Shown here piece by piece: positions 1 to 64,000 of a stretch of 64,000 bases of DNA. Location of the stretch: positions 38,417,239 through 38,481,238 of the forward strand of contig NC_080065.1 in assembly GCF_949987535.1 (NCBI RefSeq), read 5' to 3'. The stretch is from Balaenoptera acutorostrata (taxonomy: Eukaryota > Chordata > Mammalia > Artiodactyla > Balaenopteridae). The notes under the pieces are model-generated. The model did not search any database, was not told the origin of the DNA, and saw only the letters and a program-made list of their open reading frames with translations. Each line of letters begins with the position of its first letter. The first letter of the stretch is position 1. Made by a program: the position numbers and the translations under genes.

Positions 1-70
1 ACATCTTCTTATTTGATTAAGGGAACATAGAAACTGGGATAGAAAATCCTCCATCTCTGACAGAGTAGGG

Positions 71-254
71 TTGCCAGATTTAGCAAATAAAAATATAGGA
101 CATCCAGTTAAATTCAAATTTCAGATAAATAATGGAAATTTTTTTACTAGAAGTGTATCCCATGCAATATTTGGGTGACACTTATAGTAAAAAATTATTC
201 ATTGTTTAACTGAAATTCAAATTTAAATAGGTATGTGGTCTTTTTATCTGTCAA
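71..254. mobile_element. Palindromic MITE (MER53-like hAT, tentative)
   Basis: The segment is one long imperfect inverted repeat. The left arm starting ttgccagatttagcaaat is mirrored by the right arm ending tttttatctgtcaa, and the centre lies near base 170. Arms of about 90 bp could fold into a hairpin. It has no coding capacity. The layout and the internal ttcaaatttcagataaa block match a palindromic placental non-autonomous DNA transposon that I recall as MER53. The family name is from memory and unchecked; the palindrome is directly visible. Confidence 0.65.
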
Positions 255-1332
255 GTTTATTACAGAGAGGCCAATTAGATTTCAATTCAATGGGTTTTAA
301 GATTGCACTGATGTTTGTCTAGGCCTGACTGAACCTTATAAAGGGGGAATGGTAGCACATTTTTATTACAAAAGTTTTTAAAATTCAAAAACAGAAGGAA
401 GAAACCCACAGAAAACAAGAAAAAATAATTCTGCACTATTCATAGCAGACATGTTGCGAGGTGCTCCCTTCCAGTGAGCGTAGTTCAATCTGACAAAGCG
501 TATTGAGGTAGAATCCACCAGCATGCTTCACGTTGCCTAGGGGATGATCTGTTTCCTGAGCCACTCTGGGCTGCCATTCTCATCACCATGAATATACCAA
601 AATTAGCTCCCGAGGGGGTAGATCTGGATGCTTTTCAGCTGATAAATTTGAAAGGGATTTATTTTCTGATTAAAATAAAATCCCACTTATCATGATATCA
701 GACTTCCAGCTGATTCAGTTATTCATTAAACAGTCATAAATTCACAATTAAAGGGGGAAAACTCAGATGTAGAAAATAGCTGGCACTGGCACATGTTCTA
801 TACCTCTTGGCATGAGGTTGTGAGTTAGCTTACCCTTCTTGCCTTTAAAAGTGTAATTATAATTTGTTCTGGCCTGCGGGTTAGATAGAGCAGGGGTGAT
901 GTTGATTGTCTATGAGAATTCAGTGCACTGGGAAACTGTGTTAGATGGAAAATTCTACAAACTAAAAACCATTCAGAGTTGGTTGGGCTGGGAGCATAAT
1001 GCCCTCTGCCCTTTAATGGTCCTGGAGGACTCCACTCTCAGGAAGATGAACCTTCAGCAATGGGGAAATGGCTGCCTGCGCTTTGGGGCTTCCCAGAGGC
1101 TAGCTCAGGCCTCATCTTCTGATCTAACTTCCTTTTCCTCTCCTTGCCAAGCCTGAGCAGGGAGGGAAACAGAGGCATTGCCTGAGGACCCAGCCTGGGT
1201 CCCCTGACTTCTACCTGGCAGCAACTCCCTGCATTCCTGGTCCCTCTCCAGCTACCACTGTTGAAGTAGTTCCTTCACACCCTAGTCTGTTATACAGTCA
1301 CCACCTGCTCTGTCTCATAGCATCTTTTTAAG
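255..1332. other. Intergenic, no recognised feature
   Basis: AT-rich unique-looking DNA. A plus-strand open frame of 86 codons at 896-1156 has no recognisable domain and is expected by chance. A block at 640-760 is rich in TAAT/ATTA motifs and is listed as a weak conserved-element candidate. Confidence 0.5.
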
Positions 1333-1769
1333 CATATTAGTTTGCTAGCTGCCATAACAAACTACCACAAACTTAGTGGCTTAAACAATAGGAATTTATC
1401 ATCTCATAATTCTGCAGGCTAGAAGTCTGATATTAAGGTGTCAACAGGGCCATGCTCTCTCTGACAGTGTGAAGGAGAATCTCCTCCATGCCTCTCTCCT
1501 AGCATCTGGTGATTTGCTGGCTATCTTTGGCATTCCTTGATTTCTGCCTTCATGTTCACATGATGTTCTCCCTGTGTGTGCATCTGGGTCCAAATTTCCC
1601 CCTCTCATAATGATACCAGTCATATTGGAATAGGAGCTACTCCAGTATAACCTCATCAAAATCTAATTATATTTGCAATGACTTTTTCCAAATAAGATCA
1701 CATTCTGAGGTACTGGGGTTTAGGACTTCAACACAAGAATTTGGGAGTGACACAATCTGATCCATAACA
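1333..1769 (-). mobile_element. Solo MLT1-type LTR (MaLR/ERVL)
   Basis: On the minus strand it begins tgttatggatcagattgtgt, passes through a gatcttatttggaaa block, and ends with the typical MLT1 close: a ttaagccactaagtttgtgg segment and then aaactaat. Length is about 437 bp, usual for this family. No internal retroviral sequence flanks it, so it is a solo LTR left by recombination. I could not match a 5-bp target duplication at its edges (ttaag against gtaga), which fits great age. Confidence 0.85.
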
Positions 1770-2139
1770 GTAGAGTTCAAGAGAAATGGCAAATATGAAA
1801 GCACCCTAAAAACTTAAACATAATATATGAATACTGCTGGTAGAAGGAGGGGAGAGCCTTCTTTGATTTTTCTGACATTTGCACAAAGGCAGACATTTTC
1901 ACCACTATCCCTACACAGTGAATTCTTGTTTTTCTCTCTCTACAGGGTCCTCTCCTCCAGGGTGGAAGATGAATCCTTCATAAAAGGCAATAAAAATTTT
2001 ATATAAGAAAGTAAAAGAAAATTTGGAATACAAGATTAGATAAGAAAGTAAGTACTTGTATATAAGGTGCAAAAGAAAATTGAAGCTACACAATAAGTTC
2101 ACCTCTTGAATGATAACTTTTATAGTCACTCTATTTGGG

Positions 2140-2362
2140 GACACGTACTTACTGTGTGCCGTACACCATGCTACGCATTGTATGTTATTTTATCCTCATA
2201 ACAACTGAATGAGCAAATATTATTATGCCCACTTTTAAAATAAAATGATGGCACTGAGGTTCAGACACTTTAACATCAGAAGTTGCGAGCTCAGAGGCAT
2301 GGGGGCTGGGAGCAAAGTCTAGGTGCCCTAGCTTGAAACCCATGCTCTTAACCACTATGCCC
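2140..2362 (+). mobile_element. MIR SINE
   Basis: It shows the MIR layout in order: an acttactgtgtgcc start, a ttttatcctcataacaac core, an aaatgatggcactgagg block, and an end at ctcttaaccactatgcc. It is strongly diverged, as expected of this ancient mammalian tRNA-derived SINE. Confidence 0.85.
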
Positions 2363-2454
2363 TGAGGGGGGTTTAGAGCGGGTGGGTGGAAGTGGAAGTG
2401 AGGGAGAGAATGAGAGAGACAAGGGGACAAGGGGACAGGTGTGAAAGACTTTAT

Positions 2455-2620
2455 AAAAGAGGAATGGAGGGTGGGAGGGAGAGAGATGCAAGAGGGAAGA
2501 GATATGGGAACATATGTATATGTATAACTGATTCACTTTGTTATAAAGCAGAAACTAATACACCATTGTAAAGCAATTATACTCCAATAAAGATGTTAAA
2601 AAAAAAAAAGAGGAATGGAG
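2455..2620 (+). mobile_element. 5'-truncated L1 3' end with target-site duplications
   Basis: The 136-bp body (2470-2605) is the cetartiodactyl L1 3' UTR ending, with gcaattatactccaataaag, the AATAAA signal and a short A tail. It is bracketed by identical copies of aaaagaggaatggag (2455-2469 and 2606-2620). The ends of the copies share A residues with the tail. The flank before the first copy fits an L1 endonuclease nick of the TTTT/AT type. Severe 5' truncation is the usual fate of L1 insertions. Confidence 0.92.
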
Positions 2621-3884
2621 AAGACTGGAACAGGCTAGATTTGAAAGGGAAGCAGGAGTCGGCAGGGTTCTCTCTGAGCTTCTGGGCTTGTGCGACTGGA
2701 GACGATGATAACTTTGACAGCAGGAAGTGCAGAGAGGGAGCATGCAGGGACTAGAGGAAAGGGCAGGGGGAGCTCAGGCAGGCCCAGCTTGGGCCTCTTC
2801 TTCTCAGGAGCAATAGCCAGAGACACCACGGTGCCAGCAATCCAGAAACCCACCGGCGCAGATGCAGAGGAAAAGTCAAGTGTTGCAACAGACACAGGAG
2901 AAGTTGGAAGGAAATGAGAAACATCAGGTTTAAATTTTCCCAGTTCTAACTTTTTAGAACTTTTTCTTATAAGAAGCCACTTCAATCATGTTTACTGATG
3001 ATTGTTGAGAGGGTAGGGTATGAATTATATTTGTTCACCACTGCCCAGTTCAAATTTAATCTTTTGAGATTAAATTTCTCCCCCTACTTTTTTTATCCTC
3101 AAGAAAAGGCAAAGCAACTTAAATTACAAAGTATCCAAGAAAAATAAACCTTTATTGCTTATTTATTTCCATTAATGTCTGCCTTATTCACCAAGAATCA
3201 AGGGGACTTAGCATTTTTCTTTGTCTTATCAGTGGTTTGTTATATGATATTAGGTGCTAAATGTTATTTGTTTCTTGTTTTTCTAGTTGCAAAAGAAATC
3301 TTTGACCATAAGAGGATCTTGTGAATTTATGAATATGAGGCCAAGTGAGCAGTTTTAACATTAAAGTTTTATGGAATAAATATTTATGTAAATCCACACA
3401 CATACATCTTAAATTCGTATGTGGGGAAAAAGATAGTATTAGATGATCTCTCACAATGTAAATTCTATGATTCACTACCTAATGAATCATGTACTTAAAA
3501 ATGCTGAGAACATTTTGACATCTTAACACCTTATAATGTCTCATCTCTTCTCTCCTATCCTCACAAACACTCCTACTTCTGCTGTCAATTGCTACACGCC
3601 CACAGAACAAAAACTTTCTACATTATCTGTCTTTTATATCTGTCTCTGCTCCCTTATAGTAGCTTGATAACTAAGACTGGTTAGTCTCACCTGTTCTTGT
3701 TCTTTGTTTTTGCTTTAATTGGTGTACTGCAGTAGTGTGAAATAGTCACCTTTAAGGAGATTGTTGCTTGTTCTTTGTTGATTACCATTCTCCGCTAAAC
3801 CATGAGCGGGTAATGGCTGTTTCAGCTTTAAGGCAAAGTGCCTATACAGGAGAGGGACAGAAATTAATCAGCCTCAGTGTATTC
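2621..3884. other. Intergenic, no recognised feature
   Basis: Open frames of 116 codons (2635-2985, minus) and 75 codons (2690-2917, plus) overlap on opposite strands in a locally G+C-richer patch. Neither shows a domain, signal peptide or splice context. No repeat was recognised with confidence. Confidence 0.45.
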
Positions 3885-4087
3885 CAGGAGTGGATCTTAA
3901 AGTGATCTCTAGACCAGCAGCATCAGCATCACTTGGGAAACTTTTTAGAAATGCAGATTCTTAAGACCCCCCCCCCTAGATCCACCGCATCAGCAACTAG
4001 GAGGAAAGGAGGGATTAAGCCCAGCAATCTTCATTCTAAAAAGCTCTCTGGATAATTCTGATATACACTGGAGTTTGAGAACCAGTA
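3885..4087 (+). mobile_element. MER20 (hAT-Charlie non-autonomous transposon)
   Basis: It contains the diagnostic blocks gaccagcagcatcagcatca, cttgggaaac, tttttagaaatgcagattct, cccagcaatcttcattct and the closing gtttgagaacca. About 200 bp, the full length for MER20. A run of nine C at about 3967-3975 lies inside it. Confidence 0.9.
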
Positions 4088-4400
4088 TATTAGAGTAACA
4101 ATTTGCTCAACATAGAATGGAAGACTGTTCTTGACAGAACAAAGTTAATATTCCCTGACGTACATCAGAAGGGACTGGGATTCATCAGAAGACCTTTTGC
4201 TATTTCATTGTTTGTCTGTTTGTTTTAGGAGAAATAGTATCCTCCCTACGCCATGAGCTGAGTAGAAAGAGGGCAAATTAGAGTCAGCATGATAAGGTAA
4301 TATTAACATGTGCACATAGCAATGAAACCCACATCCTTGGTCTCTTTAGGTAGCAGTCTACAGGCATATGTTGTACAAAATAATTGTCACATCTCTGTAG

Positions 4401-4608
4401 CAGAGGTGAGTAAACTTTTTCTCAAATAGTAAGTATTTTAGGCTTTAGGGGTTATTGGTCTCTGTCACAACTGCTCAATTCTGTCACAGTAATGCGACAA
4501 CAGCCCTAAACAATATGTAAAGGAGCATGGCTAGAGTTTCAATAAAACTTTACTTAGAAAAACAATGGTGGGTTGGATTTGGTCCATGGACCACAGTTTG
4601 CCAACTTG
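4401..4608 (+). mobile_element. hAT-Charlie MITE (MER1/MER5 group)
   Basis: The left end reads gaggtgagtaaactttttct and the right end ggaccacagtttgccaactt. These are imperfect inverted termini of the Charlie type (ggtcggcaaac...gtttgccgacc). The internal blocks agtattttaggcttta, ggtctctgtcacaac and caataaaactttactta agree with that group. It is non-coding. The exact subfamily name is uncertain. Confidence 0.75.
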
Positions 4609-7073
4609 TTTTATAATGCTTCCATTTTAAAAAATTAAAATAAATTATGTAACCATTTCCCAGTTGATTGTTTAGTCATTAATCTGATATTTAATTGCCG
4701 GTCCACTAACAATCCATTAACTAATTGCAATCATTAAAAGCAACCCCCAAAAATCCAATGTCCTTATTCCGCTTTGCTGGTGGTTGATCTGTAAACAATC
4801 AACCAAAGCATAGTGTTGAGCAAACTCAACTTGATGCCTGATTTTCCACCTAATGCCCAAGGGGAGCAAATGTTCTGCCTTCTTAGACATAATTTTAAAT
4901 AGTTTGGGTTTACCATTTTTACTACATCACAGGGCATACCAAAATATAGATTAATTTACCTCTATAGCTGTGGATCCTACAACAATCATTTAGCTGCTGT
5001 CCTAACGTACAACTCTTATCCAAAGGCTGCCTCTGCAGAGTAGGTTATGGATACTCTGTCTCATCAAAATTATTGATAAGACTTCGTTAACAGGGTTTGT
5101 TTAAAACTTGGACTGAAAAAGATAAAGATAACATCGCGTTGCTGTTAGAGCAAGTCATAACATGCAAGTAAATTCAATATATGCTATCAGTGTCTTTCCT
5201 AAATAGCAGGTTAGTGAGCCTGTGTAGAGAAAGAGAAGGACCCAAGATGGTGCTTTAATTCTTAGTTGTGTGAATGCATCCCAGGAACACAAGTAATTGG
5301 GCTCATTTCATAAATTGAAAAAGAATAGAAAAACCCTAGACATCTTTCCAAGTACAAAAAGAAAACATGTTGGGTAATTTTGAAATTTCCCACCCTTCAC
5401 TCTGGTCCCAAATGAAGACATATGCCAGAGCAACAGCTTGAACTTATTCTGAATTTTGAGTTAGACTCATGCTAACTTTCCTTATATTGTTATTCTTTCA
5501 GTATTATCTATGTTATCCTTCTGTCCATTTGTAATTAGTAATCAACTGAATTTTTGCAGAATGCAATGCTTAATGAAGAGCCAAGTCTTGGGCTGTTGAT
5601 GTTTCCACCAACTTGATAAACATCTTGTCACTATGTGCCTAGTGGAAAATGGAAACTGCAGAGATAACAGTCTACTGTTGTGTTTTAGAATGATTTCTTT
5701 TTTTTTTTAATCATTATTATTCTGTATTATTATTATTACTTAGGAAATTATCCCAAAGTATTAAGCATGATACCTAATCTATAAATGCATGCTCCCCTCC
5801 CCATATAACAATTTCATAGTACATGGGTCCCTCAAAAAAATATCACCCAAATGCTAATTAACAAAAGGTTTGTAATAACATGACAAAATTTGTTATAATG
5901 ATATATGGGAAGGAAAGAGGTGCAAAATACATAATCTATGAGCATGACTGCAGAGTGATTTCTAATAAGCCATATTTCCAAAAAGTATTAGTGAAATGAG
6001 GAATGAAGATGGGATCAAAAGGATGTGGGCTTAGGTATATGCATCCTCAGGTGCAAAAGGACACCTCTTGTCCACCTTCCCCTGCTTTTCCTAAGAAGGA
6101 TGTAATATGGTCTATTTTTATTTCTTCAAAGACACTTCATTAGATAAATATATCAGATTCTTCAGTTTCAAGAATCACATTCTGTGGCCAGATGCTTTCC
6201 AGTGGTTATTGGTTTTATCATAAGACATACTACAGCGACATCACCCAGATTCTGTTCATACTCACTCATTCATCAAGTTTATGCCGCAGCATTCTACTGC
6301 AATATCCTGCCACATGGCTTTGTCTCAGCCCATGTATGGCACAGGCTGGAAGTGTCAGGGAATTAAATCACCCAGGAACAGCTCTCAATCAGGGATGCCT
6401 GAAGTTGAAGGGTACATATCCTAGCTTCTTCACATTTCAGGTGCAATAAATCTTGGTGTGTTTTACATCTAATTCCACAGAGAGGTTGAGCCCCAGTTGT
6501 TCACAGCAATAGCCTGCTTGATAATGCATCTTCTTCACTTTTCTGTCTTGTTTTCTGCTCCCCTACTGATGCCCTCTGAGATCACTTCCTAAATAAACTA
6601 CTCACACTCAAATGTGGGGAAACCCAAATCACACACTTAAGATATCTTTTACATATTACTATGAACATTCAGTAAATTCAAATTTGCCTTTCTTCTCTTC
6701 TTGCTGTTTTCTTAGGGAGGTAAACTGAGAAGATGGGAATTAAATCCCCCCAAATGGACTCACTAGAGGGCTCTCAAGTCTCTATCCCTGGAGATGTCAC
6801 AAGTTGAGATAGATACTCTGCTGCCTGGAATTGTGGTGGTGAAAATGATCTGACTCTCTGGGGAAAGACTCAGGTTTCCAATTTATACAGGCTAGCTGGG
6901 TTTGGCAAATCAAAACACTGAGACCAGTCTGTTAGTCATAATTGATTTGGATCTTTCTTACCCTCTGCTTATTGAATTCTGTGGTCTGAAGATAAAGAGA
7001 TAAAGCTCTCAATGTTAAAATTACTGAACTCCATTTATGGTTGTCAAAACCAGAGTTAGGATATTTATTCCAA
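4609..7073. other. Intergenic; possible LTR remnant near 6340-6640
   Basis: Unique AT-rich DNA. At about 6480-6640 there is a block with ccctctgagatcacttccta followed by aaataaactactcacac, which looks like the polyadenylation part of an old LTR on the plus strand. I cannot place the family. T/ATT-rich simple sequence lies at 5698-5745. The open frames at 6184-6449 are overlapping chance frames. Confidence 0.4.
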
Positions 7074-7285
7074 AATATATTGAGTTCATAATATGTGTCA
7101 GAGCCTCGTTTGACCTTTACAATGACCTGTAGATTTAGCAAGATTATAAACTCCATTTTATGGATAAGGAAACTGAGGTCAGAGAAGTTAAGTAACTTGC
7201 CTAAAATAACAGCCAGTAGAGCCAGGTTTGCAAGCCAGAATCCTCTCAGTCTAGTACTCAAACTTTACCCACTAAGCTGTTCTGC
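7074..7285 (+). mobile_element. MIR SINE
   Basis: The MIR core is clear: ataatatgtgtcagag, then ccattttatggataaggaaa, ctgaggtcagagaagttaag, taacttgcctaaaataac and a closing cactaagctgttctgcctc. It is diverged but almost full length. Confidence 0.85.
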
Positions 7286-7733
7286 CTCTGCAGAGGCTCC
7301 TTCCTTAGCTATCAGTACACCTGGCAGTGATATGTGATATGAGAGTATTCTTTCACAGGCCAGAACCACGACACAGGGAGACCTACTTTGCACCCAGCAC
7401 AAAGAAACACAGGTTTTAGGGCCAGCAAGTTGTGTGACAGACAAATTTTTCTATTCCCATAGGTCTTATTCCTTCTATTAAAATGAAGATGTCGGATTCA
7501 ATACTTCTAGGGTCCCTTGCAGTTATGAAATTGTACTGCTTTGTCTTGGAAAAAGTTGGAAAGATATTTTTCTTTTCAAACTGCTATAGTTTTATTAATG
7601 TATCATAGTTTTCCATAGCTACAGATTCAGAAAACTAACCTGAGATGTAGCACTGAATTAAAGAGTTAAGGAGTATGTTTGCTGGTTTGAAAATGCTAAG
7701 ATGACTATAGATTAATAAGAAAATTTTAGGTAT

Positions 7734-8036
7734 AAAAGGCAATTTAGGGCTTCCCTGGTGGCGCAGTGGTTGAGAATCTGCCTGCTAATGCAGGGGACAC
7801 GGGTTCGAGCCCTGGTCTGGGAAGATCCCGCATGCCACGGAGCAGCTGGGCCCGTGAGCCACAATTGCTGAGCCTGCGCGTCTGGAGCCTGTGCCCCGCG
7901 ACGGGAGGGGCCGCGATGGAGAGAGGCCCGCGCACCGCGATGAGGAGCGGTCCCCGCACCGCGATGAAGAGTGGCCCCCGCTTGCCGCAACTGGAGAAAG
8001 CCCTCGCACGAACCGAAGACCCAACACAGCCAAAAA

Positions 8037-8067
<31 letters not shown>

Positions 8068-8105
8068 GAAAATCCTTTAAAAAAAAAAAAAAAAAAGGCA
8101 ATTTA
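7734..8105 (+). mobile_element. CHR-type tRNA-derived SINE with TSDs
   Basis: The body is 7747-8092. It starts gggcttccctggtggcgcag, has a pol III A box (tggcgcagtgg) and B box (gggttcgagccc), then a unique tail region and an (AAATAAAT)n/A-rich end. Direct repeats aaaaggcaattta flank it exactly (7734-7746 and 8093-8105). It is transcribed by RNA polymerase III and presumably mobilised by L1 proteins. This family marks the cetacean/hippo lineage. An internal 24-bp unit occurs three times (starts 7911, 7935 and 7959), making it longer than the 275-bp nested copy at 33858. Confidence 0.95.
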
Positions 8106-11100
8106 AACAGGCTTTCAGATGGAAAAGGAAATTATCCTAAGTGCCCCCAATAAGAGATAATTCTACACTTTATTAAACTACTCTACATCCATCACACTGT
8201 ACCACCTACTTCAGTTTTAATCTTATTGGAGAAGAGATGACAATATTGATACAGAATTCAAAAGTCTCATCACCAACCATTTATATTGTGTATTCCATCT
8301 CTTTTCACAAGTGTCAAAGGGAAAAAACAACAATACCACCAAATGCTAGCAACCTCTCATCCTTAACCCTTCAGATAGAAGGAAACGCTATCACTAATAA
8401 AAATAGTAAGTGTATTGTTTAAATCACATAACCCTTACATGGAAATGTCTGTTCTCTCATAACTTGGATGTTTAAGGTTGGATTATGGAAGCTCAAAGTG
8501 TTCATTAACATTACAAACACAGGGCTGTGGCAGTAGGCCTAGTGCATAATCACATGGATAAACTCCTTTCACTTATAGGATCAGGAGAACTCACATTTTC
8601 ATCTTCACATAACAATACAGACTTGTGCTTCATTTTATAATCACAGTATGATGACCGTCTCTGAGAACAGAAGAATCATAAGGTGGTAGAACGTCAGTAT
8701 TTCCTGGGTCTTGGGCTCATTACACCTCTGAGGGCATACCAGAATGAAACGGCTTGGTGGACCAAACATTACGACATTTTAGGAACAGGTTGAAGTAAGA
8801 CAAATAACTTCAAAAATTCAGTTGAGAAACAAAGCTCTATAAGACCAACATCAGCAAATTAGCTGATGATAAAGCAAAATTGCCATTCCACCAAAGAAGC
8901 CTCTTTTTAGAACCTTCTACCAGCCACATTCTGGGGTGATCTTTTGACTTCCTTAACAATTCTTTGGATCACCTTCCCTGTGCTCTCATCAGAGGTATCC
9001 TTGATACCTAAAGCATGCCAGCCTATCTTCAAATACTAAACAAGTCATGCAGCCTTGCCCAGCAGAAAGACTACCGAACTTCAGCTCACTGGCTGGTAGG
9101 TAGATCCCTCCATTCCTTCTCATTTAAATATGTTTTGTCCCCCAATTAACCAATTTCTAAAACACTTTGCAGATTAAACAAAATACCATTTAGTAGTTGA
9201 CTTTCAGGCCTGATTGGCATAGGTTACAATAAACAATGAACCAACAGCAAATTTTTTAAATGAAGAGCCAAGGATATTTTTCTGTAGATTGATTAGAAAT
9301 TAGGCTATATTAATATTTACCATTAAATGAACATTAGTTATTTTTAGATTAGGTGATAGTACAGAAGCTGGGGAAATCAGATCAGAGCAAGAGGGTTTGA
9401 AGGGAAGGTTGGAGAGGAAAAGGGGTGAGGACAGGAATCAGAACCTGAAGAGGAGAGTAGCTCTAAGGAGGCTCTGTTGGACTCCTCTCTCTTCCCAACC
9501 AGCTGAGAGGGGAGCCATCGTAGGTAACTGCACAGGTTGGCATTTATCAAGACAAACCAAAGTATTAAAGCAGGAAGTAATTTAATCTTTCTAGGCTCCT
9601 ATTTGACTATTTGACATGGAGGTGACATTTCAAGGTGATTCACATAATTTTTTGTGAGGTTCTTTGAGGATGTAAAAATGACAAAGTTAGTAGAATTTAA
9701 TTATTTTAGTTTATGTCAGTGACTTTTTAATACATATAGAATATACCTGTTTCCAAAAGGATAATTTTAAAAACAAAGTTATGTGTAATGAATTTAATTT
9801 TATGAAAGAAAATTAACAGGTGTATTCCCATAAAAAAACAGTATCTCCAAAGCATATTAAAATCTCTGCTATAAGGAAATGTATCAGCTCACCTCCAAAG
9901 AACACAGCCTATATTCAGTGTGCTTTTCCTAGGATTAATCCAAAAGGCCTTCATTAAGAAACGGATAGCCCAGCACATCCTGCTCAGGAGGGACACATCA
10001 TGAGACGCAGAGACTAGGATCTACATCAGACAAGGATGCAAATTATTCTCTTGATCATGCTAGTTATGAGTTATTTCTAATGCCTTAGTAAATAGATATC
10101 AAAATACGTTGTTGGTAGATAGATGATAGAAACATAGATAGATGTATGTGTACATATATTGTGCAATATATAGATCCTTAGTGTTTTGTTGAGGTCAGTA
10201 AAATATATATAGCGTGGTATCATTGTGTTGTCTTCAAAGTCTCAGTCTAAAGAACCTCCTCCCGGTAATGAATTAGACAGTGCCTGGGGATGTTTAGAAC
10301 CTTACCTATTATGATTAATTCTGGTGCCCCAAATGAATAAAAGCAGATAAGCGTATCTCCTACAGAGCTCTGTCTTGACAAGGCTACTTTCTGAGTGGGT
10401 CGACTGCAGGTTACACATCGTTAATGACCACCACATTCTAGAGTATGAGTCACTTTAAATGGTTCCACCATAAATCAATCTCTGACGACGTGTTTATGCG
10501 GCATAGTATTCACTCTTGGTGCTTAGGAGAAGCTCCTGGTAATATTCTGTCTCCTCCACCTTCTATCTTCTTCATCCACCTCCTCGCCCACCTTTGTCAT
10601 GGCTCACTCTTGAACACTTGCCAAATAATTTCCATCTATTCACACCTGGAATAAGCCAAAGTAAATAAATTCCAGGAGTGACCTCACCTGGCTATATTTA
10701 CTACCCAGAGTCTCAGGGTCAGAGCATATGAAGCTAATGCTTTTTCTAGGCCTCCCACATCTAAAAATTATTTAGTCTTTCTTATTGTGGTATCAGACTG
10801 CAGAATTCATCCTGTGTGCACACTCATGGGCTTTTTTGGAAATATTACTCACTAGGTGTATTTTCCCATCAGAATATCTGTGGTGTGGTTTTTTTTTCAA
10901 CTGCATTAGCTAATATTTTGCCAAATGAATTTCAACTTATTATTTTCTGCCTGGGACACTTATGTATGTCTGGGGCTCAAGCTGCTTGCTGGTCTAGCTG
11001 CAGATTTTGTTTTAGGACTAGGACACTGTTTTTCAGCAGCCCACTAATAAGCCATTAAATGAAACTAGCTTGCTCGCTGCAACCTGACCAACCTCAGGCC

Positions 11101-11368
11101 ATTAAACACACCCATTGTCTTCTTTATATCCTGTTGTTTGGAATAATTCTCCTTTTCACATACTTAGATGTGGATTTTGTTTAAAAAATCCTGATAGAAA
11201 TCCAAAGACTGAACAAAGACCTAACCCAGGACAAAATGATAGCAAAGGGAGTTTGGTGTTTTGGCTTCACCATCCCTTTCAGTGCCCTTTCTCCATCCTG
11301 GCTTGTGATACCCTGGTCCCTGTAGCATGGAAAAGAGCCACCTAACTGACTCTAATTTACTATAAGGA
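8106..11368. other. Intergenic, no recognised repeat or gene
   Basis: Unique-looking DNA. A short GATA/ATGT-rich stretch lies at 10105-10180. The 9120-9350 block is low in obvious repeat signatures and rich in homeodomain-like ATTA and SOX-like ACAAT words (candidate conserved element, weak). Open frames of 60-80 codons here have no domain signature. Confidence 0.45.
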
Positions 11369-11574
11369 CAGTGGCTCTTACCCAGGGGTGGTGTCGCCCC
11401 TCAGGGGACATTTGACAATGGCTGGAGACGTTTTTGATTGTCACAGCTTGGGGTAGAGGGCAGTGCTACTCTCACCTAGTGAATAGAGACCAGGGCTGTT
11501 TGAAACACCCCACAATCTCAGGATGCACAGGACAGCCCCCACTACAAAGAACTATGCTATTCAAAGGCATTAGT
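11369..11574 (+). mobile_element. MER5-type hAT-Charlie MITE
   Basis: The characteristic series is cagtggctctta at the start, then cctcaggggacatttgacaa, tggctggagacgtttttg, tgcacaggacagcccccac and caaagaactatgctattc. The order and a length of about 205 bp fit the MER5A family of short Charlie-derived elements. The subfamily is from memory. Confidence 0.75.
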
Positions 11575-11613
11575 GATGTTACCTGTCACTCTTTTTGAGT
11601 TTCTTCATCTTTT

Positions 11614-11991
11614 AAAAGGGACCAGTAGAGGGGCTTCCCTGGTAGCGCAGAGGTTAAGAATCCACCTGCCAATGCAGGGGACACGGGTTCGAGCCCTGGT
11701 CCGGGAAGATCCCACATGCCACGGAGCAACTAAGCCCGTGCGCCACAACTACTGAGCCTGCGCTCTAGAGCCTGCGAGACACAACTACTGAGCCCACCCG
11801 CCTAGAGCACGTGCTCTGCAATGAGAGAACCCACCACAGTGACAAGCCTGCTCACCGCAACAAAGAGTAGTCCCTGCTCACCGCAACTAGAGAAAGCCCA
11901 CGCACAGCAACGAAGACCCAACACAGCCAAAAATAAATAAATTAAATTAAATAAATAAATTTATTTTTTTTAAAAAAAGGGACCAGGAGAG
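11614..11991 (+). mobile_element. CHR-type tRNA-derived SINE with TSDs
   Basis: The body is 11631-11974, again starting gggcttccctggtagcgcag, with A box (tagcgcagagg), B box (gggttcgagccc) and the shared tail agacccaacacagccaaaaa before AAATAAAT repeats. The 17-bp duplications (11614-11630 and 11975-11991) read aaaagggaccagNagag with one T/G difference. The pre-insertion site reads as bottom-strand CCCTTTT/AAAAG, a canonical L1 endonuclease target. It has more changes than the copy at 7747, so is probably older. Confidence 0.95.
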
Positions 11992-13235
11992 AAACATACT
12001 TAACCCTATAATCTTTTCACCTGCAATTTCAGATGTAAAATGGGACACAAGACCCATCAGCTTTCAGAGATTCGAACATATCCAGAGACTTCTGACACAT
12101 ACCCTCTCTCTCCCTCCCTCCCTCTCTCTCTCTCTCTTTCTCTCATACATACACACACACAACCCCCCCCAGTGTTTCAGTGTCTACAGAGGATAGAAAC
12201 ATGGAGCAGAGCCTAATACTGGCCCTTAAAACTCTCTTGTTCTCCCCTATAATCTCCTCCTTCCAATCGAGAAAGGAACTATCATCTCCTCTCACCTTGG
12301 TGGGAACGTTTTCTCTTAAATCAAGGGATTCTTGCAGACTTTGTGGTTCATATTGTAAATTATGTGTCCTATATCTCTGTATCAGCCTAGAGCTTTTAAT
12401 GCTTTAAAAGAAGTTTTTGAAATGATAAATTTATAAATAGGTAGATAAATATAGTTTTCTCTTGTAACTGTTTAGCTTTTGTAGTTGAAGTCAGGGCTTT
12501 CAAAACTGTTGATTCTGCTGTAGGTTATAGAAGACAATATAAGAATTCAAAAATAAGAATTTCAATTTTAGTTTTTTCTGTGTCATTCCCATCCTGATGG
12601 TCTTGGCTATAGAAAAGCTTCACGATTAAATGGTGGGAAGAATATAAAAAGAAAGAGAATTTACTCTAAATTTTCTCTTCTGTTTTTTCCATAACCCACC
12701 ACAAAAAATGTTTATTCTCATCTAAATTTTTCCTTTCTAAGCGGGGGTAGAGGGGGTCTATGACTCTTTAGAATCTGTTTCTTTAGAATATCATGCCGTT
12801 CACTGAGCTCTCATATCAGGGTCTGGATACTGGATGAAATGTTCATCTCCCTCCACCGAGGGCCCCACCGCTCCCTCCTCAGTGCTTCCCACCACCCCCT
12901 CGTCCTGTAGGGGCCAGCCTCAGGAGCACTGGAAGCCTCCTTGTGTGTAAGTGTGACTCTGCACGGTCTTTACTGACACACAGTGAACAGGTCACTGCTC
13001 GGATCTTGGCCTTGACCTATGAGGAGAGCAGGCACCAGCCAAGCCTGACCTGACCCAAGACCTGGGCTCCATCCTCTGCTCTCCCGCTGACTTCCAAAGA
13101 ACTCTGACCCACATTAGCTTCTGCTCTGCCTATTCTCTTTATGATAAAATTACTGCCAAAGTTCTATTTTTCTATCAAAAGAAAACCAGAAAGAAGGGCA
13201 TACTACAGCTTTAAACCCTGGCTTTTTTTAATTAA
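11992..13235. other. Intergenic with simple repeat and a G+C-richer patch
   Basis: Nothing gene-like. A C-run and CT/CA repeats sit at 12102-12170. At 12830-13120 the sequence is clearly richer in G+C than its surroundings but poor in CpG. It has no recognised repeat signature and no useful open frame. Confidence 0.45.
12102..12170. repeat. (CT)n/(CCCT)n then (CA)n simple repeat
   Basis: Pure polypyrimidine CT/CCCT repeats run into ATACACACACACAC and then a run of eight or nine C. A microsatellite likely to vary in length. Confidence 0.9.
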
Positions 13236-13237
13236 CT

Positions 13238-13336
13238 TTTTTAAAAATTAACTTTTATTGGAGTATAGTTGATTTACAAGGTTGTCTTAGTTTCTGCGGT
13301 ACAGAAAAGCGAATCACTTATACATATACATATATT
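13238..13336 (-). mobile_element. L1 3' end fragment, truncated
   Basis: On the plus strand taacttttattggagtata, gttgatttacaaggttgtc, ttagtttctgcggtacag and cttatacatatacatata are the reverse complement of the L1 3' UTR end in this genome. About 100 bp remain. An A/T-rich stretch replaces a clear poly(T) start. Confidence 0.85.
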
Positions 13337-14449
13337 TAAATTCTTAATTGTCATCATGGAAATGTTTTCCCTCAAGATCTGTCTCTCTTGCATTTTGAGT
13401 TAATATCATTGGAATCAGTCATTCCTTTTAAAGAAAGGCTTCAAGTCTTTTCCAACTTCACAGTCCAAGGCAGAAGCCTTAATTTTTCACGACACTGAGC
13501 CCTTCCCCCACTTTTTGTACATCTGTTGATAATTTCTTGGGGATTTAAACCATTCTGGAGTATATTTTCAAGCTAAATATTATTTAGTCCACTCTTATAA
13601 AGTCAAAATCTGGCTCATCTCGCATTCACCATCTCTCCTAGGGTCAAAGTCCTGACCTCCAGCTGACTTGCTCCAGTTCTCATGTAGGGTTTGTAATAGT
13701 TCATGGTACACAAGAATTTTTGAAATTCTGGGCTGATGCCCCAAAATAAATAGATGTGATATTGCAAAAATAGATGTAATCTTTTCCTATAACTAAACTA
13801 TTTCCAGCACAGAACTCTCAGTCCCTCCTCATGGGTCCTAAATCATGAGAAAGGGAGGAGCCTAGCTGAAAATAAAAAGTCTTTTGATGCTAAATGATAT
13901 TAAATCATACTTTAGTGATTTTTTATTCTAAATGTTATGTTATTTTCTATTCCTTTATGTTCTTTTGCCACAATTCCTTTTTCCGACCACTTAATTATCA
14001 GTGATAGCTTTTCTCATTGCACTGTTACAAAAGGAGAGTGAACACATCTTAAAACCAAGGGAGAGACTGAATTTCTGAATGAACTTTTGTTGAACACATG
14101 GTATGCAAGCAAAAGTAAGAGCCACATTTTGTGGGAAGTAAAGAGATTTTTGTTTGATATGTTTGGCTAGAGATTTTGTTTTCTGAAATTCCAAAAACTT
14201 GATTTCTCTAAGTAAGAAGAAAACTAAAAGCTAGATTTTAGAGTTTCAAAAATAAACAATAAAATTGAAGTGTTTACAAAATGATAATGTTAGCCATTCT
14301 CCCATCTAAAAGAAAAGGTCAATTAGAAAGTAGGAAGAGGGGAATTGGAAGAGATATGGCTGAGATTTCAATCTTAGATATAGTACCCCTGAGAAATAAG
14401 GCAGGAGGATGAAATTTTCAGTTGTTCTAAATTGTTGTAGTTCTAGACT

Positions 14450-15424
14450 TTGAAGAAACAGATGCCGAGATGGGATTAGACATGAAAGAGATTTATTGGG
14501 TAAAACACTGGTGAGAGAAAGTGGGGAGGAAGCCAGGAGAGATGTCAGACTGCGATAAAGGTCTGAGTCCTATGAAGGAAGGAGGGAAAGGAGAGAAGGA
14601 GAGAGGATGCAGAGTACAGTACATTTCTTAGAAGGTTTTGGAAAAGCCTACAGGAAGTCCTTGAGCCAAAGTCACCCATCAGATGAAAGCTGTTGCCTTC
14701 TAGGTAGTTTCCTGACCTTCATATCCTGGCCATGCTCCTCAGTGACTGGGAACAGTCCCTGGGAAGTGTGGCCTCACTCAATCACAGTGATGCATTTCTG
14801 AGCATAACAGGTAGAGTTGTGGGTCAATATATACTCTCCAACATCAGATATCTGAGTGGCACATTTTCCTGAACACCACAGAAACCCTCATGGTGTTAGG
14901 GTAAATCTTACAGCAGAGAGTAATTGTGCCTAGCTTCTGTTGACTGAAATAAATGCACAACCTAACAGTTGAGCATTATGTTTTATTTGGTAGACAAACG
15001 GAGGACTTAAGCCTGGGAGACAGCCTATCAGATGGCTCTGAGGGATTACTCTGAGGAGGTAAAAGGGAGAAGCCAGGACAAATAGGAGTTTTTGCAACAA
15101 AAAACAGGTAGTCAGAACATCAGAAGATTACTGTTAAAGAAAAATCAGATATCTCAAGTTAATGAATTTAGCACTTTTCTGTGTATGGGAAGACACAAGA
15201 GTCTGGGCTCATTGAAATCATTCTTTTGATATGCTCCTTAACTATCTAGGGCAAGTATCCTGTTTTTTTTCTATTCTGAATCCCCTCAGGGTGCACAGTT
15301 GGGGGGCGGCTGCAGTGGCTGATGGCTTGATGGCCGAAACATCCTTTGTTTACTGATATAGCAGGCAACATTTTTCATCCACACTTCTATCCTGAGAGAG
15401 GGCAAGCCTAGGAGTCAAGCTTCA
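14450..15424 (-). mobile_element. Probable LTR-derived sequence (ERV type)
   Basis: 14939-15424 (486 bp) begins TGTTGACTG and ends AAGCTTCA, i.e. TG...CA. On the minus strand it has AATAAA in a ccaaataaaacataatgc context about 60 bp before the end, as LTRs do. A second block at 14450-14600 has a minus-strand aataaatctctttcatgtc motif that also looks like the end of an LTR. I recognise the style but not the family, and found no target duplication (gcttc against agtcc). No coding part is visible. Confidence 0.4.
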
Positions 15425-16789
15425 AGTCCAATACAGCACCTGGGTGGTCAAATACCAATAACAGAAAAAAAGAGCTTGGCAGATTGAGTCAGTGTAGTAA
15501 GGTAGAGCAACCAAAAAGCTGGTTGGAAATGAGTTAGGGAACCCACAGGATTCTGGTGTCAGTAGGACACTATATGACATTGTGACCCAAGACAACGGCA
15601 GTGACCATGGATATTATTCACCAATGCCAGTAACAGTGGCATTTCAGTCACAGTGTTTGAAAACCAGGTGGGACTAACCATATGTCAGCTGATATCAGAG
15701 CACATCACCCAATGTTCAGTCTGGAAGACAAGCTACACCACAGCAAAGGCCAGTGTGGGCGGGAACGCCTTAGTACTTGCCATGGGAGGCACTCAGTGAG
15801 TGGTAAAGACCCCGGTAATTTAGGATGGAGTGCAGATACAGATGTCTGGAAGTGGAGAGTAGGAAAACAAAACCAATGTTCTCATCTGGCGCAGAGCAGC
15901 CTGTGTTTTTATTGATATCTCTAACTTTGGAACAAAATGAGTGTTATACAATTGTTGGATGAGAACATGATTATTTAATTTTGGGGTCATTATGAAAATT
16001 GGGGACACATATATACTTACACCATCAGAATACTAAGATCAGCATGTTTATCTGATTTCTTTAATGAACAAACAGGGAATGAATTACAATATTTATTTGC
16101 TTTTCCACACTATGTATCTTTCTAATAAGTTTGAAGCTAATATATCTGAATTGTTTGTAAGTTGTTAACAGTAAGCAGAGCTGAATTCAAGGATAAAAAA
16201 GATTCTAATAAGAGCAGACTCAAGTGTTTGCAGAAGTTAAGTGTTTGCCCTATGGCAAAGTGCTAGATTTCATCAACTGGGGAATCATTTCAACACTTCA
16301 GGGACTTTTGTAACAGCAGAAATGAGTGGGAGATGGGGAGACCAAGGTTCTCCCTCTGAGAAGTAAAACTGTGAGGAAGTCAAGACAGGATGGGGAGCTG
16401 CAGTTCATGAAACGTGGGCCACGCCATTCTGGGGGTAAAAAACAGGAGGTGAAACAGAACTTTTCCCCTGGCTCTACCCTACCCACAATTCCAGGGCCTC
16501 CATGCCCCACTCGAAGCCCAATTCCTTCAGTAGAGATTGTGTCTTTCAAGATAAGCACTAGCTCCTGAGCTATCATATGGTGGCTTCACCCTCCTCCCTG
16601 CACCAAGGTGTCCTGTTGCTTTTTATTTCTGATAACAGTGAATGACCACCTCAGGACCGGCCTCCCTGCCTGAGTTCAGAAGAGGAGCAAATGCTTTCAC
16701 TCAGGAGGTAAGGGAGCTACTGCTGCTCTATTTTGCCTCTCCTCTCATTTATATTATCAAAATTAATATTTCTGTTGATTCTTGAAGAG
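15425..16789. other. Intergenic, no recognised feature
   Basis: Unique-looking sequence. Antiparallel open frames of 92 and 80 codons (16298-16576) overlap each other, with no domain in either. The part directly after the LTR candidate (15425-15920) could be old retroviral interior, but I see no gag or pol motif. Confidence 0.4.
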
Positions 16790-17072
16790 CTTTTTCCCTC
16801 AGCTCTATTGAGGTATAATTGACAAGTTAAATTTGTACATATTTAGGGTAAACAATGTGATATTTTGATATATGTGTGTATTCAATATGAATTTTTTTTA
16901 CCACAATCAAGCTGGTTAACACATCCATCATCTCATGTAGTTACTTTTTTTTTTTTTGAGAACAAGATCTACTCTTAGCAAATTTCAAGTATATGATACA
17001 GTATTGTTAACTGTAGCCACCCTGCTGTACCTTAGATCTCTAGAAATTATTCATCCTATATATCTGAAACGC
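16790..17072 (-). mobile_element. L1M 3' UTR (3' half of a 5'-inverted L1)
   Basis: Read on the minus strand it runs gatgaataatttctagagat, aacaatactgtatcatatac, gtagatcttgttctcaaa, gcttgattgtggtaa, aatatcacattgttt and ends tcaattatacctcaatagag. This is the ancient L1M 3' UTR and its end. It is joined head-to-head to the next feature, and the two together make one insertion. Confidence 0.8.
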
Positions 17073-17475
17073 CAAATGAAATAAAATCAGTATCTCAAAG
17101 AGACATCTGCACCCCCATGTTCATTGCAGCATTTTTCACAATATCCAAGATATGGAAACAACCTAAGTGTCTGTCAACAAATGAAGGGACATCGAATATG
17201 TGATATATATAAAAATATATATATGAATATATACGAATATTATTCAGCCTTAAAAAAGAAGGAAATCCTGTCATTTGCAACAAAAGAGATGGACTTCAAG
17301 GGCATTATGCCAAGTGAAATAAGCCAAACAGAGAAGGATAAATACTGCATCATCTCACTCATATGTGGCACCTAAAAAAGTTGAACTCTTAGAAGCATAG
17401 AGCAGAATGGGGGTCACTGGGGCTGAGTGGTGAGGGAAATAGGGAAGTGCTGTTCAAGGAAAAGAGTTATAACAA
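17073..17475 (+). mobile_element. L1M ORF2 C-terminus, inverted 5' half
   Basis: Plus-strand sequence corresponds to the end of L1 ORF2 (atgttcattgcagcattttt, acaatatccaagatatggaa, agatggacttcaagggc) and continues into the first part of the 3' UTR (gcatagagcagaatgggggt, gggaagtgctgttcaagg). An 83-codon frame at 17124-17375 is still open across it, with residues like [19 protein letters not shown], the C-terminal ORF2p signature. It stops at the RNA position where the inverted neighbour begins. Confidence 0.85.
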
Positions 17476-18499
17476 TCTGTCTCTGCTAAAGATGCCATTG
17501 CTCAGAGAGCTTGGGCAGAAGTCTTGAGCAGGTCCTGCTGTGATGATACAAGTCTGTGCCTCAGAGAAGCTGTGTGATCATGTGATACTCACCAGAATGT
17601 GGGTCTCGGAATGGGGCTGCACTATGTTACTTGTTCTTGTAGAGACTTTCAGGAAACAGTGCTTCCATTTTCATTCTGAGTCCTTCCTCCCCAGCACTCA
17701 ATATAGCCCCAGTGGCAGATACTGTGTTATGCTCAGTCATTCCTCCCTCAGACCTGTGGCAAATTCCTCACATCAGAGTGTGTCCCTATGTTCCTTTCCC
17801 TTGGGATGAATGCCCCACTGTCAGGAACCTCTGCTCTCAGTCCTCCTGCAAGGAATCCTCAACCATGCCATGTGTTCCTAAGACCACGGGTAAACACGAA
17901 CTCCAGCTGGGACCCATGCTCCAATTATTTTATCCTTTCATTCAAAACCATTTAGTGAGCTCCTTCCCCAATAGATACTAAACTGTGTGTAATGGAAGAA
18001 GTAATGAGTGAAAGACCTTGCCCTCAAGAAATCTACAATCTTAGCACACTGAGAAGCCCCGAATATAAATGAATTTTCTTGTAATGAGCAATAGAAGAGC
18101 AGAGAAACCAAAAACAATTTATCAGAGGCATCTGAGGAAGTTTATGGAAAATTTGACACTAGACTGAGCCTTGAAGGATAGGTAGAGTTTGGACAAATAT
18201 TATCATTGTTGATGTTGTCATAACTTTTCTAAGAAGGATCTGTCCATGTTTAACATGAAGAGAAAAATCATATGACTCAATGACAAATCAATAATACTTT
18301 TAAAATGTTTGAAAGTATGTTAACATTGTAGAAGGAGTAGATTTACTCTTTGTAGCTCCAAGGAATAGAAGAGCATTACTGGGTGGGAGTTACAGAAGAC
18401 AAATTTTTTAAAAGTTTTAAATTTTACCTACTTCTTTAAAAAAGGCTGCCTTATGAAGTACCTTATCAAGCACATGCTACCTATTAGGGATATCACAGA
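17476..18499. other. Intergenic, no recognised feature
   Basis: Two overlapping 89-codon frames (17540-17809 and 17712-17981) have no domain signature. No clear repeat seen. Confidence 0.4.
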
Positions 18500-19320
18500 A
18501 TAATGGTTCTCAAAGAAGGATCTGGGAACCCCTGAAGTTCCCTGAGACATTTTCAGGGGATCCATGAGGTCAAAATGAATTTAACAGTAATACTGTGGTA
18601 GGCAGAATAATGCTTTCCCAATGATGTCCATGTTCTAATTTCAGGAACCTGAGAATATGTTACATTAATGGCAAAGGGAATTAAGACTGTAACAAATTAA
18701 AGGTGTAATCATGGGACCTTAAAATAAAGAGACTATGCTGGATTATCTGGGTGGGTCCAATGTAATCACAAGTGTCCATAAAAGTGGAAGAGGGAATCTG
18801 AAGAGGGGCCCAGAGAGATGGCAGTATGAGAAGGACTGAGCCCAACATTGCTGACCTTGAAGATGGAAAGAGGACATAGCCAAGGAATGTTGGTGGCCTC
18901 TCAAAGCTGGAAAAGACAAAGAAACCAGATTCTCCCCGAGAACCTTCAGAAGCAGCACAACCCTGCCAACAGCTTGATTTTAGCTCAGTGACACCCATTT
19001 TGTATTTTTGATTCCCAGAACTATAAGATGATACATTTTAATTTTTCTAAGCCACTAAGTCTGTAGTAGTTTGTTACAGCAGTAGTAGAAAACTAATACA
19101 AATACTAAGATGTCATATGGCTTTTTCACTCTCATTCTCTCATGCATGTACAGTGGGGTTTTCCAGGGGCTATTTGAATGAAATAATACAACAGATTGAA
19201 TACAGAAGCAGATATGAGTATCCACATGTTAAACAGTGACACTCTTGTAAATTTCTGGAAAACAGTTATTCCTCATAAAAATGTTATTTATCTTAATGTG
19301 TAATAGGTCTAGATTTAAAT
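18500..19320 (+). mobile_element. Old DNA transposon, split by an MLT1 LTR
   Basis: 18500-18588 reads ggttctcaaagaaggatct, tccctgagacattttcaggg, gatccatgaggtcaaaatga. After the LTR it resumes at 19106 with ctttttcactctcattctct, catgcatgtacagtgggg, acagattgaatacagaagca, and ends with cataaaaatgttatttatct. The two halves form one ancient hAT-like non-coding element (Tip100/Charlie type; family not certain). Confidence 0.6.
18589..19105 (+). mobile_element. Solo MLT1 LTR with 5-bp TSD
   Basis: The LTR (18594-19100, 507 bp) starts tgtggtaggcagaataatg and ends with ctaagccactaagtctgtag and aactaataca. Direct repeats aatac lie exactly at both edges (18589-18593 and 19101-19105), the 5-bp duplication expected of ERVL/MaLR integrase. 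It lies inside, and therefore postdates, the DNA transposon above. Confidence 0.92.
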
Positions 19321-19378
19321 TTCTAATATGTTAAATCTTCATAACTATAACCCATTTAAACCAAAGCTCTTTGGAGTT

Positions 19379-19391
19379 CTCAATAATTTTT
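19379..19391 (+). repeat. Left target-site duplication of the young L1
   Basis: ctcaataattttt, identical to 26396-26408. The empty site would read ctcaataattttt/aagag on the plus strand, a canonical TTTT/AA L1 endonuclease nick for a minus-strand insertion. Confidence 0.88.
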
Positions 19392-19420
19392 TTTTTTTTT
19401 TCCACACACACACACTGTAT

Positions 19421-19426
19421 TTTATT
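19421..19426 (-). terminator. Polyadenylation signal AATAAA of the transduced tail
   Basis: Plus-strand TTTATT, i.e. AATAAA on the minus strand, followed by tacagtgtgtgtgtgtgg and then the poly(A) (T10 on this strand). The signal-to-tail distance is about 20 nt, the usual spacing. The L1's own last 190 nt contain no AATAAA or ATTAAA, so this site probably ended the transcript. Confidence 0.85.
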
Positions 19427-20069
19427 TTTACAAGAGATAGATAGACTGACACCAAGCATTGTACATGGATGACCACAACAAAAGCAACAATGATTGCAAT
19501 TACCAAACATGAAACACACTTATACTATGTCATAATATTGACATTCAGTCCAGTAATCCTCCACTGTAACAGCTCCTTTACTTTGCAGTGAAAATTGATT
19601 TGTATATTCTTTTCCTCTGAGTCCTTGTGGGATTTTTTTTTTTTAATTCAGACAGAAAGTCACAAAAATTATACTCATCCTCATCAGTTCACTCAGTCCC
19701 ATGTAATTAATTTCTTTTTTTTCATCTTGATCTTTTGTTAGCAGTTTTATGAGTTCATCAGTTTTTCATTAGAGTTCTGAAAATGCTTATTCATTCAGTT
19801 CAGCAGTACAGTCAGTTACCAGAAACCTGTACTTGTCAGAGTCTTTTCCATGAATTTCTTGAAGATGAAACTCTTTTATAGGAACATATTTGCAAAATCA
19901 TCAGAGTACACCCAGAACTGTCTGTAAATGACAAAAGACTTAAAAATGACCATGGTTAAAGATTTGATGAAAGTTCATAATAATGCAGTTGACAAGAAAA
20001 TTAGTTATTTCTGAGATATACATTTTAAAGTAATAACTAGGATTATTACTTATAACATTATACCAGAAC

Positions 20070-20452
20070 ATATAAGATTTTTAGAAGTTTCCTGTAATGT
20101 CTGAAACATTTATATTAACATATTTCCATACATATTTCCATACAAATACAAATATAAGATTTTTAGAAATTTCATGTAATGTCTGAAACATTTATATTAA
20201 CATATTTCCATACATATTTCCATACAAATACAAATATAAGATTTTTAGAAATTTCATGTAATGTCTGAAACATTTATATTAACATATTTCCATACATATT
20301 TCCATACAAATACAAATATAAGATTTTTAGAAATTTCATGTAATGTCTGAAACATTTATATTAACATATTTCCATACAAATACAAATATAAGATTTTTAG
20401 AAATTTCATGTAATGTCTGAAACATTTATATTAACATATTTCCATACAAATA
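20070..20452. repeat. 82-bp tandem repeat, about 4.5 copies
   Basis: Units start with gtaatgtctgaaacatttat at 20094, 20176, 20258, 20340 and 20410. Spacings are 82, 82, 82 and 70 bp. The 70-bp unit and the last partial unit lack one copy of an internal 12-bp direct repeat (catatttccata). The first unit has a diverged lead (agaagtttcct for agaaatttcat). AT-rich, no coding potential. It lies wholly within the transduced segment. Confidence 0.95.
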
Positions 20453-20476
20453 ACCCAATGAAAGTTTAGTATTAGT

Positions 20477-20682
20477 TGTTTTGTTTGTTTTTTTATACTG
20501 CAGGTTCTTATTAGGCATCAGTTTTATACACATCAGTGTATACATGTCAATCCCAATCGCCCAATTCAGCACACCACCATCCCCACCTCATCGCAGTTTT
20601 CCCCCCTTGGTGTCCATATGTCCATTCTCTACATCTGCGTCTCAACTTCTGCCCTGCAAACTGGCTCATCTGTACCATTTTT
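20477..20682 (-). other. L1 3' UTR and internal A-rich end
   Basis: About 190 nt after the ORF2 stop, ending (minus strand) in gatgcctaataagaacctgc and tataaaaaaacaaacaaaac. Unlike the ccaataaagatgtt ends of the other L1s in the window, this end has no AATAAA. That makes transcript read-through plausible and fits the 3' transduction. Confidence 0.8.
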
Positions 20683-23600
20683 CTAGGTTCCACATACATG
20701 CATTAATATACGATATTTGTTTTTCTCTTTCTGACTTACTTCACTCTGTATGACAGTCTCTAGATCCATCCACGTCTCAACAAATGACTCAATTTCGTTC
20801 CTTTTTATGGCTGAGTAATATTCCATTGTATATATGTACCACAACTTCTTTATCCATTCGTCTGTTGATGGGCATTTAGGTTGCTTCCATGACCTGGCTA
20901 TTGTAAATAGTGCTGCAATGAACATTCGGGTGCACGTGTCTTTTTGAATTACGGTTTTCTCTGGGTATATGCCCAGTAGTGGGATTGCTGGGTCATATGG
21001 TAATTCTATTTTTAGTTTTTTAAGGAACCTCCATATTGTTCTCCATAGTGGCTGTATCAATTTACATTCCCACCAACAGTGCAAGAGGGTTCCCTTTTCT
21101 CCACACCCTCTCCAGCATTTGTTGTTTGTAGATTTTCTGATGATGCCCATTCTAACAGGAGTGAGGTGATACCTCATTGTAGTTTTGATTTGCATTTCTC
21201 TAATAATTAGTGATGTTGAGCATCTTTTCATGTGCTTCGTGGCCGTCTGTATGTCTTCTTTGGAGAAATGTCTATTTAGGTCTTCTGCCCATTTTTGGAT
21301 TGGGGTGTTTGTTTCTTTGATATTGAGCTGAATGAGCTGTTTATATATTTTGGAGATTAATCCTTTGTCCGTTGATTCATTTGCAAATATTTTCTCCCAT
21401 TCTGAGGGTTGTCTTTTCGTCTTGTTTATGGTTTCCTTTGCTGTGCAAAAGCTTTGAAGTTTCATTAGGTCCCACTTGTTTATTTTTGTTTTTATTTCCA
21501 TTACTCTAGGAGGTGGATCGAAAAAGATCTTGCTGTGATTTATGTCAAAGAGTGTTCTTCCTATGTTTTCCTCTAAGAGTTTTATAGTGGCCAGTCTTAT
21601 ATTTAGGTCTCTAATCCATTTTGAGTTTATTTTTGTGTATGGTGTTAGGGAGTATTCTAATTTCATTCTTTTACATGTGGCTGTCCAGTTTTCCCAGCAC
21701 CACTTATTGAAGAGACTGTCTTTTCTCCATTGTATATCTTTGCCTCCTTTGTCATAGATTAGTTGACCATAGGTGCGTGGGTTAATCTCTGGGCTTTCTA
21801 TCTTGTTCCATTGATCTATGTTTCTGTTTTTGTGCCAGTACCATATTGTCTTGATTACTGTAGCTTTGTAGTATAGTCTGAAGTCAGGGAGTCTGATTCC
21901 TCCAGCTCCATTTTTTTGCCTCAAGACTGCTTTGGCTATTCGGGGTCTTTTGTGTCTCCATACAAATTTTAAGATGATTTGTTCTAGCTCCGTAAAAAAT
22001 GCCATTGGTAATTTGATAGGGATTGCATTGAATCTGTAGATTGCTTTGGGTAGTATACTCATTTTCACAATGTTGATTCTTCCAATCCAAGAACATGGTA
22101 TATCTCTCCATCTGTTGGTATCATCTTTAATTTCTTTCATCAGTGTCTTATAGTTTTCTGCATACAGGTCTTTTGTCTCCCTAGGTAGGTTTATTCCTAG
22201 GTATTTTATTCTTTTTGTTGCAATGGTAAATGGGAGTGTTTCCATAATTTCTCTTTCAGATTTTTCATCATTAGTGTATAGGAATGCAAGAGATTTCTGT
22301 GCATTAATTTTGTAACCTGCAACTTTACCATATTCATTAATTAGCTCTAGCAGTTTTCTGGTGGCAGTTTTAGGATTCTCTATGTATAGTATCATGTCAT
22401 CCGCAAACAGTGACAGTTTTACTTCTTCTTTTCCAATTTGTATTCCTTTTATTTCTTTTTCTTCTCTGATTGCCGTGGCTAGGACTTCCAGAACTATGTT
22501 GAATAATAGTGGTGAGAGTGGACATCCTTGTCTCGTTCCTGATCTTAGAGGAAATGCTTTCAGTTTTTCACCATTGAGAATGATGTTTGCTGTGGGTTTG
22601 TCATATATGGCCTTTATTATGTTGAGGTAGGTTCCCTCTATGCCCACTTTCTGGAGAGTTTTTATCAGAAATGGGTGTTGAATTTTGTCAAAAGCTTTTT
22701 CTGCATCTATTGAGATGATCATATGGTTTTTATTCTTCAATTTGTTAATATGGTGTATCACATTGATTGATTTGCGTATATTGAAGAATCCTTGCATCCC
22801 TGGGATAAATCCCACTTGATCGTGGTGTATGATCCTTTTAATGTGTTGTTGGATTCTGTTTGCTAGTATTTTGTTGAGGATTTTTGCATCTATATTCATC
22901 AGTGATATTGGTCTGTAATTTTCTTTTTTTGTAGTGTCTTTGTCTGGTTTTGGTATCAGGGTGATGGTGGCCTCATAGAATGAGTTTGGGAGAGTTCCTT
23001 CCTCTGCAATTTTTTGGAAGAGTTTGAGAAGGATGGGTGTTAGCTCTTCTCTAAATGTTTGATAGAATTCACCTGTGAAGCCATCTGGTCCTGGACTTTT
23101 GTTTGTTGGAAGATTTTTAATCACAGTTTCAATTTCATTACTTGTGATTGGTCTGTTGATATTTTCTGTTTCTTCCTGGTTCAGTCTTGGAAGGTTATAC
23201 CTTTCTAAGAATTTGTCCATTTCTTCCAGGTTGTCCATTTTATTGGCATAAAGTTGCTTGTAGTAGTCTCTTAGGATGTTTTGTATTTCTGCAGTGTCTG
23301 TTGTAACTTCTCCTTTTTCATTTCTGATTTTATTGATTTGAGTCCTCTCCCTCTTTTTCTTGATGAGTCTGGCTAATGGCTTATCAATTTTGTTTATCTT
23401 CTCAAAGAACCAACTTTTAGTTTTATTGATCTTTGCTATTGTTTTCTTTGTTTCTATTTCATTTATTTCTGCTCTGATCTTTATGATTTCTTTCCTTCTG
23501 CTAACTTTGGGTTTTGTTTGTTCTTCTTTCTCTAGTTTCTTTAGGTGTAAAGTTAGATTGTTTACTTGAGATTTTTCTTGTTTCTTTAGGTAGGCTTGTA

Positions 23601-24501
23601 TAGCTATAAACTTCCCTCTTAGAACCGCTTTTGCTGCATCCCATAGGTTTTGGGTCGTCGTGTTTTCATTGTCATTTGTCTCTAGGTATTTTTTTATTTC
23701 CTGTTTGATTCCTTCAGTGATCTCTTGGTTATTTAGTAACGTATTGTTTAGCCTCCATGTGTTTGTCTTTTTTACGTTTTTTTCCCTGTGATTCATTTCT
23801 AATCTCATAGCGTTGTGGTCAGAAAAGATGCTTGATATGATTTCAATTTTCTTAAATTTACTGAGGCTTGATTTGTGACCCAAGATGTGATCTATCCTGG
23901 AGAATGTTCCGTGTGCACTTGAGAAGAATGTGTAATCTGCCGTTTTTGGATGGAATGTCCTATATATATCAATTAAATCTATCTGGTCTATTGTGTCATT
24001 TAAAGCTTCTGTTTCCTTATTTATTTTCATTTTGGATGATCTGTCCATTGGTGTAAGTGAGGTGTTAAAGTCCCCCACTATTATTGTGTTACTGTCGATT
24101 TCCTCTTTTATAGCTGTTAGCAGTTGCCTTATGTATTGAGGTGCTCCTATGTTGGGTGCATATATATTTATAATTGTTATATCTTCTTCTTGGATTGATC
24201 CCTGGATCATTATGTAGTGTCCTTCCTTGTCTCTTGTAACATTCTTTATTTTAAAGTCTATTTTATCTGATATGAGTATAGCTACTCCAGCTTTCTTTTG
24301 ATTTCCATTTGCATGGAATATCTTTTTCCATCCCCTCACTTTCAGTCTGTATGTGTCCCTAGGTCTGAAGTGGGTCTCTTGTAGACAGCATATATATGGG
24401 TCTTGTTTTTGTATCCATTCAGCCAGTCTATGTCTTTTGGTTGGGGCATTTAATCCATTCACGTTTAAGGTAATTATCGATATGTATGTTCCTATGACCA
24501 T
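20683..24501 (-). CDS. ORF2p: LINE-1 ORF2p: endonuclease / reverse transcriptase
   Basis: 1,272 codons without a break, against 1,275 in human L1. It nicks target DNA and copies L1 RNA by target-primed reverse transcription. The N-terminal APE-type endonuclease keeps every catalytic residue I could align: N13, E42 (LQETH), D144 (GDFNT), D204 (RIDHILG) and H229 (SDHNA). The reverse transcriptase has motif A ([14 protein letters not shown]) and the active-site FADDMILY near residue 700. The C-terminal Cys motif C-x3-C-x7-H-x4-C is complete (CWRGC...LLHCWWEC) near residue 1,140. The start Met lies 58 bp after ORF1, normal L1 spacing, so translation would rely on reinitiation or unconventional initiation. 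Nothing truncates it; whether it is active is untested. Confidence 0.95.
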
Positions 24502-24559
24502 TTTCTTAATTGTTTTGGGTTTGTTTTTGTAGGTCCTTTTCTTCTCTTGTGTTTCCCAC

Positions 24560-25465
24560 TTAGAGAAGTTCCTTTAGCATTTGTTGTAGAGCTGGTTTGG
24601 TGGTGCTGAATTCTCGTAGCTTTTGCTTGTCTGTAAAGCTTTTGCTTTCTCCATCAAATCTAAATGAGATCCTTGCTGGGTAGAGTAATCTTGGTTGTAG
24701 GTTCTTCCCTTTCATCACTTTAAGTATTTCATGCCACTCCCTTCTGGCTTGCAGAGTTTCTGCTGAGAAATCAGCTGTTAACCTTATGGGGGTTCCCTTG
24801 TATGTTATTTGTCGTTTTTCCCTTGCTGCTTTCAATAATTTTTCTTTGTCTTTAATTTTTGCCACTTTGATTACTATGTGTCTCGGCGTGTTTCTCCTTG
24901 GGTTTATTCTGTATGGGACTCTCTGCGCTTCCTGGACTTGGGTGGCTATTTCCTTTCCCATGTTAGGGAAGTTTTCGATTATAATCTCTTCAAATATTTT
25001 CTCTGGTCCTTTCTCTCTCTCTTCTCCTTCTGGGACCCCTATAATGCGAATGTTGTTGCGTTTAATGTTGTCCCAGAGGTCTCTTAGGCTGTCTTCATTT
25101 CTTTTTAGTCTTTTTTCTTTAGTCTGTTCCGCAGCAGTGAATTCCACCATTCTGTCTTCCAGGTCACTTATCCGTTCTTCTGCCTCAGTTATTCTGCTAT
25201 TGATTCCTTCTAGTGTAGTTTTCATTTCAGTTATTGTATTAGTCGTCTCTGTTTGTTTGTTCTTTAATTCTTCTAGGTCTTTGTTAATCATTTCTTGCAT
25301 CTTCTCAATCTTTGCCTCCATTCTTATTCCGAGGTCCTGGATCATCTTCACCATCAATATTCTGAATTCTTTTTCTGGAAGGTTGCCTATCTCCACTTCA
25401 TTTAGTTGTTTTTCTGGGGTTTTTTCTTGTTCCTTCATCTGGTACATAGCCCTCTGCCTTTTCAT
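24560..25465 (-). CDS. ORF1p: LINE-1 ORF1p: RNA-binding trimeric chaperone
   Basis: 301 codons, uninterrupted; human ORF1p has 338. It coats L1 RNA in cis to form the ribonucleoprotein needed for retrotransposition. Residues about 35-125 form a heptad-rich coiled coil ([27 protein letters not shown]). An RRM follows ([12 protein letters not shown], about 135-235), and then the C-terminal domain with [17 protein letters not shown] and [11 protein letters not shown]. These are the standard L1 ORF1 landmarks in the standard order. The chosen Met is the first in frame, just after the 5' UTR; the N-terminus is short but otherwise complete. The long open frame on the opposite strand (24786-25484) is a shadow of this gene. 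Confidence 0.93.
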
Positions 25466-26395
25466 CTTCTCTGTCTTTCTGTAACTGTGGTTTTTGGTCC
25501 ACAGGCTGCAGGATTGTAGTTTTTCTTGCTTCTGTTGTCTGCCCTCTGGTGGTTGAGGCTATCTAAGAGGCTTGATGGGAGGCTCTGGTGGTGGGTAGAG
25601 CTGACTGTTGCTGTGGTGGTCAGAGCTCAGTAAAACCTTAATCCACTTGACTGTTGATGGGTGGGGCTGGGTTCCCTCCCTGTTGCTGTGGCGATCAGAG
25701 CCCAGTAAAACCTTAATCCACTTGACTGTTGATGGGTGGGGCTGGGTTCCCTCCCTGTTGGTTGTTTTGCCTGAGGCAACCCAACACTGGAGCCTACCCG
25801 TGCTCTTTGGTGGGGTTAATGGCAGACTCTGGGAGGGCTCACGCCAAGGAGAACTTCCCAGGACCTCTGCTGCCAGTGTCCTTATCCCCACGGTGAAACA
25901 GAGCCACCACTCGCCTCTGCAGGAGACCCCCCAACACCAGCAGGTACGTCTGGTTCAGTCTCCCCCAGGGTCACTGCTCCTTCCCCTGGGTCCCGATGCA
26001 CACATTACTTTGTGTGTGCCCTCCAAGAGTGGGGTCTCTGTTTCCCCCAGTCCTGTCACAGTCCTGCAATCAATTCCCACTAGACTTCAAAGTCTGATTC
26101 TCTAGGAATTCCTCCTCCCTTTGCCGGACCCCCAGGTTGGGAAGCCTGAGGTGGGGCTCAGAACCTTCACTCCAGTGGGTGGACTTCTGTGGTATAAGTG
26201 TTCGCCAGTCTGTGAGTCACCCACCCAGCAGTTATGGGATTTGATTTTACTCTGATTGCGCCCCTCCTACCGTCTCACTGTGGCTTCTCCTCTTTCCTTG
26301 GACGTGGGGTGTCCTCCTTGGTGAAGTCCAGGGTCTTCCTGTCAATGATTGTCCAGCAGCCAGTTGTGATTCTGGTGCTCTCGCAAGAGGGAGTC
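25466..26395 (-). promoter_or_regulatory. L1 5' UTR with internal promoter
   Basis: 930 bp, G+C-richer than the flanks, starting (minus strand) gactccctcttgcgagagca directly at the target duplication. In L1 the 5' UTR carries an internal RNA polymerase II promoter; the position is established knowledge, and activity here is inferred. It includes two tandem 75-bp units (25606-25680 and 25681-25755) that differ at only a few bases. Its sequence does not resemble the 5' UTRs of the two other long L1s in the window. Confidence 0.75.
25606..25755. repeat. 75-bp tandem duplication in the L1 5' UTR
   Basis: Both copies start tgttgctgtgg and end gggttccctccc. Differences include ggtggtcagagctcag against ggcgatcagagcccag. 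The period is a multiple of three, so frames on either strand remain open through it. Confidence 0.93.
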
Positions 26396-26408
26396 CTCAA
26401 TAATTTTT
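26396..26408 (+). repeat. Right target-site duplication of the young L1
   Basis: ctcaataattttt, an exact match to 19379-19391, immediately next to the L1 5' end. The next bases, aagagtac, complete the TTTTT/AA target. Confidence 0.88.
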
Positions 26409-28799
26409 AAGAGTACAAAAGGGATACTGAAACCAAAAAAAGGGAGAACCGCTATTATAATAGAAACTCCTAATTTTGGTGGATAGTTGTGTCTTTCCAT
26501 TGCTAAGACTATATGAATATATAAAAGGGACCTAGCACAAATGAATTTTGATGTGAGAGACAAGCAGGGAAAATTGTGAATTAGTGAATGAGAGTCATGT
26601 TGTGAAGAGCAGGCCAGAGAGATGCACCGCGAGGTTAATTCTGGAAGGACATCGGTGTTAAAAGATGTTGAGGCTTTGTGGGAGCCCCAATAAGATGGAA
26701 GAGGCAGAAAATACATTTTTATGCATGTTTTATATATGTGTTTGGTATCCTGCACTACCTTCTCTGCTAGAAAATGAAAAAGAAACTCTAAATAAAATAA
26801 TACACATATAATAGTGTTTGGAGTATATAATATCTGTCTGCCTTTACCCACATTGCTTGAAATAAATAAGGTAGAGGTAGGTGGAACCCAAATTAAAGGT
26901 CACCTGTCTCCCTACAAAATAAAATCGACATCTTGAGGCAATGTCCTCTTGGAAGACATAGGAGGGTCTAAAATTTTTATTCAGGCTAAAACTTTTATTC
27001 AAAAAAACTTAACTTACTCTTGAGAGCTGCATTATCTCTCTGCAATACTACGTTAATCAGATGGAAAAATAGGTGATTTCCCAGTGTGGGTGATTCCAAG
27101 TTTCTAAGGCAAAACAGAACTATTTGCACTTGAACCTGAAAACCTCCCAGTGGATCACTGAAACTACAGCAATACGTTACTGAGGCATAGACCACTTACA
27201 GACTGCTGTACTCTGAGTACCAGGAAAAAGGCAAAAGAAGTTTTGAGCTCCATAGATAGAGGTCAAGGATTCTAAGGAGTAAAACTTACGCAATCTGCCA
27301 TTAGAACAGCCTCTCAACTGCTGTTAACTCTAATTCTACATGCGTCTAACACATTTGCTGATATAATGCTTAGGTCACAGCACCTACAACAGAAGCAGAA
27401 AAGTTAGAATTAGAAGGTCAAGAAAAGGAAGAACCCAGGGCAGGCACCCTAATAAGAGGTGCCATTTATTTCTTGCATTCCATATGCCTTCACGTATATT
27501 TCCTGTAATCCTGATAATCCTAAAGGTAAATGCTCTTCTTCCAGTTTACATGTGAAAGACATCTGGCCTTAGAGTTTGAGTAACATTCCTGACTCTATAC
27601 AACACACCCAGACCTGGGTAGGGATCCTCGCTGAGTACAAATCACAGAGGTCAATGTTTACATCCATACATTACAGCATTTTTCCTCCTCCCAAATGGGC
27701 TTCTCATCAAAAATTATTTAGAAACAAAATATATAGACAGGGTTTTGAGATAAAAATATCATGCATTCAATACTTAAATGTTGTGACTCCATAAATTCTA
27801 ATTACCAAAATAAAAGATATTCGTTAAAATGTGTTCATTCTTTCTCTCTGATCTTTTTTTGTTGCATCTTCCCTCATAGAAGGAATTCAGAGAAAAGCTA
27901 TTTAAAGAAAGAATCAGAGGATTTTAATGAAGCCATGTTTTTAAAAGGCTGCTTTTATTTTAACTAATTAGATATATTTCAGAATTAGGTCAGAAATAAT
28001 TCCTCTCCAAAGACTTAACAAAACCAGAATTTCTAGAGTTCATTAAGGAGAGGGTAACAACCTCCAGTAAGATGCTTTGGAGAAAAGATAGTTGAGTGGC
28101 CCAAGGGGATCTAAGCTTCCTTTGAAAATGTCTCAAACAAGAGCAGGCAGGAGTGGGGCACAGGGGAGGGGGCAACATGGAGGAGGGGATGGCTGTGTGG
28201 GCTTATTTCTTTCTTTAAGGAAAAAATTCTCTTTTAGTGGCTATTTTCCTTCCTTGTGTCTCAGGAAACCACTGGTCATTTCTAAGTCCTCTATTTCCCA
28301 AACCCCTTCTCTTCTCTCCATCCTCTTCCTCTCCCCTACCTCCCCTCCCCTTTCCTTCTCTATCTCCTCCCCTCCTACCTCTTCTAACTTGTTGTTTACT
28401 TTCCTTTCCTCCATTCTTTTATTCTTTGTACATTTTTCTCTTCATTACTATTTCTTCTTTCCTTTTGTTCCACTGTTTTCTTGACATCTTTATTATTTAA
28501 GGAAATACTCCAAAGAACAATGCTTTCCTCCCAAATATCACATCATCCTAGAGTTTGGCCAGACCTTAAAGAAGGGGCCCTGAGCTGCCTTCTGCTCTCC
28601 TCAAAGAAATAAGAATTTCATCAGGGAACCACAGGTTACCTGCTTTCATCTTATAACACTCTAGCATAAAATTCATCTTTATCCTTCAAGACTGCAGACT
28701 GTACATTTCAAATATAACGACCTCCTCTATAAATGTAGCAAATTCAACTCTTGTTTTTGCAAAGAATCTCAAAAGCACAAATAGCGAATGTATGTAGCT
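26409..28799. other. Intergenic; weak MIR trace and pyrimidine tract
   Basis: Unique DNA. 27440-27610 has a faint MIR-like order (tgccatttatttcttgca, gtaatcctgataatccta, agtttacatgtgaaaga) but is too diverged to be sure. The 169-codon minus-strand frame at 26342-26851 straddles the L1 boundary and cannot be an old gene. Confidence 0.4.
28290..28490. repeat. Polypyrimidine (CT-rich) tract
   Basis: About 200 bp of nearly uninterrupted C and T on the plus strand (cctcccctcccctttccttc and similar). The overlapping Ser/Pro/Leu/Phe-rich open frames (28092-28500) are a product of this composition. Confidence 0.85.
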
Positions 28800-28945
28800 A
28801 AATTTCTGTAAGCTCAGTGAGGGCAGGGACCATGTTGTTCCTTTTATGTATTTATTTCTCTGGCCATTATATATGCAGAGTCTACACCATATCAGGCACA
28901 TCAAAGACCATCCATATTTAGGCTAAAAGAATGAATGAGTGCAAA
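28800..28945 (+). mobile_element. L2 3' end fragment
   Basis: tgtaagctcagtgagggcag, ggaccatgttgttcc, atatcaggcacatcaaag and a closing gaatgaatgagtgc follow the L2 3' end (gagggcagggac...ggcaca...gaatgaatg). Ancient LINE remnant. Confidence 0.7.
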
Positions 28946-29904
28946 ATTCTATAATTTGACCATCTATAATTCTTAATTCAGACCAAAACACTAAAGAAAT
29001 TTTAAACCAGAAGAACTTGGATAATAGTTCTGAAAAGGAATTGATTTGATCTTTTGTTTTATTTATTGTTTCTTTGCTCTTTATTTTAATGGAAGAATCT
29101 AAAGGGTAAAAATTATATATAATAAAATTTCACTTAACCAGAGAATGGGAATATATACTTAATTGTACTTTTGGGGGAAAAGAGGAATGTAAAAGACAAA
29201 AAGCAAATAGAGGGATATTGAAAAAAAAATCTGAACTCTGAGGCTGTTTTGAAGTTAATATGCAAACCAACACCTACTCCAATATGCATCTATATCCAGA
29301 GATCACTGGCTAATGCACAGGGAGGTAAAATCTCTATAGCTCCATAGCTAGGTTGCCTGCTCGAAAGAATTTCCCCTTCTCTGCTGTGTGCATGTCTGTA
29401 TGTGCACTGCCTTGCTGACTGACTACATGAATGTGAGTGTGTCTTTTTGTCAAACGAATATCAAAATCCTCACCTTACATTACCTATCTCTATTTTAAGA
29501 GGGTTTTTCCCCAGCCCTATCTATCTCTCTGAATCCACCCAGAAAAGTACACAAATCTAAAAGAAGAAGGTGCTTGGTGGCTGTGAAATCCCCAAGTCAA
29601 AGAGAATAATGATTAATATTTATTTTCTTGTCCTCAGGAATGAACAGAAAACCAGCACAGTGGTATAGTACCTGCTTGCTAGTTTTCATAAAAATAAAAT
29701 CATAGAGGGAAAAGACACTTGAATCTATCTGCCAATAAGTTCACAAACAGCTACAGAAAAAAGTTACTACAAGTGTCAACATGAAGAAAGAAGATAATTT
29801 GACTACGGAAGCAATTGGTTTAAAGGTAAAATATAAGGACCTCTTGAATTCATAAATACATAAAAATATATTCTTTTTTTCTTTTTAAATCGTTAAAGCT
29901 AGTA
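28946..29904. other. Intergenic, no recognised feature
   Basis: AT-rich; no gene, RNA or confident repeat seen. Confidence 0.45.
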
Positions 29905-30359
29905 CTGTAAACAGAAAAGAGAACAAAGTTTTATTAAAATTTGCTTTGAATAACACTGCAATGAACATGGAGCAGATATCTCCTTCAGATAGTGATTTCA
30001 TTTGTTTCCAATAAATACCCATGATTGGAATTGCTGGATCATATGGTAGTCCTATTTTTAACTTTTTTGAGGAACCTCCATACTCTTTTCCATAGTGGCT
30101 GCACCAATTTTCATTCCCACCAACAGTGCACAAGGGTTCCCTTTTCTCCACATCCTTGCCAACACTTGTTATTTCTTGTCTTTTTGATAATAGCTATTCT
30201 AACAGGGGTGGGGTGATATATCATTGTGGGTTTTTTCTTTTTTTTTTTTTTTCATTGGGATTTTGATTTGCAGTTCCCTATTAGAGATGTTGAGCATCTT
30301 TTCATGTGTTTCTTGGCCATCTGTATGTCTTTCTTCTTTGGAAAAATCTCTCTTCAGGT
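29905..30359 (-). mobile_element. Old L1 ORF2 fragment, part 1 (interrupted)
   Basis: Reverse complement of the ORF2 C-terminal region (atgattggaattgctggatc, ttgaggaacctccatact, gatgttgagcatcttttcat). It is more diverged than the L1 copies around it. It stops at the L1 insertion at 30377 and resumes at 38068. Confidence 0.88.
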
Positions 30360-30376
30360 CCTCTGCTCATATTTTT
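30360..30376 (+). repeat. Left TSD of the second long L1
   Basis: cctctgctcatattttt, paired with cctctgcctacgttttt at 38051-38067. Four of 17 bases differ, so this insertion is older than the one at 19392. After the right copy comes aatcag, giving the TTTTT/AA target. Confidence 0.75.
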
Positions 30377-32466
30377 TTTGTTTGTTTTTTTAACATCTTT
30401 ATTGGAGTATAATTGCCTTACAATGGTGTGTTAGTTTCTGCTGTAAAACAAAGTGAATCGGCTATACATATACATATATCCCATTATCTCCTCCCTCTTG
30501 CATCTCCCTCCAACCTTCCCTATCCACCAATCTAGGTGGACATAAAGCACCAAGATGATCTCCTTGTGCTATGCGGCTGCTTCCTACTAGATATCTATTT
30601 TACATTTGGTAGTGTATATATATCCATGCAACTGCCACTCTCTCACTTTGTCCCAGCTTACCCTTCCCCATCCCCGTGTCCTCAGATCTATTCATTACGT
30701 CTGTGTCTTTATTCCTATCCTGCCCTTAGGTTCTTCACAACGGTTTTTGTTTTTTTGTTTTTTTGTTTTTTTTTAGATTCCATATATATGTGTAGCATAC
30801 AGTACTTGTTTTTCTCTTTCTAACTTACTTCACTCTGTATGACAGACTCTAGGTCCATCTATCTCACTACAAATAACTCAATTTTGTTTCTTTTCTTTTT
30901 ATGGTTGAGTAATATTCCATTGTATATATGTACCACATCTTCTTTATCCATTCATTTGTTGATGGACACTTAGGTTGCTTCCATGGCCTGGCTATTGTAA
31001 ATAGTGCTGCAATGAACATTGTGGTACATGACTCTTCTTGAATTATGGTTTTCTCAGGGTATATGCCCAGTAGTGGGGTTGCTGGGTCATACGGTAGTTC
31101 TATTATTAGTTTTTTAAGGAACCTCCATACTGTTCTCCATAGTGGCTGTATCAATTTACATTCCCACCAACAGTACAAGAGAGTTCCCTTTTCTCCACAC
31201 CCTCTCCAGCATTTACTGTTTATAGATTTTTTGATGATGGCCATTCTGACTGGTGTGAGGTGATACCTCATTGTAGTTTTGATTTACATTTCTCTAATGA
31301 TTAGTGATGTTGAGCATCCTTTCATGTGTTTGTTGACAATCTGTATGTCTTCGTTGGAGAAATGTCTGTTTAGGTCTTCTGCCCATTTTTGGATTGGGTT
31401 CTTTGTTTATTTGATATTGAGCTGCATGAGCTTCTTGTGTATTTTCTAGATTAATCCTTTGTCATTTGCTTCATTTGCAAATATTTTCTCCCATTGTGAG
31501 GGTTGTCTTTTCGTCTTGTTTATGGTTTCCTTTGCTGTGCAAAAGCTTTTAAGTTTCATTAGGTCCCATTTGTTTATTTTTGTTTTTATTTCCATTTCTC
31601 TAGGAGGTGGGTCAAAAAAGATCTTGCTGTGATTTATGTCATAGAGTGTTCTGCCTATGTTTTCCTCTAGGAGTTTTATAGTGTCTGGCCTTACATTTAG
31701 GTCTTTAATCCATTTTGAATTTATTTTTGTGTATGGTGTTAGGAAGTGTTCTAATTTCATTCCTTTACATGTAGCTGTCCAGTTTTCCCAGCACTACTTA
31801 TTGAAGATGCTGTCTTTTCTCCTTTGTATATTCTTGCCTCCTTTATCAAAGATAAGGTGACCATATGTGCATGGGTTTATATCTGGGCTTTCTATCCTGT
31901 TCCATTGATCAATATTTCTGTTTTTGTGCCAGTACCATACTGTCTTGATTACTGTAGCTTTGTAGTATAGTCTGAAGTCAGGGAGCCTGATTCCTCCAGC
32001 TCCGTTTTTCTTTGTCAAGATTGCTTTGGCTATTCGGGATCCTTTGTGTTTCTATACATATTGTGAATTTTTTTGTTCTATTTCTGTGAAAAATACCAGT
32101 GGTACTTTGATAGGGATTGCATTGAATCTGTATATTGCTATGGGTAGTATAGTCATTTTCACAATGTTGATTCTTCCAATCCAAGAACATGGTATATCTC
32201 TCCATCTGTTTGTATCATCTTTAATTTCTTTCATCAGTGTCTTACAGTTTTCTGCATACAAGTCTTTCTTCTCCTTAGGTAGGTTTGTTCCTAGGCATTT
32301 TATTCTTTTTGTTGCAGTGGTAAATGGGAGTGTTTCATTAACTTCTCTTTCAGATTTTTCATCATTAGTGTATAGGAATGCAAGAGATTTCTGTGCATTA
32401 ATTTTGTGTACTGCTACTTTACCAAATTCATTGATTAGCTCTAGTAGTTTTCTGCTGGCACTTTTA

Positions 32467-32600
32467 GGATTCTCTATGTATAGAATCATGTCATCTGCAA
32501 ACAGTGACAGGTTTATGTCTTCTTTTCTGAGTTGGATTCTCTATGTATAGAATCATGTCATCTGCAAACAGTGACAGGTTTATGTCTTCTTTTCTGAGTT
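32467..32600. repeat. 67-bp tandem duplication over the FADD motif
   Basis: Copies 32467-32533 and 32534-32600 are identical to my reading; both start ggattctctatgtatagaat. The base following the second copy begins ggattcctttt, so a 6-bp homology (ggattc) borders the event. 67 is not a multiple of three, hence the frameshift. Confidence 0.95.
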
Positions 32601-33842
32601 GGATTCCTTTTATTTCTTTTTCTTCTCTGATTTCTGTGGCTAAAACTTCCAAAACTATGTTGAATAATAGTGGTGAGAGTGCACAGCCTTGTCTTGTTCC
32701 TGATCTTAGAGGAAATGCTTTCAGTTTTTCAGCATTGAGAACGATGTTAGCTGTCGGTTTGTCATATATGGCCTTTATTATGTTGAGGTAAGTTCCCTCT
32801 ATGCCTACTTTCTGGAGGGTTTTTATCATAAATGTGTGTTGAATTTGTTTGAAAGCTTTGTAAGCATCTATTGAGATGATCATATGGTTTTCTCCTTCAA
32901 TTTGTTAATGTGGTTTATCACATTGATTGATTTGCGTATGCTGAAGAATCCTTGCATTCCTGGAATAAACCCCACTTGATCATAGTGTATGATCCTTTTA
33001 ATGTGCTGTTGGATTCTGTTTGCTAGTATTCTGTGGAGGATTTTTGCATCTATGGTCATCAGTGATATTGGCCTGTAGTTTTCTTTTTTTGTGACATCTT
33101 TGTCTGGTTTTGGTATCAGGGTGATGGTGGCCTTGTAGAATGAGTTTGGGAGTGTTCCTCCCTCTGCTTTATTTTGGAAGAATTTGAGAAGGATAGGTGT
33201 TTGCTCTTCTCAAAATGTTTGATATAATTTGCCTGTGAAGCCATCTGGTCCTGCACTTTTGTTTGTTGGAAGATTTTTAATCACAGTTTCAATTTCAGTG
33301 CTTGTGATTGGTCTGTTTATATTTTCTATTTCTTCCTGGTTCAGTCTCAGAAGGTTGTACTTTTGTAAGAATTTGTCCATTTCTTCCAGGTTGTCCATTT
33401 TATTGGCATATAGTTGCTTGTAGTAATCGCTCATGATCCTTTGTATTTCTGCAGTGTCAGTTGTTACTTCTCCTTTTTCATTTCTGATTCTATTGATTGG
33501 AGTCTTTTCCCTTTTTTTTCTTGATGAGTCTGGCTAATGGTTTATCCATTTTTTTTTATCTTCTCAAAGAACCAGCTTTTAATTTTATTGATCTTTGCAA
33601 TCTTTTCCTTCATTTCTTTCTCATTTATTTCTGATCTGATTTTTATGATTTCTTTCCTTCTGCTAACTCTGGGGGATTTTTGTTCTTCTTTCTCTAATTG
33701 CTTTAGGTGTAAAGTTAGGTTGTTTATTTGAGATGTTTCTTGTTTCTTGAGGTAGGATTGTATTGCTATAAACGTCCCTCTTAGAACTGCTTTTGCTGCA
33801 TTCCATAGGTTTTGGATCATTGTGTTTTCATTGTTATTTGTT

Positions 33843-34147
33843 TCTAGGTATTTTTTTTTAATTTATTTATGGCTGTGTTGGGTCTTCGTTTCTGTGCGAG
33901 GGCTTTCTCTAGTTGCGGCAAGTGGGGGCCACTCTTCATCACGGTGCGCGGGCCTCTCACTGTCGTGGCCTCTCTTGTTGCGGAGCACAGGCTTCAGACG
34001 CGCAGGCTCAGCAATTGTGGCTCACGGGCCAAGTCGCTCCACGGCATGTGGGATCCTCCCAGACCAGGGCTCGAACCCGTGTCCCCTGCATTAGCAGGCA
34101 GATTCTCAACCACTGCGCCACCAGGGAAGCCCTCTAGGTATTTTTTT
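33843..34147 (-). mobile_element. CHR-type SINE nested in the second L1
   Basis: The body is 33858-34132, minus strand (plus strand ends cgccaccagggaagccc). B box and A box are legible on the minus strand. Duplications tctaggtattttttt at 33843-33857 and 34133-34147 are identical. The target TTTT/ATTT fits L1 endonuclease. It dates the host L1 as older than this SINE's activity. Confidence 0.95.
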
Positions 34148-35010
34148 ATTTCCTCTTTGATTTCTTCAGTGATCTCTTGGTTATTTAGTAGTGTATTCTT
34201 TAGCCTCCATGTGTTTGTATTTTTTACAGAATTTTTCCTGCAGTTGATATCTAGTCTCTTATCATTGTGGTCAGAAAACATACTTGATTAATTTCAATTT
34301 TCTTAAATTTACCAAAGCTTGATTTGTGACCTAAGATATGATCTATCCTGAAGAATGTTCCATTAGAACTTGAGAAGAAAGTGTATTCTGTTGTTTTTGG
34401 ATGGAATGTCCTATAAATATCAATTAAGTCCATCTTGTTTAATGTATCATTTATAGCTTGTGTTTCCTTATTTTTTTTCATTTTGGGTGGTCTGTCCACT
34501 GGTGAATGTGGGGTGTTGAAGTCCCCTACTATGATTGTGTTACTGTCAATATCCACTTTTATGGCTGTTAGCATTTGCCTTATATATTGAGATGCTCCTC
34601 TGTTGGGTGCATAAATATTTACAATTTTATATCTTCTTCTTGGATTGATCCCTTGATCATTATGTAGTGTACTTCCTTGTCTCTTGTAATAGTCTTTATT
34701 TTAAAGTCTGTCTTGTCTGATATGAGAATTGCTACTCCAGGTTTCTTTTGATTTCCATTTGCATGGAATATCTTTTTCCATCCTCTCACTTTCAGTCTGT
34801 ATGTGTCCCTAGGTCTGAAGTCGGTCTCTTGTAGACAGCATATATATGGGCCTTTTTTTTTGTATCCATTCAGCCAGTCTATGTCTTTTGGTTGGAGCAT
34901 TTAATCCATTTACATTTATGGTAATTATCAATATGTATGTTCCTATTACCATTTTCTTAATTGTTTTGGGTTTGTTATTGTAGGTCTTTTCCTTTTCTTG
35001 TGTTTCCTAC

Positions 35011-35901
35011 CTAGAGAAATTCTTTTAGCCTTTGTTGTAAAGCTGGCTTGGTGGTGCTGAATTCTCTTAGCTTTTGCTTGTCTTTAAAGGTTTTAATTTC
35101 TCTGTCGAATCTGAATGAGATCCTTGCTGGTTAGAGTAATCTTGGTTGTAGGTTTTTCCCTTTCATCACTTTAAATATGTCCTTCCACTCCCTTCTGGCT
35201 TGCAGAGTTTCCGCTGAAAGATCAGCTGTTAACCTTATGGGGATTCCCTTGTATGTTATTTGTTGTTTTTCCCTTGCTGCTTTTAATATTTTTTCTTTGT
35301 ATTTAATTTTGGATAGTGTGCTTAATATGTGTTTTGGCGTGTTTCTCCTTGGATTTATCCTGTATGGGACTCTCTGCACTTCCTGGACTTGATTGACTAT
35401 TTCCTTTCCCATATTAGGGAAGTTTTCAACTATAATCTCTTCAAATATTTTCTCAGTCCCTTTCTTTTTCTCTTCTTCTTCTGGGACCCCTATAATTCAA
35501 ATGTTGGTGCATTTAATGTTGTCCCAGAGGTCTCTGAGACTGTCCTCAATTCTTTTCATTCTTTTTTCTTTATTCTTCTCTGTGGTAGTTATTTCCACTA
35601 TTTTATCTTCCAGGTAACTTATACGTTCTTCTGCCTCAGTTATTCTGGTATTGATTCCTTGTAGAGAATTTTTAATTTCATTTATTGTGTTGTTCATCAT
35701 TGTTTGTTTGCTCTTTAGTTCTTCTAGTTCCTTGTTAAACGTTTCTTGTATTTTCTCCATTCTATTTCCAAAGTTTTGGATCGTCTTTACTATCATTACC
35801 CTGAATTATTTTTCAGGTTGACTGCCTGTTTCCTCTTCATTTGTTTGGTCTGGTGGCTTTTTACGTTTCTCCTTCATCTGCATTTTTCTCTCTCTTCTCA
35901 T
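35011..35901 (-). pseudogene. L1 ORF1 pseudogene
   Basis: Broken copy of ORF1p. The coiled-coil and early RRM part is open at 35497-35796 ([18 protein letters not shown]) and the C-terminal part at 35131-35412 ([17 protein letters not shown]). Frameshifts and stops separate them. The first Met of the original frame would be at 35901. Confidence 0.9.
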
Positions 35902-38050
35902 TTTGTTTAACTTACTGTGTTTGGGGTCCCCTTTTCGCAGGCTGCTTGTTCGTAGTTCCCGTTGTGTTTTGTGTCTGCCTCCAGTGGGTAAGGTTGTTTC
36001 AGTGTGTTGTGTAGGCTTCCTGGTGGAGGGGGCTGGTGCCTGTGTTCTGGTGGATGAGGCTGGAACTTGTCTTTCTGGTGAGTAGGACTGCGTCCGGTGG
36101 TGTGTTTTGGGGTGTCTGTGTATTTATTATGATTTTAGGCAGCCTCTCTGCTAATGGGTGGGGTTGTGTTCCTGTCTTGCTCATTGTTTGGCATAGGGTG
36201 TCCAGCACTGTAGCTTGCTGGTCGTTGAGTGGAGCTGGGTCTTAGCATTGGGATGGAGATCTCGGGGAGTGCTTTTGCTGTTTGATATTACGTGGGTCCA
36301 GGAGGTCTCTGGTGGACCTATGTCCTGAAATTGGCTCTCTCACCTCAGAGTCTCAGGCCTGACACCCAGCTGGAGCACCAAGACCCTGTCAGCCACAAGG
36401 CCTAGAGGAAAAGGGAGATAAAAAAATGAAACAAAGAAAGAAAAATAATAAAAGAAAATAAGTTATTAAAATAAAAAATAAAAAAATTATTTAAAATTTT
36501 AAAAGTAATTTAAAAAAGAAAGAAGGAAAGTAGAGAGCAACCAAACCAAAAAACAAATCCACCAATGATAATTAGCACTAAAAACTATACTAAAAAAAAA
36601 GAAAGAAAAAAAAAGGACAGACCGAACCCTAGGGCAAATTTTAAAAGCAAAGCTGTACAGATAAAATTGCACAAAGAAGCATACACATACACACTCACAA
36701 AAAGAGAGAAAAATATATATGTATATTTATATATATTTAAAAAGGAAGAGAGCAACCAAATCAATAAACAAATTTACCAATGATAATAAACTCTAAATAC
36801 TGAACTAAGATAAACATAAAACCAGAACAAATTAGATGCAGAAAGTAAACCCCAAGTCTACAGTTGCTCCCAAAGTCCACCACCTCAATTTTCTGATGAT
36901 TCATTGTCTATTCCGGTATTCCAGAGATGCAGGGTACATCAGGTTGATTGTGGAGATTTAATCCATTGCTCCTGAGGCTGCTGGGAGAGATTTCCCTTTC
37001 TCTTCTTTGTTCGCACAACTCCTGGGGTTCAGCTTTGGATTTGGCCCCACCTCTGCATGTAGGTCACCTGAGGGCGTCTGTTTCCGCCCAGACAGGATGG
37101 GGTTAAAGGAGCAGCTGATTAGGGGGTTCTGTCTCACTCAGGCGGGGGGAGGGAGGGGTATGGAATATGGGGTAAGCCCGCGGCGACAGAGGCCAGCGTG
37201 ACGTGGCAACAGCCTGAGGCGCACCTTGTGTTCTCCCGGGGAAGTTGTCCCTGGATCATGGGACCCTGGCAGTGACAGGCTACACAGACTCCCGGATGGG
37301 ATGTGTGGATAGTGACCTGTGTTTGCACACAGGCTTCTTGGTGGCTGCAGCAGCAGTCTTAGCGTCTCATGCCTCTCGGGTCCACGCTGATAACCGTGGG
37401 TCGTGCCCATCTCTGGAGTTCATTTAGGCGGTGCTCTGAATCCCCTCTCCTCACACACCCTGAAACAATGGTCTCTTGCCTCTTAGGCAGTTCCAGACTT
37501 TTTTCCAGACTCCCTCTCGGCTAACTGTGGTACACTAGCCCCCTTCAGGCTGTGTTCACGCAGCCAACCCCAGTCCTCTCCCTGGGATCTGAACTCCGAA
37601 GCGTGAGCCTCAGCTCCCAACCCCCACTCAGACAAGCCTCTCAGGCTGGTGAGTGCTGGTCGGCACCGACCCTCTGTGCGGGAATCTCTCTGCTTTGCCC
37701 TCTGCACCCCTGTTGCTGTGCTCTCCTCCATGGCTCCGAAGCTTCCCCCCCACCCACACCCTGTTTCCACCAGTGAAGGGGCTTCCTAGTGTGTGGAAAC
37801 TTTTCCTCCTTCACAGCTCCCTCCCAGAGGTGCAGGTCCCATCCTTATTCTTTTGTCTCTGTTTTTCCTTTTTTCTTTTGCCCTACCCAGATATGTGGGG
37901 AGTTTCTTGCCTTTTGGGAAGTCTGAGGTCTTCTGCCAGTGTTCAGTAGGTGTTCTGTAGGAGTTGTTCCACATGTACATGTATTTTTGATGTATTTTTG
38001 AGGAGGAAGTTGATCTCCACATCTTATTCCTCCACCATCTTGAAAGTCCC
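35902..38050 (-). promoter_or_regulatory. Long (2.1 kb) L1 5' UTR
   Basis: More than twice the 5' UTR length of the intact L1 at 26395 and of different sequence. Three blocks are visible: a G+C-richer distal part (36990-37850), an A-rich block (36415-36830) and a proximal part (35902-36400). No long protein frame is convincing. Promoter function is inferred from position. Confidence 0.7.
36415..36830. repeat. A-rich block with a 215-bp repeated segment
   Basis: Mostly A on the plus strand. The segment agagagcaaccaaa...ccaatgataat occurs at 36532 and again, diverged, at 36747 (period about 215 bp), suggesting an old internal duplication in the L1 5' UTR. Confidence 0.8.
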
Positions 38051-38155
38051 CCTCTGCCTACGTTTTTAATCAGATTGGTTTTTAGCTATTGCATTGTATG
38101 GGTTCCTTATATATTTTGGATATTAACACCTTATCAGTTAGATGGTTTGCAATAT
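38051..38155 (-). mobile_element. Right TSD and old L1 ORF2 fragment, part 2
   Basis: 38051-38067 is the right-hand duplication. From 38068 the interrupted old L1 goes on (ttgcattgtatgggttcctt, atattttggatattaacacc, ttatcagttagatggtttgc). Confidence 0.85.
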
Positions 38156-38156
38156 A

Positions 38157-38250
38157 TACATGTATCAAATCATCACATTGTACAGCTTAAACTTATACAA
38201 TGTTACATGTCAATTATATTTTAATAAAGCTGGGAAAAAAACAAGAATAA
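38157..38250 (+). mobile_element. L1M 3' end fragment
   Basis: acatgtatcaaatcatcaca, ttgtacagcttaaacttat, acaatgttacatgtcaatta, then ttttaataaagctgggaaaa. This is the L1M 3' terminus with its AATAAA and a short A tail, in the opposite orientation to the preceding fragment. Confidence 0.85.
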
Positions 38251-39380
38251 ATTTAGGTTGCATCGGCTCTGGAACTCTAGATGCATTCATACATTTTTAA
38301 GTCCATGAAATACTTAAAATTTTCTGTTTCAATATCTTTCCCTATAAATATAGATCACCATGTTAGCCCATTTAAACACAGTTGATCTGAGACCTGGATA
38401 AGGAGCCCACTGTAAGGAATCTGAGCCCTTTGAGGCCAGAGAGACTTTTTCTGTCATTGCCACAGGCAACACCATTACCTGGTACTATGTTCAGTGTTCT
38501 TTTCAAAACCTAGTGATTTTGTTTCACTAACTTTAAGGAGAAAGGGCCAAATGAGAATGATCACTTAGCTTTTAAGAGAGCCAATGCAGTCATTTTATTA
38601 AAAATTAAACTGTAACCACCTTTACTCAAATTCAATTCTGTTAGTCATGTATTGAGATGATGTCTTTTCTCTGAGTAACTCAGGAACTGTGAAAATGAGC
38701 TCCAGAAATGAAATTCAAATTTAGTTTAAAATACAACAGAAGACTGAATGAATGAAAATCAGAGAAGAGGAAGAGGAGTGTCAACAGTGGAACAGCTGCC
38801 TGTTGTGCCCAAGACACCAACACCCAGGATTAAAGGAATTCTGCAGCTCTGGCCAGTCCCTGCTCTGATATAGGGCACTGGATCCCAGATAAAGTCTTCA
38901 GGAAGCCTTGTTCTTGGGATTTTAGGACCTGGGACCCACAATATGCAGGCAATATGTTCCCATCCTTGGAAAGTATGGTAGTCCTATACCAAGGGCTACC
39001 AATTAAAAAACCTCTAAACAGTAAAAGGGCCCCACCACATATTGGAGCTTGCAGCAGAGATTGTCAGTGGCCCCTCAGCCCAGGCTCTCTTTGCTCTGGA
39101 GTATTATATTCCCAGTTTTTAGTTACACAGATAGCTATACTGCGTAATGATTGTAGTTTTCAGCCTCTTTTCTGCCTAAGGGTTGAAATGCAGTGAAATC
39201 TTTTGATAAAATTAAGTAATGTGAGGGGGAAAAAAGAACTCTTAGTAAATTAGAAATAAAAGGGAACTTCCTTAATATAACAGATGGTATCTGTAAAAGA
39301 AAAAAATTCCTACAATAAATATTATACTTAAAGGTAAAAATTTTGAATATTTCTCTTTGGGATAAGGAATGAGAAGAGAA
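38251..39380. other. Intergenic, no recognised feature
   Basis: Unique-looking DNA; 60- and 80-codon frames without domains. Confidence 0.4.
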
Positions 39381-40185
39381 TGCATGACAGTACCACTTCT
39401 GTTCGACCCTGAACTGGAAGGTCTAGTGATCACTAAAAGGCAAAGCAATAAAAAATTTTAAAGTTATGCAGGTTGGAAAGGAAGAAACAAAACTACTGCT
39501 ATTCACAAATGATACAATGATGTGTATAAAAATTCAAAGAATTATGAGGTAAACTATTAATGTTAATAGTAGGGCTGAGCAAAGTCCCAGAATTAAAAGT
39601 CAATATATGAAATAAACCATATTTTCAGACAACAGAATCAAACAGAAAGTGAAATCTTTAAAAAGATACCATTTATAAGCATATCAACAAATATGAAGTA
39701 CTGAGAATAAATCTAACAAAAACATGCAAGATTTCTACAGGGGAAATTATAAAACCTTACTGAAGATACTAAAATAGAATTAAATAAATAGAGAAAATAC
39801 TTTGTTCATAGAAAGGAAGACAATACTACAAAAGTATAAATTATTCCCAGATTAATTTATAAATTCAATGCAATCTCAGTCCAAATACTAACTACTTGTG
39901 TGCATGCATGCATGTGTGTATGTATGTGATTTCACAAGTTGTTTCCAAAAAATTTATAAAAATGCAAAAGACCAAAACACTCTTCAAAATAAATACAAAA
40001 GTGGGAGAATTTGACAGGAAGCTTCCTTATAAAGCTCTGATAAGACAATGTTTATTGATAAGATATAAATAAAAAGATTAATGGAACAGAATGGATACCT
40101 GGAAACAGTCCCATGTGAATGTAATTTATAATAGATGTGGCACTCAGAGCACTGAGAAAAAGAATTTTTTTAAAAAATTAATAGA

Positions 40186-40540
40186 CTTTTTTTTTTTTTA
40201 GCAGTTTTAGGTTTATAGAAAATTGAGCAGAATGTACAAAACAGAGTTCCCAAATATCCTCACCCCACCCTCCAATTTCCCCTATTATTTACATCTTGTA
40301 ATTGTAATACTTGTTGCAATTAATGTGCCAATACTAATATCTTATTAACTAAATTTCATACTTTACACGAGGGCTCACACTTTGTGCTGCACATTTTTTA
40401 TGTGTTTTGACAAATGTATAATGACATGTGTCCATCAATTCTGTATCATACAGAATAGTTTCACTGCCTTAAAAATCCCCTGTGCTCTGCCTATTTGTCC
40501 TTCCCTCTCTCCTAACCCCAACTCCTGGCAACCACTTGTC
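40186..40540 (-). mobile_element. L1M 3' UTR fragment
   Basis: The plus strand reads gcagttttaggtttatagaa, cccctattatttacatcttg, gtttcactgccttaaaaatc, cctggcaaccacttgtcct, the reverse complement of an L1M 3' UTR. The same family occurs at 61515. Confidence 0.7.
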
Positions 40541-41015
40541 CTTTTTCTTAATTGAAGCATAGTTAATTTACAATATTGTGTTAGTTTCAAATGCACAGCA
40601 AAGTCACTCAGTTATAAATATACACATATATATACGTTCTTTTCTTTTTCAGATTCTTTTCCATTATAAGTTATTACAAGATACTGAGTATAGTTTCCTG
40701 TGCTATACAGTAGATCCTTGTTGCTTATCTATTTTATATACAGTAGTGTATATATGTTAATCCCAAACTACTAATTTTTCTCCCCCCATCCCCTTTGGTA
40801 ACCGTAAGTTTGTTTTCTATGTCTGTGAGTCTATTTCTGTTTTGTAAATAAGTTCATCTGTATCATTTTTTTCAGATTCCATATATAAGTAATATCATAT
40901 GATATTTGCCTTTCTCTGTCTGACTTACTGCACCTCATATGATAATCTCTAGGTCTATCCATGTTGCTGCAAATGGCATTATTTCCTTTTTTTATGACTG
41001 TGTAATTTTAACCAC
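40541..41015 (-). mobile_element. L1 3' end fragment, truncated
   Basis: The plus strand has gttaatttacaatattgtgt, agtttcctgtgctatacagt, gtctatttctgttttgtaaa, ctctaggtctatccatgttg. This is the cetartiodactyl L1 3' UTR plus the ORF2 end in reverse. Nested in the ancient L1ME element. Confidence 0.85.
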
Positions 41016-41967
41016 AGGTCTTTTTAATGAAAAACATACTTTCAAATAAATGGCTTCAGGACAATTAACTATACACAGGTAAAAATTTTTTTAATTCAAT
41101 CTTTATCTCACCCCAAACACAAAATCAATCACAGATGTATTAAAAATCTAAATGTATAAGCCAAAACTATAAAGTATTAGAGAAGAATATAAGAGAATAT
41201 CTTTATGACCTTGTGGTGTAGACGGATTTCATAAACAAGTTACAAAAGCACCAACTATAAAGGAAAACATGATAAATTTGACATTAAAATTAAGACATCT
41301 GTTCATCAAATGACATAAAAAGAGTGAAAAGATAAGTCATAAAGTGGGAGAAGAAAGATGTTTGCAGCAATATAACCAAAAAAGAACTACTAACATATAT
41401 ATAGAAGATATAGAGAGCTATAAATCAATCTCCCAAAAGACAAAAAAACCATACACAAAAATGTTCATAGTAACATTTTTCATAATGGCAAAAAGCTAAA
41501 AACAATTATAAACTAAAAAAAGCTAAAAATAATTATAAATTAGAATGAGTAAATTGTGCTATACTCATACAATGGAATACTACAACACTAAAAATAAATG
41601 AGGTACAGAGATCCACAGAAATATGGACGTCTCAAAATATGTTGGAGAAAATCATAAAAATACATATAGCATAATTCTGTTTATATAAAATCCAGAAATG
41701 GGCAAAAGTGAACTCTAAAGTTTAGGAATACATAAAGAAATGGAGAGAAACGTTTACTATAAAAGTCATGGCAGCAGTTATCTCTAAGAGGGGAGTAGAT
41801 TGTCACTAGGAAAGGATGCACTAAGGGTTTATGGAAAACCATTAGTGACCTATTTCTGGAAGTGTCTGTTCACTTTAGAAACTTTTATAAGGTAGTCCAT
41901 ATGTGTTTTATACATTTATTTGTATTGTGTTTCATTAAAAATGTTAATATTTAAAATGTGAGTTTAA

Positions 41968-41982
41968 AATAAAGCCACCTAG
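41968..41982 (+). repeat. Left TSD (probable) of the third long L1
   Basis: aataaagccacctag, against aataaaggcatctaa at 47526-47540 (12 of 15 match). Plausible for an older insertion, but A-rich and therefore not decisive. Confidence 0.55.
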
Positions 41983-42377
41983 GGTGGAGTCAAGATGACG
42001 GACTAGGAGGACACAGTATTCATCTCTTCGCACAACTAGGGCACCTACCAGGCATCGGTGCTGGACCACAGACACCTAAGGAGATGGGAGGAACCCCCAG
42101 TGACCAGCTTGTGAGATCTTGGTTCCCAGGCCAGAGGTCGGGCCCAAGCTCCTGTGGTGTGAGCTCCGAGTCAAAACCACTGGACTAACAGAGAACCTCA
42201 GACACCAGGGACTATTAATCAGAGTGAGGCCTCCCAGAGGTCCTATTCTCACACCAAGACCCAACTCTATCCAACTGCCTGCAAACTCCAGTGCTGGACG
42301 CCTCAGGCCAAACAACCAGTAAGAAAGGAATACAGCCCCACCCATCAAAAAAACAAAAAGAGAAATGACAAAAATAT

Positions 42378-43259
42378 ATGTCACAGAAGAAGGAGCAAGG
42401 TAAAAACCTACAAAACCAAATCAATGAAGATGAAACACGCAACCTACCTGAAAAAGAATTCAGAGTTATGATAGTAAACATGATCCAAAATCTAGGAAAC
42501 AGAATGGAGAAAATGCAAGAAACATTTAACAAGGATGTAGAAGAGATAAGGGGCAAACAAACAGTGATGAACAACACAATAACTGAAATTAAAAGTACTC
42601 TAGAAAGAATCAATAGCAGAATAACTGATACAGAAAAACAGATAAGTGAGCTAAGATAAAATGAAGATAAAATGGTGGAAATAATTGCCAGGGAGCAGAA
42701 TAAAGAAAAAAGAATGAAAAGAATTGAGGACAGTCTCAGAGACCTCTGGGACAACATTAAATGCACCAACATTTGAATTATAGGGGTCCCAGAAGAAGAA
42801 GAGGAAAAGAAAGGGTCTGAGAAAATATTTGAAGAGATTATAGTTGAACACTTCCCTAACATGGGAAAAGAAATAGTCACTCAAGTCCAGGAAGCACAGA
42901 GAGTACCATACAGGATAAACCCCAAGAGAAACACGCTGAGAAACATATTATTCAAACTATCAAAAATGAAATACAAAGAAAAAATATTAAAAGCAGCAAG
43001 GGAAAAGCAACAAATAATATACAAGGGAATCCCCATAAGGTTAACAGCTGATCTTTCAGCAGAAACTCTGCAAACCAGAAGGGAGTGACAGGACATATTT
43101 AAAGTGATGAAAGGGAAAAACCTACAACCAAGATTACTCCACCCAGCAAGGATCTCATTCAGATTCAACAGAGAAATTAAACCCTTTACAGACAAGCAAA
43201 AGTTAAGAGAATTCACCACCAAACCAGCTTTACAACAAGTGCCAAAGGAAGTTCTCTAG
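42378..43259 (+). pseudogene. L1 ORF1 pseudogene
   Basis: Open from the Met at 42378 to a stop at 42657-42659 after the coiled coil. The RRM region carries a stop after the IKCTNI equivalent, and the C-terminal part is open at 42861-43088 (RLTADLSAETLQTRRE), then a stop (tga) replaces the Trp codon of the RREW motif. Frame end tag at 43257-43259. Confidence 0.9.
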
Positions 43260-43317
43260 GCAGGAAACACAAGAGAAGGAAAAGATCTACAATAACAAAC
43301 CCAAAACAATTAAGAAA

Positions 43318-46300
43318 ATGGTAATAGGAACATACATATTGATAATTACCATAAATGTAAATGGATTAAATGCTCCAACCAAAAGACATAGACTGGCTGA
43401 ATGAATACAAAAACAAGACACATATATATGCTGTCTACAAGAGACCCACTTCAGTCTAGGGACACATACAGACTAAAAGTGAGAGAATGGAAAAAGATAT
43501 TCCATGCAAATGGAAATCAAAAGAAACCTGGAATAGCAATTCTCATATCAGACAAAATAGACTTTAAAATAAAGACTATTACAAGAGACAAAGAAGGACA
43601 CTACATAATGATCAAGGCATCAATCCAGGAAGATATAACATTTATAAATACTTATGCACCAAACATAGGAGCACCTCAATACATAAGGCAAATGCTAACA
43701 GCCATAAAAGGGGAAATCGACAGTAACACAATCACAGTAGGGAACTTTAACACCCCACTTTCACAGATGGACAGATTATCCAAAATGAAAATAAATAAGG
43801 AAACACAAGCTTTAAGTGACACATTAAACAAGATGGACTTAATTGATATTTATAGGACATTCCATCCAAAACCAACAGAATACACTTCTTCTCAAGTGCT
43901 CATGGAACACTCTCCAGGATAGATCATATCTTGGGTCACAAATCTAGCCTTGGTAAATTTAAGAAAATTGAAATCTTATCAAGTATCTTTTCTGACCACA
44001 ACGCTATGAGACTAGATGTCAATTACAGGAAAAGAACTATAAAAACTACAAATACATGGAGACCAAACAATAGACTACCGAATAACCAGGAGATGATAAC
44101 TGAAGAAATCAAAGAGGAAATCAAAAAATACCTAGAAACAAATGACAATGAAAACACCACAACCCAAAACCTATAGGATGCAGCAAAAGCAGTTCTAGTG
44201 GGGAGGTTTATAGCAGTACAATCCTACGTCAAGAAACAAGAAAAATCTCAAATAAACAACCTAACCTTACACCTAAAGCAATTAGAGAAAGGAGAACAAA
44301 AAAACCCCAAAGTTAGCATAAGGAAATAAATCATAAAGATCAGATCAGAAATAAATGAAAAACAAATGAAGGAAGTGATTGCAAAGATCAATAAAACTAA
44401 AAGCTGTTTCTTTGACAAGATAAACAAAATGGATAAACCCTTAGCCAGACTCATCAAGAAAAAAGGGGAGAAGACGCAAATCAACAGAATTAGAAATGAA
44501 AAAGGAGAAATAACAACTCATTGCAGAAATACAAAGGATCATGAGAGATTATTACAAGCAAATATATGTCAATAAAAATGACAACCTGGAAGAAATGGAC
44601 AAATTCTTAGAAAAGTACAACCTTCCGAGACTGAACCAGGAAGAAATAGAAAATATAAACAGACCAATCACAAGCACTGAAATTGAAACTGTGATTAAAA
44701 ATCTTCCAACAGACAAAAGCCCATGACCAGATGGCTTCAGAGGCGAATTCTATCAAACATTTAGAGAAGAGCTAACATCTATCCTTCTCAAATTCTTCCA
44801 AAGTATAGTAGAGGGAGGAACACTTCCCAACTCATTCTACAAGGCCGCCATCACCCTGATACCAAAACCAGACAAAGATGTCACAAAGAAAGAAAACTAC
44901 AGGCCAATATCACTGATGAACATAGATGCAAAAATCCTCAACAGAATACTAGGAAACAGAATCCAACAGCACATTAAAAGGATCATACACCATTATCAAT
45001 GGGGGTTTAGCTCAGGAATGCAAGGATCCTTCAATATATGTAAATCAATCAATGTGATACATCATATTAACAAACTGAAGGATAAAAACCATATGATAAT
45101 CTCAATAGATGCAGAAAAAGCTTTCAATGAAATTCTACACCCATTTATGATAAAAACTCTCCAGAAAGTAGGCATAGAGAGAATTTACCTCAATATAATA
45201 AAGGCCATATATGACAAACCCACAGCCAACATTGTTCTCAATGGTGAAAAACTGAAACCATTTCCTCTAAGATCAGGAATAAGACTAGGTTGCCCACTCT
45301 CACCACTATTATTCAACATAGTTTTGGAAGTTTTAGCCACAGCAATCAGAGAACAAAAAGAAACAAAAAGAACCCAAATCAGAAAAAAAGAAGTAAAACT
45401 GTCACTGTTTGCAGATGACATGATTCTATACATAGAGAATCCTAAAGATGCCAGCAGAAAACTACTAGAGCTATTCAATGAATCTGGTAAAGTAGCAGGA
45501 CACAAAATTAATGCAGAGAAATCTCTTGCATTCTTACACACTAATGATGAAAAATCTGAAAGAGAAATTAAGGAAACACTCTCATTTACCATTGCAACAA
45601 AAAGAATAAAATACCTAGGAACAAACCTACCTAAGGAGACGAAAGACTTGTATGCAGAAAACTATAGGACACTGATGAAAGAAATTAAAGATGATACAAA
45701 CAGATGGAGAGATATACCATGTTCTTGGATTGGAAGAATCAACATGGTGAAACTGACTATACTATCCAAAGCAATCTACAGATTCAGTGAAATCCCTATC
45801 AGCCTACCAATGGCATTTTTCACAGAACTAGAAGAAAAAAGTCCACAATTTGTATGGAAACACAAAAGTCACCGAATAGCCAAAACAATCTTGAGAAAGA
45901 AAATGGAGCTGAAGGAATCAGACTCTCTGACTTCAGACTATACTACAAAGCTACAGTAATCAAGACAGTATGGTACTGGCAGAAAAACAGAAATATAGAT
46001 CAATGGAACAGGATAGAAAGCCCAGAGATAAACCCATGCACATATGGTCACCTTATCTTTGATAAAGGAGACAATAGTATACAATGGAGAAAAGACAGTC
46101 TCTTCAATAAGTGGTGCTGGGAAAACTGGACAGCTACATGTAAAAGAATGAAATTAGAACATTTCCTAAAACCATACACAAAAATAAACTCAAAATGGAT
46201 TAAAGACCTAAATGTAAGGCCAGACACTATAAAACTCCTAGAGGAAAACATAGGCAGAACACTCTATGACATAAATCACAGCAAGATCTTTTTGACCAAC

Positions 46301-47110
46301 CTCCTAGAGAAATGGAAATAAAACCAGAAATAAACAAATGGGACCTAATGAAACTTAAAAGCTTTTGCACAGCAAAGGAAACCATAAACAAGACGAAAAG
46401 ACAACCCTTAGAATGGGAGAAAATATTTGCAGATGAAACAACTGACAAAGGATTAATCTCCAAAATATGCAAGCAGCTCATGCAGCTCAATATCAAAAAA
46501 ACAAACAATCCAATCTAAAAATGGGCAGAAGACCTAAATAGACATTTCTCCAAAGAAGATATACTGATTGCCAACAAACACATGAAAGGATGCTCAACAT
46601 CACTAATCATTAGAGAAATGGAAATCAAAACTACAATGAGGTATCACTTCACACTGGTCAGAATGGCCATCATCAAGATATCTACAAACAGTAAATGCTG
46701 GAGAAAAGGGAACCCTCTTGCATTCTTGGTGGGAAATTAAATTGATAAAGCCACTATGGAGAACAGTATGGAGGTTCCTTAAAAAACTAAAAATAGGACT
46801 AGCATATGACCCAGCAACCCCACTACTGGGCATATACCCTGCAAAAACCATAATTCAAAAAGAGTCATGTACCCCAATGTTCATTGCAGCACTATTTACA
46901 ATAGCCAGGACATGGAAACAACCTAGGTGTCCATCGACAGATGAATGGATAAAGAAGATGTGGCACATATATACAATGGAATATTACTCAGCCATAAAAA
47001 GAAATGAAATTGAGTTATTTGTAGTGAGGTGGATGGACCTAGAGTCTGTCATACAGAGTGAAGTAAGTCAGAATGAGCAAAAACTACCGTATGCTAACAC
47101 ATATATATGG
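43318..47110 (+). pseudogene. L1 ORF2 pseudogene
   Basis: Starts ATG at 43318. Codon 29 is TGA (43402-43404) where the intact copy has Trp. The endonuclease Asp of GDFNT has become Asn (GNFNT, codon 43743-43745), which would kill the nuclease. Long pieces remain open: 43401-43922, 44916-45959 (347 codons, with IDAEKAF and [12 protein letters not shown]), 45854-46321 and 46718-47176. Several frameshifts and stops lie between. The Cys motif near the C-terminus is frameshifted. Confidence 0.93.
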
Positions 47111-47540
47111 AATCTTAAAAAAAAAAAAGGTTCTGATGAACATAGGCGCAGGACAGGAATAAAGATGCAGATGTAGAGAATGGACTTGAGGACACTGGGA
47201 GGGGGAAGGGCAAGACGGGACAAAGTGAGGTGTTAGCATTAACATATACACACTACCAAATGTAAAATAGATAGCTAGTGGGAAGAAACTGCATAGCACA
47301 GGAAATCAACTTGGTGCTTTGTGACCACCTAGAGTAGTAGGATAGGGAGGGTGGGAGGGAGACACAAGACTGAGGGGATATGGGGTTATATGTATGCATA
47401 TGGCTGATTCACTTGTTGTGCAGCAGAAAGTAGCACAACATTGTGAAGCAATTATACTCCAATAAAGATATTTAAAAATAAAAGAATTGACACTATGAAA
47501 ATAAATAAATTAATAAATAAAATAAAATAAAGGCATCTAA

Positions 47541-47760
47541 TTATCACCCGTCTCACTTCTTTAATACATGCATAAATAGGGGACAAGGGATAGCTCTTCT
47601 TTACAACAAAATTCCAATTAATGAATTCAGAAGGGAGAGATTGATGTCAACGACATGGTTTAATTGTTTTCCATCCTCATCCCTCATAGAAGATCGACTT
47701 TGACAATGACCCACAGATCAGTGTACTTTTGTCAGAGACTGGGTGTCTAGCAGAAACGTT
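47541..47760 (+). mobile_element. Ancient L1ME 3' UTR, continuation
   Basis: ttctttaatacatgcataaa, gggacaagggatagctcttc, caaaattccaattaatgaat and gacatggtttaattg match the style of the L1ME 3' UTR at 51,640-51,850. It continues the element interrupted at 41966. Confidence 0.65.
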
Positions 47761-47989
47761 CTAGCACACTGTTGGAGCAAAAAATCCAAGAATAGATGCA
47801 TTGAATAGGGTAAGAAGAGCAGTTTCATTTTATCCATGTTACCCCTCTCCTCCAAGGCAGCACAGCCCAGTGTCAAATTCTTCCACAGGGAAAGTGAGAG
47901 AATAGTGAGCGACTGTCTGGCTTCCCCGGCCCTGTGGGACACTCCCCAAGAGGCCTACTTCTTTTTCACCCAACCCAGAACACTGAGGT

Positions 47990-49205
47990 GATTGGCATGA
48001 CTGAGGGGTTGGGAGAAGCTTGGAGCACAGCAACTAGGACTTGGAACTCATCAAAGGGCCGCAGATTCTACTCACCACATTGCAGACTCCATCAGGAAGC
48101 CCATTCATAAACCACTTTTGATGCCTTGCCTGTAGACTCCCCCAACTGGCCCATAGGCATCCCCAGTGTTCCACATACCTCACCCACACTCATATGGCCA
48201 GCTCTCTGCATATGCCTGCATGGACTGTGAGTATGAGCCTTTGCAGATGGCTTGAAAGCACACACAGAAAGCCAACACAGCTCTGCAGCATTGGGAGAAG
48301 GCACGCAAACTTGAGCACTTGACGGCACTTCTCCAAGGAAAACAAAAGAGAGGCTCTCAGCATTCAACCTGGCTTTGCAGGATCAAGAGAATGCATACAA
48401 TCTTAAGAATAACCCAAGAGGGAGGAGTAGGTGTGGAGTGGGTACATCCCATCCACAGAAAAGTTCTGAAAAAGCCTCAGAATCCCTAGTTGGGCTGACT
48501 TGTGAAGGTATTTCTCTCCTGAAGCCAGTGAGTAAAAACTGGAGGAGGTGATTCCTTCTTCAAATTCAAAGACAGCAATGCAAGACTTCAAGGAACACAC
48601 ACAGAAAAATAAAGGAAACGTGGTACCATCAAAGGAATAGAATAACTTTCTAGTAATCATCCACAATAAATTGGAGATCTATGAATTTTCTGACCAAGAA
48701 TTCAAAACAACTGTTTTAAGGAAGCTCAATCAGCTATAAGAAAACACTGACAGTTCAATGAAATCAGGTAAACAATAATGAATAAAATGAGAATTTCAAC
48801 AAAGAGAAATCATATAAAAGAACCGAACAGAAATTCTGGACCTGAAGAATACAGTGAATGAAATTAAATATAGGCAATTGTGAGTGTCAACACCAGACTT
48901 GATCAAGCAGAAGAAAGAATCTCTGAACTTAAAGGCAAGTCATTTGAAATAATCCATTCAGAGAAGAAAAAGAAGAATCAAAAGTAATGAAAAAGAGACT
49001 ATGAAATTTATGGGATACCATCAAGAGATCTGATGTATGAATTATGGGGGTCCCATAAAGAAAAGAGAGAGAAAAAGTGGCAGAAAGCTTATTTAAAGAA
49101 GTAACGGCTGAGAAGTTCCCAAATCTGGGGAGAGAATTGGACATGAAGGTACATGACACTCAAAAATCCCTAAACAGGTTCAACCTAAAAAGGTTTATAC
49201 TGAGA
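47990..49205 (+). mobile_element. Ancient L1M 5' UTR and ORF1 remnant
   Basis: From about 48640 the sequence is a decayed L1 ORF1: gaattttctgaccaagaatt, gcagaagaaagaatctctga, aattatgggggtcccataaa, ttcccaaatctggggagaga. Upstream, 47990-48640 is probably its 5' UTR (less certain). No frame is open. Interrupted at 49206. Confidence 0.6.
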
Positions 49206-50480
49206 CACATTATTACTTTAAAATTTATTTTATTCAAGTATGGTTAATTACAATGTTATATTAATTTCTACGGCAAATGATTCAGACATATATGTATATT
49301 CTTTTTCATGAGCTTTTCCATTATGGTTTGTGACAGGATATTGAATATAGTTCTCTGTGCTATACAGTTGGACCTTGTTGTTTATCTATTCTCTGTATAA
49401 TAGTTTGCAGCTGCTAATCCCAAACCCTGATCCATCCCTCTCCCACCCCCCTCTCCCCCTTGGCAACTACAAGTCTGTTCTCTATGTCTGTGAGTCTGTT
49501 TCATAGATAAGTTCATTTGTGTCATATTTTAGATTCCACATATAAGTGATATCATATGGTATTTGTCTTTCTCCTTCTGACTTACTTCACTTAGTATGAT
49601 AATCTCTAAGCCCATCCATGTTGCTACAAATGGCATTATTTCATTCTATTTTATGGCTGAGTAGTATTCTACTGTATATATGTATGACATCTTTATCCAT
49701 TCATCTCTTGATGGACACTTAGATTTTTTTCATGCCTTGACTGTTGTGAATAGTGCTGCTATGAACATAGGGGCGCATGTTCTTTTTGAATTATAGTTTT
49801 GTACAGATATATGCTCAGGAGTGGGATTGCTGGATAATATGGCAACTCTATTTTTAGTTTTTTGAGGAACCTCCATACTGTTTTCCACAATGGCTGCACA
49901 AATTTACATTCCCACAAACAGTGTAGGAGAGTTCCCTGTTCTTCGTACCCTCTCCAGCATTTGTTTTTTGTCTACTTTTCAGTGATGGTCATTCTGACCA
50001 GTGTGATGTGGTACCTCATTGTAGTTTTGATTTGCATTTCTCTAATAATTAGCGATGTTGAGCATCTTTTCATGTGCTCGTTGACCATCTGTATGTCTTC
50101 TTTGGAGAAATATCTGTTTAAGTCTTCTGCCCATTTTTGATTGGGTTATTTGTTTTCTGTTGAATTATATGAGCTGTTTGTATATTTTGGAAATTAAGCC
50201 ATTGTCGGTTGCATCATTTGCAAATGTTTTCTCCCAGTCCATAGATTGTCTTTTTATTTTGTTTCTGGTTTCTTTTGCTGTACAAAAACTTGTAAGTTTG
50301 ATTAGGTCCTATTTGTTTATTTTTGCTTTTATTTCTATTGTCTAGGGAGACTGACCTAAGAAAACATTGGTACGATTTATGTCAGAAAATGTTTTGCCCA
50401 TGTTCTCTTCTAGGAATTTTATGGTAACATGTCTTATATTTAAGTCTTTAAGCCATTTTGGGTTTATTTTTGATACACAA
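49206..50480 (-). mobile_element. 5'-truncated L1 nested in L1M
   Basis: The plus strand shows the reverse complement of an L1 3' UTR (gttctctgtgctatacagtt) and the ORF2 C-terminus (gtgggattgctggataatat, ctccagcatttgttttttg, tttctctaataattag). The 92-codon plus-strand frame at 49862 is the shadow of ORF2. It separates L1M parts 47990-49205 and 50485-50716. Confidence 0.88.
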
Positions 50481-50484
50481 AATA

Positions 50485-50716
50485 TAATGAGAAAATAGTC
50501 AAATCATGCCACTACAGAAAGTCATCAAATCACAAAAGAAGATAGCAAAAGAAGAACAAAGGAACTACAGAAAACTCAGAAAACAGTAAGATGGTATTAG
50601 TAAGTACTCACCTATAAATAATTACTTTAAATGTATGATCACTGAAATATTATTTAAAATAGCCAAATATGGAAACAACCTAAGTGTCCACTGATAGATC
50701 AATGGATAAAGAAGTT
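50485..50716 (+). mobile_element. Ancient L1M fragment
   Basis: caaatcacaaaagaagatag and cacctataaataattacttt are L1M ORF1/ORF2 border sequence, then tatggaaacaacctaagtgt and caatggataaagaag from the ORF2 C-terminus. A deletion of most of ORF2 is implied between the two. Confidence 0.65.
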
Positions 50717-50935
50717 CTTTTTGATTTAAGGTCATGGAGATATTTTCCTACACCCTCTACCCAATATCCCCAACCCCATCCTGGATGATTTTGAAATAAA
50801 TCTGAGACATATCATGAAATCCATAAATATTTTAGTATATATCTCCAAAAAAATAAGGAATCTTAAAAAAGATAAATCCACAATACCATTATCAAGCCTA
50901 AAAAGGTAAAAATAACTCATTAATATTATCAAGTA
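50717..50935. mobile_element. Ancient L1-like 3' UTR fragment (tentative)
   Basis: attttgaaataaatctgaga, tccataaatattttagtata, ccacaataccattatcaagc have the look of an old L1ME/L1MC 3' region. Orientation and family are not certain. Confidence 0.4.
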
Positions 50936-51639
50936 AAGCAGCAGCTTATTTCTGAGTAGAAATGATTAGGACTGAATGTGGTAATGGTCTTAAGAAAAGA
51001 ACTAATGAGCTGTGGGAGTTCAGGGAAGGGGGATGGGTAGTTTCCAGCATTAAAGAACAACTTACCCAGGGGAAAGGATTATGTTTAGGACATCTCACAA
51101 CTGTTTGTTTTCAGCTTTTCTCGGAAAAGTGGTTCTGAAATAGTACACAGGGGGAAGTCCCTCTTCTGCATCGAATACTTGCGGATATTGTGTTCTTTCC
51201 CTTAGTAAGTAGGAAATAACAGAGAGAGGGATTCAGTTGACAGCAAGGAAGTTGTACATTTACAATTTAGACAAATTCTGAGCATTCAAAGCCAAATTCT
51301 AATAATTCCAATATGGAACTTATCTTCATATTCATCTTCCCAGTTGAAAGTATTCTCTTTCCCCTGGTTTAAAATCTTATCTCTAACCATTGAAGGTATC
51401 TTTAAATTGCTTGCTTGAGACAAGGCTGTCTGGAATCATGTATTACCAAAATATACCAAACATTTTCCCGTGCCTTCCAGTCTCCCTAGTGTTTCTGAAA
51501 GATTTATTCAGGTCAGGTCTAGCACTAAAATTTAATATCTAAAGATAGGTGAGAGGATGTTTTTCTTTATATAACTTTCACCTTTTAGGAAGTCAGAATG
51601 CATTAGGTTAGAAAGCAAAATTTAAAAAAAAACAGATAA
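50936..51639. other. Intergenic, no recognised feature
   Basis: No gene or confident repeat seen. Confidence 0.4.
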
Positions 51640-52500
51640 AAAACCTATTCCAGTAAATAATGATAGTATTGGATTATAACCTATAGACAAAATATTCATG
51701 AATCCATATTGATATAATCAAATAAGTAAATAAATGGGGTAGAAGGGAGAGCTCCTCCTTGCAACAGAATCCCAATGAATAAACATAAAAGGAATGATAT
51801 AAATAGAAAATCACCTTTAGGTGATCACCATAATAATACTTTTTGCAAAGAAAACCATTGATAGATGTTAAAATTGTCGAGTGACATATAATGGAAAATA
51901 GAATATCTGCAGAGTCTCGAAGTATCTCACTGTATATTACTTAATTACAAAAGGAAAAAGAGTAACTTTACAGTGGGGAGCCATGGCAGGATTCTGGTTA
52001 ACCAAGGTTGGCATCATCAATAATAAAATATACTAGCATCATAAACTCTCAACATGATGTTCCTAGAAGGGACAAACAACATTTCTATGGTATTCTTATT
52101 CAAAATACGTAACTTTAAAGAGGGACAGTTTTCAACATACTGACCAAAACGTCTCAAAATTGTCAAGGTTATGAAAGACAAGGAAATACTGAGGAACTAT
52201 CACAGATTGGAGGAGACCAAGGGCACATGACAGCTAAATGCAACATGAAATCCTGGATTGGATCCTGAAATAGCAAAAGGACAGCAGTGAGAAAACTGGG
52301 AAATCCGAACAAGGTCTGTAGATTAAATGCATCATGGTGCCAATATTAGTTTTCTGGTTTTGATAATTGTATCATAGTTATGTAAGATGTTAACATTGGG
52401 AAAAACTCAATGGGAAATTTTTGTGCTATGTTTGCAACTTTTCTTTAAATCTAAAATTGTTTCAAAATAAAAAGTTAAACATTAAGGGGAAAAAAAAACT
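51640..52500 (+). mobile_element. L1ME 3' UTR
   Basis: aaatatgaatccatattgat-like blocks, gaatatctgcagagtctcga, agacaaggaaatactgagga, gacagctaaatgcaacatga, tcctggattggatcctgaaa, ttgataattgtatcatagtt and a closing tttcaaaataaaaagtt. This is the long L1ME 3' UTR in order. Confidence 0.75.
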
Positions 52501-52590
52501 CTTCCAACAGTACACAAGTATATCCTGGCTTGGGTGAATCCATTTACAAACATCTTACCCTTTGGATGGCTGGGCTGGGCTGGGCCATAT

Positions 52591-53850
52591 TAGAACAGAG
52601 GAAAATTTTTTTTTTTAATTAACATCTTTATTGGAGTATAATTGCTGTACAATGTTGCGTTAGTTTCTGCTGTATAACAAAGTGAATCAGCTATATGTAT
52701 ACATATATCTGCACATGCCCTCCCTCTCATGTCTCCCTCCCATCCTCCTTATCCCACTCCTCTAGGTGGTCACAAAGCACTGAGCTGATCTCCCTGTGCC
52801 ATGCAGCTGCTTCCCACTATCTATTTTACATTTCATAGTGTATATATGTCAATGCCACTTTCTCACTTCTTCCCAGCTTACCCTTCCCCCTCCCAGTGTC
52901 CTCAAGTCCATTCTCTACGTCTGCATCTTTATTCTTGTCCTGCTCCTAGGTTCATCAGAACCTTTTTTTTTTTTTAGATTCCATACATATGTGTTAGCAT
53001 ATGTTATTTTTTTGCTCTTTCTTACTTCACTTTGTATGACAGACTCTAGGTCCATCCACCTCACTACAAATAACTCAATTTCATTTCTTTTTATGGCTGA
53101 GTAATATTCCATTGTATATATGTGCCACATCTTCTTTATCCCTTCATCTGTCGATGGACACCTAGGTTGTTTCCATGTCCTGGCTATTGTAAATAGTGCT
53201 GCAATGAACATTGGGGTACATGACTCTTTTTGAATTATGGTTTTCTCAGGGTATATGCCCAGTAGTGGGATTGCTGGGTCATATGGTAATTCTTTTTTTA
53301 GTTTTTTGAGGAACCTCCATACTGTTCTCCATAGTGGCTGTATCAATTTACATTCCCACCAAGAGTACAAGAGGGTTCCCTTTTCTCCACATCCTCTCCA
53401 GCATTTATTGTTTGTAGATTTTTTGATGATGGCCATACTGGCTGGTGTGAGATGATACCTCATTGTAGTTTTGATTTGCATTTCTCTAATAATTAATGAT
53501 GTTGAGCATTCTTTCATGTATTTGTTGGCAATCAGTATATCTTCTTTGGAGAAATGTCTATTTAGATCTTCTATTTTTGGACTGGGTTGTTTGTTTTTTT
53601 GATATTGAGCTGCATGAGCTGCTTGTATATTTTGGAGATTAATCCTTTGTCAGTTGCTTCATTTGCAAATATTTTGTCCCATTCTGAGGGTTGTCTTTTT
53701 GTCTTGTTTATGGTTTCCTTTGCTGTGCAAAAGCTTTTAAGTTTCATTAGGTCCCATTTGTTTATTTATTTTTTTATTTCCATTTCTCTAGGAGGTGGGT
53801 CAAAAGGATCTTGCTGTGATTTATGTCATAGAGTAGAACAGAGGAAATTT
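52591..53850 (-). mobile_element. 5'-truncated L1 with TSDs
   Basis: The body 52609-53833 (1.2 kb) holds the poly(A) (T run at 52609-52616), the 3' UTR with ccaataaagatgtt, and the ORF2 C-terminal 400 codons, partly open at 52915-53517 (200 codons). Flanks tagaacagaggaaaattt (52591-52608) and tagaacagaggaaattt (53834-53850) differ by one A. Clear target-primed insertion. Confidence 0.94.
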
Positions 53851-54117
53851 GCTCTGCAGAGCAAAGCATTTTCTTGGAGATCTCTAACTCACTAAATGCT
53901 GTGAAGCCTTCAGAACAAACAACAGAATAGTAAATGTTGGGAAATGTTTCTTTTATGCTCCATGCAGGGTTTAGAGCACCTCTGGGAGTAGTTTTTGTTT
54001 TTTCTCGAATAGTTGGAGACATAAGGAGCCATTCTTAGGCATGACTGTGGACTAGAGGAAGCCTTCTATGCCATAGGCAGACTTTCTGGTCCCTGACTCT
54101 TTTGTTTTCTTTTTTCT
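53851..54117. other. Intergenic, short unique stretch between L1 pieces
   Basis: No feature recognised. Confidence 0.4.
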
Positions 54118-54312
54118 TTTTTTAAAATTTTTATTGGAGTACAGTTGATTTACAATGTTGTGTTAGTTTCAGGTATACAGCAGAGTGAATCACTTATACA
54201 TATACATATGTCCACTCTTTTTTTTTTTTTCAGATTCTTTCCCCATATAGGCCATTACAGAGTATTGAGTAGAGTTCTCTGTGCTACACAGCAGCTTCTT
54301 ATTAGTTATCTA
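54118..54312 (-). mobile_element. L1 3' end fragment, truncated
   Basis: tttttattggagtacagttg, atttacaatgttgtgttagt, tcaggtatacagcagagtga, gttctctgtgctacacagca are the reverse complement of the L1 3' UTR. About 195 bp. Confidence 0.85.
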
Positions 54313-55204
54313 TATTAACCTTGAGCATCTTGATCATCCCTTACTCTTCCCTCCATCCTACTCTTAATACACTCCCTAGACACTAACCTCTGAAGTAAAA
54401 GTAAAGCAAGCACAAGTCAGAAAAAAATCTCATAAAATATGCACACATGAGTGTACGCATGTGTGTCTATAGTTTAGGCAGTTCTAATGCCATCAAATAT
54501 CCAAACTTCTACTTCTCCATCCACAGGGGAGCAGCAAAACTGTAGTCATGTAAGTTTGTACCTACTGCTGTAGCGTCTCCCTTTCTGCCCCTTTTCTCTT
54601 TAAATGGCATACCACTCATCTGCCATTTCCATTTTACACAACTAGCTCTTCCCTGCTTTGCTTTCACATCCATTTCTAAAGAAGAAAGAGATCCAATAGC
54701 TTAATTATATTGACAGAATGTCTGTCACACTAATATAATGTTCCTTTCCTTTCATGGACAGCCTGAATATTTTAAGGGCTTGGGAAATTACACTTCAGGC
54801 CAAAAATGATGCTAAGCCTTACCCTGACCCCCATGAGCAGGAAATGCTCCTGGCCGCACCAATATCTTGAGGTAGGGGCAGGACTTTCAGGTCGACTGCC
54901 TTGGAATGAGACCTCTGACTTAGAAAGTTCATGAGGAAGTCTCCCAATAAAGCTCCGTGCCACCCTGAACCCTCACAGCCAAAGTGGAATCTGGGAGACA
55001 ATTTGATCTGCCTCTGTGGACTGTCCAATTTAGATGTGTGAATCATCGAAAGAAAGCCCTATATACTCATCCCCAGCTGCTTTCAGCCTTGTTCACTAGT
55101 GCTGTCTCTGGGGATGGCATATGTGGAAACAATATCAGGAGATCCCCCTATCTTACTAATTGATAAAAAGATATTTGAGAACAAAGACTGAGATTGCTAT
55201 GACT
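54313..55204. other. Intergenic, no confident feature
   Basis: 54780-55100 has a locally distinct composition with an aataaagctccgtgccacc context (54947) that might be the end of an old LTR. No further support. Confidence 0.35.
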
Positions 55205-55450
55205 ACTGATTTTTTAATAGTTCAATCTTTATCATGCGTTTCTGACCTCCCTACTCTTCTTCCCCCTACCACTGTTGTTACAATAGTATGATTAATCTAC
55301 AGTCCTTATTAGAATTTCACCAGTTATCCCATTACTGTCCTTTTCCTATTCCAGAATCCAATCCAGGATCCACACTGGATGTAGTTATCATGTCTCCTTG
55401 GCCTCCTCCAATCTCCAAATACCTTTGGGTGCTTTCTTTCCTTTGACCCC
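55205..55450 (-). mobile_element. L1ME 3' UTR fragment
   Basis: aatttcaccagttatcccat, aatccaatccaggatccaca, gtagttatcatgtctccttg, cctcctccaatctccaaata is the reverse complement of the sequence family at 52160-52270 (gattggaggagacc...catgacagctaaatgcaac). Confidence 0.65.
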
Positions 55451-57149
55451 AGCAAGACTGTAATTTACAAAGCTGAGTTTCATTGACTCTTAGTGCGGCA
55501 TGGACCAGTGGAGTCTATACAACAAGCTGCCATGCTGCAGGTGAACATGGAGCTGTCACGCAGGACTGCTTTGCTTCTCGCACGTCTCCACTTTGCCTAA
55601 TAGGAGAGCTCTGAAATCAAGGAGGTCTGGGGACTTAGACCAAAATTTCAAGCTATAAGCACAAGGTAGTTTTGAAGTCTCATGATTAATCTTTAAAGTT
55701 TTCAGGGATTTTATATTTTACTCAAAATTCTGCATATTTATTTTTAATTCAGAAAGAATTCTTCCTTAAATTTTATAACAAAATTAACATGGCAGGAAGT
55801 TGTACCATGTTTATTCCCTGACTTGAAATGTTCATTGTTCATCCCTGCATACTTCAGTCTGAGAAGCTCAAACAGCGTCATTTTACCATTTCAGAAGTCT
55901 GACTGGATTACACAAGCCATCACAACTAAATGCTGGTGTCCAGCCGCCACCTACAGCACTGTCCCTATAGGCGAATGCCTTCCAAGTTGCAAACAACTGA
56001 CTTACAAATTTTGGCTCACAATCTACTTATAAGTTGGGAACTGTTTGTTCTAATACAATATCCTTGCCACAGGGTATGTCATCACAACAAACGGTTCTTT
56101 TAATTTCTGTGAAAACGCACCACTTCTTCAAGTTATATGTTGATTTTTTTTTTTTTCCTCTAGATATCAAATGGCCTTCAAGCAGAGTTTCCCAGTATGA
56201 CTATCTAGTTGGGAAAACAGTCTGACAACAACAAAAAGAAGATACATGAAAAAGCAAGATTGAACAGAACTCATTTATAAGCAAGGCCCTTTGCTTCTGT
56301 ACTCTGTCCTTCAGCTTCAGAATTCAATTTTCCTACTCAATTTTCTGCTGTTCAAATGATGCAGTCATTTCGTTGCTTGGATATAGATGGTAGGCTCCAG
56401 CTCTGAAAGCAACAAAGTTGGTGAAAATCTCACAGGAAGCCAAGCTCTTCTTTGTCTTTTGTCAAGGCCCTTTGTAGTTTCAAAATGATCAAAAGCGAGT
56501 GCAGGTGAAAAGCAAACACTGCGGTGAGTGAAGCAAAGGGCAAGCCCTGGAAATTTTATTCTCCTTGGAAGACAGGTTTTACTGAAGGGAGAGTTGGGGG
56601 GCGGGTATTGTACCCTGAGGTCACTGGAGTTGAATTTTGAACTTCCCAGACCCATTTTAGAATTGGGTCAATGCTGTTATTGGTTCTTGGCTACGGGAAA
56701 CTTCTGTCAGAGGGGATATATTTTCTTCCCCTTAAATGATTTTTTTTTCTAATCCTGCTGCTTCCCCTCCTTCAGGTATCATGCTTGAGGAGAGTGACAT
56801 CATCTATGTGGCAGTGCTTTCCGGGTTCCTTACAGATGGAGGTAATTGCAGATGGAAAACATAACACAGGAGGAGACTACCGGTGACCATGAGAATTTAA
56901 AAGCTGGCATGCGTAGATCATAATGCTCTCTGAAAATCTGACTTCCTGAGTAACTTCCAGTTCTTTCAAGATGGAATGTTCTCTGTCTTCACTTATGATT
57001 TGGGATAATTGGATGCCTTAAGGGAGCCTTGAGACATATTGTATTGAAAGAGCCTCGCCTGTGTGCGTGACTCATGCCAAAATAGAAGTAGATTAAACTT
57101 CATGTCACTGGCATCAAATTCCTAGCCTCTGAGAGTTTATCTTTTATAT
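55451..57149. other. Intergenic, no recognised feature
   Basis: Unique-looking. Antiparallel open frames of 96 codons (56365-56655) and 74 codons (56528-56752) overlap without domains. Confidence 0.4.
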
Positions 57150-57493
57150 TAGGGGTCTGCAAACTACAGCCCTCCAGCCAGATCTGGCCCATGGCCTTGT
57201 GCGTTTTTTTGTTGTTATTCAGCCTACCAGTTAAGAATTTTTTAAATACTTTTAAATGGTTGCGGAAAAACAAAAATATTTTGTGACACGTGAAACTTAC
57301 TTGAAATTCAGATTTAAGTGTACTAGAATATAATTTTATTGGAAACACACCCATGCCCATTCATTTATGTGTGGCTTTTGGCTGCTTTCGTGTAACAACT
57401 TCAGAGTTGAGTAGTTGCAATAGAAACCATGTGGCCTGCAAAGCTTAAAATATTAACTATTTGGCCCCTTTTGGGAAAACTTTGTCAACCCTT
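57150..57493 (+). mobile_element. MER1-type hAT-Charlie transposon
   Basis: Left end aggggtctgcaaactacagc, right end ttgtcaacccttg, with internal ccagatctggcccatggcc, ttttattggaaacacaccca and ctgcaaagcttaaaatatt. Terminal inverted repeats and length fit MER1. Non-coding. Confidence 0.85.
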
Positions 57494-60400
57494 GTTCCAT
57501 ATCCACTGAGAATTCGCTTTTGCTCAGTGATGTGCAGCAAGAAGGTGGGCATGTCTGGGGCAGGGGACACACATAAGGGAGTGGGGGGCAGGCCAGGGGA
57601 AGCATGAGGAGCTTTAGAAGACATGCTTGCCAGTGTCACCGGCTGTCTGCAGCTAAAGCTGCTCTTTGCTTTGCTCTAAAGAATTGTATGTATATTTTTA
57701 ATAAAAGGAACAAAGATCCCAGTAAAAGTTGGATAAATTAGGATACAGAAAAGGAAATAGCTGTCTCTGTACCATAGTCATGCATTTTTCTCTATCTCTG
57801 ACTCTTACTCTCTGCCTCACTATCTTTTGTGGTTCCTCTTGAAATGAGAATTGTAAGAGGAGGAAGAGGAAGAGAGACAGAAAGAGAGAAAGAATTTTAG
57901 ATGAAAGCAGAGGACTCAGGTAATTGAGTAGAGGACAAAGGAGCCATCAAAGTGAGAACGGTAGAGATAAAGATTACGGAGTAGTGAGAAGGGCCTTACA
58001 AACAAGCTCTGAGCCATGGATGGTGGCATCCTCTATTCCTGCTACAAATTAAGCTTTCTAAGCGGAGGCCATAGAGACTTTATTAATTGACTGATTGACT
58101 GGAATAAAGATCAAGAAAATAAGGATGTAGAAAGCGGGGTGGAAGTGAGACATGGCATCAAAAATTAATTTTGCTAGCTGTTTTGTGACAAAAAGTAGTT
58201 TTTTTTTTAACTTGTTGCCATTGGACTCTAGATTCAAATAAAAGCTTGTACATGAGCCTACTATATAGATGACATAAAGGTGGACCAGCAGGGACTTAAG
58301 CTGGCCTGACCTCCAGCCACGCACACTCCCCTCCCTTCATCAGGGATTTCCACAGGGATTTCACGGCGCGTGCACGCGTGTGCTCTCTCTCTCCCAAGAA
58401 TAATCGCCACTTTCTCATTTGGGGGTGGGGGAGGGGTCATTCTGACGTTATGGGAGTCATTTTGAATCTAATTAACAGGAAGAGGGAGGACATGAACGTG
58501 CGTTTGCAGCCTTTGTCCACACTGGACTTGTATAACTGCCATAAAGTGGTTTGCAGTTTGGTAATCACACAGATAAATTCACAGCTCACACATTTTTAAA
58601 CTATGTTGTAATTCTCCCATGAAACCCAAAAACACTAAGGAAAGGGTTAGCTTATGATGCATATGAAGCAGACGTAGGTTTGTTTCATTTGGTGTTGGGC
58701 AACTTTTTAGGGCATCAGACACCTAGAAGAAGAGGACCATTAATCCCTAATTTTAAAATAACAGCATTAGCAGCACAGGGACTACCACGCCCTGGAGTGA
58801 ACAGGACTCTTTGTAACCTTAATCCATGGCAGATTTAGATTTATAAAGGCATTTGCCATTTGTGTTGAACAAGTCAGTGTGAACAATTAAGGATCAATTT
58901 GCTGACAAATGTGCCAAGATAACAACTGGTCTTCCTTTTAAGAGTTTTCCATCCTTTTTCATTCTGTGGCACACAGGTCAACTTGTTAGAAGACCAGAAG
59001 ACATGGGGTTTTCTGCACCCTCCTTGCCATTTACTTGTTCAGACCACACAAACCAACCACATTAGAAAACACACACAAATGTGCCAAGAACTCCTGCCTC
59101 TCTCTCCATCACATTTGTAGCCACCTTTTCCTAATGGAGCATGGAATTCCATAACCTCAGGGAACATCGGGGCTACTTCAAAACACTCCCAAATGTTCTA
59201 GAAAATGGATTTGGACCTCGCTTATTATTTTGCCTTGAGAAATGCATTACCAACATTTGTGCTCAAAGAGGTTGTTCTACTGCCCTGAAACATTGCCTTG
59301 GAAATAAATGTACAGTGAGGAGCAGACAACTGAAGCCCTCTACCCCTCCAGCCTCACCTCTTCCCTGTGGTTAAAGGAAGCATTATACTTCCCATCAGCT
59401 CTACACCAAAATCAACAGGAAGAAAAACGTTAAGCACAGAATATGAATTATCTACTATTTACATAAAGAAGACTCCCCTAAGGATCCCATTAACATTTAA
59501 TGTATTTCAAAAGACAACCACATGACTTCTGGGTAGGCAAATATCTAAATCAACAGATGTTCAAGTTAACATAGGGAATCACAGCCTCATGCTGAAAATA
59601 GGACCTCTATAATTCAGCTCCAGTGTGGGCTAAAATCATGGAGTCCACAGAAAGCTCTCCTAAATAATTCAGTCAGGATGATCATTAATGACTTGTAGGG
59701 CTTATGGTCTCTGAATAACAGTTCTTTGTGAAAGGCAGAAGTTGGAGGGAAATGTTATTACTCTTGCATAGGTTGTTAAACTTGAACAAAAATATAAGAA
59801 GTAATATCAGCATGAAATGACTGTTTTTCTTGTGCAGAAACTCTTATCAAAATCAAAACCTTACTTTGGAGCAGTAATAAATCTGCTCCTGATTTGCTCT
59901 GCCTGGAGTTTGAGCAGTTATCAGATGATTATGCCTCAAATAGATTTTCAGGGTTCCACTTCCCTGTACCAAACAGCAAAGGGATATTTCATGCTCCACT
60001 ACTTAACTGAGCATCCTGTTCCTATATGAAAGCTTAAGAAGGTCAGAGAAATTTAGAAAGATTAAATGCATTATGACTCTGGAAATAAATTGTTAGGGCA
60101 GAGAAATGCTTGAAAACCTCATGACTCTTTTGCAGTAATGTCTAGTTTAGAGGTTGTATGGGGTAGGAGAGTTATGTTTGAGGAGGAAGAGTTGAATGTG
60201 GAGGAAGGAAGAAAGCCATAATGTACAGAGTTAAATGATGGTGGGTTATTACTTGACAGTAAGTTTGAAATGGTTCCAAAGAATAGTAAATGAAAAGGCT
60301 AATGTGGGAAAGGTTTGACATTATTAGTGAACATGATGACTGATGGGAGGCTTCCTCCAGGAGGACCTAGACAATACACTGGCTTTAAAAGCAGACCTGA

Positions 60401-61514
60401 GTGTTGCACAGATGAAGGGAGCTCAAGCTTAAAGAGGTCTTTACAATTTTCAGTAATAACTAGGCAGAAAGACTCATAATCCACAGGACAATGGTATTTT
60501 TGTAGCCTGTAGGAGGACAGCAACTCACAGTGCTGTAGCAAGGTAGAAAATGCAGAAAGAGGCTAAGCAAAGTGCAGAAGGCAGCGAATTCAAATTCAAA
60601 GTAATCACAACTCCAGTAGCTGTATGTTGCTCTCTGGTAACGTCTCTGATAGTCAATTGATAGTCAAGTTTTTATGGAATATAAACCATAGACCCACTAC
60701 AGAGCAAGGTGCTGTGAGACAAAAGCCCAAGGGTTTAAGGTCTAGCTCAGAACACAGAGCCATTTAATGAACCAAAATGTATATAATAATATATCAGATT
60801 ATGTGTATGTGATACTAATAATTTGAAGTTCAGAATAAATATAACAAAGTGTCAATTATTGCTATAGACAGAAAATGGGCTGAGTTCACCAGGGAAGGCT
60901 TTAAGAGAAGTAATTTAGGAAAGATTTCTCAAGAATGGATGCAGTGGTTCAATAAACCCTCCTTTAATTTTGATTTTGAAGCATAATGGTCTTCATTTCT
61001 GTTGCCCACATTGTAATAAAAGCCTAACCTAATGGTGTGACTCTAAGAATGGGAACTGCAGACAGAGTATAAGGATGTAAGCTTTGTGAGGCTGTGAGAT
61101 AAATATTTCACTTGGATGCAATTTGCAATTTTTATGCATATAGCTTTCCTGAGAGTGTGATTGAAATTAGAAAATCTAGAAGAGAGAGGGAGAGGTCTAT
61201 TCTCAGAGAACAAAAAAATTCTAAAATTCTTTTTGTACAGAAAGAATACTGCAGCTTCTTAACCCCTGAATGTCATACATTTTGAACATGTATGACAAAA
61301 AGATTAAACATTAATAATATACAATGAAAATTAATTTTATAAATGTATTTATTACCTCAAATTCTAGTTTTCTTAGTTTAACTGAAGTCATATTTAATAA
61401 AAAGAAAAAAATTTTAATGAAGAAAAATGGAACACCTGATGGTAGTTTGCAAAAGATGGAAAGGAGATTATGATGATAACTTTGGTAATGTTCTAGAAAT
61501 TATTTTTAATAGAC
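57494..61514. other. Intergenic, largest repeat-poor stretch
   Basis: 4 kb without a confident repeat. Purine-rich run at 57848-57900, CpG-containing cgcgtgcacgcgtg at about 58365-58380, and a conserved-looking block at 58850-58960. Open frames of up to 88 codons show no domain. No splice-bounded exon candidate stood out. Confidence 0.4.
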
Positions 61515-62045
61515 TTGATTTTTTAAAGACTTTATTATTTTAGAACAGTTTTAAGTTCACACAAAATTGAGGAGAAGGTACAGAGATTTCCCATATGTCC
61601 TTGCCCTACACCTGCAGAGCCTCCCCACTATCAACATCCCCCACTGGAGCAGCACATTTGTTACAATTGATGAACCTACATCGACACATCATAATTCCCC
61701 AAAGTCCATAGTTTACCTTAGGGTTGTCTTTTGGTGTCACACATTCTATGGATTTGAACAAATATATAATGACACATAGCTATCATTATAGTACCATACA
61801 GAGTATTTTCCTGCCCTAAAAATCCTCCGTGCTTCACCTATTCACCCTCCTCTCCTCCAACCCCTGATAACCACTGATCTTTTTACTGCCTCCATTGTTT
61901 TCCCTTTTCTAGGATGTCATATAGTTGGAATCATACAGTATATAGCTTTTTCAGATTGGCTTCTTTTACCTAATAATATGCGTTTAAGATTCTTCCATGT
62001 CTTTTTAGTACTTAATAGCTCATTTTTTTCAGTAGACTGTGGTGA
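61515..62045 (-). mobile_element. L1M 3' UTR fragment
   Basis: agaacagttttaagttcaca, gatttcccatatgtccttg, gttacaattgatgaaccta, ctgccctaaaaatcctccg, gtcatatagttggaatcata, cagattggcttcttttacc is the reverse complement of an L1M ORF2 end and 3' UTR, the same family as 40186-40540 but longer. Confidence 0.75.
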
Positions 62046-62744
62046 GTAATAAAATACTGTCACCAGGCAAAATCCTGCAAAACCCACTTCAGGCAGAAAA
62101 AAAAAAAAAAGATAGCCTTAATTACCAGAGCTCAGACACAGTCCAGTGTTAGCAATACAGAATGGATCTACAGTTGAGTCAGTCAGAAGCATCAGCTTCC
62201 AATGCAGTAAAAAGAGTCAAATAACATGTCAAACAAGCTGGCTGATCCCAAGTCCACAGGTGAGGTGACAGACAACATGAAAGAGGAGTGAAGGAATAGA
62301 AATGGCAGGCAGATCCTAATACCCTCTCTGCTAGGAGACCTCACAACTTCTCTGTTGCTTTCATCACTACACCTTCAAGAGATGGCTTTCATAAGTTCTT
62401 CTGCTTTCATTCTGTCCACTGTTCAAATCTTATAATGCCACCTTATCTGTTCCTCTTGTACACTTATCCTGCAACAAAAGAATCACATTCAGGGCATTGG
62501 TGGCCGGAACAACTGGTAGAAGACTCCTGTTAAATCCAAGTCTTCCTTGCTCTCCTCTTGACTTTTACAGTAAATGTCCAAACAACTGTCAATACCTCCT
62601 ATGTGGTTTGTAGAAGTCACGCATGGCTGTCCTTCCTATGGATCTGCCTATAGGTTAACGTATCTGTTCTCTTAAGTCATGACTTCTACTTATATCTCTC
62701 AGAGACAAGCTTTTCCTGTCTCATGGCCACCATCTTACATAGAT
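62046..62744. other. Intergenic, no recognised feature
   Basis: A-run at 62097-62111; otherwise unique-looking. Confidence 0.4.
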
Positions 62745-62872
62745 CACTAGGGTAGAGCCCATTAATAACAGGAACTATTTTCTTATTTAAATTTTCATGA
62801 CAAACATCTAACTGCCCAGAACATAGTAAGTTCTAGATGCCAAATACATGTTTCTTGACTGATTGAATGACG
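62745..62872 (+). mobile_element. L2-like 3' end (weak)
   Basis: taataacaggaactattttc, tgcccagaacatagtaagtt and a closing tgattgaatgacg follow the order of an L2/MIR3 3' end. Strongly diverged. Confidence 0.5.
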
Positions 62873-63895
62873 TTTTCTTCAGTTACTTTAGCTTTAAAGA
62901 AATCAGTTTTCAGTGACTTTCTTCTCCAGCTCCATTAACAGCCTTCACACTGAAATAATTAGCTATTGCCTTGGGTCTTGGGAAGGAGAAACAACTTCCA
63001 GACCCTGGCAATTAATTTAGGAGGATTCATATTAGATACAGAATTAGTGTCATGCTTGATTCAGCCTTTCATGTCTTGAAACATGCCTCAGGCCACATCT
63101 GAATGCACCGAAATGCAGCAGGAATTCTAGAGCTGTGGTGAATCTTGGTCATGGCCATCAGCAGAGGAGAACACACAAAGTACATAATCTCATGCTAGAC
63201 ACTGTGAGGGTGAACAGAGCAGGAAGAAAGCCACGCGAAGCCCTTGAAATGTCTATACTCATAGGGATAAGCCAGACATGCAAACATATCGAAAGTTCGA
63301 GCAAGGTTTTGAGCTCCCCAAAAGTTTGATAATCAACTGATCTTAGTTCTATAACTTAATAGGGACAACTATGCAAGTAATAAAGGACCAGTGTCTACAG
63401 TTGTCCCTACCTTTTCCCCTAATATGTTCCCAATCCCTATTCACCTATCCACCTTAAATCATTTTAATTTGTACTATCACCCAACGCACACACATACATA
63501 CACACTTGCCCCAATTGCCCAACTATATTCTAATCTATCTTGACTAAAGTGTGAAAAAACTTATTTTCTTCTAATTTAGTCAAACTAATGTGAAAGTTTT
63601 TAAAAGAAAACTTTATGGGAAAAGAACTAAGAGAACATAAAACAAAGAGTGTAGAAACAGATGAATTTCACAGAAACATATGTATACGAGCCAAATTTAA
63701 CTCAGCTTAGTACATTTAACAGGTTAGATTGGCTGGCCCCAATTTCCTTCACTTCATGAGGAGGGAATCCTTCCAGCACCGACCATATTTGCACATCAGT
63801 AGTAATTTCCATGACTAGGCCTCACTCAGTGATGCAGGCACCCCCGTCAATGCTCCCTCCAGAAGATGATTTGCAATGGCTGCATGTCCTCCCAT
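62873..63895. other. Intergenic, no recognised feature
   Basis: A CA-rich patch at about 63486-63504. No gene seen. Confidence 0.4.
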
Positions 63896-63953
63896 CAAAA
63901 ACAAAACAAAACAAAAACAAAACAAAAACACTGAAAACAAAACAAAAATAAAG
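63896..63953. repeat. (AAAAC)n simple repeat
   Basis: aaaacaaaacaaaacaaaaa and similar repeats, ending caaaaataaag. Confidence 0.9.
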
Positions 63954-64000
63954 TACACATTTTTGTAACTCCATTCACCACCAAACTTCTTGAAAAACAA

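Follow-up and report, generated by a model that had tools for sequence, protein, structure and literature searches.

The L1 at 20495..26394 (minus strand) of the window, the whole 64-kb stretch of DNA that we analysed, forms a single retrotransposed unit with an A-rich tract and a 1.07-kb non-L1 tail, and this unit, with its own target duplications and poly(A), recurs at thousands of sites. Copies that break off inside the tail also bear duplications of their own, so the poly(A) of the tail is where reverse transcription begins. We give this reading a probability of about 0.93. As an inherited 3′ UTR, the tail marks a whole L1 family and not one parent copy. When we searched the window's own genome (2.77 Gb in 1,374 contigs), a 45-mer from the 3′ end of the tail was found at 4,308 places with up to three mismatches (reversed control, 0), the exact L1/tail junction at 3,981 places (control, 0) and an exact pattern from within the L1 3′ UTR at 2,778 places (control, 0). 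Over the stretch of one contig common to the L1-end and junction listings (the first 77 Mb of C1), 76 of 78 exact L1 3′ ends carried the junction, and 20 of the 31 exact tail ends listed there had the junction within 1.7 kb, the remaining 11 fitting copies that are cut inside the tail or deviate from the exact junction pattern. The two L1 ends that have no junction (L049 and L050) show long T-rich tracts at, or a few bases from, the A-rich tract, and the old L1 end therefore appears to be used occasionally (~2/78). The 1.07 kb was matched at 98–100% identity at the best 40 places, the window included, of 337 first-look candidates.

The focal insertion has the anatomy of a single target-primed event. 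The direct repeats CTCAATAATTTTT at 19379..19391 and 26396..26408 (no strand assigned) are exact, and an exact search of the whole window identified just these two occurrences of the 13-mer; given the base composition of the window, the chance of such a 13-bp match is 1e-7 at one place and 1.7e-4 if ±20 positions are allowed on each side. A run of 15 T (19387–19401) adjoins the left repeat, five of them common to the duplication and ten beyond it, the latter (19392..19401, minus strand) being the insertion's poly(A) tail read as T. From the left, the order between the duplications is these ten T, the 1.07-kb non-L1 stretch, the A-rich tract and the minus-strand L1, and the right repeat is followed by AA, giving the nick site TTTTT/AA. 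One L1-driven insertion produced the 13-bp duplications and carried in the 1.07 kb together with the L1. An earlier, sequence-only reading of this DNA had claimed the exact repeats, the poly(T) next to the left one with ~1.07 kb of non-L1 DNA before the L1 3′ end, the TTTTT/AA target, an AATAAA about 20 nt before the far-end poly(A) and the lack of AATAAA at the L1's own 3′ end, all of which agree with what we found. Its statement that the right repeat touches the L1 5′ end has to be corrected: a single extra base (26395) lies between the L1 and this repeat, and the true 5′ end is ~39 nt further on in nine of 20 sister copies.

The tail itself, which the genome copy counts define as a family-wide 3′ UTR module, occupies 19402..20475 (minus strand), with its AATAAA polyadenylation signal at 19421..19426 (read 19426–19421 on the minus strand). 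It contains an 82-bp tandem repeat at 20070..20448 (minus strand; ~4.8 units here, the number varying among sister copies) and is separated from the L1 by an A-rich (AAAC)n tract at 20476..20494 (minus strand), presumably the fossil poly(A) of an ancestral L1. The nearest related hexamer at the L1's own 3′ end is AATAAG, at 20512–20507 on the minus strand. No match to 19402–20475 was found elsewhere in the 64-kb window, the window's L1s included. We rejected a protein-coding or RNA-family identity for the tail: a Pfam search with six short tail frames gave nothing in five and a sub-threshold match to CtaG_Cox11 in the sixth (E 0.13), and no Rfam family was matched at gathering thresholds. No relatives were found in viral or GTDB prokaryote contigs.

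Sister copies share the junction and differ in their surroundings. In a near-full-length sample comprising 20 of the 39 other scored copies, the L1 adjoined the tail in 20/20 with an identical junction, at the same base in 21/21 when the focal copy is counted, and the A-rich tract was likewise identical in all of these copies, its length being variable in the wider family. A simple search for duplications of at least 12 bp identified target duplications of 12–18 bp, all different, around 12 of the 20 composites and none around the other eight. Among these eight, L014 has other DNA directly at the end of its tail, DNA which we take to resemble a SINE, and starts 13 bases inside the tail, and L017 and L024 have a common flank, as duplicates do. 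In both of the latter the copy starts 18 bases into the tail and follows a T/A-rich tract, and among ten older-type copies L052 and L059 also start 18 bases in; the position of the tail end varies, and not every copy terminates at the same base. Nine of the 20 retrieved copies contain an ORF2 frame of 1295–1296 codons together with an ORF1 frame of 312–337 codons, and four of these nine are 5′-truncated upstream of ORF1. Among nine copies that are complete or nearly so, counting the focal one but leaving out the complete copy L027, pairwise differences are just 0–0.64% (mean 0.40% over 36 pairs, counting differences at aligned bases and not gaps), from which we conclude that the family was active recently. 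The best 40 places are the family members most like the focal copy and so favour young copies.

The order L1, A-rich tract, foreign tail, AATAAA and poly(A) is that of an inherited 3′ transduction, and the family is like a transduction lineage in having one L1/tail junction at many sites with differing duplications, an A-tract between the L1 and the tail, and a poly(A) after the tail. The A-rich tract suggests that the tail began as a transduction; if so, this took place in an ancestor of the whole family. Three of the four other (older) L1 ends in the window have the ordinary end CCAATAAAGAT(G/A)TT followed by A-rich sequence, and the fourth is not alignable as far as this end; the older L1s are homologous to the focal L1 as far as a point near GTATA, ~0.18 kb before the ordinary end. 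We consider it likely that the tail entered by ancestral 3′ transduction, as follows. An ancestral L1 would have lost its usual last ~0.18 kb and its AATAAA, and its transcript would have read through into flanking DNA that supplied an AATAAA and a GT run; the resulting transduction would have been fixed as the family's new 3′ end in place of the usual L1 end, the tail would have been edited since its capture, with changes to the 82-bp unit and the A-rich tract, and later copies would have inherited it. Read-through 3′ transduction is a much commoner route than template switching, in which reverse transcriptase would have started copying an unrelated polyadenylated RNA before switching to the poly(A) of an L1 RNA, and this prior alone counts against the latter as the way in which the family-wide tail was first joined, no result here separating the two routes. 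Template switching, which we regard as unlikely, yields the same order of L1, A(n), tail and A(n), and L1/RNA chimeras are documented in the excerpted text of PMC13174262, with the RNA fused at the L1 5′ end.

Older-type copies, for which we retrieved ten junction copies with variant A-rich tracts, bear on the history of the tail. The L1 part of seven of them is 1.4–4.5% from the focal copy (L053, L055 and L056 were excluded, as flanking DNA enters the aligned piece). The 82-bp unit is single in three and present three times in one, against about five units in the focal copy, a count based on the four of the ten copies that could be parsed. Because some variant-tract copies hold a single unit, the comparison suggests that the tail was present before the tandem repeat grew; the repeat may instead have contracted in these copies, and not grown in the focal type. 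For humpback, bowhead, orca and dolphin, the part of PMC6657726 seen describes LINE-1 and SINE subfamilies as spiking near 5% divergence.

A second sample, every fifth of 100 listed exact tail ends (n = 20), was not chosen for the presence of L1, and as a set of exact 45-mers it also favours young copies. All 20 terminate at one position, to within ~2 nt by eye, in a T-rich tract; nine continue into L1, one ends just past the junction, eight end inside the tail, and the available sequence of the last two stops short of such a point. Duplications of at least 11 bp were found around six of the eight tail-only copies and not for the other two. The L1 uses the tail as its working 3′ end, and the tail-only copies look as expected for 5′-truncated insertions from an RNA that ends at the tail. 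The existence of such copies could also be read as meaning that the tail is a repeat in its own right, SINE-like or of another kind, beside which L1s landed or which one L1 picked up recently; we hold this to be very improbable, as the tail-only copies stop at differing points yet keep the 3′ end of the tail in the manner of 5′-truncated L1s, nearly all of the exact L1 3′ ends compared are joined to the tail, always at the same base in the 21 copies examined, and neither the Rfam search nor the six Pfam frames gave a match above threshold. A private 3′ transduction, in which the parent L1 alone adjoined the 1.07 kb and the focal event moved it, has in its favour the exact duplications outside the composite and the poly(A) that closes the tail on its far side, and is rejected as having next to no probability, since the tail is not confined to a single source locus: the same genome holds 4,308 tail ends and has the exact junction at 3,981 places, with the L1 beside the tail in all 20 of the best copies retrieved.

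For the sequence-only reading this means that its read-through transcript stands in one part only: the 1.07 kb did arrive with the L1 in one insertion, but with 3,981 junctions in the genome it was not this event that moved a parent's flank. Its proposal that the tail is a tag for finding the parent L1 likewise falls, because a sequence carried by thousands of sister copies, and by 76 of the 78 L1 ends compared, is unable to point to one parent. No parent can be identified from the transduction signature of a single locus until the segment has proved to be rare.

The family is a variant of known L1 behaviour in which a captured 3′ end has become standard. As far as the excerpted account goes, the human L1 transduction families (PMC6425141) likewise consist of copies linked by a common 3′ transduced sequence, each with its own site and duplications; the family called the largest to date there (2019) has 14 members, in contrast to the 3,981 exact junctions here, where moreover the tail is the family's normal 3′ end and has its own polyadenylation signal. 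L1 lineages of mouse (PMC3600994) and of horse and rhinoceros (PMC5872511) likewise gain non-homologous terminal sequence and then amplify, and mouse L1 families are reported to recombine with one another in their 3′ UTRs (PMC3600994). The parts of these two papers seen emphasise the recruitment of 5′ UTRs and exchanges among L1 families, and give perissodactyl L1 3′ UTRs as ~100 bp (PMC5872511), whereas here a non-L1 segment of 1.07 kb with a tandem repeat was joined 3′. SVA and LAVA, from the partial descriptions consulted, are also L1-mobilised composites with a variable tandem repeat; unlike the focal element, an L1 with open ORF1 and ORF2, they are non-autonomous. No paper that we could recognise as describing a 3′ tail of cetacean L1s appeared in the literature searched, which consisted of partial listings in which the prime sign was unsearchable, with subscription papers outside the scope, and a repeat-library consensus in Dfam or Repbase may already contain the tail. 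A foreign segment, probably a former transduction, can lose its character as a tag and turn into a permanent, functioning component of a successful L1 lineage, and the family offers thousands of natural replicates for measuring how often L1 RNA ends at the old versus the new poly(A) site.

The focal element is a LINE-1, with the ORF1 domain set and with an APE-type endonuclease and a reverse transcriptase in ORF2. ORF2 (20683..24501, minus strand, 1272 aa) is open and matches PF03372 and PF00078 in Pfam, and the human L1 ORF2p structure 8uw3 aligns to residues 29–1293 of the ORF2 frame with 2039 bits, nearly the whole length of ORF2. ORF1 (24560..25465, minus strand, 301 aa) is also open and has trimerization, RBD-like and dsRBD-like domains (PF02994, PF17490 and PF17489), and a 75-bp tandem repeat of 2.1 units lies in the 5′ UTR at 25605..25760 (minus strand). 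The focal L1 is slightly 5′-truncated, as nine of the 20 retrieved sister copies continue for ~39 bases more; this missing end bears on the completeness of the focal copy and not on its family membership. The ~39 nt, as read from these nine copies, include GCCATCTTG (plus strand). According to the excerpted text of PMC11602158, YY1 binds the human L1 5′ end and dictates the transcription start, with a motif core GCCAT, and we infer that the bases lost from the focal L1 are a YY1-type site.

Traces of the tail were also identified in protein databases. When it was translated with X for stop codons, 64 public proteins matched at E ≤ 10 (best 6e-40), among them the Balaenoptera gene models LRRC37B-like and ZNF671-like, which finish in nearly the same short stretch and look as if the tail had served as their last exon. 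These two Balaenoptera names, along with the view taken in the sequence-only reading, are the grounds for regarding the host as probably a whale. We tentatively speculate that one ancestral 3′ transduction gave the L1 a portable polyadenylation signal, an AATAAA and then a GT run within the transcribed tail, which would have driven the lineage to dominance and left the old end rare, and that host genes, too, use the tail as a terminal exon, a scenario that we hold to be possible but somewhat doubtful. A short frame spanning the L1/tail junction had 401 matches to public proteins; the 120 of these that were listed all span the junction by eye and differ in the length of the A-rich tract, and on the L1 side of the junction they have two common variants, MPNKN and MTNKN.

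A translated search of the 1.07-kb tail, the non-L1 module at the 3' end of this L1 family, matched two Balaenoptera gene models (public proteins P0168 and P0172), one LRRC37B-like and the other ZNF671-like, whose near-identical ends are 28–29 residues encoded by the tail; the matching region lies on the minus strand within 19400–20000 of the window. As these C-terminal residues are nearly shared by the two models, the comparison suggests that the tail can serve as a 3' terminal exon, supplying a splice acceptor, a stop codon and a poly(A) signal. A further public protein, P0166, consists of a bacterial radical-SAM sequence fused to the tail translation, and probably derives from a chimeric metagenome contig containing host DNA.

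Among the complete copies fetched from the same genome (L009, L012–L015, L019, L021 and L023), at least one pair showed no base differences over ~6.9 kb of aligned bases, the minimum pairwise difference being 0.0000 with gaps not counted. Measured between landmarks, the tail's 82-bp tandem repeat spanned as little as 69 bp, with a single unit, and as much as 637 bp, where seven unit motifs were counted; this range covers only the parsable copies, those named being L034, L036, L038, L052, L054 and L056. The left flank of L038, judged by eye, resembles tail sequence, and this copy looks like a nested insertion with an older copy as its target.

Two copies, L049 and L050, have the same 3' UTR as the family L1, yet lack the tail; because both terminate in long T-rich tracts at or close to the A-rich tract ((AAAC)n, 20476–20494, minus strand), the old L1 end seems to be still in occasional use. 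L017, L024, L052 and L059 begin 18 bases into the tail, either because the family has an additional 3' end lying slightly before the main one or because the tail end was altered afterwards; a T/A-rich tract precedes the shifted start in L017, L024 and L052, the three inspected there.
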